Positions 1 to 47,510 of a stretch of 47,510 nt of DNA are shown here, piece by piece. Source of the DNA: Methanobrevibacter sp. GTDB lineage: Archaea; Methanobacteriota; Methanobacteria; Methanobacteriales; Methanobacteriaceae. The notes below the pieces were generated by a model. The model was not told where the DNA came from. It was given only the letters and a program-made list of their open reading frames with translations, and searched no databases. Within the stretch, counting starts at the first letter, position 1; the number at the start of each line of letters is the position of its first letter. Both the position numbers and the translations under genes were made by a program. Location: contig JALFJX010000001.1 of assembly GCA_022775905.1 (NCBI GenBank), positions 1 to 47,510 of the forward strand, written 5' to 3'.

Positions 1-139
1 CAAAAAACAATGCCAAAATCAAGGAAACGAACATTCAAGACCAAACGAGGTGTTTTAAAACGAATATATCGCAGAGATTTAATTTGAAACCAAAATCGAA
101 AAAACGATTTTGAAAATCAACAAAGTTTTTGAAAGAGTC
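1..139 (+). mobile_element. 3' end of an insertion sequence (left copy, cut by window edge)
   Basis: Positions 8-139 match the reverse complement of 46332-46463 with two clear mismatches (87 and 136), so this is the 3' end of the same element in opposite orientation. The reading frame encodes the transposase C-terminus (TMPKSRKRTFKTKRG onward). At 85-87 the right copy has TGG but this copy has TGA, which cuts about 15 residues from the protein. The A-run at 2-7 has six bases against seven in the right copy, and six keeps the frame. Homology ends near 139, just before the nrdD promoter. A small hairpin (AAAATCG / CGATTTT) lies near the end at about 93-112. Confidence 0.85.
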
Positions 140-149
140 TAGTATTATT

Positions 150-281
150 GAACTTGTTCGATGCAAGGCGAACATTATATATACTACAAAAATCAATGTA
201 TTAATAGAAGTTCGTAGCAATACGAACGTATTATTATACATGACAAAACATACATTATTGTATGTGAGAGCACTCGCTCTC
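150..281 (+). promoter_or_regulatory. nrdD promoter and leader with TTCG-N9-GAA boxes
   Basis: A TATA-like element TTATATATA lies at 175-183. It is bracketed by two perfect inverted repeats of the same type: GTTCG-N8-CGAAC at 156-173, and TTCGTA-N4-TACGAA at 211-226. Each contains a 16-base TTCG-N9-GAA core. A further GAAC-TT-GTTC repeat is at 150-159. Downstream, in what would be the leader, are ACATAC-N6-GTATGT (248-265) and the hairpin GAGAGC-N4-GCTCTC (266-281). The first box sits where the BRE would be and the second at the expected transcription start, which is a typical repressor arrangement. The same core occurs upstream of the F420H2 oxidase TATA box at 31971-31986, so MsvR is the proposed ligand. 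The motif is seen; the ligand is inferred. Confidence 0.6.
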
Positions 282-325
282 GAATTTATGATTACATTTA
301 ATTAACAGAAAATGGTGTGTTTTAA

Positions 326-2644
326 ATGGAAAGAACTTCAGAATTAGGAAAAAGTTTAAAAGAATCTGCAAAAATAAATGTAGAAAAAAATAATGGAATT
401 AAAGAAAGATTCAGCTATGAAAAATTAGTAAAATCATTAGTAATGGTTGAAACTCCATTTTTTGAATCTGACAAAATTGTAGCAACTGTAGTATCCCAAT
501 TACACGACGGAATCAAAACCAAAGAAATTAAAAAAATTGTACACGAATGTTTAGAAGACATTGATTCCGAAATTGCAAACAAATACTTAGCAAGTACCAG
601 ATTAAAAGTACGTACTTCAAGAGATACTATTGAAGCATTCGATTTATCTAGAATCGCAAACACTTTAATTGAAGAAACTGGAGCAAGCCAAGAAACTGCA
701 TTCAAAATTGCAACCGAAACTTGGAAAGAACTCAAAAAATTAAACGTAGAATACTTGACTGCTCCAATGATCAGGGAAATCGTTAACACTAAATTAGTGG
801 AATACGGATTAGAAGATTTAAGAAGCCGTTACACCCGTTTAGGTATTCCTGTATACAACATTACCAACTTAATTGAAAACGGTAACAGAGATAACGCAAA
901 CATGATTCACAACCCTGAAAGTATTCACAAACATGTAGCAGACGAAGCATTAAAACAATATGCACTCTTAAAAATGCTCCCTGCAAACTTAGCAGATGCA
1001 CACATGTCCGGTGACATTCACATTCACGATTTAGAATTCTTCGCTGGAAGACCTTTAAACTGTATGCAACACGATATCAGAACATTCATCAAATACGGAC
1101 TTAAAGTAGACGGTACCGGTGACCACACCTCCATTGCAGGTGCACCAAACCATATGGAAACTTTAATGAACCACACTGGTGAAATCATGCTTGCAGCACA
1201 ACAAAACATGTCTGGAGGACAAGGAATGTCCCTCTGGAACGTATTTGTAGCACCATTCGCAAGAGGCAGAACCTACGACGAAATCAAACAATCAGTTCAA
1301 ATGCTCGTTTACAACTTAAACATGGCATATGCAGCAAGAGGATCCCAAGTTCCATTTACCAGTATGGCATTAGAATTTGGTGTTCCAGACTTCTTGAAAG
1401 AAGAAACCGCATACGGACCAAAAGGACAAGTAGTTGGAACCTATGCTGACTTCGAAGAAGAAACCAGATTAATCCAAAGAGCATTCACTGAAACTTTACT
1501 CGAAGGAGATAACGAAGGAAAACCTCATTTATTCCCTAACACTATCTACACCCTCCGTAAAGAAACAATGACCAGTGAATACGAAGAAGATATCAGATTA
1601 GTTCACGAATTATCTGCAAAATACGGTTCATCCTACTTCGTAAACATGTTCCCTAAATACAGAGGAAAAATGGCAAACTACATGGGATGCAGAACCTGTT
1701 TACAAGATACTTGGACTGGTGACTGGGACCAAGACTGTTTAAGAACTGGTAACCTCGCTTACGTTACCTTAAACTTACCAAGAATCGGATACCAATCCAG
1801 AGATGAAAGCCAAGTATTCGAATACTTAGATGCTTACATGGATCTTGCAGTTGAAACATTAATGCTCAGAAGAGAACAAGGATTAAAATGTTTAAACGAT
1901 TTCCACATTTTACCATTCTTAAAACAACAAGTAGCAGAAGATTCATACTACAGAATCCAAAACTCAACTTTATCCTTCGGTTTCGTTGGACTTAACGAAA
2001 TGTTATCCTCATTATTCGGCGAAGGTATCGAAAATGCTGATGCAAACAAATTTGGTGTAAAATGTATTGAATACATCAATGATAGAGCAAACCAATTAAA
2101 AGATGAAACTGGACTCAGATGGTCTGTTATTCAAACCCCTGCTGAATCTACTGCTTACAGATTTGCAACTCTCGATAAAAAACAATTCGGAGACCAAGCT
2201 ATTGTACAAGGTGAAGGAAATGCTAATTACTACACAAACTCTTCCCACGTACCAGTAGATACCGGTCTTTCACTTATCGAAAAAATCAAAATTGAAGAAC
2301 AATACCACAGTATTACTCCTGGTGGACACATTTTCCATGCATTCATGGGAGAATCCTACTCCGATCCAGATTCATTAATGAGTTTAACTAATAAAATTGC
2401 TAGAAAATCCGATATTGGATTCTGGGCTTACAGTTCAGCATTAAGTTTCTGTCTTAAATGTAAAACTTTAATGAAAGGATTAAACAATGTTTGTCCTACC
2501 TGTGGTGAAAAAGAAGATGTAGAATGGTATGATAGAATTACCGGTTACGTACAACAAGTTGGACGTGCTAAATCTGCATCCGGAGGATGGAACCCAGGTA
2601 AACGTCAAGAATTAATTGACAGAAGAAGATTCGAAGATAACTAA
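326..2644 (+). CDS. nrdD: Anaerobic ribonucleoside-triphosphate reductase (class III)
   Basis: This 772-residue protein reduces ribonucleoside triphosphates to dNTPs using an oxygen-labile glycyl radical. An ATP-cone allosteric domain occupies roughly residues 25-115. Cys246 (in NCMQHD) and the CRTC pair near 455-458 lie in the catalytic core. A four-cysteine zinc site is formed by C709, C712, C723 and C726. The radical glycine is Gly740 in RITGYV, matching the family RVxGYx motif. Length is normal. The activase gene nrdG is not in this window. The gene stands alone between an insertion sequence and the adhesin gene, has its own complex promoter (150-281), and ends in a strong hairpin terminator. 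The ATG at 326 has only a weak upstream ribosome site. Identification is firm; proposed redox control by MsvR is inference. Confidence 0.97.
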   Translation: MERTSELGKSLKESAKINVEKNNGIKERFSYEKLVKSLVMVETPFFESDKIVATVVSQLHDGIKTKEIKKIVHECLEDIDSEIANKYLASTRLKVRTSRDTIEAFDLSRIANTLIEETGASQETAFKIATETWKELKKLNVEYLTAPMIREIVNTKLVEYGLEDLRSRYTRLGIPVYNITNLIENGNRDNANMIHNPESIHKHVADEALKQYALLKMLPANLADAHMSGDIHIHDLEFFAGRPLNCMQHDIRTFIKYGLKVDGTGDHTSIAGAPNHMETLMNHTGEIMLAAQQNMSGGQGMSLWNVFVAPFARGRTYDEIKQSVQMLVYNLNMAYAARGSQVPFTSMALEFGVPDFLKEETAYGPKGQVVGTYADFEEETRLIQRAFTETLLEGDNEGKPHLFPNTIYTLRKETMTSEYEEDIRLVHELSAKYGSSYFVNMFPKYRGKMANYMGCRTCLQDTWTGDWDQDCLRTGNLAYVTLNLPRIGYQSRDESQVFEYLDAYMDLAVETLMLRREQGLKCLNDFHILPFLKQQVAEDSYYRIQNSTLSFGFVGLNEMLSSLFGEGIENADANKFGVKCIEYINDRANQLKDETGLRWSVIQTPAESTAYRFATLDKKQFGDQAIVQGEGNANYYTNSSHVPVDTGLSLIEKIKIEEQYHSITPGGHIFHAFMGESYSDPDSLMSLTNKIARKSDIGFWAYSSALSFCLKCKTLMKGLNNVCPTCGEKEDVEWYDRITGYVQQVGRAKSASGGWNPGKRQELIDRRRFEDN

Positions 2645-2671
2645 ATTGTTATCTTCACACACCATTTTTTT
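2633..2671 (+). terminator. nrdD terminator
   Basis: A perfect 9-bp stem GAAGATAAC / GTTATCTTC (2633-2641 and 2648-2656) overlaps the nrdD stop codon and is followed by a run of seven T at 2665-2671. Confidence 0.75.
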
Positions 2672-2871
2672 AACACCCTTAAAACCACACAATAATTCTT
2701 ATTTTTCAAATTACATTAGCAAATCAATATTCCTATAAATTAAATTTTTATTAAAGTTAAATTGATAAATTTAAATATATTATTTAATAAAAATAATAAT
2801 GAAAATTAATAAAATTTACTTGAATTATTAATTTTCGTAACTAACTATCAAATTTTGGAGATTTAGTTTAT

Positions 2872-5800
2872 ATGAGAATAAAGAATTTTTTAATTTTAAT
2901 TACACTAGTTATGGTATTGATGTGCTGCGTAAGTGCAATAAGTGCAGCATCAAATGATACTGTAACCGATGAATTATCTGAAATAGATTCAGGAGATGAA
3001 TCTCTTTCAGTAAGCAATGATAAACAAGCAGGTGGTGTGGATAAAAATTCTGCATTGACTGCTGATGAGAATAATGAAGAACCTACAATAACATCTGGGA
3101 AATACAACACACATGTTTATGTAAAAGGAACAAACGTAACAGAAGGAGAAAATGCGACAATACAGATCAAAACTACACAAGAATCAGGATTACTCGTTTC
3201 ACTCCCAGTAACCATAAACATAAACGGTGAAAACATAACCAGAACCACCAACAACCAAGGTTGGACTGATATAATAATAACTTCCAGTAGTTTAACCATA
3301 GGTGAAAACAAAGTAACCGTATACTACAATGGAGACGATACACACAACGCAAATAATGCAACTGGAATAATAAATGTAAAAGAAAAAGAATTAGCAAATG
3401 TTTCTTTTGTCGCAAATCCAGTTTGGATTGGAAACAATGCAACAGTAAGCATCAATGTTCCTAACGCAACAGGAAACATAACTATTGAAATCAACGGAAA
3501 AACCTACACTGTTAACTTAACCAACAACACTGCAAACATAACCATTTCCAATGCAGACTTAATTGATGGTGAAAACACAATCACCGCCACATACAACGGT
3601 CCAGAATTCATATCTAACACCAATTCTACTGTATTATATGTATTAAACGGAATTGTAAACCAAGATAATTACATATACTACTTCGACCAAACCAACGGCG
3701 GTAAATTAGTTGAGACTATTCCAGAAGGAGCAACACTAGACTTCCAAGGATCAATAATAAACAACAATCAAAGCGTAAATATATATTTTGATGTAAGTAA
3801 ACCAGTTAATATTATATCCAGTACTCATGATGCATACATTGACTTAAACACAACCGCAGGCAGTTTACTTGGTGAAAACCCTGGAAACAGATTCACCATC
3901 AGCCGTGGAGGATCATACACAAATATGACTGGAATTAGATTCCATAACACCCAACTTTGGGTTTTCAATACCACCCATGTTATTTTAGATAATATTAGTA
4001 ATATAATCGAAGATCAAAGAGTAGGATCCGGTGTCGGAGCAACCTCAATCAGAGCAAACTCAACTTATGTAACCGTTAAAAACAGTTATTTCTACACAAG
4101 AAATAATGGAGGATCAAGTTCCCTTGTAATCGCTTGGGCAGACTATTGTACTTTTGACAACAACACCGTTGAAGTAGAAGGAAATGTTGGAAACATGATT
4201 TACTTAACTACATTCAATGTTGATGTCCCTGAAGGCGTTTTAGCAAATGTTCACAACAACATTACAAATAATAGAATATTCAGCCCTAATAAAAGTGCAG
4301 CCATATGTTGGGCACTTGTATTATCTGGTGCATACAATTTAGTTGAAAACAACACCATCAATTATGTAGGTACAGGCATTACAACCCAATGGGGAAATAC
4401 AGAGTCTCCAAACAACATTATCCGTAACAACAATTTATACAATGGGTCATCAATGAGTCTTCTTCCTGATTCAATTGCTTATAACAACTATGTTTCAGGT
4501 ACATTCTCAACTGGTGCTAGATCTGTTGTTTATAACAACACAGTTCTTAAAACCATGACTATTGGTACTGGTGCAACCGCATACAACAATACTGCTGCTT
4601 CAATGACTATCAACGATGCTGCTACTGTATACGGTAACACAATTAATGGATTAACTGTTAATAAAGCAAATAATATCATTTATGATAACACAATAAATGG
4701 TGTTGTATCCATTGCTAAAAATGGAAAAAACACTACATTTACTAACAATGTAATTAACGGAACCATAACTGTAAACTCAAATGATAATAACATTAAAGAT
4801 AACACAATTACCACTACCGGAGATTATGCTATCGATTTAAAAACATCTACAGGAAACAATGTTACTGGCAACACATTGATTGCAAATACAAAATATGGTA
4901 ATGTTGCAGTTAAAGTATCAAATGAAAATAACATAACAAATAATGTACCAACCGCTGACATCAATATTATTACTAACCCTGTGTGGACTGGAAATGATGC
5001 AACAGTAAGCATCAATGTCCCTAACGCAACAGGAAACATAACTATTGAAATCAACGGAAAAACCTACACTGTTAACTTAACCAACAACACTGCAAACATA
5101 ACCATTTCCAATGCAGACTTAATTGATGGTGAAAACACAATCACCACTACTTACAACGGTCCAGAATTCGCACAAAACACCAAAAATGCAGAATTATATG
5201 TATTAAACGGAATTGTAAACCAAGACAATTACTTATACTACTTCGACCAAACAAACGGCGGTAAATTAGTTGATGCTGTTCCAGAAGGAGCAACACTAGA
5301 CTTCCAAGGATCAATCATCAATCCAAATCAAAAAAATACTGTTCAAATGAACATCAATAAACCAGTCAACATAATATCAACAACTGGTGATGCATACATT
5401 GATTTAAATACAACAGCAGGCAGTTTACTCGGAGAAAGTCCAGGTAACAGTTTCGCTGTAACCCATGGAGGATCAAACTCAAACATTACTGGAATCAACT
5501 TCCACAACACCCAACTCTGGATTTCAAATACCACAAATGTAGTATTTGACAACATCAGTAACATTGTAGAAGACCAAAGAGTAGGATCCGGTGTCGGAGC
5601 AACATCAATTAGAGACAACTCTTCATACGTAACAATCAAAAATAGTTACTTCTACACAAGAAACAATGGAGGATCAACAACATTCACATTCGCATGGGCA
5701 AACTACTGTACATTCGACAACAACACAGTAAAAGCTGAAGGAAATGTTGGAAACCTCATCTACTTAAATATATACAATATTGCAGGAATTGAAACACCAA

Positions 5801-7587
5801 AAGCTCCTGTAAATAACCATAACACTGTTTCAAATAACAAAATTTATGGTAAAGAAGGTTCCTCAATATCTGTAGGATTAATGGTAGAAGGTTCATATAA
5901 CTTAATTGTAAACAACACTTTATACAAATCATCAATCAGTACCTCATTCGGTGGAGTAAACCCATACAACAACACCTACATCGGAAACACAATGACCGAA
6001 GGATCAAGTATGACCACCCAACCAGGTTCAATCGTATACAATAACAACGTAACAGGAGCATTAACTTTAGGTAAAGAAAACACTGCTTACAACAACACTG
6101 TTGGTAAAGCAATGACCGTAAAAGATAATTCCCTTGCATACGAAAATACTGTTGGTGAATTAAAAGTCACAGCTAAAAATAGTATTGTGAAAAACAACCA
6201 AATCAACGGTGCAGTAAACATTGCAAAAGCAGCAACCAATACTACCTTTGCAAACAACACCGCAAAAGGAACCGTAACCGTATTATCAAATAACAACGTA
6301 ATCACTGGAAACATGATTGAAACTACTGGTGACTATGCAATTGACTTAAAAACAACTGAAAATAACACAATTAAAAACAATATTTTAATTGCAAATAATA
6401 AAACCGGAAACGATGCAGTAAACGGAAATATGAGCAAAAACAATGCTGAAGGAAATGCGGATAAAAAAGCAATCATTACTTTAATCACTCCTGAAACTGT
6501 TGCTGCTGGCGAAGCATTCACAATCAAAGTGAGTGTTACAGATGACTTTGGAAACCCATTAAACGGTACAATCATTATCGAATTGAATGATGGAAACGGA
6601 ATACTCTGTAAAGTTAGAAACGGTCAAGGAACAATCAACTGTGCACCAAGCGCTGCTGGTGCAACTATGACATTTACAAATACCGAACTCACCCAAATTG
6701 AAGGATTTGACAAAATTGAATTCATCTCAAATCCAGTAAATGTTGACAAATACAATACCAACATCGTTGCAGAAGGTACAACAGTAACTATTGGTGAAAA
6801 TGCAACAATCAGCATTTTAACCACCAAAGAAGGACTTAAAACTTCATTACCAGTAGTTATTAGTATCAATGGCATGAATATGACCGTAACTACAAACGGA
6901 TTAACCAAAGTTGTAATTAACGCAGCTAACTTAATTGTTGGAGAAAACAACGTAACCATATACTACAATGGAAACAATACACAAAAAGCAAGTAAAACTA
7001 CCACAACAATCCTTGTAAACAAAGTCAAAACAACTTTAACCGCTAAAGATCTTGTTATGACCTACAATACAAACCCATCATGGATTGTAACCTTAAAAGA
7101 TGCAAACGGAAATGCTCTTAAAAACACTGCAGTAAGTGTTTTAATCAATGGTAAAACCAAAATCTTAACTACAAATGACCAAGGACAAATTAAAATCGCA
7201 ACAAGCGGTTTAGCACCTAAATCATACTCAGTTAAAATCAGTTTCACAGAAAACGGTACTCATTACGCTGTTGCAAAATCTGTAAAACTCACCATTAAAA
7301 AAGCAACCGTAAAAGTAACTGCAAAAGCAAAAACCTTCAAAGTTAAAGTAAAAACCAAAAAATACACCATAACTTTAAAAAATAATGTAAACAAAGTTAT
7401 GAAAAACACCAAAGTTACCTTAAAAGTTAACGGCAAAACCTACACTGCTAAAACCAACAGCAAAGGTCAAGCAACCTTTAAGATAACCAAATTAACCAAA
7501 AAAGGTAAATACAACGCAGTTATCAAATATGCCGGTAGTTCATACTACAACAAATTAAGTAAAACTGTAAAAATTACTGCAAAATAG
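2872..7587 (+). CDS. Large secreted adhesin-like beta-helix protein with Ig-like C-terminus
   Basis: A 1571-residue surface protein of the adhesin-like type that is expanded in Methanobrevibacter. A signal peptide covers residues 1-26 (basic start, hydrophobic core, AISAAS cleavage region). Ig-like beta modules follow at about 65-165. Two copies of a roughly 520-residue unit come next: an NPVWxGN..ATVSINV Ig module plus a right-handed parallel beta-helix rich in short NNT/YNNTV rungs, starting near residues 180 and 700. The C-terminus (about 1215-1571) holds more Ig-like modules; its last 120 residues are very rich in lysine. No hydrophobic anchor is visible, so attachment must be by another route. 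A GGAG ribosome site lies 13 bases before the ATG. The role in adhesion to cells or syntrophic partners is inferred from family context. Confidence 0.85.
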   Translation: MRIKNFLILITLVMVLMCCVSAISAASNDTVTDELSEIDSGDESLSVSNDKQAGGVDKNSALTADENNEEPTITSGKYNTHVYVKGTNVTEGENATIQIKTTQESGLLVSLPVTININGENITRTTNNQGWTDIIITSSSLTIGENKVTVYYNGDDTHNANNATGIINVKEKELANVSFVANPVWIGNNATVSINVPNATGNITIEINGKTYTVNLTNNTANITISNADLIDGENTITATYNGPEFISNTNSTVLYVLNGIVNQDNYIYYFDQTNGGKLVETIPEGATLDFQGSIINNNQSVNIYFDVSKPVNIISSTHDAYIDLNTTAGSLLGENPGNRFTISRGGSYTNMTGIRFHNTQLWVFNTTHVILDNISNIIEDQRVGSGVGATSIRANSTYVTVKNSYFYTRNNGGSSSLVIAWADYCTFDNNTVEVEGNVGNMIYLTTFNVDVPEGVLANVHNNITNNRIFSPNKSAAICWALVLSGAYNLVENNTINYVGTGITTQWGNTESPNNIIRNNNLYNGSSMSLLPDSIAYNNYVSGTFSTGARSVVYNNTVLKTMTIGTGATAYNNTAASMTINDAATVYGNTINGLTVNKANNIIYDNTINGVVSIAKNGKNTTFTNNVINGTITVNSNDNNIKDNTITTTGDYAIDLKTSTGNNVTGNTLIANTKYGNVAVKVSNENNITNNVPTADINIITNPVWTGNDATVSINVPNATGNITIEINGKTYTVNLTNNTANITISNADLIDGENTITTTYNGPEFAQNTKNAELYVLNGIVNQDNYLYYFDQTNGGKLVDAVPEGATLDFQGSIINPNQKNTVQMNINKPVNIISTTGDAYIDLNTTAGSLLGESPGNSFAVTHGGSNSNITGINFHNTQLWISNTTNVVFDNISNIVEDQRVGSGVGATSIRDNSSYVTIKNSYFYTRNNGGSTTFTFAWANYCTFDNNTVKAEGNVGNLIYLNIYNIAGIETPKAPVNNHNTVSNNKIYGKEGSSISVGLMVEGSYNLIVNNTLYKSSISTSFGGVNPYNNTYIGNTMTEGSSMTTQPGSIVYNNNVTGALTLGKENTAYNNTVGKAMTVKDNSLAYENTVGELKVTAKNSIVKNNQINGAVNIAKAATNTTFANNTAKGTVTVLSNNNVITGNMIETTGDYAIDLKTTENNTIKNNILIANNKTGNDAVNGNMSKNNAEGNADKKAIITLITPETVAAGEAFTIKVSVTDDFGNPLNGTIIIELNDGNGILCKVRNGQGTINCAPSAAGATMTFTNTELTQIEGFDKIEFISNPVNVDKYNTNIVAEGTTVTIGENATISILTTKEGLKTSLPVVISINGMNMTVTTNGLTKVVINAANLIVGENNVTIYYNGNNTQKASKTTTTILVNKVKTTLTAKDLVMTYNTNPSWIVTLKDANGNALKNTAVSVLINGKTKILTTNDQGQIKIATSGLAPKSYSVKISFTENGTHYAVAKSVKLTIKKATVKVTAKAKTFKVKVKTKKYTITLKNNVNKVMKNTKVTLKVNGKTYTAKTNSKGQATFKITKLTKKGKYNAVIKYAGSSYYNKLSKTVKITAK
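3436..5169 (+). repeat. Near-identical internal repeat in the adhesin gene
   Basis: Bases 3436-3609 recur almost unchanged at 4996-5169, an offset of 1560 bases or 520 codons. The flanking beta-helix halves (to about 4960 and about 6460) align at protein level but are more diverged. The Ig-type module at the head of each unit is therefore much better conserved than the helix rungs, pointing to recent conversion or selection on that module. Confidence 0.85.
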
Positions 7588-7631
7588 TAGATGAAAACCC
7601 ATCTACTACTTTTTTTCTTTTTTTAACAAAA
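7585..7631 (+). terminator. Adhesin gene terminator
   Basis: A perfect 9-bp stem TAGTAGATG / CATCTACTA (7585-7593 and 7600-7608) begins at the stop codon and is followed by a long T-rich tract from 7610. Confidence 0.8.
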
Positions 7632-7723
7632 TACGACTTGAAAACAGCAGATTCTTAAAAAAAATTATTTTTAAAAAAATTTCAAAAAACATGAAATTTT
7701 CCAAAAAATACTAAAAAAGTAAA

Positions 7724-7880
7724 AGTATATTAATAGCATTAAACTAAAATTATAATATTATCATGTTACTGAGTGATAATTATATTATTTTCACATTCTA
7801 TGTTACTAGTATTTATGGGCTTTTAATACTAGGTAGCTGATAACATAGATTACTCAAAAATATACCCAGACAGCTGATAA
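7724..7880 (+). promoter_or_regulatory. Structured leader and promoter of the rpl21e-rpo4 operon
   Basis: The 305-base gap between the adhesin and rpl21e holds a TATA-like GTATATTA near 7725-7732 and then a leader of about 138 bases. The leader has one hairpin ATTATCA / TGATAAT (7757-7763 and 7774-7780). A second, nested hairpin has outer stem CTATGTTA / TAACATAG (7798-7805 and 7841-7848) and inner stem CTAGTATT / AATACTAG (7806-7813 and 7825-7832), with an 8-base bulge on the 3' side only. The octamer GCTGATAA occurs in that bulge region (7836-7843) and again at 7873-7880, 12 bases before the rpl21e ATG. Autoregulation by a ribosomal protein is a reasonable guess; nothing here proves it. Confidence 0.5.
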
Positions 7881-7892
7881 TGAGGTTATATT

Positions 7893-8183
7893 ATGCAAAG
7901 ATCAAGAGGATTAAAAAGTAGATCAAGAAAAAAGATGACTAAAACCCAAAGACCAGGTAGAACCAACCCTATTACCAACAGAATGCAAAGGTTCGAAGAA
8001 GGCGACTTAGTTCACATTACTATCAACCCAAGTATTCAAAAAGGACAACCTGCTCCTAGATTCCACGGTAAAACTGGAAAAGTGACTGGTCAAAAAGGTA
8101 AAGCTTACATTGTATCCTTAAAAGAAGGAAACAAAGCTAAAGAGTTAATCGTAAGACCTGACCACTTAAAATTACAAAAATGA
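7893..8183 (+). CDS. rpl21e: 50S ribosomal protein L21e
   Basis: A 96-residue basic protein of the archaeal and eukaryotic large ribosomal subunit. The N-terminus is typical ([16 protein letters not shown]), followed by the SH3-like fold with [20 protein letters not shown] and the RPDHLK end that marks L21e. It is full length. The stop overlaps the start of rpo4 in an ATGA arrangement, so the two are probably co-translated, the usual archaeal pairing of L21e with RNA polymerase subunit F. The ATG at 7893 follows a GAGGT ribosome site. It sits behind a long structured leader. Confidence 0.96.
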
Positions 8184-8533
8184 TTTCTATGATTGGAAAA
8201 GAAATTATTGAAAGTGAACCAATATCAAGTGCAGAAGTAAAAAAAGTTCTTGAAGATTTTTCAGAAGACAATGAATTGACCTACGAGCAAAACATTACTT
8301 TAAATCATCTTGCAAGATTTAAAAGATTTTCCGTTGAAGATTCAGAGGAAATCATCGAAAAACTCCAAGGCGAAATTGGCCTAAGAGATAAAGTTGCAGT
8401 ACGTATCGCTGATTTAGTTCCAGAAGATTTAGCTGATTTAAGATTAATTCTCGCTAAAGAACCTAGTAAAATCGAAAAAGAAGATATGGAAAAAATTCTT
8501 GAACTCTTAGAACAATACGAAATCGAAGAATAG
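8180..8533 (+). CDS. rpo4: DNA-directed RNA polymerase subunit Rpo4 (RpoF)
   Basis: A 117-residue acidic helical protein that pairs with Rpo7 to form the stalk of archaeal RNA polymerase (counterpart of eukaryotic Rpb4). Recognised by the [13 protein letters not shown] start, the central [10 protein letters not shown] segment and the [17 protein letters not shown] stretch. It has normal length and the usual position after rpl21e. The first ATG (8180) overlaps the L21e stop by four bases; a second in-frame ATG lies at 8189. A terminator overlaps its stop codon. Confidence 0.93.
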
Positions 8534-8556
8534 TTTTTAACTATTCACTTTTTTTT
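8528..8556 (+). terminator. Terminator after rpo4
   Basis: An 8-bp perfect stem GAATAGTT / AACTATTC (8528-8535 and 8539-8546) overlaps the rpo4 stop and is followed by a T-run. Confidence 0.75.
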
Positions 8557-8688
8557 ATTATTTTTTTATAATTTTTATTTTATATAGCTACTTTTTTTAG
8601 ATATCTTTATTATAGTTAACAAATAAACTTATTAAATAGTTTATTTATAGCTAATTTTAGTTTATAAAAACAATAGTGAGTGATAAAG

Positions 8689-9327
8689 ATGGTTGATAAT
8701 AAAAAAAGAAATGGAAAAAAACCAACTAGAAAAAAAGAACAGCAAGCCGTTGTTCTTGATTATTTAAGCCGAGGCTATGTTAAGTCAGATATGTCCAAAT
8801 TTGGCGGAAAACCTATTGCTCAAGCTATTGGTACAGAACAATTCACTTTACTCGAGTTAGTTCCACAACATGGCGTTGATTTAGAAATTGGCGACAATGT
8901 ATACATTGGTGGAAACAGACAAGAAAGAACAAAAATTCACAGAGTTCTTGGAATATTGCCATTTGAAAGACTAACCGCAACAAGTAGAATCGAGTTAGAT
9001 TATACAATCAGAGATATCGTTGAATCTAATGAAGAAAAATATGTTGAATTCTTCAACACAACAGGTGCAGTTAGTACAAGACTCCACACACTCGAACTAA
9101 TTCCAGGTATCGGTAAAAAATACATGTGGGACATTATTAATGCAAGAGAAGAAAAACCATTTGAAAGTTTCAAAGACATAACTGAAAGGCTCCCAACATT
9201 GACTGATCCTGCTGGAATGATTGTAAACAGGGTTAAACAAGAATTGGACAAAAATGCAATTAAAAGAGGAAAAAGTAAATATTACATATTTACCCAAGTC
9301 CCAAGAAAACCTAGAAATCAACAATAA
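8689..9327 (+). CDS. DUF655 family RNA/DNA-binding protein
   Basis: A 212-residue archaeal protein of the DUF655 family. The N-terminal half carries an OB-like segment (residues about 20-100: VVLDYLSRGY ... GDNVYIGGNRQERTKIHRVLG). The C-terminal half has a helix-hairpin-helix motif, LELIPGIGKKYMWDI, followed by a second helical repeat, suggesting nucleic acid binding. The biochemical role is not established to my knowledge; its constant position beside rpo4 and rsmA suggests work in transcription or ribosome assembly. I chose the ATG at 8689, six bases after GTGAT, over the in-frame GTG at 8680, which is itself part of that ribosome site. Confidence 0.85.
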   Translation: MVDNKKRNGKKPTRKKEQQAVVLDYLSRGYVKSDMSKFGGKPIAQAIGTEQFTLLELVPQHGVDLEIGDNVYIGGNRQERTKIHRVLGILPFERLTATSRIELDYTIRDIVESNEEKYVEFFNTTGAVSTRLHTLELIPGIGKKYMWDIINAREEKPFESFKDITERLPTLTDPAGMIVNRVKQELDKNAIKRGKSKYYIFTQVPRKPRNQQ

Positions 9328-9335
9328 GTGATAAA

Positions 9336-10208
9336 TTGAATAGTGAAAATTCCCCCTCCCTTTCCAAGATAACTAAAGACATCTTAAACGAAAACGGGAT
9401 TAAGTTAAATAAGAATCTTGGTCAGAATTATTTGATTGACAAAAATAAAAGAGACCAAATCATTAACTTTGGAAACATCAATAAAGAAGATGTAATCTTA
9501 GAAATCGGAACCGGAATTGGCACATTAACAATTGAACTTGCCAAAAAAGCTAAAAAAGTAATAGCTATCGAACAGGATGAGAACATCTGCAAGATTTTAG
9601 CTAAAAGACTTAAAGACGAAAAAATAGATAACGTAGAGTTACTTAATGAAGATGCATTGAATGTTGAATTTCCAAAATTCAATAAAATCATCTCCAATCT
9701 ACCTTATCAAATCTCATCACCAATTACCTTTAAATTCCTAGATTATGATTTTGATCTAGCTGTTTTAATGTACCAAAAGGAATTTGCCAATCGTATGAAC
9801 GGTAAAGTCGGAACAAAAAATTATTCCAGACTTTCTGCTATGCTATATTTTAAATGTGATGTTGAAAAGTTAACTGATGTAAGCTCTGAAAGTTTTATTC
9901 CAAAACCAAAAATAGACTCAACTGTTGTAAAACTAACACCTAAAGAAAATAAGATTTCAGAGGAAGACTTTAAAATTTATTCTAAATTCACAAAAGCATT
10001 ATTCCAACACAGAAACAAGAAGATTAGAAATGCTTTAATCGATTCCAGACATGTGATTACCAAACTCGATAAAAAAGAGATTAGAAAATGCATGAATGAA
10101 ATTGAAGATGAAAAATTAAATCAATATCTCAAAGAGAGAGTTGTTGTAATTACCCCTGAAGAGATTCTATTTTTATCAAAAGAACTAAACTCAATTTTAA
10201 ATGGATAG
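9336..10208 (+). CDS. rsmA: 16S rRNA dimethyladenosine transferase
   Basis: A 290-residue SAM-dependent methylase (KsgA/Dim1) that dimethylates two adjacent adenines near the 3' end of 16S rRNA late in small-subunit assembly. It shows the family entry motif LNKNLGQNYLIDKN, the SAM-binding motif LEIGTGIGTLT, the acidic motif IAIEQD, and the catalytic NLPYQISSP. Length is normal. The start is TTG at 9336 with GTGATAAA directly upstream, overlapping the end of the DUF655 gene; no better ATG is available. It lies 6 bases before the Mtq2-like gene, so the two are probably co-transcribed. Confidence 0.94.
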   Translation: MNSENSPSLSKITKDILNENGIKLNKNLGQNYLIDKNKRDQIINFGNINKEDVILEIGTGIGTLTIELAKKAKKVIAIEQDENICKILAKRLKDEKIDNVELLNEDALNVEFPKFNKIISNLPYQISSPITFKFLDYDFDLAVLMYQKEFANRMNGKVGTKNYSRLSAMLYFKCDVEKLTDVSSESFIPKPKIDSTVVKLTPKENKISEEDFKIYSKFTKALFQHRNKKIRNALIDSRHVITKLDKKEIRKCMNEIEDEKLNQYLKERVVVITPEEILFLSKELNSILNG

Positions 10209-10214
10209 ATTGCC

Positions 10215-10799
10215 ATGCAGGATTTTATAATTAATATTGATGACAATGTTTATATTCCCGCGGAAGATAGTTATCTTCTTGCAGATAATTTACAAATCAG
10301 TGAAGGTCAAAGTGTTTTGGAAATTGGAACAGGATCAGGCATTGTTGCAATGTATGCTTCAAGACTTACAGATAATGTTACAGTAACAGACATCAATTTT
10401 GATGCATGTGAACTTGCACGAAAAAACTTTGAAGCAAACGGTATTGAAAATATTGAAATTTTGTTTGGAAACCTATTTGAACCCGTGAAAAATAGAAAGT
10501 TTGATGTAATTTTATTTAATACTCCATATCTACCGACCGAAGAAGGGGAAGTTTTAGATGACACCATAAATTATGCATTTGATGGTGGATTAGATGGTAG
10601 GAAAGTTATTGATATCTTTTTAAATGAAGTGAGAAATCATTTAAATGATGGTGGAATTGTGCAGATGATACAGTCTTCACTGTCAGGCAATGAAGAAACA
10701 CTAGAAAAATTAGATAAATTAGGTTTTATTTCAGAAATAGCTGAAAAAGAGCATTTCTTTTTCGAAGATATAACATTAATTAATGCTTATAAAATTTAA
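10215..10799 (+). CDS. HemK/Mtq2-like protein glutamine methyltransferase
   Basis: A 194-residue class I methyltransferase resembling eukaryotic Mtq2/HEMK2 and archaeal relatives that modify the GGQ glutamine of release factor aRF1. The IPAEDSYLLADNL start is characteristic of this branch. The SAM-binding motif LEIGTGSGIVAMY is at residues 35-47. The substrate motif, usually NPPY, reads NTPY at residues 102-105, one substitution that should be checked. It follows rsmA closely, giving a two-gene translation-modification unit. The target being aRF1 is inferred from family. Confidence 0.85.
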   Translation: MQDFIINIDDNVYIPAEDSYLLADNLQISEGQSVLEIGTGSGIVAMYASRLTDNVTVTDINFDACELARKNFEANGIENIEILFGNLFEPVKNRKFDVILFNTPYLPTEEGEVLDDTINYAFDGGLDGRKVIDIFLNEVRNHLNDGGIVQMIQSSLSGNEETLEKLDKLGFISEIAEKEHFFFEDITLINAYKI

Positions 10800-10803
10800 A
10801 AAA

Positions 10804-10821
10804 GGAGAATTAGAATTCTCC
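10804..10821. terminator. Bidirectional terminator between Mtq2-like gene and dapF
   Basis: A perfect 8-bp stem GGAGAATT / AATTCTCC (10804-10811 and 10814-10821) lies at the junction of two convergent genes and overlaps the dapF stop codon. A/T-rich runs lie on the left side, which reads as T-rich for the minus-strand transcript. Confidence 0.6.
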
Positions 10822-11670
10822 ATCATAAACAAGCTCTGCAGGACCTTCCATGAAAGCTCCAAGAGCATCATCTTTTTCATATACATTGAATTTCAAGTCA
10901 CCACCAGGTAAATGAAGCAATACGTTGCTGTCAAATAATCCTAATTTGAAACCGGAAATTGCAGTTGAAGTTGCACCAGTACCACATGCGAGTGTTACAC
11001 CAGCACCTCTTTCCCAAGTTCTCATTTTACCTTCGTTTTTAGAGATTACTTCAACAAAGTGTACATTGATCTTTTCAGGAAAAACTTCATGTGCTTCAAT
11101 AGCTGGACCATATTTGTCAATGTCAATTGCATCAACATCATCAACAAAGATAATAGCATGAGGATTTCCAACACTGATTGCTGTAACATTGAATGTAGTG
11201 TCCAATACTTTCAATTCCCCATCAAGGAACTCTTCTTCATCAGCAGTCATTGGGACTTCAGAAGTTTTGAATGTTGATAATCCCATATCCACTTTAAATA
11301 ATACAGGTTCATCGTTATCCAATGTAATTTCAATTGTTTTGATTCCTGCCCTTGTCTCAACAGTCATTTTTTCCTGTTTTAAAATACCTTTTCTGTAGAC
11401 AAAATCTCCAAAGCATCTAATACCATTTCCACACATTTCAGCTTCGCTTCCATCAGGATTGAACATTCTGTAACCAATATCAGCAACTTCAGATGGTTCT
11501 ACGAATAAAACACCGTCCCCACCTACTCCAAAGTTTCTGTGACATAACATTCTGCATGCTTCAGGTTTGTCTTCTTCAGAAATGACTTTTCCTTTTGATT
11601 CATCAATTATTGGAAAATCATTACCTATTCCGTGCATTTTTGAAAATTTTAATCCTTTCAAGTCTACCAT
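10810..11670 (-). CDS. dapF: Diaminopimelate epimerase
   Basis: A 286-residue cofactor-free epimerase that converts LL- to meso-diaminopimelate, the step before lysine. Both catalytic cysteines are present: Cys80 in EMCGNGIRC and Cys229 in ACGTGA. The N-terminal FSKMHGIGNDF and the NPDGSEAEMCGNG block are typical, and length is normal. It is the second gene of a lysA-dapF pair, starting 9 bases after the lysA stop, with a GCTGAT ribosome site. Pseudomurein walls use lysine rather than diaminopimelate, so the pathway role here is lysine supply. Confidence 0.97.
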   Translation of the reverse strand: MVDLKGLKFSKMHGIGNDFPIIDESKGKVISEEDKPEACRMLCHRNFGVGGDGVLFVEPSEVADIGYRMFNPDGSEAEMCGNGIRCFGDFVYRKGILKQEKMTVETRAGIKTIEITLDNDEPVLFKVDMGLSTFKTSEVPMTADEEEFLDGELKVLDTTFNVTAISVGNPHAIIFVDDVDAIDIDKYGPAIEAHEVFPEKINVHFVEVISKNEGKMRTWERGAGVTLACGTGATSTAISGFKLGLFDSNVLLHLPGGDLKFNVYEKDDALGAFMEGPAELVYDGEF

Positions 11671-11679
11671 ATTATCAGC

Positions 11680-12963
11680 CTATTTTAAGTGTGCTGGAAT
11701 GCTTTGTTTTGCGTATAAGTCTTCAAAGGTTTCTCTTTCACGTACAACAGAACATTTTCCATCAGTTACTAAGATTTCTGATGTTAATGGTCTTGAGTTG
11801 TAGTTGGATGACATGGTAAATCCGTATGCTCCTGCATTTAAGATACCTAAAACATCCCCTTCTTCAACTTCAGGCATTAATCTGTCACGTGCAAATAAGT
11901 CTCCGGATTCACATACGTTTCCTGCAATATCGACAGTTTGAGTGTTTTCCGCATCCATTCTGCTTGCATCAACAATGTGGTGGTATGAATCATACATTGC
12001 TGGTCTTAAGAGTGTGTGGAAACCTCCATCTACACCAATGAATTTTCTGTAGCTTTGTTTGATACTGTTTACAGTTACTAAAAGTACGCTTGCATCTCCA
12101 ACTAAGTATCTTCCAGGTTCGAGATACATTGTAGGATTGCCCATATCGTATTGTTCTAATTTTTCTTTGAATAAGCCTACATTTACTTCTGCAAATTTGT
12201 CTAAGTCCACAATGTTTTCTTCAGGAGTGTAAGGAATACCTACACCTCCACCAAAGTCAACAAATTCAAAGTCAATACCTGCATCTTCGTGAACTTTTCC
12301 AGCAATATCCATGGTTGATTCAATTGCTAATTTGAATGGTTCTGGGTCTAAGATACCTGAACCGATGTGAGAGTGCATACCAACTGGATTGAATCCTAAT
12401 TCTCTTGCTTTTTCATATACTTCAACAGCTTCGGATTCCATAATACCAAATTTACTCATTACCCCACCAGTAATACAGTGGTCATGATGTCCTGCACCTA
12501 CCATTGGATTTACTCTAAAGGAGATTTTTACTCCTTCAGGATCAATCATTTTAGATAATCTGTTAAGTGCGGATACTGAGTCGATATTTAAAGTAACTCC
12601 TTCATCATGCACATATTTTAATTCATCATTAGTAATGTTGTTACCAGTGAATAAGATTCTGTCTCCTGAAAATCCAATCATTTTTGAGATGTGAACTTCT
12701 CCAGGGGAAACTGCATCAATACAACAACCTTCGCTTTCTAAAATTTTCATTACAGCAAGGTTAGTGTTAGCTTTACATGCATAGAATACTTTAAAATCAG
12801 AGTAATATTTTGAAAAAGCAGAATAAAATCTATTATAGTTATCTCTTATCCTATTTTCATCAATTACATATGTTGGAGTTCCGAATTCTTCTGCAATATC
12901 TACTGCATCTGCTCCACCAATATCAAGGTGGTTTTTTTCGTTAACTTTAATATTTAAATCCAT
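11680..12963 (-). CDS. lysA: Diaminopimelate decarboxylase
   Basis: A 427-residue PLP enzyme of alanine racemase fold type that decarboxylates meso-diaminopimelate to lysine. The PLP lysine is Lys64 in YACKANTN. Other family marks are HSHIGSG, the GGGVGIPY phosphate-binding loop, EPGRYLV, the CESGD active-site cysteine motif and the C-terminal [14 protein letters not shown]. The ATG at 12963 has an AGGAG site upstream. It leads the lysA-dapF unit and is divergent from the NUDIX gene at 13096, with a shared 130-base promoter region. Confidence 0.97.
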
Positions 12964-13095
12964 AATTAAAACTCCTAAAAAAGTTACATTATGTATTTAG
13001 TTATTTCCTTTAATATATTTAAAATTAGCGAAGGAAAAACGTTTTCCGTTCAAATTAAGTAGTAAAAAATAAAAATAAATGAATAGGTGAAAAAT

Positions 13096-13506
13096 ATGAA
13101 AAGGTTTTACGGACTTACAGTTAGAGGAGTTATTAAAAACAATAATGAGGAAATCTTAATTGTCAAAAGACATCCAAAATCAAAAACCGACCCTGAAATG
13201 TGGGAACTTCCAGGCGGAAAAGTAGAGGACGGCGAATACTTTACCAAAGCATTAGTACGTGAAATTAAAGAGGAAGTTAATCTTGACTGTGAAGTAGGAG
13301 ACCTTTGCGAAGCAGTACAGAACGATTACTCAAACAAACGAACAGTGCAGCTATACATGCATTTGGATAATGTAAATGGAGATGTTAAAATAAGTGAAGA
13401 GCACACAGAATTCATGTGGGCTTCAATTGATATGTTAAAATCATTGGAAATATCTACTTCATTGAAAAAAATGTTAGAAAAAAGAATTGGATTATCTGAG
13501 AGATAA
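13096..13506 (+). CDS. NUDIX hydrolase
   Basis: A 136-residue NUDIX-fold pyrophosphohydrolase, probably acting on nucleoside diphosphate-linked or oxidised nucleotides. The Nudix box runs from Gly41 (GGKVEDGE) through REIKEEVNL at 55-63. Its last glycine is replaced by Asn62, a minor variation. I start at the ATG at 13096; the GTG at 13087 is the core of the AGGTG ribosome site. The gene is convergent with argD with one base between the stop codons. The substrate cannot be told from sequence. Confidence 0.88.
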   Translation: MKRFYGLTVRGVIKNNNEEILIVKRHPKSKTDPEMWELPGGKVEDGEYFTKALVREIKEEVNLDCEVGDLCEAVQNDYSNKRTVQLYMHLDNVNGDVKISEEHTEFMWASIDMLKSLEISTSLKKMLEKRIGLSER

Positions 13507-13507
13507 C

Positions 13508-14668
13508 CTATAAAATTTCATCTAAAGCTTTTACAAACTCATCGATATCTTCTTTGGTAATTATCAATGGTGGAACAAATCTTAAAACGTTTCCAGCAGT
13601 ACAGTTAATTAAAAATCCTGCTTCTCTGAGTTTATCAACATATTCAGCACCAGGTTTGGTTAATTCCAAACCGACAATTAAACCTTTACCACGTACATCA
13701 GCAATAACATCTTTATCTAATTTTTTCAATTCATCAATGAAATATTGACCAACTTCATTAACATTATCTAAGATGTTTTTGTCATCAAATTCATCCAATA
13801 CCGCATTAGCTGCTGCACATACTAATGGTCCACCACCAAATGTAGTACCGTGATCACCAGGTACAAATGCACTAGCCACTTCTTCGGTTGCTAAGATTCC
13901 ACCCATTGGAACTCCTCCACCAATTCCTTTAGCCATGGTCATAATATCCGGTTTTACATCAAATAATTCATGTGCAAATAATGTTCCGCATCTACCGAAA
14001 CCGGTTTGTACTTCATCCACAATAAATACAATACCGTTTTCTTTACAGATTGCTTCAATACCTTTTAAGTATTCAACATCAGGAACGTGAACTCCACCTT
14101 CACCTTGAATCGGTTCAACAATAATAGCTGCAGTGTTTTCATTTATTGCTTCTTTTATAGCTTCTAAATCATTATATGGAACATTAATGAATCCTTGTGG
14201 CATTACAGCTTTGAATGGTTCATGATACTCTTCATGACCGGTTGCTGCAAGTGTCATTATGGTTCTTCCGTGGAATGAATCTACAGTAGATATTATTTCA
14301 CTTTTTCCAGTGTATTTTACCGCTAATTTGATAGCTCCTTCATTTGCTTCAGCACCACTGTTTGCATAGAAAATTCTGTCAAAACTAGTTCTGTCAACTA
14401 ATTTTTTAGCATATACTAAAGCAGGTTCATTATAGTAAATACTTGAAATGTGAATGAGTTTTGCTGCTTGGTCTTGGATAGCTTTTACAAGTCTAGGATG
14501 ATTGTGTCCTAAAGCATTTACAGCAATACCTGCAAACATATCCAAATATTCATTTCCGTCAATATCGGTTACTCTTACACCTTCACCATGATCAAGTACA
14601 ACAGGTTGTCTAGTGAAAGTGTTTATGAAATAATCGTCTTCGATTTTAATTAATTCTTGAGTATTCAT
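13508..14668 (-). CDS. argD: Acetylornithine aminotransferase
   Basis: A 386-residue class III PLP aminotransferase of arginine biosynthesis that makes N-acetylornithine from the semialdehyde; family members may also serve lysine synthesis as succinyl-DAP aminotransferase. Landmarks are the NSGAEANEGA loop near 103-112, the cofactor aspartate in DEVQTGFG (Asp218), the PLP lysine Lys247 in MAKGIGGG, and TTFGGGPL. The ATG at 14668 is 3 bases after AATGATAAA; a TTG eight codons upstream is less likely. It lies near dapF-lysA, and a second role in lysine synthesis is conceivable. Confidence 0.92.
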   Translation of the reverse strand: MNTQELIKIEDDYFINTFTRQPVVLDHGEGVRVTDIDGNEYLDMFAGIAVNALGHNHPRLVKAIQDQAAKLIHISSIYYNEPALVYAKKLVDRTSFDRIFYANSGAEANEGAIKLAVKYTGKSEIISTVDSFHGRTIMTLAATGHEEYHEPFKAVMPQGFINVPYNDLEAIKEAINENTAAIIVEPIQGEGGVHVPDVEYLKGIEAICKENGIVFIVDEVQTGFGRCGTLFAHELFDVKPDIMTMAKGIGGGVPMGGILATEEVASAFVPGDHGTTFGGGPLVCAAANAVLDEFDDKNILDNVNEVGQYFIDELKKLDKDVIADVRGKGLIVGLELTKPGAEYVDKLREAGFLINCTAGNVLRFVPPLIITKEDIDEFVKALDEIL

Positions 14669-14824
14669 TTTATCATTCCATAAACTTTTCAATCATTAAA
14701 TAATTTAAATTTCATTGATAATAAATACTTGCAAAAAATAGGCAAATAATGTTTACACCACCATTTCACCACAAATAAACAAATTTCAATAAAATAGATT
14801 ATTACTAATAATTTTATAAAAAAA

Positions 14825-14872
14825 TAGTTTAGAAGTAAACTAAACTTGAAAAAATAACAAAAACTTTTTATA
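14825..14872 (+). promoter_or_regulatory. Promoter with palindrome upstream of the ABC permease pseudogene
   Basis: An inverted repeat TAGTTTA-GAAG-TAAACTA (14825-14842) lies about 25 bases before a TATA-like TTTATA (14867-14872). It could be an operator for a transcription factor. The 196-base gap between argD and the permease holds nothing else that I can recognise. Confidence 0.45.
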
Positions 14873-14888
14873 CAATATTGGAGTCATT

Positions 14889-16138
14889 ATGATTACAATA
14901 TTTTACAAAGGAAGTGTAGATATTAAATTTATTACATTAATTTTCAAAAACCCATTCAGAAATAAGACACGTAGTGCCCTATCAGTTATTGGAATAGCTA
15001 TAGGCATTGCAACAATTGTCGCATTGGGTTTAATTACTGCAGGAATGCAAGATACCGTTCAGACTACATTCAATGAAGGTGGCGGAAATTACTGTCAGTA
15101 ACACAACAACCGTTGGTGGAAATTCAGGAATGATACAACAATCAACAGTAGATGAACTACAAAACATCGGTGGAGTCATTGATGTAGCCGGAGAACTTTC
15201 ATACTCCGAATCGTCAAGCAGCCAGCCATCTATGAGCCAAGGTGGCAGTGGCAATCCGAATGGTGGAGATATGACCAATTCAATACTTGGAATTGAAGCT
15301 AGCAAATTATCTCTTGCAGGAATAGACGAACTTAACGGAACTGCATTTGAAGATAATTCCAAAGAAGCAATTATCGGATTACAATATGCAATGATGAACA
15401 ATTTAAGTATTGGAGACAACATTACCATCCACAATACTGAATTTGAAATTACAGGAATCTATGAAACAGGAAGCATGTTTGCTGACAGTACAATCTATGT
15501 ACCTATCGATACATTACAGAACATATCCGAATGTGATGAATACACTTCTGTTTTAGTAAAAACTGCAGAAGATGCAAACGATACTATCATCAGTGATAAA
15601 ATTAAAGATAAATTTTATGACCTATCAACACTAACCAGCGATGAAATATCCTCAATGATGACAAATGTAACTGGAATTCTAAATACTGCTTCACTTGCAG
15701 TTTCCGGATTAGCTATCATCGTTGGAGCTATTGGTATCATAAATACTATGGTAATGACAGTTTATGAAAGAACAAAAGAAATTGGAGTTTTAAAATCCAT
15801 TGGTTGGAAACCAAGAAGAATCCTTTTAATGATTATGGGAGAAACTTTGGTCTTAACAATACCCTCACAGCTAATGATTTTGATTTTACCTTCATCAGTT
15901 TATGGGAGAAACTTTGGTCTTAACAATACTCTCAGGTATTGTTGGATCAGTATTTGGAATTTTAATTTCAGAAATTGGAGTGATGTTGCTCGATGCTGGT
16001 GACTTCTCATTAGGTTATGACCCACAAGCATTCATTTTGGCATTCGGAATTACAATATTTGTAGGACTTATTGGTGGAATTTATCCAGCATATAAAGCAT
16101 CCAAACTTGGTCCTACAGAAGCATTAAGATATGAATAG
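14889..16138 (+). pseudogene. Broken MacB/FtsX-type ABC transporter permease
   Basis: The three fragments together spell one permease of about 400 residues: an N-terminal membrane helix after FKNPFRNKTRSALSVIG, a MacB-like extracellular domain, and the C-terminal FtsX helices ending GGIYPAYKASKLGPTEALRYE. At least two lesions break it. A frameshift near 15081-15085 puts the frame into a stop at 15099. A 67-base insertion-duplication at 15834-15900 shifts the frame again. The first AUG-like start is also uncertain: relatives begin at the residue before KFITLIFKNP, where this copy reads ATT after a good AAGGAAGTG site. The partner ATPase next door is broken too. The intact pair would export a peptide, lipid or drug. 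Confidence 0.85.
15834..15934 (+). repeat. Direct repeat marking a 67-base insertion in the permease
   Basis: About 34 bases beginning TATGGGAGAAACTTTGGTCT occur at 15834 and again at 15901, differing at one base. Between them lie about 33 bases that do not belong to the permease. The added 67 bases are not a multiple of three and break the frame. Confidence 0.85.
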
Positions 16139-16147
16139 GTGATAATT

Positions 16148-16816
16148 ATGGGATTTATTGAATTAAAAGACGTTTTAAAACAATATGATGACGGTAAAGT
16201 AACTGCCTTAATCACATTAACCTTTCAATAGAAAAAGGAAGTTTCGTTTCCATGATTGGACCTTCAGGATCAGGAAAATCAACCATGTTAAATATGCTAG
16301 GGGCCCTTGATAATCCATATTCTGGTGAAATCATCATTGACGGAATTAATTTGGGTAATGAAAAAGACTTAAGTGACTTTAGAAGAGATACTTTAGGGTT
16401 TATTTTCCAGCTACATAATTTACTTCCTAACTTAAGTATTCAGGAAAATGTGGAAATACCTCTTGTTAGAACAAAGTTATCTGAAAAAGAAAAAGAAAAA
16501 AGAGCATTGACATATCGAAGCTTCGAAGCTGTTGGTCTTTTGGACAAAAAAGATAACAAACCAAATAAATTATCAGGAGGACAACGTCAAAGAGTAGCTA
16601 TTGCAATAGTGAATAATCCATCAATAATTTTAGCTGATGAACCAACAGGTTCACTCGACTCAAAGACTGGAGAAATGGTACTTGATATTCTCAAAAATAT
16701 GCATGAAGAATACAACGTAACATTAATTATTGTCCCACGACAATGACGTTGCAAAATTAGCTGAAAGAACCATTACAATAAAAGATGGTCAAATCATTGA
16801 AGATAAGTATAATTAA
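16148..16816 (+). pseudogene. Broken MacB-type ABC transporter ATP-binding protein
   Basis: A LolD/MacB-like ATPase starting at ATG 16148 after GGTGAT. Walker A (GPSGSGKST), the signature (LSGGQRQRVAIA) and Walker B (IILADEPTGSLD) are all readable. One base is missing near 16208-16213, which sends the frame into TAG at 16229-16231. A second shift near 16732-16737 destroys the H-loop (expected THDND) and the last 25 residues, which are still recognisable through the TAA at 16814. It directly follows the broken permease, so the whole transporter is probably non-functional unless these are sequencing errors. Confidence 0.85.
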
Positions 16817-16850
16817 TTTTATACTTATTTTACTTATTTTTTAATTAAGC
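16803..16850 (+). terminator. Terminator after the ABC transporter pair
   Basis: A 9-bp stem ATAAGTATA / TATACTTAT (16803-16811 and 16820-16828) is followed by T-rich sequence. Confidence 0.6.
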
Positions 16851-16944
16851 ATACATTTAATAACAATTAAATCATTATAATAATTATAAAAATTTGATAA
16901 TTTAGGATTATCATATTATTTTTTATAAAAAATTAGGTGATAAA

Positions 16945-17376
16945 ATGAAAGTCGCAACTATTGAAACCGATAAAGGGAACATCGAACTCGAATTATTCCC
17001 AAATGAAGCACCGGGAACTGTAGCAAACTTTGAAAAATTAATCAAAAAAGGATTCTACGATGGATTAACATTCCACAGAGTAATCCCTAACTTTGTAATT
17101 CAAGGTGGATGTCCTAAAGGAAACGGTACTGGTGGACCAGGTTACACCATCAAATGTGAAACCGAAGGAAACCCACACAGACACGGAACTGGTGCATTAT
17201 CCATGGCACACGCAGGAAAAGACACTGGTGGAAGCCAATTCTTTATTACTCACAGTCCACAACCTCACTTAGACGGAGTACACACCGTATTCGGTCAAGT
17301 TATCAAAGGTCAAGATGTCGTTAACGCAATCCGCCAAGGCGACAAAATGAACAAAGTGACTGTTGAAGAAAGATAA
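16945..17376 (+). CDS. Cyclophilin-type peptidyl-prolyl cis-trans isomerase
   Basis: A compact 143-residue cytoplasmic cyclophilin that isomerises Xaa-Pro bonds. It shows [13 protein letters not shown] with the catalytic arginine Arg45, GSQFFI, and the [10 protein letters not shown] segment. No signal peptide is present. Length matches the small single-domain archaeal and bacterial forms. The ATG follows AGGTGATAAA. It has its own terminator and no obvious operon partner. Confidence 0.96.
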
Positions 17377-17400
17377 ATTCTTTCTTTTCTTTTTTTATTT
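17366..17400 (+). terminator. Cyclophilin gene terminator
   Basis: An 8-bp stem AAGAAAGA / TCTTTCTT (17366-17373 and 17379-17386) spans the stop codon and leads into T-rich sequence. Confidence 0.6.
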
Positions 17401-17467
17401 TAAATTGCTTTCAGCCGAAAGTTAAATTACCCCAACATACCCATCTAGATTTTAAACTTAGATGATT

Positions 17468-18841
17468 TTAATTCATAATTTCTTTTTTAGATTTTATTCC
17501 AACAAGTGAAGCAAATACTGAAGTTACACATAACACCATACAAATCAAACATGTTATTTGAGAACTTGTAATTAAAAGTGGGAAGTATTTCTCAACCATC
17601 GGAACATTACCCATTACAAATGCAAATACTAATGTTAGCATTCCCATGCTCATTGTTTGACCAATTACACGCATTGTTGCAACTGACGCAGAAGCCACAG
17701 GAGTATCCTTTGGTGGAACAGACCCCATGATTGCATTTGTGTTTGGAGATGAAAATATTCCAAAACCTAAACCATGAGAAATCATTGCGACAATCAGAAA
17801 CCATAATGGAGTTGAATCACCGAGCATTGAAAGCATTGCAAGTGAAATCGCACCGAAAAACATTCCAATAGCCGCCAATTTTTGTGGATTAACCTTATCA
17901 GACAATCTTCCAGATATTGGAGCCATGATTACCTGAATCAATGGAGCAACCAAAAGAATTAAACCAGCCATTTGAGAGTCATAACCCCTAATATACTGCA
18001 AATGATAATTTACAATTGTTGTAACGGCAAATGTAGCCAGATAAGCAGTCAGTGCTGCGAAATTAGCTGATGAAAATTTAGGATTCTTAAAGAACTTAAC
18101 GTCAAATACAGGATACTTCTCCCTAAGTTCAAGGGCAACAAACAATCCCAAGACAATTATACCTACAACAGTTAAAATAATACCAATACTTTCGTCAAGG
18201 CGAGTGAATCCATAAATGAACAATAATATACCTAATGAATAAACAATACAACCTTTCCAGTCAATAGGGACTTCACCCATTGTAATCCATTCTTCCTTGA
18301 TTTGACTAATCAACAAGACCAAAATCAAAATCAAGAATGGAACTGAAGTCAAAAAGATAGATCTCCAACCAAACTGGAAGTTTAAAAATCCACCAATAAC
18401 TGGAGATGTTGATGTTGCAAGATAAACCCCTGTTACATTAATACCAATAGCTTTACCACGTTCCTGTGGACTAAATGCTGATACAACCATTGCCATTGAA
18501 GCAACATTTAAAAATGAAACACCTATACCTTGAATTAAACGACAAATCAAAAACATTTCGGAGTTTATTGAAAAAACAGCCACTATAGAACTTAGAATAT
18601 AAACAGCAGATCCAAATACCATAGATTTTTTAAGCCCGAATTTACCAGACAATTGCCCGGCAGGGATTGTAAAAATAGCTACTGCTAGGAAAAACAGCAT
18701 TGTAACCCAATTTTGGATAATGTTACTCATTCCAAATTCCGATGCTAAACTTGGAACTGCTACCATTACAGCAGATGATAAAAATACTGTAAAAAATGAT
18801 GTCAAAGTTGCTACAATTAAAACGATTTTTTCAAGTTTCAT
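17468..18841 (-). CDS. MFS transporter, DHA2 (EmrB/QacA) type drug efflux protein
   Basis: A 457-residue integral membrane protein with about 14 predicted hydrophobic segments, the layout of the DHA2 proton-drug antiporters. The motif after helix 2 (AGQLSGKFGLKKSMVFGS) and the helix-5 region (GVYLATSTSPVIGGFLNFQFGWRSIF, antiporter motif C-like) support this. The substrate is unknown. It lies 21 bases downstream of the OGG-type glycosylase gene on the same strand. An inverted repeat CATCTA / TAGATG at 17442-17464 lies just after its stop and may end transcription, though no T-run follows. Confidence 0.9.
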   Translation of the reverse strand: MKLEKIVLIVATLTSFFTVFLSSAVMVAVPSLASEFGMSNIIQNWVTMLFFLAVAIFTIPAGQLSGKFGLKKSMVFGSAVYILSSIVAVFSINSEMFLICRLIQGIGVSFLNVASMAMVVSAFSPQERGKAIGINVTGVYLATSTSPVIGGFLNFQFGWRSIFLTSVPFLILILVLLISQIKEEWITMGEVPIDWKGCIVYSLGILLFIYGFTRLDESIGIILTVVGIIVLGLFVALELREKYPVFDVKFFKNPKFSSANFAALTAYLATFAVTTIVNYHLQYIRGYDSQMAGLILLVAPLIQVIMAPISGRLSDKVNPQKLAAIGMFFGAISLAMLSMLGDSTPLWFLIVAMISHGLGFGIFSSPNTNAIMGSVPPKDTPVASASVATMRVIGQTMSMGMLTLVFAFVMGNVPMVEKYFPLLITSSQITCLICMVLCVTSVFASLVGIKSKKEIMN

Positions 18842-18862
18842 TAATTATAGTATATTGTTAAC

Positions 18863-19777
18863 CTATTTTAATTTAGCCATTAGGCCAGATTTTCTTGCAT
18901 AATGAAACATGTACAATTGAACATAACCTGCATTGTCTCCAAATTCTTCCATTCCAAATTCTCTTACCTTAGGAACAGAAATATCCTTTTCTTCAAAATA
19001 TAAATGAGAAACAATACGTTTTATCCATACATCACTTGGAAAAGCTTCTCTAAAATTAAATCCATAAAGCAATATACAATCAGCAACCTTTGGACCTACA
19101 CCCGGAACTTTCAATATTGTCTCAAAAGCCTCATCATAACTCATTTTAGGAATTTCTGAAAGGTCAATTTCAAGTGTAAAAAGTTCAGATGCTTTCCTCA
19201 TATATGGTGCCCTATATCCAACACCACAGGATTTTAGATTGTTTTTACAGTTGCAAATTTCATCAACATTTGTTAGTTCAAATTCCTCTTCATCATCCAA
19301 AAACAAGTTTTGAAAATTAGAGATCTCAGGAAAAGTATAAAATCCATTATAATTGGTTCCCCATTTCTGCTTTATATCAGAAATAGACTTGGTCCATCTT
19401 TTAATGGAATTATTTGCAGAGCAAATTGATGAAATAACACATTCAAATGGATTTGGTGCCAAAAATAATCTTAAACCATCACAAAACTTAGACATTTCCG
19501 CCAGTTCTGCATGATTATCCAAATATTTATAAAATTTACCCAAATCAAAATCTAAATCAAAAATATAGTTTAGGCGAGATATCGCATCTTTATCAGATAC
19601 ATCTCCCTCAAAATTAAAGTTTAAAAAATCTCCTGACTGTTTAACATCAAATACAACAGGTTTATTATTTACCATTACAACTTCCCTATATGAATCATCA
19701 ATTTTCATCCAAGGAGGCTGTGATGTTTGGCCTGAAATTTGTGTTAATTCCAAATCAATTGGAGATTCAATTATCAT
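18863..19777 (-). CDS. OGG1-type 8-oxoguanine DNA glycosylase/lyase
   Basis: A 304-residue bifunctional glycosylase of the HhH-GPD superfamily that excises oxidised guanine. The eukaryotic OGG1 layout is visible: an N-terminal beta domain, [13 protein letters not shown] (the paired Asn near 122-123), then the helix-hairpin-helix [11 protein letters not shown] with catalytic Lys230, and Asp249 in [11 protein letters not shown]. The ATG overlaps the hisF stop as ATGA, so translation is probably coupled to hisF. Length and motifs fit the archaeal OGG1-like (Ogg-like group 1) proteins. Confidence 0.9.
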
Positions 19778-20598
19778 AAGCGAACAGCCACATTATTTTC
19801 TTTTAAGTATTCTTTTACTTCACCAATGGAATATTGGTTAAAGTGGAATATACTTGCTGCAAGAGCTGCACTAACATCAGTCTTTTCGAATACATCTAAA
19901 ATGTCTTTTGGCTCTCCAACACCACCACTAGCAATAACCGGAATATCAACAGCATCATTGATAGCTTTGTTTAACTCAATATCATAACCGTTTTGAGTTC
20001 CATCCCCATCCATACTGGTTAAAAGGATTTCTCCAGCACCTAAGTCTTGACATTTTTGCGCCCATTGGATTGCATCGATTCCAGTAAATTCACGTCCACC
20101 ATATATACTTGAATCAAACCAGCAGAATCCTTTGTCAGTTTCAACAACGACTTTATCTGGTGCATCATCCGGATGGTCGACATATCTTCTTTTTGCATCA
20201 ATTCCAATGACAACTGCCTGTGATCCAACAACTTTTGAAGCTTCAGTCAAGAGTTCTGGATTTTTGATTGCAGCAGTATTTGTTGAACACTTATCAGCGC
20301 CTGCTCTGAGCATTTTAATGTAATCTTCGACTTTTCTTATTCCTCCACCTACACAAATTGGCATGAATACATTTTCAGTCAACCTGTCAATAACATCTGC
20401 CATTGTAGCACGTCTTTCATGTGAAGCAGTGATATCTAAAACTACAATTTCATCTGCACCCTCTTCATAGTATCTTGTTGCAAGATCTACTGGGTTTCCA
20501 GCATATTTAATTTCTTTAAATTCAACACCTTTGACAACTCTACCTTCAGGTACTTGCAAATCACAATCTAGACAAGGAATAATTCTTTTAGTTAACAT
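19774..20598 (-). CDS. hisF: Imidazole glycerol phosphate synthase, cyclase subunit
   Basis: A 274-residue TIM-barrel cyclase of histidine biosynthesis. With the glutaminase HisH it makes imidazole-glycerol phosphate and AICAR. It carries [13 protein letters not shown] with the catalytic first aspartate, the [13 protein letters not shown] phosphate loop, and [15 protein letters not shown]. The open frame extends 27 residues upstream, but that stretch is hydrophobic non-homologous sequence, so the ATG at 20598 is the start. A 20-residue insertion around [13 protein letters not shown] is longer than in most bacterial forms. hisH is not in the window. Confidence 0.96.
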
Positions 20599-20651
20599 AG
20601 TATCAATATAAAATAAAAAAAAGTTGTATTGTTTTTTAAAAAACAATAAAT

Positions 20652-20813
20652 CTAAGCTGAGTATCTTAATACGAAACATAAAATAGCTACGATTACAGTA
20701 GCAACGATGATATGCTCAGGAGAAAGTTTTGGTCCGAGACTTTCTTCATCAAAATATCTTACTAAACCTGCACCTGTTTGAGGCATAGAAATTTTATTAT
20801 CTTTTTTTGCCAT
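20652..20813 (-). CDS. secG: Preprotein translocase subunit SecG / Sec61 beta
   Basis: A 53-residue tail-anchored membrane protein, the archaeal Sec61 beta subunit of the SecYE-beta channel. It reads [20 protein letters not shown], then [16 protein letters not shown], then a single hydrophobic helix (about residues 35-50) ending LRYSA. The conserved elements [15 protein letters not shown]...GPKxxP are all there. It is short and easily missed. The ATG at 20813 has a GGGATTAT upstream region. It lies between hisF and moaC on the same strand. Confidence 0.93.
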
Positions 20814-20882
20814 AATAATCCCCTATAAAATTAATTAATAATAAATAATATTAATAATTATTTTTTTCATAGTATATAAAGT

Positions 20883-21350
20883 TTAGATTTTTTCTTTTTT
20901 AATTACTTTAATGTCACTGATTCTGGTGTCAGGATATTGGCCATTTTCATCTTTTTCAACAGCTTTAACCATGTCCCATACAGTAAGCAAAGCTACACTT
21001 ACACCAGTGATAGCTTCCATTTCCACACCTGTTTTTCCTAATGTGTTAACTGCACATGTAGCTATGATTTCATCTTCTTTAACTTCGAAATCAAGTTCTA
21101 TACCAGTCAATGCTAAAGGATGGCAAAGTGGAATTATTGAAGAAGTGTTTTTAACAGCTTGAATTCCTGCAATTTGAGCAGTTGTTAAAACATTACCTTT
21201 TTTGATTTCTTCATTTTGAATTAAATCAACAGTATGTTTATCCAAAAATATACTACCCTGTGCAATAGCTCTTCTTTTTTGATCTGGTTTTCCACCAACT
21301 TCAACCATATGTACTCCTGTTTCTGTCAAATGTGTAAATTCTTCTGCCAT
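20883..21350 (-). CDS. moaC: Cyclic pyranopterin monophosphate synthase accessory protein MoaC
   Basis: A 155-residue enzyme of molybdopterin cofactor synthesis, forming cyclic pyranopterin monophosphate from the MoaA product. The signature is complete: THLTETGVHMVEVGGKPDQKR, TTAQIAGIQAVKNTSSIIPLCHPL, and GVEMEAITGVSVALLTVWDM. The start is 5 bases after the pus10 stop, so the two are probably co-transcribed. Methanogens need the cofactor for molybdenum/tungsten formylmethanofuran dehydrogenase. moeA of the same pathway is at 34982-36199. Confidence 0.97.
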   Translation of the reverse strand: MAEEFTHLTETGVHMVEVGGKPDQKRRAIAQGSIFLDKHTVDLIQNEEIKKGNVLTTAQIAGIQAVKNTSSIIPLCHPLALTGIELDFEVKEDEIIATCAVNTLGKTGVEMEAITGVSVALLTVWDMVKAVEKDENGQYPDTRISDIKVIKKEKI

Positions 21351-21355
21351 ATTAT

Positions 21356-22564
21356 CTACTTCTCACTTACTTCTATTACATCCAATTGTTCACAAATAGC
21401 TTTAACGCCTAAAATCTCACTTACGTTAGGATGACTTCTACCTTCATCCCCTGAGATTAATTCTTTAATATACAATCCGCCTTCAGTTTTAATGCACATA
21501 CTGAAATGTTTATCATCAATTATCTCATAAGACAATTCTTTAACATGCTTAATACGTACTTTATCAGCACGTCTCCTTAATACTCTTAATGGAGTTTGCT
21601 GATGAATTTCATCCAGTTTCAATAATTCTTCAAGTTTTGATTCGTCAAATGCATCATCACATTTGACAATCGCATTATAAACTTTATAAGTATCTGGAGA
21701 GGATTGTTTAATTTCTGCTTTTCTACTTCTTTTGCATAAATGTAAATTATGATATGAAGTTTTTCCTTCATTCATCTTATTTACATCTTCTTCAACTTGA
21801 GCCAAATCAATTTTTCTTAATCTTGGTTCTTTGATTTCCAATACAAAAGGTCTTCCAGAACCTAACATCAATACATCAATGTCTTCACGACCTGCACCAT
21901 GGAATTTAGCTTCTTTACCCTTAGTTAATTCTAACACATGCTCGGAAATTAGTTCTTCAACTGATTCTGGGTATTGCTTTCCTGTGAAGTTGCATTCTTC
22001 ACAACCTCTTCCTTTACATTTAGTGCATGGCCATTTGGTCTGTGGAATTCCTCTTTTAAGTTTATTGTATTTTCCTTCAATATATAACGGATTAATTTGA
22101 ATTCTAACCTTAGGATCATCAATTAAATCAATATTGAATACAATATCCTGACTTTCAAATTCAGCTTCCTTATCATATATTTCCCAAAGTCCAAGACCAA
22201 TCAATCTATTAATTTCTTTTTTGATTGTTTCTACAGGCAAATTAAATTTATCTGATAACTCCTGATCACGTTCTTGAATATCCTTAGGAAGTTTTGAACC
22301 TACTAAAAATGTATCAAATTCTATTCCTAATTGATTAATTTTATCATCAATTTTTTTATACAACTCTTCATCAAGTTTATTGAAGATATTATTACATATT
22401 ACGCAATCAACATCATCCAAATCAATATCTAACTCAGCGCAAACTTTATCTGCCCTTTCAATGTTATTTGTCCCTTCAATTGTTTTGGATAATTTACGAC
22501 CGAGACAACTTTTACAGATTTTTCCATCTGTTTCCTCTAAAATTTGTTTTGCTAATTCGTACAT
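21356..22564 (-). CDS. pus10: tRNA pseudouridine synthase Pus10
   Basis: A 402-residue enzyme that makes pseudouridine 54 and 55 in the T-loop of archaeal tRNAs. The N-terminal domain has zinc-type pairs C17/C20 and C54/C57, and a further CTKCKGRGCEEC cluster lies near 180-191. The catalytic block is HGAGREDIDVLMLGSG, with the active aspartate within GREDID at 225-230. The C-terminus includes the TPLRVLRRRADKVR motif. It begins directly after the srp54 stop and is followed by moaC, forming a compact minus-strand run. Confidence 0.94.
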   Translation of the reverse strand: MYELAKQILEETDGKICKSCLGRKLSKTIEGTNNIERADKVCAELDIDLDDVDCVICNNIFNKLDEELYKKIDDKINQLGIEFDTFLVGSKLPKDIQERDQELSDKFNLPVETIKKEINRLIGLGLWEIYDKEAEFESQDIVFNIDLIDDPKVRIQINPLYIEGKYNKLKRGIPQTKWPCTKCKGRGCEECNFTGKQYPESVEELISEHVLELTKGKEAKFHGAGREDIDVLMLGSGRPFVLEIKEPRLRKIDLAQVEEDVNKMNEGKTSYHNLHLCKRSRKAEIKQSSPDTYKVYNAIVKCDDAFDESKLEELLKLDEIHQQTPLRVLRRRADKVRIKHVKELSYEIIDDKHFSMCIKTEGGLYIKELISGDEGRSHPNVSEILGVKAICEQLDVIEVSEK

Positions 22565-22565
22565 A

Positions 22566-23909
22566 TTATCTATTCATGAATTGTCCCATCATACGGTTCA
22601 TAGCGCCGTGACCTAAACGACCACCACGTTTTCCAATTCCCTTCATTGTCTTTTTGGTGTTGTTGTAATATTTTAGAAGTTCTTTTACTTCACTTTCTTC
22701 AACACCAGAACCTCTTGCGATTCTTTGAATACGGGATTGTTTGATTATTTTAGGGTTTAACATTTCTTCTTCAGTCATTGAAGACATCATAATTTTGTAA
22801 GAATCAATTTTATCTTCAGTCATTTTAGATGCTTCTTTTGATATCTTGTTTCCCATACCCGGAATCATGTTTAGAACTTGTTGCATAGGACCCATTTTAT
22901 TCATCATTTCAAACTGGTTTTTCATATCCATTAATGTGAATTTACCTGTGAGCATATTGTTCATGGTTTTTTCTGCAATATCCTCATCAATGTTTTCCTC
23001 AGCTTTTTCAATAAGAGATTTTATATCCCCCATACCAAGTAATCTTGAAATGAATCTTTCTGGATCAAACAATTCAAAGTCATCGATTCTCTCACCAGTA
23101 CCGATGAATTTGATTGGAGCACCAGTTTCTGCAACCGCAGACATTGCACCCCCACCTTTTGCTGACCCATCCAATTTTGTAATAATTATTGAGCCAATAT
23201 CAGTAGCTGTTGAGAAAGCTTTTGCCTGTTCACCTGCTTGCTGACCAATTGTTCCATCAATAACAAGAATAGCTTCATTTGGATTGATAATTTCATCCAA
23301 TTCGTTCATTTCAGCAATTAAATCTTCTTCTTGTTTATGTCTACCAGCAGTATCGAAAATAATAACTTTTCTGTTTTTAAACTCTTGCAAACCTTTCCTT
23401 GCAAGATCCAAAGCATCTTTATTATCCGGATCACCATATAACGGAACATCCATTTCTTCTGTTAACTGTTTTAATTGAACGTAAGCAGCAGGCCTCCATG
23501 TGTCGGTACAAACCACAGCAGGGTTAAAACCTTTTTTCTGTAAGAATCTACATAATTTTCCAATGGTTGTTGTTTTACCACTACCTTGAAGACCTAAGAA
23601 TAGAATTTTGTAAGGCCTTTCATTAATGTCCAAACCAACAGTTTCACTGCCCAGGAGATTTACCATTTCCTCATAAATAATTGTTATAACATGTTCTCTT
23701 GGAGTAATTCCTTTCGGAGGCTTCTCTTCAAGAGACCTATTTTCAATTTTTTTTGATAAATATAGGACCAATTTAATATTAACGTCAGATTGAATTAAAG
23801 CACGTTGAATGTCTTTTACAACTTCTTTAATAGTTTTTTTATCAATAACAGACATTCCTACTAATTTTTTCATTGTATTAGTAAGATTTTCTCCTAAATT
23901 TCCAAGCAT
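22566..23909 (-). CDS. srp54: Signal recognition particle 54 kDa protein
   Basis: A 447-residue GTPase (SRP54/Ffh) that binds signal sequences and 7S RNA and docks with FtsY. The N and G domains carry [35 protein letters not shown] and [11 protein letters not shown]. The C-terminal M domain is methionine-rich ([18 protein letters not shown]) and holds the RNA-binding [11 protein letters not shown]. The ATG at 23909 sits just after GTGATTAAT; the in-frame GTG at 23918 is the ribosome site itself. It heads the srp54-pus10-moaC series. Confidence 0.97.
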
Positions 23910-24001
23910 ATTAATCACTTATAATAATTCTAATTAGCAAACTTATATAATTATATTAATTTATATTTATATTTAATAAAGTTTTAATAATTTGTGATAT
24001 C

Positions 24002-24571
24002 ATGTTAGAAGAAGTAAAAAAATCTTTAGAAGCATCACCAATCGTTAAGAAAGGTGACTACAACTACTTTATAAATCCTATAAGTGACGGTGTTCCAGCA
24101 ATGGACCCAAAAATGCTTAGAGAATTATCATTAGCAGTTTATAAACATGCTGATTTAAATGTTGACAAAATTGTAGCTGTTGAAGCGATGGGAATTCATT
24201 TAGCTACTGCATTATCTCTTGCAACCGATATCCCATTCGTTGTAATCCGTAAAAGAGAATACGGACTTGAAGGAGAAACTGAAGTTTACCAAAAAACTGG
24301 ATATGGATCATCAAACCTTTATGTGAATGATTTGCATGCAGGTGAGAAAATTTTACTCATTGACGATGTAGTAAGTACCGGTGGAACTATAATAGCATTA
24401 TTGAACACTTTAAAAGATTTAGGTTTAGAAATTAAATCCACAGTTGCTGTTATTGAAAAGGGCGAAGGTAAAAATATAGTTAAAAAAGAAACTGGCGTTG
24501 ATGTATTATCTATTGTTAAATTAGATGTAATTGACGGGAAAGTAGTTATCGAAAAAACAATTGAAGATTAA
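24002..24571 (+). CDS. hpt: Hypoxanthine (purine) phosphoribosyltransferase
   Basis: A 189-residue type I phosphoribosyltransferase that salvages hypoxanthine and guanine with PRPP. The PRPP-binding loop is [13 protein letters not shown] near residues 117-129. The archaeal family block [19 protein letters not shown] is at the N-terminus and [13 protein letters not shown] near 60-72. Length is normal. The ATG follows TTGTGATATC. It is divergent from srp54, and dph2 starts one base after its stop. Confidence 0.92.
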
Positions 24572-24572
24572 A

Positions 24573-25577
24573 ATGTCAATGTACAATATGGATTTAGACA
24601 AAGTAATCCGTAAAATAACTTCAATAGATGCACAAACTGTTGGTCTCCAGTTTCCGGAAGGCCTAAAGATGCAGGCTGTTAAAATAGCCAGACAAATCGA
24701 AGAGGAAACTGAAGCGACAGTCATCATCTCCGGTGATCCTTGTTTTGGAGCATGTGATGTAAGTGACTATAAGATGAAAGGTTCAGTCGATTTGATAGTT
24801 CATTACGGCCACACCCCGCTCCCATTAAAATATGAAGTTCCAACATTATTCATTGAAGCTTTTTCTAATATTGATATTAAAAAAGATCTTGAAAAATCAC
24901 TAGAATATCTAAAAGATTATTACAGAATAGGGCTTGTAACAACAACACAGCACTTGCATCTTTTAAATGAAACCAGAGATTTCCTAGAGGATAATGGAAA
25001 GGAAGTCATCTTAGGTTCCTCACCTTCAACAAGGAAAGGGCAAGTTTTAGGATGTAACTTTTCATCAATCAAAGATTTGGATGCGGAAGTAATTTTATTC
25101 ATTGGAAATGGAAATTTCCATGCATTAGGAATTAAATTATTCTCAAATACCCCTGTTCTTGCATTAGACCCATACAATGGAGAAATTAGAAGTATGGATG
25201 AATTTGCAGATAGGATTCTAAGAATAAGATTTGCAAGAATCACTAAAGCACGTAGTGCTAAAAAATGGGGAATTTTAGTATCTACAAAAGAAGGCCAATA
25301 CAGGATGACATTAGCAAAAGAGATTAAAAAAATCATTGAAGATGCAAAAATGGAAGCATATATTATCTTAGTAGACAATGTCTCACCCGAAGTATTACTT
25401 CCATACTTGGAATTGGATGCTTTTGTTGTAAGTGCCTGTCCAAGAATTGCTGTTGATGATTCCCAAATGTATAAAAAACCATTATTAACCCCGCAGGAAT
25501 TGGAAATAGTTTTAGATAAGCGAGAATGGGAAAATTATCAACTGGATGAAATTTTATTCCATGAACGTTATAAATAA
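24573..25577 (+). CDS. dph2: 2-(3-amino-3-carboxypropyl)histidine synthase (diphthamide biosynthesis)
   Basis: A 334-residue radical-type enzyme that starts diphthamide formation on the histidine of archaeal EF-2. It uses a [4Fe-4S] cluster and SAM in a non-classical way. The three cluster cysteines lie in separate blocks: [20 protein letters not shown] and [20 protein letters not shown] is also characteristic. The frame opens at TTG 24561 inside hpt, but the ATG at 24573 (or 24579) just after the hpt stop is more likely. It is co-directional with hpt. Confidence 0.93.
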
Positions 25578-25651
25578 TTTTAAATATTAATATGAATAAA
25601 ATTATTATATTAAAGAAAGTTTTATAAACTCTTTATTTTGGTGATTTTAAT

Positions 25652-26221
25652 ATGAAAATAGAAGAAGATAAAATTGTAATGCCTGGAGATAAATTAGGAA
25701 TAGTTGAACAATATCTTCCAGGAGATGGTACTTATGATGATGACGGAGACATCAAATCATCAGTACTTGGAAATGTTAAAATTAATCAAAAAATGAAGGT
25801 AATTTCCGTTGTGTCAGATGCAAAACCTGCTCTTTTAAAAGTTGGAGATGTAATCTACGGTCAAATAACTGATCTCAAACCGCAAAGAGCAAATGTTAAA
25901 ATAGAATGTATTAAAGATAATGCAAGACCATTAGCATTACCTTATATGGGTGCTATACACATCTCACAAGCTAAAAAAGATTATTTAGAGAAATTATCTG
26001 ATGCTTTTAGAATAGGGGATATTATTCAAGCAAAAGTTGTTAAAATTACTGGAGACAATGTCGATTTAGGCACAACAGATGATGATTGTGGTGTATTAAA
26101 AGCTATGTGTACTCGTTGTAGAGATTACATGCACACTACACAAAAAACTGATGAACTTCAATGTAATACTTGTAACAGGAAAGAAAAACGTAAAGTTTCT
26201 AAAAACTACATTAATGATTAA
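25652..26221 (+). CDS. csl4: Exosome RNA-binding subunit Csl4
   Basis: A 189-residue cap subunit of the archaeal RNA exosome. An N-terminal domain begins MPGDKLGIVEQYLPGDGTY. An S1 RNA-binding domain covers about residues 64-145 (KVGDVIYGQITDL). A C-terminal zinc ribbon uses C153, C156, C171 and C174. All three parts of Csl4 are present. It lies 13 bases before rpo11, in the common archaeal csl4-rpo11 pairing. Confidence 0.95.
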   Translation: MKIEEDKIVMPGDKLGIVEQYLPGDGTYDDDGDIKSSVLGNVKINQKMKVISVVSDAKPALLKVGDVIYGQITDLKPQRANVKIECIKDNARPLALPYMGAIHISQAKKDYLEKLSDAFRIGDIIQAKVVKITGDNVDLGTTDDDCGVLKAMCTRCRDYMHTTQKTDELQCNTCNRKEKRKVSKNYIND

Positions 26222-26234
26222 TTAGGTTGATAAA

Positions 26235-26516
26235 ATGATGGAAAATTTTGAAATTATTGAAGATAAAACTTTAGAATTAACTTTCAGAGTAAATGATGAA
26301 AGTCACGGAGTTTGTAACGCATTAAGACACATTTTAATGCAAAATCCTGACGTTGAATATGCAGTTTACAATATTGATCACCCTCTTACTGGAAAACCAG
26401 AAATGACCATTAAAACAAAAAGAGGAAAAAGACCAAGAAACGCATTACAAAAAGCAGCAGAAGAACTCCAAAAAGAAAGTTCTGAATTCAAAAAACTTAT
26501 TGATGAAGCTTTATAA
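26235..26516 (+). CDS. rpo11: DNA-directed RNA polymerase subunit Rpo11 (RpoL)
   Basis: A 93-residue assembly-platform subunit of archaeal RNA polymerase that dimerises with Rpo3 (alpha/Rpb11 fold). The LTFRVNDESHGVCNALRHIL and YAVYNIDHPLTGKPEMTIKT blocks are diagnostic. The start ATG follows GGTTGATAAA; two ATGs are adjacent (26235 and 26238). It is translated between csl4 and a NUDIX gene and ends in the usual C-terminal helix. Confidence 0.95.
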   Translation: MMENFEIIEDKTLELTFRVNDESHGVCNALRHILMQNPDVEYAVYNIDHPLTGKPEMTIKTKRGKRPRNALQKAAEELQKESSEFKKLIDEAL

Positions 26517-26550
26517 TAAGCTTCCATATTTTACTTTTTTAAGTGGTTTA

Positions 26551-26973
26551 ATGACTGAATACAAAAAACCATCTTTAACAACTGATATTTTTATTTTTGA
26601 TGATAATTTTAATTTTATTTTAATTAAAAGAAAAAACAATCCTTTTAAAGATTATTGGGCGTTACCAGGTGGATTTGTTGACTATGGCGAAACTGTAGAA
26701 TCTGCTGCTGTAAGAGAAGCAAAGGAAGAGACCAGCATTGATGTTGAACTTAAAGATTTAGTCAATGTTTACTCTGATCCCAACAGAGATTCAAGAGGTC
26801 ATACCATAACTATCGCATACACTGCAAAAGGCAATTTCAATGATAGAAAAGCTGATGATGATGCAATTGACATAGGCATTTTTTCAGCCGAAAAACTAGA
26901 TGAAATCAATATTGCTTTTGACCATGATAAAATAATAAAAGACTGCTTAAAAAAAGCTAAAAATGTAAAATAA
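26551..26973 (+). CDS. NUDIX hydrolase, ADP-ribose pyrophosphatase-like
   Basis: A NUDIX-fold hydrolase of about 140 residues. The box is complete: GGFVDYGETVESAAVREAKEETSIDVEL. The three-residue step in LIKRKNNPFKDYWALPGGFVD resembles ADP-ribose pyrophosphatases of methanogens. The frame is open upstream to TTG 26500, inside rpo11, but that adds an unrelated hydrophobic lead; the ATG at 26551 after AGTGGT is my choice. It is co-directional with rpo11. The real substrate is not certain. Confidence 0.85.
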   Translation: MTEYKKPSLTTDIFIFDDNFNFILIKRKNNPFKDYWALPGGFVDYGETVESAAVREAKEETSIDVELKDLVNVYSDPNRDSRGHTITIAYTAKGNFNDRKADDDAIDIGIFSAEKLDEINIAFDHDKIIKDCLKKAKNVK

Positions 26974-27048
26974 TGCTATATATTTAAATAAGTTAAAAAA
27001 AAAATTATTGTATAATATACTTATTAAATTTAATAGAGGGAGAGTTAA

Positions 27049-27360
27049 ATGGAATTTTGTCCTGAATGTGGAGCAATGATGTTTCCAAACGGTAGCGATT
27101 TAAAATGCAACAGTTGTGGTTATGTTAAAGAAGACTCCGATAATACAAATTACACAGTTTCAAAGAAAATTGAAGCTAAAGAAACTGTTACAAACTTAGG
27201 TGAAGATGTAGAAGTTGGCCCAAGAACAGAAGAAATCTGTCCTGAATGCGGTCACAATATTGCAACCTACAAATTATTACAAACTCGTAGTGCTGATGAA
27301 GCTCCTACTCGTATTTTTACATGCACAAAATGTAAACATACTTGGAGAGCTTACGACTGA
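27049..27360 (+). CDS. tfs: Transcription factor S (TFIIS/Rpb9-like)
   Basis: A 103-residue transcript cleavage factor that rescues backtracked archaeal RNA polymerase. The N-terminal zinc ribbon uses C4, C7, C20 and C23. The C-terminal TFIIS-type ribbon uses C64, C67, C92 and C95. The acidic pair Asp83-Glu84 in TRSADEAPTRIFTC is the catalytic hairpin, which separates it from Rpb9-type subunits. It starts after a GGGAGAG site and is followed 9 bases later by an acidic membrane protein gene. Confidence 0.95.
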   Translation: MEFCPECGAMMFPNGSDLKCNSCGYVKEDSDNTNYTVSKKIEAKETVTNLGEDVEVGPRTEEICPECGHNIATYKLLQTRSADEAPTRIFTCTKCKHTWRAYD

Positions 27361-27369
27361 GGGCTTTTT

Positions 27370-28335
27370 ATGAAAGATTCTAACGAAAAAGAACATAGAA
27401 TTTCTAATTTAAAAGACTTAATCGACAATGTAAAAGAAGATAATACTGTTGATTCACAAGAAGATAATGAATTAATAAACTATCTTAGTGAAGACAATGT
27501 TGATTTAGATGAATTAGAAATTGATGATGAATTCATTTACCATCCAGATGAAGATAAAGACTATGTTGTAAATTTAGAAGAAAGCCCAATTGATGAAGAT
27601 TTTATTATTAAAACTCCAAAAGAAGAAGACATAGACGAACCTATCGATGATATCGAAGAACCAGAAGATATTATCCATGATGTAAGTGAAAACTTCGATC
27701 ACTTTGTTAATGCTAAAATTGGAAGAACACCTATTTTAGCTATAATTAGCTCAGTTTTAGGAGTTATATTCATAATCATTTCAGCTATAATCTTTGAATC
27801 ACGTAGTGACAGAGTAATAGATAACGTAGTTTCTGGTGAAACAAACTTTATTTCTGTCATAGTTCTTGGATTAGGACTCTTATTGTTAATTTATGGAATA
27901 TATAAGATATTTAATATTAAGAATCCTTTGACTGGAATAACAGACAGCATTAATTCTATTGATGCTAAAGAAAAAGTAAAAGGTCAATCTGCTAAAAAGG
28001 AAGAAAAAACTGAAAAAGTTATTCCTAAAAGCAACATCCCATTAGATAAAGACTCCTATAAAATAGGCGAATTCAAAATGGGCGACATTAAAAATAAATT
28101 TAAAAAATCAACTACTTCTACTAAAACACCAACTCCAATCACCGAAGATATTGATGATATCCCACCTGCTCGAGAAAAAGAGGAAAGTAAAAAAGGATTA
28201 ACAATTGAGGAAATCGAAGATATCGAATATAAACAAGCAAAACTTGATAATGAAACCATTGATGATATTTTTGCTGAAGTAGAAGATATTGATGAAATAC
28301 CAATTATTTCTATTGATTCTGAAAAAGAACAATAG
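27370..28335 (+). CDS. Acidic protein with two membrane segments, unknown function
   Basis: A 321-residue protein I do not recognise. Residues 1-115 are strongly acidic and low complexity (many D, E, N and I). Two hydrophobic segments follow at about 117-138 (ILAIISSVLGVIFIIISAII) and 157-180 (FISVIVLGLGLLLLIYGIY). The rest, to residue 321, is charged and probably disordered, with alternating lysine-rich and aspartate/glutamate-rich stretches and repeated EDI/DDI runs. Both tails are probably cytoplasmic, with a short outside loop. It sits just behind tfs and ahead of tRNA-Arg. Its composition is unlike its neighbours. Confidence 0.75.
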   Translation: MKDSNEKEHRISNLKDLIDNVKEDNTVDSQEDNELINYLSEDNVDLDELEIDDEFIYHPDEDKDYVVNLEESPIDEDFIIKTPKEEDIDEPIDDIEEPEDIIHDVSENFDHFVNAKIGRTPILAIISSVLGVIFIIISAIIFESRSDRVIDNVVSGETNFISVIVLGLGLLLLIYGIYKIFNIKNPLTGITDSINSIDAKEKVKGQSAKKEEKTEKVIPKSNIPLDKDSYKIGEFKMGDIKNKFKKSTTSTKTPTPITEDIDDIPPAREKEESKKGLTIEEIEDIEYKQAKLDNETIDDIFAEVEDIDEIPIISIDSEKEQ

Positions 28336-28353
28336 ATATAATATTTTTTTATT

Positions 28354-28427
28354 GGGCCTATAGTCTAGTCAGGAATGACGCAGGACTTCGGATCCTGAGG
28401 TCGGGGGTTCAAATCCCTCTAGGTCCG
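28354..28427 (+). tRNA. tRNA-Arg (anticodon TCG)
   Basis: The 74 bases fold as a complete cloverleaf. The acceptor stem is GGGCCTA with TAGGTCC, including one G-T pair. The D stem is GTC/GAC. The anticodon stem is CAGGA/TCCTG with loop CTTCGGA, giving anticodon TCG at 28388-28390. The T arm contains GGTTCAAAT. The discriminator base is G and no CCA is encoded. The last base directly touches the stop codon of the convergent helicase gene. Confidence 0.95.
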
Positions 28428-30263
28428 CTATTTTTTAACTCTAACAACAGCTTCTTTGAAGAAATCTGGAATTAAAGATCTATACATTGGACTTTTAAAT
28501 AACATGTTAATATCACTATCAATAATATAAGTGTAACATGAATCATCTTCAGCCCTCATACCACGACCATACGCTTGCATTAAAGTCATTACAGTCTTAT
28601 ATGCATACCATTTCTTATCCTTTTTCATTCTCATATTAACCTGCTTATCCCCAAGATATGGGAATGGCATTTTATAGATAACTTGGAATCTACATTTGTC
28701 ATAAGGCAAATCAACACCTTCACTCATTGATGGTGAAACCAAAACCAAAGGATTTTCATCTTTTTCAAAGAAATCCAATATTTGTTCCCTGTTTCTAGAA
28801 GTGTGTGAGATTAATCTTGAATTATACAAGTTATTTGTAATATATTGTTGACATTTATAACTGTGAGTGTGGATTAAACCTTTATCCCCTTCATGTTTCT
28901 TTAAAATCTCTTGCAAAATAGGAATTGTATTTGGAGCTGTTTTTTTAATCCTATTCGCAGACATTTTACCCGCCAAATTAAGGATAATGGGTCTTTTTTC
29001 TTTAGTAAATGGACTATCAACCTTGATATGATAAACTTCATTTGGATTTAATCCTAACCACTTTGAAAACATTTTATGAGACAATATTGTTGCACTCATG
29101 AAAATAACAACATCACCATATTTCAATAAGTTGTTTTTAGCATAATGATGAACCCTTAACGGTTTGAATGTGACACCAGACTCCTCAGTGTCAATTACCC
29201 AGTTGTTAGGCTCATTTTCCAAGTTGTTTCTAAGAGTTTTTAATCTACCTATTGTTGATCTAATTCTGTCAGCTTTACTTTTACTTACATCTTTTAAATC
29301 AATATCTTCATAAGAGTCTCTAATAGCATCGATTTCCATTACCCAATCTTCAAGTTCCCCATCTTTCAAAGTTTGAGGAGAGATTTGCTTATTTATATCC
29401 TTCTCAAGTGTTCTATTATACAATGTAACTTCCATTGTAGACATTAATTTACTTTCAATATTATGAGCCTCGTCTAAAATAAGCAAAGAACGAGTTCCAA
29501 AGTGTTTAACATAATTAAGTTCAACAATTGCATAATCATAGTTCATTAATGTTATTGGTGAATTTACTGCATTAGCTTTTTGATTCCAATAATGACAGTG
29601 TCCACTTGATTGATAAAATACTGTTCCACCGGAAGAATCTTCAAAAGCCAATTCAGCATCCAATGTAGGATTTTTAGCAACCCCATATGGACAGAAAAAT
29701 TTACTTGAAGTAGGGGATGTCTTACATGCACCCATATCACAGGTTGATTCCAGATTATCATGTAAACAAGCAAAATTATTCCTACCTTTAACTAATGGAA
29801 AATCAAATTCATTAGAATATTGTGCTTGCAATTGCTTAGTCATAGTCAAAATATAAGCGGATTCATACATTTTAGCAAGTGTAGTGGCTATTGCTGATTT
29901 ACCAGTACCTGTTCCCGCTTCCAATATAATATATTTATAACCTTTTTTAATTGCATCATTAATATCCTGAATAATCTCAAATTGACCAGTTCTAGGCTCA
30001 TTAAATGGAAAATTTTCAATAATCTCATCCTCTATATTAGGATATAATTCTTTCAAATAAGCCGCAGTTCCTTCATCTTGTCTGTGGTCTTCTACTGAAT
30101 ACACATCAGGAATTTCATCATCAAGAATTGAGGATGTTCTTGGTTTTGGTTTAGAAAAACTGAATAGGTTTGTTGGACCTTTAGATTCGTTTTTAGAGTA
30201 TTTACCACAAGTACAATTACTTTTTAACATTCCGCAGTTTGGGCAAAAAATTGAATTTGACAT
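28428..30263 (-). CDS. XPD/DinG-like iron-sulfur DNA helicase
   Basis: A 611-residue superfamily 2 helicase of the Rad3/XPD group. A short zinc-type cluster opens the protein (C7, C10, C17, C19). Walker A is AGTGTGKSA at 116-124 and the DEAH box is at 264-267. Between them are cysteines C166, C175, C180, C191 and C223, the position of the XPD/DinG [4Fe-4S] cluster. Motif V/VI is SMSEGVDLPYDKC and MQAYGRGMRAEDD near the end. A repair or replication-restart role is inferred. It ends exactly at the tRNA-Arg 3' base and is divergent from cbiL. Confidence 0.92.
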   Translation of the reverse strand: MSNSIFCPNCGMLKSNCTCGKYSKNESKGPTNLFSFSKPKPRTSSILDDEIPDVYSVEDHRQDEGTAAYLKELYPNIEDEIIENFPFNEPRTGQFEIIQDINDAIKKGYKYIILEAGTGTGKSAIATTLAKMYESAYILTMTKQLQAQYSNEFDFPLVKGRNNFACLHDNLESTCDMGACKTSPTSSKFFCPYGVAKNPTLDAELAFEDSSGGTVFYQSSGHCHYWNQKANAVNSPITLMNYDYAIVELNYVKHFGTRSLLILDEAHNIESKLMSTMEVTLYNRTLEKDINKQISPQTLKDGELEDWVMEIDAIRDSYEDIDLKDVSKSKADRIRSTIGRLKTLRNNLENEPNNWVIDTEESGVTFKPLRVHHYAKNNLLKYGDVVIFMSATILSHKMFSKWLGLNPNEVYHIKVDSPFTKEKRPIILNLAGKMSANRIKKTAPNTIPILQEILKKHEGDKGLIHTHSYKCQQYITNNLYNSRLISHTSRNREQILDFFEKDENPLVLVSPSMSEGVDLPYDKCRFQVIYKMPFPYLGDKQVNMRMKKDKKWYAYKTVMTLMQAYGRGMRAEDDSCYTYIIDSDINMLFKSPMYRSLIPDFFKEAVVRVKK

Positions 30264-30359
30264 TAAAGATATATTAGGTAAAGATAATATAAATAAATTA
30301 TAGAAAGAGCATTTGGAAAATAATACTTAAACTGAACGATTATTAATTAAAGTGATTTT

Positions 30360-31064
30360 ATGGCTAAAAAAGGAAAATTGATTGGAATTGGTGTTGGACC
30401 GGGAGATACTGAATTATTAACATTAAAAGCTGCAAAAGTATTGAAAACAGTCCCTGTTGTTTTTTCACCAAAATCCTCAAAAGAAAAAGAAAGTATCGCA
30501 TTATCAATTGTAAGACCTGTTCTTGAAGAAAGAGACGATTACAAAAAAGTCATGATTGTGGAACCTATCTTCCCTATGATTGAAGATAAAAAAGAACTCG
30601 AAAGAATATGGGACAGTGCATCTGAACTCGTTGCTCAATACTTAAACACCGGAAGAGATGTTGCATTCATTACCCTTGGAGACACATCCATATTCAGTAC
30701 ATACTCATACTTACAAAGAAGATTAATTGATGAATTCGAAGTTGAAACAATTCCAGGAATTACTTCATTTACCGCATGTGCTGCGGCTAGAAATGAAGCT
30801 TTAGTTGAACAAAATGATATCTTGACAATTGTTCCAAAAATAGATAAAAGAATTGAACAAGTTTTAGACTACAGTGATTCAATTGTTCTTATGAAAGCTT
30901 CAAGAAACACAACAAAACTTGAATTAAAAATAAAAAACGATAAAAGAGAAAAAGAAATTTACTCAGTACAAAACTGTACTCGTGAAAATGAAAAAATAAT
31001 TGAAGGATTTTCTCACGAAAAGCCTTATCTTACAACATCCATTATAAAATTTAAAGATGATTAG
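30360..31064 (+). CDS. cbiL: Cobalt-factor II C20-methyltransferase
   Basis: A 234-residue SAM-dependent methylase of the anaerobic cobalamin pathway, methylating C-20 of cobalt-factor II. The tetrapyrrole methylase fold is shown by IGVGPGDTELLTLKAAKVL near residues 10-28, FITLGDTSIFSTYSYL near 103-118 and the ETIPGITSFTACAA loop near 130-143. It supplies corrinoid for methyltransferases of methanogenesis. Its stop codon (31062-31064) overlaps by two bases that of convergent msvR (31061-31063). No other cobalamin gene is near. Confidence 0.93.
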   Translation: MAKKGKLIGIGVGPGDTELLTLKAAKVLKTVPVVFSPKSSKEKESIALSIVRPVLEERDDYKKVMIVEPIFPMIEDKKELERIWDSASELVAQYLNTGRDVAFITLGDTSIFSTYSYLQRRLIDEFEVETIPGITSFTACAAARNEALVEQNDILTIVPKIDKRIEQVLDYSDSIVLMKASRNTTKLELKIKNDKREKEIYSVQNCTRENEKIIEGFSHEKPYLTTSIIKFKDD

Positions 31065-31828
31065 TAAGTTTTTGCGCTTTGAGGTTCAACCTCAAAGACA
31101 CATTTCCCATCACCCATTGTAAAACATTGTGTTTCAATAACACTAACAGGCAATTTAAAGAATTCTGTGAATAAACCTTCCAGAATACCTGTATCCAAGA
31201 AACAAGCTGGTTTTCCTGTTTTTGGAAGCAATTCACATTCAAAACAATCATAGGCAGTTATCTTAATTATCTGGCCTATTTCATAAGTTAATCTACCTAA
31301 ACCTTTTTTCTGCCAGAATTCAGCTAAATTACCCATAAATATATCTAAATCTTCATCGTATAATTTATAAAAGATTGATTTACCTATTTGATTACCTGTT
31401 GATTTTAAAATAGGATCAATATTAATTCCTTCCTGAATAAGCATTGCTTTTAAAGTATGGAACAATAATGTTGAAAACTGTCCATCACCTTCAACAATAT
31501 TTTTTATCAAGTAATTAGCATGTGTCTCTTCAAGTTCTTTTGGTTCAGAAATATTTACAGAACCAAGGAATTTAGAATTTAAATAGAATATTTTTTTTCT
31601 ATTGTCAACAGGGTGCATTCTATATGATATAATTCCATTTTCTCTTAAATTTTTCAAATGCACTGAAACTGTAGATTTTGATTTACCAGTATTAGTAACT
31701 ATTTCATCAAACTCCATGTCTCTATCTCTGAGCATTTCTAAAATAGTGAGTTTTACTGGACTTTTAACTACATTGACACGCAAGTCGGTTAAATCTGAAA
31801 ATATTTGTATTGGTTTTTGTTCGCTCAT
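31061..31828 (-). CDS. msvR: Methanogen-specific V4R redox regulator MsvR
   Basis: A 255-residue transcription regulator. An ArsR-type winged helix-turn-helix covers residues 18-85 (SPVKLTILEMLRDRD ... KSKSTVSVHLKNLRENGII). The C-terminal V4R domain (about 150-250) holds five cysteines: C195 and C198 (FECEL), C209, C235 and C243. In Methanothermobacter, MsvR is known to bind its own and the divergent fpaA promoter in a redox-dependent way through such cysteines. The divergent fpaA arrangement is the same here. The start has a GGGGGAGAT site. Its boxes may also lie before nrdD. Confidence 0.9.
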   Translation of the reverse strand: MSEQKPIQIFSDLTDLRVNVVKSPVKLTILEMLRDRDMEFDEIVTNTGKSKSTVSVHLKNLRENGIISYRMHPVDNRKKIFYLNSKFLGSVNISEPKELEETHANYLIKNIVEGDGQFSTLLFHTLKAMLIQEGINIDPILKSTGNQIGKSIFYKLYDEDLDIFMGNLAEFWQKKGLGRLTYEIGQIIKITAYDCFECELLPKTGKPACFLDTGILEGLFTEFFKLPVSVIETQCFTMGDGKCVFEVEPQSAKTY

Positions 31829-31970
31829 TAATCTCCCCCATGTGTATAATTATATATAGTTACTATTAGTTAATAAATATACCCATTTGATAAAATTTAA
31901 TCAAAACTATAAAAAAATGTACTAAAATTAGACAAAAATTAGAAACAAAATAAAAATAAATCTCGAACTG

Positions 31971-32008
31971 TTCGCAATACTTAGAATAGTTTGGGTTAAC
32001 TATAAATA
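31971..32008 (+). promoter_or_regulatory. fpaA promoter with MsvR-type box
   Basis: A 16-base TTCGCAATACTTAGAA element (31971-31986) has the TTCG-N9-GAA form also found twice at nrdD. It overlaps a shorter perfect repeat CGAAC-T-GTTCG (31964-31974). A TATA box TATAAATA is at 32001-32008, 14 bases downstream of the box. The remaining 130 bases toward msvR are plain A/T-rich sequence, with a TATA-like tract for msvR at about 31845-31858. Confidence 0.6.
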
Positions 32009-32082
32009 ATATGGGTTTCAAAGTATAATTAACATCCGTAATGAAATTATGGATATACTACTTAAATAGGAGATTTATAAAA

Positions 32083-33309
32083 ATGAAAGCTAATGCTCAA
32101 AAAATAGCAGAAGGAGTATACTGGATCGGTGTACTCGACTGGGACTTAAGAACTTACCACGGATACACTTTAGACGGAACCACTTACAATGCATACATCG
32201 TATTTGGTGAAGATGAAGTAGCAATTATCGATAACGCATATCCTGGAAAAACCAAAGAAATGATGGCACGTATCGACGACGCTTTCGCACAAGAAGGAAG
32301 AGATGTCAAAGTTGACTACATCATTCAAAACCACGTTGAAAAAGACCACTCCGGAGTTTTAGTAGACTTACACAAAAGATTCCCAGAAGCACCTATTTAC
32401 TGTACCGAAATTGCAGTTAAAGGACTTTTAAAACACTACCCTGCACTTGAAGGTGCAGAATTCATCACCGTAGGAACCGGTGACTCTTTAGATGTCGGTG
32501 GAAGAACCTTAGCATTCTTAGATGCATTCTTATTACACTGGCCGGACAGTATGTTCACCTTACTCGCTGATGAAACTGGAATTTTATTCCCTAACGATGC
32601 ATTTGGTCAACACTTATGTTTCACCAAAAGATTCTCTGATGACATTCCAGAAAACGTATTAATGGATGCAGCACAAAAATTCTACGCAAACTTAATCACT
32701 CCACTTTCCAAATTAGTACTCAAAAAATTAAACGAAGTTGTTGAATTAGGTTTACTCGATTCCATTAAAATGATTGCACCATCCCACGGTCAAATCTGGA
32801 CTGACCCAATGCAAGTTATCGGAGCTTACCAAAACTGGGCTACCGGTGTATGTGAAGATAAAATCACTATTGTTTACGACACTATGCATTACTCTACCCA
32901 ACAAATGGCTCACGAAATTGCAGAAGGTGCTATCTCTGAAGGATACGATGTAGAAATCTTCTTCTTACACGAAGATGAAAGATCTGAAATCGTAAAAAGT
33001 ATTTTAACCAGTAAAGGAGTAGCTATCGGTGATCCTACCATCAACGATGTACCATACCCAAGTATTGGGGACATCATGTACTACTTAAAAGGACTCTTAT
33101 TTAACAGAACTGGTATTGAAAGAAAAGCTGTTACCTTCGGTTCCATGGGTGGAAGAGGAGGAGCTCCTGCAAAACTCGCTGAAGAATTAGGTAACTGCGG
33201 ATTCGATGTTGTAGACACCCAAGAAATCTACTTTGTACCAACTGCTGAAGAAGACACCGCAAGCTTTGACTTAGGTGTAAAATTAGCTAAAGCATGTAAA
33301 GAATTATAA
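32083..33309 (+). CDS. fpaA: F420H2:O2 oxidase (A-type flavoprotein FprA/FpaA)
   Basis: A 408-residue flavodiiron protein that reduces oxygen to water with electrons from coenzyme F420. The metallo-beta-lactamase-like domain has the diiron motif HVEKDHSG (His84, Glu86, Asp88), further ligands near HWPDSM and NDAFGQH, and PSHGQIW. The flavodoxin domain starts near residue 264 ([17 protein letters not shown]) and includes [10 protein letters not shown]. The frame opens at 32041, but the ATG at 32083 after TAGGAGAT fits the known N-terminus. It heads a two-gene operon under a TATA box at 32001. Confidence 0.96.
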
Positions 33310-33320
33310 GGTGATTTTTA

Positions 33321-33734
33321 ATGGTTAAATACGAACACAAAATTGGAATTACCAAAGGAACCCCTGTAGAAAAATTTGTTGCAGGAAACTTTGAAGGAGA
33401 AACCAACGAAGTAGGTATCTACTTAGCAATGTCCAGACAAGCTTCCAGAGAAGGTTACGGAGAATTAGCTGAAGTATTCAAAAGATTAGCATGGGAAGAA
33501 GCTGAACACGCTGCAAGATTCTGTGAAATGAACGGAATCATCAAAGACACCCTCAAAGAAAACATCGAATGGATGATGGGTGGAGAAAAAATGGCTAACG
33601 CAGAAAAAAGAGAAGCTTCCGAAAAAGCTCAAGAAGCAGGTATCGAAACTGCTGCTGATTTCTTCAGAGAAAGTTCCAAAGACGAAGGTCGTCACTACAA
33701 AATCTTAGAAGGAATCTTAGCTAGATATTTCTAA
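33321..33734 (+). CDS. Rubrerythrin-like ferritin-fold diiron protein
   Basis: A 137-residue four-helix rubrerythrin domain that detoxifies peroxide. Diiron ligands are visible in [22 protein letters not shown], the EKAQEAGIE region and the C-terminal [16 protein letters not shown]. The C-terminal rubredoxin domain of classic rubrerythrins is missing, so electrons must come from a separate donor. It is 11 bases after fpaA and ends at a strong terminator, matching the fpaA plus rubrerythrin-like pairing of the known MsvR-controlled operon. The separate rubredoxin gene is not next to it. Confidence 0.92.
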
Positions 33735-33738
33735 ACAC

Positions 33739-33772
33739 GAAAGAATTTTATAATTCTTTCCCTTTTTATTTT
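33739..33772 (+). terminator. Terminator of the fpaA operon
   Basis: A perfect 9-bp stem GAAAGAATT / AATTCTTTC (33739-33747 and 33752-33760) with a 4-base loop is followed by CC and T-rich sequence. Confidence 0.8.
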
Positions 33773-33844
33773 TTTTAAAAAAAATATCGAGTTAATAGAG
33801 ATTACCTCTCTTAAACTCATTCTAATCATATTATTAATCTTGTT

Positions 33845-34965
33845 TTATAAAAAATTAGCAATTATTGTAAATATAACAATCATTGCCATTACTGCTGATA
33901 AAGCATTGACAAACTGTTTTATTAATTTTTCCTGGAATTTATATGTCAACAATATCTCAAGCATGTGTCCACCGTCCAATGGTTTGAGTGTAGATTAAAC
34001 AGTCCAATTCCAAGGTTTAAGATGAAGACCCAATTAAATAATTCAATAAGCTCAAATAAAACCCATGGTATTGGTCCTAAACTATCATTTAATAGTACGT
34101 AATGTTTAGATGCTTGAATTCCAAAGAAACCTACAGAATCGTTATTTGGATTTTCACTCAACACTACAGAATAACTGCACTGATCTGTTTGAACCGTTAC
34201 ATTATCTCCAGGTTTGAAAGATTTTACAATATTGACATAAGACTCTGAATCATTAATTTTTTGATTATCAATAGATTCCAAAATCATTCCATCTTTTAAT
34301 ATTCCATCTGAAGGAGAATCGGAAACAACTCTGTCAATAGCAATTCCATCCTCTGCAAAATAGTGTGGAATTCCTACAGATATTAAAGACACTAAAACAA
34401 GTGCAACAATAGCCAAAGTAATATTTGCAACAGAACCTGCCGCATACTCTTAATCTTGATGATTTTTTAGAACTTTTCAAACTTTCCTCATCAGGCTCAA
34501 CAAATGCCCCCGGAAGAATGAAAAACAATAAAAGGCCAATTGACTTAATTGGAATCTTTTCACAGACAGATTGAATACCATGAGAAAATTCATGTATTAT
34601 GACAACTGTTGCAAGTGCAATCAAACCAGAAATAAATGGAACATAAATTGAAGATCCCGGCATATCCACACCAGGAATCAAAATTGACACAGAAGGTGTA
34701 TCAAAAACTGACGGTATAGTCGATATGATTGACCATGTAACAAAAATCATAGCTCCAAATGCTACAACAATACCAACATTCATGTACCATTTCCAGAATG
34801 TTGGTGAAAAATTAGAAATTTTGGATATCAGTCAACGGAGCCTTTGAGTTTTCCACATTATAATTGGAAAGTTCAACCCAACTCCATGATTTGATAATTT
34901 CTCATAAATATTGCGACCAATATCCAGATGATAACAAAAGCTATCAAATAATAAATACCATTCAT
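33845..34965 (-). pseudogene. Broken M50 (site-2 protease-like) membrane metalloprotease
   Basis: The translated pieces together spell a full M50 protease of about 370 residues. They include MNGIYYLIAFVIIW, the zinc motif HEFSHG, a PDZ-like segment (GILKDGMILESIDNQKIND), the second zinc motif region KPLDGGHM, and closing helices ending IANFL. Four lesions split it: a base loss near 34903-34907, an in-frame TGA at 34832-34834 (a GGA in the expected RGLI), a shift near 34439-34447, and a one-base loss near 33987-33992. The protease would have cut membrane proteins inside the bilayer. Its start lies 17 bases after the moeA stop. This many independent changes argue for real decay over sequencing error. 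Confidence 0.88.
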
Positions 34966-34981
34966 TAAATGCACCTTTGGC

Positions 34982-36199
34982 TTACCAAAGTAATGAATCG
35001 AAGAAGACTACGTCAACTATATCTTCCTTTTGGTATCCTTCATCATTTTCGTCAATGATGATATAGCTGTTCGCCTCAACCATTGACCTAATAATACCAG
35101 AACCTCTATTCAACACATGTTTTGCATGTTCATCATCTGCAACTGCACGTATGAAATCAGTTCTTCCAAGTTGAGAAGGTATTTTAAGTTCAGATACTCT
35201 TTTTTGAATATGAAAATCAAATGACCTGCCTTGCATTTCAAATAAGTATTTTCTTGCAACCATATCAAATTGACTCATTGATGCAACAGGTTGTCCTGAA
35301 AGTGTAAACACCATTTTATCATTAACAATACCTGCACCAACAGGTTTTCCAGGTCTTACAGCAACACCATGGAATAATATTTCTCCAAGATCTTCAACTG
35401 CATCTAAAACGACATCACCTTTACTGATTGCTGTTCCACCAGTGGTGATAATTACATCATACTCTTTAGAAGCTTCCAAAATAGCTTCCCTTACTTCATC
35501 AAAAGTATCTCCAGCATGAGTAATTTCTGCAATAGCACCAGAATCCTCAACCATTGCTTTTGTAGTGAACTGATTTGAATTGATAATTTTAGCTTTATCA
35601 ATTTCCTCTTTGGTAGGTTCAACTAACTCATTACCTGTGATAATAATTTTAACTCTAGGTTTTTTGAATACTTTTACTGTATCATAGCCTGCTGAAGCAA
35701 TTAATCCCATTTCCTGATATCTGATGAATGTATTTTTGCTTAATACTTTCTGACCTTTTTCAATATCTTCGGATTTTGGACTTATATTTTCACCAGGAGT
35801 TACTTGGGAATAGATTGTTAAATCATCCCCTTCAGTAGTTGTGTACTCCTTCATTAAAACAGCATTAGCTCCATTAGGAATTGGAGCTCCAGTTGCTATG
35901 ACAATAGCTTCGTTTTCCCCAACAGTTTTATCTGAAAAATCCCCCGCACCGATTGCATCAACTACTTTAAATTCTTTAGGAGCAGATTGGGATGCTCCAA
36001 AAGTATTTTCTGCAATTACTGCGAAACCATCCATTGCAGATTTGTCGAATGGAGGTGAATCATGAAATGCCATGATGTCTTCTGCGAGAACTCTTTTATG
36101 AGCCTCTTGTATAGAGATTTCTTCAGTTTCTGTGTATTTTTGATTATCAGCAACTAATTTAATAGCATTTTTTAAAGATTCCAATTTAGATAAAAACAT
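34982..36199 (-). CDS. moeA: Molybdopterin molybdenumtransferase MoeA
   Basis: A 405-residue enzyme that inserts molybdate or tungstate into adenylated molybdopterin. Typical marks are DSPPFDKSAMDGFAV, the VIATGAPIPNGANAV block, KVLSKNTFIRYQEMGLIASAG, and the MoaB/Mog-like GNELVEPT and VIITTGGTAISKGDVV. VRPGKPVGAG and LSGQPVAS are also present. It is full length. purL lies just upstream and the broken protease just downstream. It works in the same pathway as moaC (20883-21350). Confidence 0.95.
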   Translation of the reverse strand: MFLSKLESLKNAIKLVADNQKYTETEEISIQEAHKRVLAEDIMAFHDSPPFDKSAMDGFAVIAENTFGASQSAPKEFKVVDAIGAGDFSDKTVGENEAIVIATGAPIPNGANAVLMKEYTTTEGDDLTIYSQVTPGENISPKSEDIEKGQKVLSKNTFIRYQEMGLIASAGYDTVKVFKKPRVKIIITGNELVEPTKEEIDKAKIINSNQFTTKAMVEDSGAIAEITHAGDTFDEVREAILEASKEYDVIITTGGTAISKGDVVLDAVEDLGEILFHGVAVRPGKPVGAGIVNDKMVFTLSGQPVASMSQFDMVARKYLFEMQGRSFDFHIQKRVSELKIPSQLGRTDFIRAVADDEHAKHVLNRGSGIIRSMVEANSYIIIDENDEGYQKEDIVDVVFFDSLLW

Positions 36200-36221
36200 G
36201 TTTAAACTCCCCCAGAGTTAT

Positions 36222-38360
36222 CTAAGCCATGAACTGTTCAATGACACCATGATATGCATCATCTAAATCTTCAAATTTGAATTCATGACTATTGATGAAT
36301 AAGGAAGTACCTTCGACTTCACCAATTACTTTTGCTTCAACGTCGATTTGTGATAATATATCATCAACTGCATCAGCTTTTACAGTCAATATGTATCTAG
36401 CATGACTTTCAGAGAACATTAATTGGATTTTATCTAATTCATCATCTTTCAATTCCACTTTAGCTCCGAGTCCTGATTTAATAACCATTTCGGATAAAGC
36501 TACTACAAGTCCACCAGCAGATACATCGTGAACTGCAGTAATGTTTTTGTCTTTATCGTTACTTATTAAATCTAAAACAGTTTTACCGTTAGCAAACTCT
36601 TCATCAATTCTGATTTTTGGAGCAATTCCTTTTTCGATGTTGTGAATAGCTCTGTGATATTCAGAACCAGCCAATTCATCATAGGTTTTACCTATTAAGA
36701 TGATTTTATCGCCTTCGTTTTTGAAGTCTAAGGTTCTGATGTTTTCAATGTCTTCCACACCAATTACACCCACAGCAGGAGTTGGATTGATTTTAATTCC
36801 TTCAGTTTCATTATAGAAACTTACATTTCCACTGATAACTGGTGCATCGAATTTTTCAGCTACTGCACTCATTCCTTCAATAGCTGTTTTGAATTGCCAT
36901 AAGATTTCTGGAGTTTCAGGATTTCCAAAGTTAAGACAGTCTACAACAGCATACGGAGTCGCACCCATTGAAATTACGTTTCTGATAGCTTCAGCAACAC
37001 ATCCTGCTGCTCCATCAAATGGAGACAATTTAGTGTGAATTGTGTTTGAATCAGTAGTAAGTGCAATTGCAGTGTTTTCATCAATTCTTAATACTGCAGC
37101 ATCGTCACCAGGTTTTACAACAGTTCTGACTTGAACTTCATGGTCATATTGTTTGTAAACCCACTCTTTTGAAGCAATGTTAGGGCTGGACAATAATGCT
37201 GGAACTGATTTAAAGATTGGAGGATCTTTAACATCAATTTCTTCTGTATCTGCAGGAATTTCTGCAATCGGTCTGTCAATTGAAGGTGGGTCTGCTAAAA
37301 GGATAGTTGGTAAGTTAGCAATTTCATCTCCATCATCGGAAATGACCATGTTGTTTCCTTCAATTACTTCCCCAATGACAGATGAGGAAATTTCGTGTTT
37401 GTCACAGATTTGGCATGCAAGTTCCACATCATCAGGATTGATAACAAATACCATTCTTTCTTGTGATTCGGAAAGCATGATTTCATATGGAGTCATTCCA
37501 GTTTCTCTGAGTGGGATTGCACGTAAATCTACTAATGCACCGTTGCTTGAGGAGTCAACAAGTTCAGAGATACAACAGGTAAGACCTCCACCACCTAAAT
37601 CTTTTACACCACTAACATTGATTTTTTCCAAGATTTCTAATGATGCTTCCAATACCCTTTTTTTGGTAAATGGATCAGCCACTTGTACTGCAGGTCTGTC
37701 TTCGGTTTCTGAGTCGGAAGTTAATTCTTCTGATGCAAAGGTTACTCCGTGAATACCGTCACGACCAGTAGTTCCACCCATTAAAAGGAATACATCACCA
37801 ATGTTAGGTGCTTGTGCACGAACAATTTTATCTTTTTCAACGAGTCCAACACACATTACATTTACAAGTGGGTTTGTTCTGAAAGATTCATCAAATTCGA
37901 TTTCACCTGCAACGGTTGGGATACCGACACGGTTTCCATAGTCGGAGATTCCTTTAACAACGTGTTCAAACAAGTATCTGGACTTTTCATCTTCCAATGG
38001 TCCAAATCTAAGTGAATCTAAAAGTGCAATAGGCATTGCGCCCATAGATATGATATCTCTTAAAATTCCACCAATTCCAGTACCTGCTCCTCCGTAAGGT
38101 TCAATAGCTGATGGGTGGTTGTGAGATTCCATCCCTACAGCTAATGCATATTTATCAGTGATAGATACAAGTCCTGCATCGTCTCCCGGTCCTAAGATAA
38201 TGTTTTTTCCTTCATTTGGGAAAGCTCTTAAGAATGGTCTACTACTTTTGTAAGAACAATGTTCTGAGAACATTACATCAAGCATACCTTCTTCTAACTC
38301 ATTCATTTCCCTGCCAAGGATTCCTTCAATATATTCAATTTCAGAATCAGCTAAAGTCAT
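36222..38360 (-). CDS. purL: Phosphoribosylformylglycinamidine synthase, subunit II
   Basis: A 712-residue ATP-dependent purine synthesis enzyme. It acts with separate PurQ and PurS subunits in archaea and Gram-positive bacteria. The N-terminal half shows [30 protein letters not shown] and [22 protein letters not shown]. The second AIRS-like half has [13 protein letters not shown] and VHDVSAGGL. Length fits the small PurL type. It is between ileS and moeA on the same strand, 9 bases after the ileS stop. Confidence 0.97.
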
Positions 38361-38369
38361 GTTAACACC

Positions 38370-41300
38370 TTAATTTTTAATTGAAATAATTACTTTTTCT
38401 CCTTCGATATCCCATTCTTTGGTATAATCTTTAGAATCTTTACTACATTCTTCACTAGTGCATATGATTAAACTTTTAGCTCTAACTTCGTGAGAAATAA
38501 CTTCTGATTGTGGTACGATTAATTCTTTAAACTCTTCTGAAGTTTCAACATCAACGTTGATGTTTGCTTCAACATCCAAATCTAAATCTTTTCTCATATC
38601 TTGAATTCTTCTGATTAATTCACGAGCCATAGCTTCCTGTTTAATTTCTAAAGTGACATTGGTATTTACAAATACATTTCCACCTTCAAATTCTGATGAA
38701 ACAAAATCGTCCGGAAGTTCTGAGTCAAACAATACATCATCTTGTGATAATTCGTGACCTTCTACTGTAATGCTTCCATTTGCTTCAAGGTCTGCTTTGA
38801 TTTGATTACCGTCACCTTCTTTTAATGCTTTCATTACTTTACCCATGTCTCCTTTAAGTCTTGGACCTAAGGTTTTGAGGTTAGGTTTAGCATTGAAGGA
38901 TAATTTTTCAAATTCACTAGCACAAAGTACATCTTTTGTATTTGATTGATCTTTAATAATGTCAGTTAACTCTTCAATAGCTTTTAAGGCATCTTCATCT
39001 TGTGATACAACTGTGATGTCTGAAACAGGCCATCTGAGTTTGTATTGTGCAATATCACGAGCTCTAATAGATGCATCAATTACATTACGGACAACATCCA
39101 TTTTTGCTTCGAGTTCTTCATCAATTGCATCTTCATCGTATCCCCAGTCATTCATGTGAATACTTTCAAGTGCATCCGGATTTACTCCTTTTACAAGGTT
39201 TTCATAGATTTCTTCAGATACATGAGGAGCAATCGGACATAATACAGAGATTAATTTCACAAGTGCAGTGTATAAACTGTAATAAGCACCCAATTTATCT
39301 GGGTCATCGCTTTCAACCCAAGTCCTTCCACGAATAAGTCTTACATACCAACGGCTTAAATCTTCTAAAATGAAGTTGTTGATTTTTCTTGTTGCTTTGT
39401 GGAAGAATAATTTATCCAAATCTTCAGCTACTTCTTTAACTAAGGTATTTGCTTTGGAGATAATCCATTTATCTTCTGCTCTTAAGATCATGTCATCTTC
39501 AGTGAGTCCTACCGGATTGAAGTTATCTAATGACATGTAAGTAGTTGAGAAAACATAAACGTTCCATAATATGTTGAACATTTTATTGATGTTTAAAAGT
39601 TCATCCCATACAAATTTGAGGTCATCCCATGGTTTTGAAGCCCATAATAAGTAGAATCTTAAAACATCTGCTCCGTATTTTTCAATTACTTCTTCTGGAG
39701 CTACTACGTTACCTAATGATTTTGACATTTTGTTTCCATGTTCATCTAATACAAATCCGTGCATTAAAACTTTTTGATAAGGAATTCTACCCATAGAAAT
39801 TACTCCAGTACCTAATTGTGAGTAGAACCATCCTCTGGTTTGGTCGTGTCCTTCAGTAATAAAGTCATATGGATACCATTCTTCGAATTTTTCTTTTTCT
39901 TCAGGATAGTATAATGAAGCCCAACCAGCTACTCCGGAGTCAATCCATACATCTAATACATCAGGGATTCTTTTGATAGCTTTTCCACATTTGTCACATT
40001 TTACTTCAACTTCATCTACGTATGGTCTGTGGATAAGTTCAGCATCGGAAACATTGATTTCATTTAAGGATTCTTCTTTTAATTCACTGAGAGAACCAAT
40101 AACTTTTAATTCGCCACAGTCAGGACATTCCCAAATAGGAATTGGAATACCCCAGTATCTTTGTCTTGAAATTGTCCAGTCACGTGCATTGTCTACCCAA
40201 TCATGGAACCTTCCTTCTCCAGCCCATTTAGGTACCCATTCAACACGGTCAATTTCATCTAACATCTTTTGTTTAATGTCAGTTACTTTTAAGAACCATT
40301 GTTTGGTAGCACGGTAGATGATAGGAGTTTTACATCTCCAACATACACCATATCTGTGTTCAATAGTTTCTGATCTGTACATTAGGCCTTTGTCTTCTAA
40401 ATCTTTGATGATTTGAGTATTTTCATCTTTTGTAAATTTAGTATCGTATTTTCCTGCTTCTTCGGTAAAGCATCCGTCTTCACCAACTGGACAGAAAATA
40501 GGAATGTTATTAGCTTGACCTACTTCAAAATCGTCAGGACCGTGACCTGGTGCAGTATGTACTAATCCAGTACCTTCTCCAAGTTCTACATGATCACCAG
40601 CTAAAACAGTGTGAACAGCATCAAGTTCATCGAATTCAGCATGAATTGGAACTTCATCAGCCAAGATGTAATCATAGCTCATTCCAATTAAGTCTTCACC
40701 TTTAACTGTTTTGATGACTTCATACATTAGTTCTTTTTCTTCAATGATTTTGTCTTCTTCGCCTTCTTTTTCAGCAGGGATTTTGGTTTTGTGGATTTTA
40801 ACTTGTTTACCTAATACGGATTCCATTAGGTTTTCAGCTAAAATGTAGGTTTCGCCATCTTTTGAAACATAAACATAATCAAATTCAGGATTTGCACAAA
40901 TAGCCATGTTTGCCGGTAAAGTCCATGGAGTAGTTGTCCATACTAAGAAATAAGTATTTTCTTCACCCCTTACAGGGAATTTAATGAAGATAGATGGGTC
41001 AACTTTTTCTTCATATTCAATTTCAGCAGCAGCAAGTGCAGTTCCACAATGAGGACACCAACTGATTACTCTTTGGTCGTTTACAAGTAAATCTTGTTCA
41101 TTTGCTCTTTTAAGAGTCCACCATGAAGATTCCATATATTGAGGATCAAGGGTCATGTATGGGTCATCCCAATCCATCCAAACACCCAATTGGTCGAATT
41201 CCTGTTCCATAGCTATTTTGTTTTCAATTGCAAATTCTCTACATTTGTCTACAAAAGCAGCAATTCCAATGGTTTCTTCAATTTCTTGTTTACTTTGGAT

Positions 41301-41606
41301 TCCCATCAAATGTTCTACTTTATTTTCAATAGGAAGTCCGTGCATATCCCATCCAGCTTGTCTTCTTAAGCTAAATCCATTCATAGATTTGAATCTAAGG
41401 TAGGAATCTTTAATAACTTTGTTCCAAGCTGTACCTAAGTGGATTTTACCACTACAGTAAGGTGGTCCATCTAAAAATGAGTACTTAGGACCTTTTTCTC
41501 TAAGTTCATTAACTTTTTTGAAAGTTTCTTCTTCTTTCCAGAATTTTTGAACTTTCTTTTCTATTTTATCATGATCGTATGATTTATCTGCCTCTTGTAT
41601 TGGCAT
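38370..41606 (-). CDS. ileS: Isoleucyl-tRNA synthetase
   Basis: A 1078-residue class I synthetase of the archaeal/eukaryotic type. The HIGH equivalent is [11 protein letters not shown] at about 49-59, and the KMSKS motif is [10 protein letters not shown] near 628. The editing domain ([24 protein letters not shown]) is intact and the tRNA-binding C-terminal region is present. CWRC and CPDC, CDKC zinc-type pairs fall around the catalytic core. The start has a GAGGAGT site. It is the first gene of an ileS-purL-moeA run. A TATA-like tract lies at about 41630-41641. Confidence 0.97.
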
Positions 41607-41769
41607 TGTAACTCCTCAAAAATAATAATTTATAATATATATCTTTTTGTTTTAGCTTATAAATAAAGGTTATTACAATTTTCAAATTTTTTAAAAAACA
41701 AGAGCATTTCTAGGTAAATTAAATAGAAAAATGTCAAAATTGATATAAAATAATAATCAAAATAATATT

Positions 41770-41880
41770 ATGGGATTTTATAGAAAATACAATACAATTA
41801 TTAAAACAATAGATAACTTTGTAAAACTATACAAAGTAGCTAAAAAAGATTCTAAAAAATCTAAAGATGATAAAAAATGA
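41770..41880 (+). CDS. Small basic protein of 36 residues, unknown
   Basis: An open frame from ATG 41770 to TGA 41880 encodes 36 residues: MGFYRKYNTIIKTIDNFVKLYKVAKKDSKKSKDDKK. It has an amphipathic start and a very lysine-rich tail. Its stop overlaps the ATG of the next gene as ATGA, the pattern of coupled translation. No strong ribosome site precedes it, so it might be leaderless. I do not recognise the protein; being a real gene is plausible but unproven. The 160 bases before it are plain A/T-rich sequence with the ileS promoter. Confidence 0.45.
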   Translation: MGFYRKYNTIIKTIDNFVKLYKVAKKDSKKSKDDKK

Positions 41881-42539
41881 TAATACAATATTTAAGCGAT
41901 TTTAACTGTCCCTATTCTTACATTGGATTGAATCGTGTGCAAACTGCATGTGATGAACTTAATTTAGATGTTGAATGGGAAATGAAATCTTTCGAACTCG
42001 AACCAAAATTAACTGACAGCCCAATAAATGCAATCGAGAGATATGCAATTAGAAATGGACTATCAATCAAAGATGCAGAAAGAGAAATCAATGAAATAGA
42101 GCAAATCGCCCGTAATGAAGGATTGAATATGAATTACAGGAATATGCAACTTGCAAGTTCGAAAGATGCTCACAGGCTTGTCAAATATGCAGAACGTAAT
42201 TATCCTAATTCAACTCACAAGCTTATTTTAAAAATATTTGAATCTAATTTTATTAAAAATGAAAATATTTCAGACCACAGAGTTTTGATAAAAATTGCAG
42301 CATCCTGCGAAATGGATGAAGAAGAAATATCTGAATTTCTCAAAAGAGATTCCTTGAGAATTGAAGTGGATCTTGACATAGATGAAGCCATTTCAAGTGG
42401 AATAAACACAACACCCTATTATTTCATTAATTACAATGATGAAAGATTAATTGTTCCAGGAGTTTTCGAAAAAGAATCTTTTAAAATTGCATTTGAAGAC
42501 TTAATTAGTGGTGAAATGAAAAATAAAACATTTCTTTAA
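41877..42539 (+). CDS. DsbA-family (FrnE-like) thioredoxin-fold oxidoreductase
   Basis: A 220-residue cytoplasmic protein of the DsbA/FrnE family. The thioredoxin-type active site begins at residue 8, DFNCPYSYIG, with a CPYS in place of CPxC; only one cysteine is present there, as in many FrnE-like proteins. A helical insertion (about 60-165) follows, and the cis-proline loop is GINTTPYYF near 177-185. No signal peptide is seen. Substrate unknown; polyketide-related names of the family should not be taken literally. The start overlaps the preceding small frame. Confidence 0.85.
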   Translation: MIIQYLSDFNCPYSYIGLNRVQTACDELNLDVEWEMKSFELEPKLTDSPINAIERYAIRNGLSIKDAEREINEIEQIARNEGLNMNYRNMQLASSKDAHRLVKYAERNYPNSTHKLILKIFESNFIKNENISDHRVLIKIAASCEMDEEEISEFLKRDSLRIEVDLDIDEAISSGINTTPYYFINYNDERLIVPGVFEKESFKIAFEDLISGEMKNKTFL

Positions 42540-42600
42540 AATAAATATTGATTTAAACTCGTTAAAAGATTAAATATATCAATCAAATTAAAATTAATTG

Positions 42601-42906
42601 ATGAAATATAAAAATATAAAAATAATACTTGCAAACACTTTTTACAAACGCTTTAAAGGATTGATGTTAAAAAAAGATTTCAAAGATGGACTGCTTTTTA
42701 CAAATCTTACGGATTCTAGCATCCACACTCTTTTTATGAGATTTGAAATTGACATATATTTTTTAGATGAAAACAGAACTATTTTTGAAAAAACAAGTTT
42801 AAAACCTTGGAAATTCTATAAACCTAAAAAACAAGCAAAATTTATTTTAGAAACAAAAAAAGATAAGTTAAAATTAGAAATAGGAGATAACTTAGATTTT
42901 ATCTAA
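42601..42906 (+). CDS. DUF192 family protein
   Basis: A 101-residue protein of the DUF192 family, a small beta fold of unknown function. The family core is present: RFKGLMLKKDFKDGLLF, then HTLFMRFEIDIYFLDENRTIFEKTSLKPWKFY, then AKFILE. The ATG at 42601 is preferred over the overlapping TTG at 42598. Its end overlaps the end of the convergent flavoprotein gene by 15 bases. There is no signal peptide, unlike many bacterial members. Confidence 0.85.
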   Translation: MKYKNIKIILANTFYKRFKGLMLKKDFKDGLLFTNLTDSSIHTLFMRFEIDIYFLDENRTIFEKTSLKPWKFYKPKKQAKFILETKKDKLKLEIGDNLDFI

Positions 42907-43584
42907 GATCTCTTCCGGATTTTCAAATATTTGAATATTATCAATACTTTCTAATTTACGAGTATTTTCGATATCAATATCTCTCATATAGATTGTTATG
43001 ATTTTGCCTTCAGAAATTGCATCATACGGACATGTGTTTCTACACAAACCACAACCAATACATTTTGTTAAATCAATTTCCTCATGTGGAATAATAGCGC
43101 CCTGTTCACAAGCAAGGGCAGCAACACAATCATCACAGCTTTGACATTTGGACAATTCCATTTTGGATGGAAGAACTGTGTCAATTGGGCCGGGATGAAT
43201 ATCTACAGGAACCATATACACCGGAACAGCACCTTTACCTGATTGAGCAACTGCATTAGTTACTAAAGTATCTGCTATTCCATAAACGATTTTTGAAACT
43301 GTATTTGCTGTAGCTGGTGAAACAATTAATAAGTCATACTTTCCAAGGGAAAGACGACCAGTAATTGGATATGAAAATTTTTGATTGGAATCAGTTGCAA
43401 GTTCACGGTATTTTCCACCGGTTAAGCGTTCAACTCTTTCATAAAGTCCATACATCTTAAGAACTTCTTCTGCAGCTCCAGATAAAAATATGGTAACTTC
43501 ATGATCTTTTGCAAGTTTTTCAGCTACTTGTACTGATTCTCTAAGTAAATGACCAGCTCCAGTAAAAGCAAATCCTATTCTCAT
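42892..43584 (-). CDS. Flavoprotein with two ferredoxin clusters (dihydromethanopterin reductase-like)
   Basis: A 230-residue iron-sulfur flavoprotein. The N-terminal domain is a Rossmann-like FMN-binding flavoprotein (MRIGFAFTGAGHLLRES; LLIVSPATANTVSKI). It is followed by two ferredoxin-type cysteine clusters: CQSCDDC with a later C, and CIGCGLCRNTCPYDA. This is the layout of archaeoflavoproteins and of the acceptor-dependent dihydromethanopterin reductases. A role in pterin cofactor reduction is a family-level inference; a general F420/ferredoxin electron carrier is the alternative. It is 6 bases after glyA, on the same strand. Confidence 0.82.
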   Translation of the reverse strand: MRIGFAFTGAGHLLRESVQVAEKLAKDHEVTIFLSGAAEEVLKMYGLYERVERLTGGKYRELATDSNQKFSYPITGRLSLGKYDLLIVSPATANTVSKIVYGIADTLVTNAVAQSGKGAVPVYMVPVDIHPGPIDTVLPSKMELSKCQSCDDCVAALACEQGAIIPHEEIDLTKCIGCGLCRNTCPYDAISEGKIITIYMRDIDIENTRKLESIDNIQIFENPEEILDKI

Positions 43585-43590
43585 TTTAAT

Positions 43591-44862
43591 CTATAATAAT
43601 CTGTGATATTGGTAAGCTTCTCTGTCAGAGAATGCATAATCAAGTTTAGTGTATTGATTCATGAATTCAGCTACTTCATCAGCAATGTTTTCTTTATCAA
43701 CTGCAACACGTTTGATGAATTCTGCAACTTCATCCATTTCTTTTTCTTTTAATCCTCTTCTGGTAATTTCTTGAGTACCTATTCTGATACCGGATGGGTC
43801 ATCAGAGTTATCTCTGTTATCTCCAGGTAAGAGGTTTTTGTTTAAGATAACATTGTTGTCAGCTAAATCATGTGCGATATCTGATGCTGATCTGATGTTA
43901 GTTAAGTTTACTGCAATTTGGTGGGATTGAGTAAATCCTTGTTCTTCACATAATACATCGAATCCTCTTTCATACATTGCTTGACCTAATGCTTGAGCGT
44001 TTTTGATGATTTGTTTTGCGTAAGCTTCACCGAATTTTAACATTTCAGCAGTTGCAATACCTAAACCGAGTAAGTGGTGTAAGTGGTGGTTACTTACTAC
44101 ACCAGGGAATACAGCATTGTCAATGATTTCTGCATTTTCTTCGTGTGAGAGAATAATTCCTCCTTGTGGACCAGGGAATGTTTTATGGGTACTTCCCATC
44201 ATTAAGTCTGCTCCTTCTTTAAGAGGTTGTTGGAATTGTCCTCCAGCAATTAAACCTAATACGTGAGCTCCATCGTACATGATTTTTGCACCAACTTCAT
44301 CGGCTGCTTCACGTGCTTCTTTAACTGGGTGAGGGAATAAGAATAAACTTCCTCCGAATAAGACGATTTCTGGTTTTTCTTCGAGGATTTTTTTGTTCAT
44401 TGCATCGATGTCAATGTTCATGATATCTTTGTCTAATGGGTGGAATACTGTTTTTAATCCACGGATACCTGCTGCACTTACATCTGCGTGAGAAATGTGG
44501 CCTCCAGAAGGTACTTCCAATGCCATTACTTTTTCACCAGGTTTAGCAAATCCAAAGAATGCTGCTAAGTTTGCAGTTACACCAGATACTGGTTGAACAT
44601 TAGCATAGTCACAGTCATATACTTTACATGAAAGTTTTTTGGTTTTGTCTTCGATTAAATCTACGTATTGGCATCCTTCGTAGAATCTTTCGAAAGCTTG
44701 TCCTTCTGCGTATCTGTGAGCAAAATCAGTAGCTAATGCTTCAGTTACTTCTACACTGGTAACGTTTTCAGAAGCAATGAGGTTAACACTGTTTCTCATA
44801 TATTCAGTATGTTCTTTTGCAATTTTTTCAAAATTTAAAATTTCGTCATGATAATTAGTCAT
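43591..44862 (-). CDS. glyA: Serine hydroxymethyltransferase
   Basis: A 423-residue PLP enzyme that interconverts serine and glycine with a tetrahydromethanopterin-type one-carbon carrier in methanogens. The PLP lysine is Lys227 in [31 protein letters not shown] and [14 protein letters not shown] are family marks. It is co-directional with the flavoprotein downstream, a sensible pairing with pterin chemistry. An ATG at 44862 has GGTGTAG upstream. The 160-base gap to metK holds A/T-rich sequence and the metK terminator. Confidence 0.96.
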
Positions 44863-45000
44863 TTACTACACCTAATATCCAAATTAAATATTTATGAATT
44901 AATTTTTATTCATCTTATAATATAAGATTTTTGAAAAATAGAACAAATATAAAAAAATTATTAATATAAAAAATTTTTAAAAATAAGCAATAAAAAAAGA

Positions 45001-45033
45001 AAAAAAACTTAACCTCAATGAGGTCTAGTTTTT
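45001..45033 (-). terminator. metK terminator
   Basis: Two nested stems lie at the metK stop codon: ACCTCA / TGAGGT (45012-45017 and 45019-45024) inside AAAACT / AGTTTT (45004-45009 and 45027-45032). A long A-run on the plus strand (T-run in the transcript) follows on the left side. Confidence 0.65.
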
Positions 45034-46203
45034 AATATATTTTCTCAAGTCATCGACCTTATCAGTTTCTTCCCAAGGACGACCTTCTTCAACACCAAAA
45101 TGACCGTATTTAGCAGTTGGTTTATAAATAGTGTCTCTTAAACGTAAGGTTTCAATGATTCCGTCAGGAGTTAACTTGAAATTTTCACGTACGATTTCTT
45201 CAAAGGTAAGATCACCAATATCTGCTGCAGTTCCAAATGTATCTACCATTACTGAAGTTGGTTCTGCAACTCCAATTGCATATGATAATTGGATTTCACA
45301 TTTTTCCGCAAGTCCACTTGCTACAATATTTTTAGCAATATATCTTGCCATGTAACATGCACTTCTATCTACTTTAGTGCAGTCCTTACCTGAAAATGCT
45401 CCTCCACCATGGCGAGCATATCCTCCATAAGTGTCAACAATGATTTTACGACCGGTTAATCCCGCATCTCCGTGAGGACCGCCAATTTCGAATTTTCCGG
45501 TTGGATTGATGTGTTCTTTAGTATTTTCGGTCATCAATTCTTGAGGAATAACTTTCTTAAAGAGTTTTTCACGAATATCTTCTTTTAATTGTTCTTGGTT
45601 TTCAGACATTGATTCATCGTGTTGGGTTGACAATACCACAGCATCAAGTGAAACTACATTTCCGTCTTTATCATAATTTACTGATACTTGAGCTTTACCG
45701 TCAGGCCTTAAATAAGGAATTTCGCCACTCTCTCTAAGTCTGGTCAATTCATTGGTTAATTTACGAGCAAGATCAATTGGGAACGGCATTAATGATTCTG
45801 TTTCATTGGTTGCAAAACCAAACATCATACCTTGGTCACCTGCACCAGTTTCTTCATCCCCACGGTCTACTCCTTGATTGATATCTGCAGATTGTTCATG
45901 AAGTCTGTTTTCAATCTCACAATTATGACCATCAAATTTTAAATCAGGATTATCGTAACCAATCTCATTAATGGTATCTCTTATGATTTGTTTAATTTCA
46001 GCATCTGATAAATGACCTGCAGATGTTATTTCCCCAAATACCATACAAAAATCAGTAGTTACACAAGTTTCACATGCAACATGTGAATTTTTATCCTGAG
46101 CCATATATGCATCCAATATAGCATCAGAAATAATGTCTGCAACTTTATCAGGGTGTCCCTGAGTTACTGATTCTGATGTAAATGTTCTAAATATTTCATT
46201 CAT
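45025..46203 (-). CDS. metK: S-adenosylmethionine synthetase, bacterial type
   Basis: A 392-residue MAT that makes SAM from methionine and ATP. The sequence is of the bacterial/eukaryotic class: [16 protein letters not shown] (His17), [12 protein letters not shown] near 121-131, [21 protein letters not shown], and [16 protein letters not shown]. This is unlike the archaeal MAT family, which shares little sequence with it. Transfer from bacteria is therefore likely, but the second MAT can only be ruled out with the whole genome. GGTGATACA precedes the ATG. The insertion sequence lies immediately upstream of its promoter. Confidence 0.95.
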
Positions 46204-46301
46204 TGTATCACCAATATTTCCTGATAATTCCCATTATAATAAATTAAATTTTTGCGAATGTATCAAAATTTAAACTAATCTATATTAAATTTATCTTAAA
46301 T

Positions 46302-46311
46302 CATATATAAG
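46302..46311 (-). promoter_or_regulatory. TATA box of metK
   Basis: On the minus strand the sequence TTATATATGA lies about 100 bases upstream of the metK ATG and only 21 bases from the end of the insertion sequence at 46332. The leader of about 75 bases shows no strong hairpin. Confidence 0.45.
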
Positions 46312-46331
46312 TCTTTTAGATTAAGATTAAT

Positions 46332-47510
46332 GACCCTTTCAAAAACTTTGTTGATTTTCAAAATCGTTTTTTCGATTTTGGTTCCAAATTAAATCTCTGC
46401 GATATATTCGTTTTAAAACACCTCGTTTGGTCTTGAATGTTCGTTTCCTTGATTTTGGCATTGTTTTTTTGGAAAGCATTTTCAATTTTGTTACTTGTCT
46501 TTTCAATTTTCTTATCTTTTAAGTGATAAATGAAGCTTTTATATCTTTGGAAAATGAATTTTCTAATTATTTTATAAATAACTGGATAAAAATCATCTTT
46601 TACGATAAATTAAAGATTGTACTTCATTTTTGAATTCATCAATGTCATTTAAATCGAATAAATCTTTGATCATTTTCAGTTGTTTATGACGTTCTTGATA
46701 TTCTTCGTCTGAAATGCGATTTTTGTCTTTAAAATTTTTTAATTTTTTGTTTAAACTTTTTTTTAGTATGAAAAATACATAATTGATGTTTAAAACCTAA
46801 TTTTGGGATAATTGATGTATATTTTTTATCTAAATCTGTTGTGATTGCAATTTTATTTTTATTTGCTGTGGATTCTCTTAAAAACTTTTCAACAGTTGTT
46901 TCATCTTTAGTATCGTAAATTGCATCGGCTACAATGCAATTTGATACGGAATCAAGCAATGTGTGACGATATTTCCATTCTTCGTTGATTTTTAGCCATT
47001 TTACATCAAAGACATAATAACCTGAGCAACGCCCTAAATCAAATTCTAATAATGTTTTCATTAACAAAAAGCCAATTTTCAATTGTTTGATGTGAAAACT
47101 GTGATTCCAAAGAATTTTTTTAAATGATTTACAAACATTTTTTAAGCTTCCCAAATAATCTGAAATTAAATGTTCTGATTCACTTTTTAATTCATTCGTA
47201 AAATTGCTATTTTTATCAACAAGACTTGTTAAATCTGTTTGAAAGGTTTTATCACAACGTTTGCAAATATAACGCTGAACCTTAACTTTTGTTTTACCAA
47301 TTTCTTTAAATACCAATGTTCTTTTTGTAAAACCATATTTAACAACATGACGAGTTCCACATTGTGGGCATCTAGCCAAACTCATTTTAAAATAAGGAAC
47401 ATCCTTTTTAAAACTTAAATCAAAAGATTTCGGAGCCTTTTGACAGGATTTAAAAATTTTCACAAAACGAGGGTCGGAAAGCACTAATCCATCATTGGAA
47501 TCGCAAAATA
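46332..47510 (-). mobile_element. Insertion sequence (right copy, runs off the window edge)
   Basis: The end near metK (46332-46463) is the inverted match of bases 8-139. The element carries a single zinc-ribbon DDE transposase on the minus strand and continues beyond the window. Its outer end is GACCCTTTCAAAAACTTTG here and GACTCTTTCAAAAACTTTG in the left copy, probably the terminal inverted repeat. No target duplication can be checked because the far ends lie outside the window. Family placement (ISNCY/ISM1-like is a guess) needs a database. Confidence 0.85.
46339..47510 (-). pseudogene. Frameshifted zinc-ribbon DDE transposase (5' end outside window)
   Basis: The N-terminal part has a zinc ribbon (CPQC ... 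CKRC) followed by a DDE-type domain with FDVKW, TTDLDKKYTSI and HQLCIFHTKKKF. The frame is still open at the window edge, upstream of the GTG at 47484, so the true start may be outside. Three one-base changes in A/T runs break the rest: eight T at 46757-46764, four T near 46598-46601, and seven T at 46464-46470, where the left copy has six. Rejoined, the C-terminus reads FYPVIYKIIRKFIF ... RDLIWNQNRK and stops at 46339-46341. Confidence 0.85.

Follow-up and report, generated by a model that had tools for sequence, protein, structure and literature searches.

Which regulator recognises the pair of inverted repeats in front of nrdD in Methanobrevibacter, and what would its binding mean for the gene? 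The locus considered here belongs to a Methanobrevibacter-type genome of 1.83 Mb, one contig of which, 47,510 bp long, is called the window below. The nrdD gene (326–2644, + strand) encodes the anaerobic (class III) ribonucleoside-triphosphate reductase with an N-terminal ATP-cone (PF13597, 557 bits; PF03477, 45 bits; TIGR02487, 554 bits against a cut-off of 326). The original prediction for this DNA had picked out three 16-mers sharing TTCG-N9-GAA, two at nrdD (157–172 and 211–226) and one at fpaA (31971–31986), and had proposed that MsvR controls nrdD together with the oxygen-removal operon. All three 16-mers are present at these positions, and the identities of nrdD, msvR and fpaA were confirmed by Pfam and NCBIfam.

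Architecture of the nrdD promoter region

The distal box, TTCGATGCAAGGCGAA (157–172, + strand; family consensus G-TTCGNNNNAAGACGAA-C), occurs in its exact form in 30 of 65 related promoters and is directly followed by a TATA element, TTATATATAC (175–184, + strand). The proximal box, TTCGTAGCAATACGAA (211–226, + strand; consensus (T)GTTCGTA-N4-TACGAAC(A)), likewise has a TATA element directly 3' of it, ATTATTATACA (230–240, + strand). As predicted, both are inverted repeats matching the published MsvR motif, which in its general form is TTCG-N7-9-CGAA (PMC3729527). The proximal box also fits exactly the strict form TTCGTA-N4-TACGAA, given for MsvR boxes 2 and 3 of M. thermautotrophicus in that paper (PMC3729527). 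The flanks of the proximal box are AT-rich, with roughly 20–25% GC in the 17 bp to its left and to its right.

The association of box and TATA element is conserved, as box-CAATTTATATAC and box-CAATAATTATAC; in well-conserved cases, CAAT(T/A)-TATA follows the box at once. The TATACA of the proximal element is invariant among 28 aligned sequences, 30 promoters keep TTTATATA at positions +20 to +27 relative to the distal box, and species with a single box retain one box-TATA unit. The simplest reading is that two tandem promoters precede nrdD, each with a putative operator over its BRE. The proximal box, which falls about 25–45 bp past the distal TATA element, near the predicted start of that promoter, probably covers both the BRE of the second promoter and, roughly, the predicted start of the first. 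Transcription is predicted to begin at roughly 205–212 and 258–266, with some 55 nt between the two starts. The boxes had originally been placed around a single TATA box, over the BRE and the start site. The overlap with BRE/TATA or the predicted transcription start, as expected of an MsvR site, is borne out, but the arrangement consists of two box-TATA units and not of one promoter.

Downstream of these elements, the nrdD leader contains a stem-loop, GAGAGC-ACTC-GCTCTC (265–284, + strand), which shows partial covariation and is a matter separate from the MsvR question. GAGAG/CTCTC is replaced by GATAG/CTATC in eight single-box relatives and by GGGAG/CTCCC in another locus (L009); there are only five pairs, two of them with changes on both sides. 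The leader in the window has a z-score of −3.3, relatives lie closer to the shuffle mean, and a comparison of the leader with Rfam gave no match.

Motif frequency and conservation

The shared pattern TTCG-N9-GAA matches all three 16-mers but is weak evidence, as the window contains 10 distinct sites, or 12 strand matches where 4.45 are expected, and several of the sites fall within genes' coding sequence. It was dropped as the working motif in favour of TTCG-N8-CGAA, which is the conserved and informative form. The latter occurs twice in the window, each time at nrdD, against 0.11 expected; none of 100 shuffles reached two, and shuffling of positions 1–325 never produced two boxes in 20,000 trials. 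Genome-wide pattern searches found four sites in 1.83 Mb, two of which are those at nrdD, against about four expected from the window rate. Four sites per genome is close to chance, so frequency by itself proves nothing, and the argument has to come from placement and conservation.

Conservation upstream of nrdD in relatives had been named beforehand as a test, and the boxes pass it clearly. Among 65 nrdD upstream regions from relatives, searched within 300 bp for exact TTCG-N8-CGAA, 44 contain at least one box and 30 contain two, with 0.16 expected from shuffles. The box-to-box distance is 54–60 bp in 28 of the 30 two-box promoters, with a mode of 55. In an anchored profile, the half-sites and the flanking G and C reach 97–100% identity while the centres vary; the inner TA/TA is kept in the proximal box and AAGACGAA in the distal box, and conservation is weak immediately before the proximal box. 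Inverted repeats arising by chance from the composition of AT-rich promoter DNA, with no regulatory meaning, would be in keeping with the loose pattern inside coding sequence and with the lack of genome-wide over-representation of TTCG-N8-CGAA. Retention of the box in relatives so far above expectation, with invariant arms beside variable centres, refutes this explanation for the two nrdD boxes and leaves it almost no probability.

The phylogenetic range of the arrangement is limited. Insect-associated lineages and related genera carry degenerate nrdD boxes, for example TTTGTATTAATACGAA, with the TATA element directly after. No box was found in Methanothermobacter-like nrdD promoters, so the link to nrdD is lineage-specific, and the arrangement is characteristic of the Methanobrevibacter lineage.

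The strict form TTCGTA-N4-TACGAA is present in 32 of 60 genomes of the genus, almost always once in each. Outside the window, 27 of 29 loci examined lie immediately upstream of nrdD; loci found later added one more at nrdD (L238) and one more exception (L239). Genome-wide specificity, which had also been named beforehand as a test, holds: the strict form is nearly always at nrdD. What sets TTCG-N8-CGAA apart is where it lies and that it is retained, not its count. Locus L238 is a two-box nrdD promoter (positions 1557 and 1612) with the TTCGTA left arm in both boxes (TTCGTATACTTACGAA and TTCGTATAACAACGAA, on the locus + strand), an observation which indicates that box arms can vary between two forms. 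The strict sites in genomes G050 and G027 (L236 and L239), which precede a CobZ-like gene and neighbour a zinc-ribbon gene, share no common theme and were set aside. A further perfect strict site, TTCGTACAAATACGAA, follows a TATA-like stretch on another contig (C9:24651–24666; L006:6652–6667), in the intergenic stretch where an acetyltransferase gene and the 3' end of gdhA converge. In the sense direction it is followed by no gene, and no gdhA-linked strict site was seen in relatives; it could be a chance occurrence or the promoter of an unannotated small RNA.

The msvR/fpaA locus

The window also contains the gene of the candidate binder. MsvR, a redox-sensing regulator with an ArsR-type HTH (HTH_5) and a V4R domain, is encoded at 31061–31828 on the − strand, 29 kb from nrdD (NF053755, 300.5 bits against a cut-off of 220). 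It is the sole gene above this cut-off in the genome, and all 60 genomes of the genus have a gene above it. Some of them carry a second or third paralogue of 220–264 bits (G037:C10:51659–52357, G055:C7, G056:C33 and others). The cysteines of MsvR align with those of the Methanothermobacter-like protein, and the HTH segment is conserved between the genera (GKSKSTVSVHLK versus GKSKSTVSKHLS).

Beyond msvR lies the oxygen-removal operon, with fpaA, encoding the F420H2 oxidase (flavodiiron protein; 32041–33309, + strand), and a rubrerythrin-like gene (33321–33734, + strand; PF02915, 55 bits). Because relatives align from about residue 13–15, the likely start of fpaA is the ATG at 32083 rather than that at 32041, the first in frame. 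A ribosome-binding site is found upstream of the ATG at 32083.

The Methanobrevibacter msvR promoter does not have the N8 arrangement but an everted element, ACGAAC-T-GTTCGT. In the window, this conserved half-site pair is CGAACTGTTCG (31964–31974, strand not assigned), which occurs nowhere else in the genome and recurs at msvR throughout the genus. The genus-wide motif is ACGAACTGTTCGT, represented here by CTCGAACTGTTCGCA, and its core CGAACNGTTCG occurs once in this genome, at msvR/fpaA; most additional CGAACNGTTCG sites in other genomes are not near msvR or fpaA. The everted element is often joined by GTTCGTATAC beyond a TATA-like stretch, and fpaA promoters also have TTCGTAT half-sites.

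The claim that the nrdD box recurs at fpaA is a misreading. The 16-mer TTCGCAATACTTAGAA (31971–31986, + strand) consists of a real left half-site, which is the right half-site TTCGCA of the everted element, and an unrelated downstream GAA. In that register, the match is a coincidence, and here chance does hold; the everted element shares only the half-site with the nrdD boxes. The proposal that MsvR controls nrdD along with the oxygen-removal operon thus keeps the motif match, the conservation and the presence of an MsvR gene, but loses the common box at fpaA.

MsvR as the candidate regulator of nrdD

Because the msvR promoter is everted in Methanobrevibacter, the case for linking MsvR to nrdD is built on the identity of the half-sites and on what other genera show. 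TTCGATGAYATACGAA is found between msvR and fpaA in seven Methanothermobacter-like genomes. A search of 45 Methanobacteriales genomes with TTCGAT-N3-ATACGAA gave 22 loci: seven at msvR/fpaA (genus g8, Methanothermobacter-like), three at nrdD (genus g4), eight at aksF and four elsewhere. The msvR/fpaA pattern of the Methanothermobacter-like genomes thereby reappears at nrdD of M. ruminantium-like genomes. In one genome of one genus (G086, L137), two TTCG-N8-CGAA boxes 54 bp apart surround the msvR/fpaA TATA box, in the layout and spacing of nrdD in the window. An independent k-mer enrichment singles out the half-site GTTCGTA at both kinds of promoter, with 42 of 44 nrdD promoters (1.6 expected) and 22 of 31 msvR promoters (0.5 expected).

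These results bear on the possibility that some other regulator recognising a TTCGTA half-site owns the boxes, such as another ArsR/V4R-type or winged-helix protein that senses, for example, nucleotides or growth, and that MsvR uses only the everted msvR/fpaA site. Such a division would account for the way in which, within Methanobrevibacter, the msvR/fpaA element departs in half-site orientation and spacing from the boxes at nrdD and aksF, and the genomes do encode related short HTH proteins (weak HTH-only matches). It is at odds with the TTCG-N8-CGAA boxes at msvR/fpaA itself in G086 and the Methanothermobacter-like genomes, and with the enrichment of the same 7-bp half-site at nrdD and msvR. 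NrdR (TIGR00244) is ruled out as the binder since its gene is absent: there is no match in this genome and none over the cut-off in 21 genomes, while control bacteria match. We regard a different regulator as unlikely. MsvR is the best candidate binder of the nrdD boxes; nrdD would be one more target of a regulator already known, within a familiar kind of system.

Two published observations qualify or extend this assignment. The motif alone is insufficient for binding by the M. acetivorans MsvR, which does not bind rpoK (PMC3729527). In M. ruminantium treated with lauric acid, nrdD rises (log2 +1.47) along with fprA2 (+3.58), fprA1 (+1.37) and rbr2 (+1.27) (PMC5816558), a response of 147 genes including prophage genes, so that the co-induction of nrdD may be indirect. 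Genome G080 probably represents this species, since its FprA copies (near 0.25 and 1.97 Mb) and nrdD (near 0.38 Mb) follow the order of mru_0131, mru_0241 and mru_1507, and its nrdD promoter has TTCGTATGATATCGAA ahead of the TATA element. The accessible literature, which largely leaves out subscription papers, yielded no link between MsvR and ribonucleotide reductase; novelty is therefore unproven.

Proposed mechanism

The nrdD boxes are probably operators of the redox-sensing MsvR at two tandem promoters, with reduced MsvR repressing transcription and oxidation releasing it. Reduced MsvR would occupy the BRE/TATA region of both promoters. As each box lies over the BRE, with a TATA element right behind it, bound MsvR should exclude TFB and TBP, the mode of action given for the M. 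thermautotrophicus protein (PMC3729527). At the proximal box it would, in addition, obstruct the place where transcription from the distal promoter starts. Oxidation of the V4R cysteines may then free the protein, by analogy with characterised MsvR proteins; that of M. acetivorans sits at its own promoter when reduced and leaves it on oxidation (PMC3729527). Exposure to an oxidant would thus raise nrdD transcription together with that of the F420H2 oxidase and rubrerythrin genes, and the additional transcript would serve to replace the glycyl-radical enzyme inactivated by oxygen.

The position of the boxes could also be read the other way. MsvR might activate nrdD by aiding TFB/TBP from just upstream of the BRE, with nrdD expression falling on oxidation; archaeal activators also sit directly upstream of BRE/TATA, and the nrdD boxes occupy such a position. 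This is improbable given that characterised MsvR proteins at BRE/TATA repress (PMC3729527), that the start region of the distal promoter lies under the proximal box, and that nrdD rises alongside fprA and rbr in M. ruminantium (PMC5816558). Under the favoured repression by reduced MsvR, Methanobrevibacter cells probably tie the synthesis of DNA precursors to their redox state.

The aksF box and a possible wider regulon

Another TTCG-N8-CGAA site of the genome (C6:22851–22866; L005:6852–6867) lies between a TATA element and the start codon of aksF (aksF2), the gene of homoisocitrate dehydrogenase of coenzyme B synthesis (NF040626, 592 bits against a cut-off of 540). The downstream partner of aksF2 is a gene for an AMP-forming acyl ligase. 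Of 30 genomes, 25 have an exact box at aksF, mostly TTCGATAGTATACGAA or TTCGATAACATACGAA; the other five mostly have degenerate forms. The aksF box hardly differs from the msvR/fpaA box of Methanothermobacter, to which it is closer than the nrdD boxes are. MsvR in Methanobrevibacter may therefore head a wider redox regulon spanning oxygen removal (fpaA/rbr), the supply of deoxyribonucleotides (nrdD) and the formation of the thiol coenzyme B (aksF), in which the N8 boxes moved from msvR/fpaA to metabolic genes and autoregulation shifted to the everted site, a scenario that we offer tentatively and hold at slightly less than even chances.

Relation to known systems and significance

The closest parallel is the msvR/fpaA region of M. 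thermautotrophicus, where boxes 2 and 3 (and 1) have the same TTCGTA-N4-TACGAA (TTCG-N8-CGAA) pattern, lie at BRE/TATA or the start site and are accompanied by an MsvR family regulator in the genome. By contrast, the target here would be nrdD and not the oxygen-removal operon, each of the two boxes is complete and has a TATA element to itself, and the msvR/fpaA site is rearranged into an everted pair. This suggests that the half-sites of one regulator have been re-ordered between genera. Boxes A and B at msvR of M. acetivorans share TTCG-N7-9-CGAA, the BRE-blocking position and AT-rich flanks with the nrdD boxes, but only autoregulation has been demonstrated there and the fpaA homologues are unbound, whereas the gene under control here would be a metabolic one. 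The bacterial NrdR–NrdR-box system, too, has 16-bp palindromes in pairs at the promoters of ribonucleotide reductase genes; its sequence is unrelated, the spacing here is 54–60 bp, no genome of the 21 has an NrdR gene over the cut-off, and the logic would be that of redox state and not of nucleotide level.

Few redox regulators have been described from methanogens. MsvR is one of them, and biochemical work on its targets has so far dealt with the msvR gene itself and the operon for oxygen removal. If the present reading is true, the dominant methanogens of gut and rumen would, by way of a conserved operator at an essential glycyl-radical ribonucleotide reductase, couple the sensing of oxygen to the supply of DNA precursors; nrdD, aksF, fpaA and msvR would form a defined set of testable targets through which the survival of strict anaerobes in the presence of oxygen may be approached.
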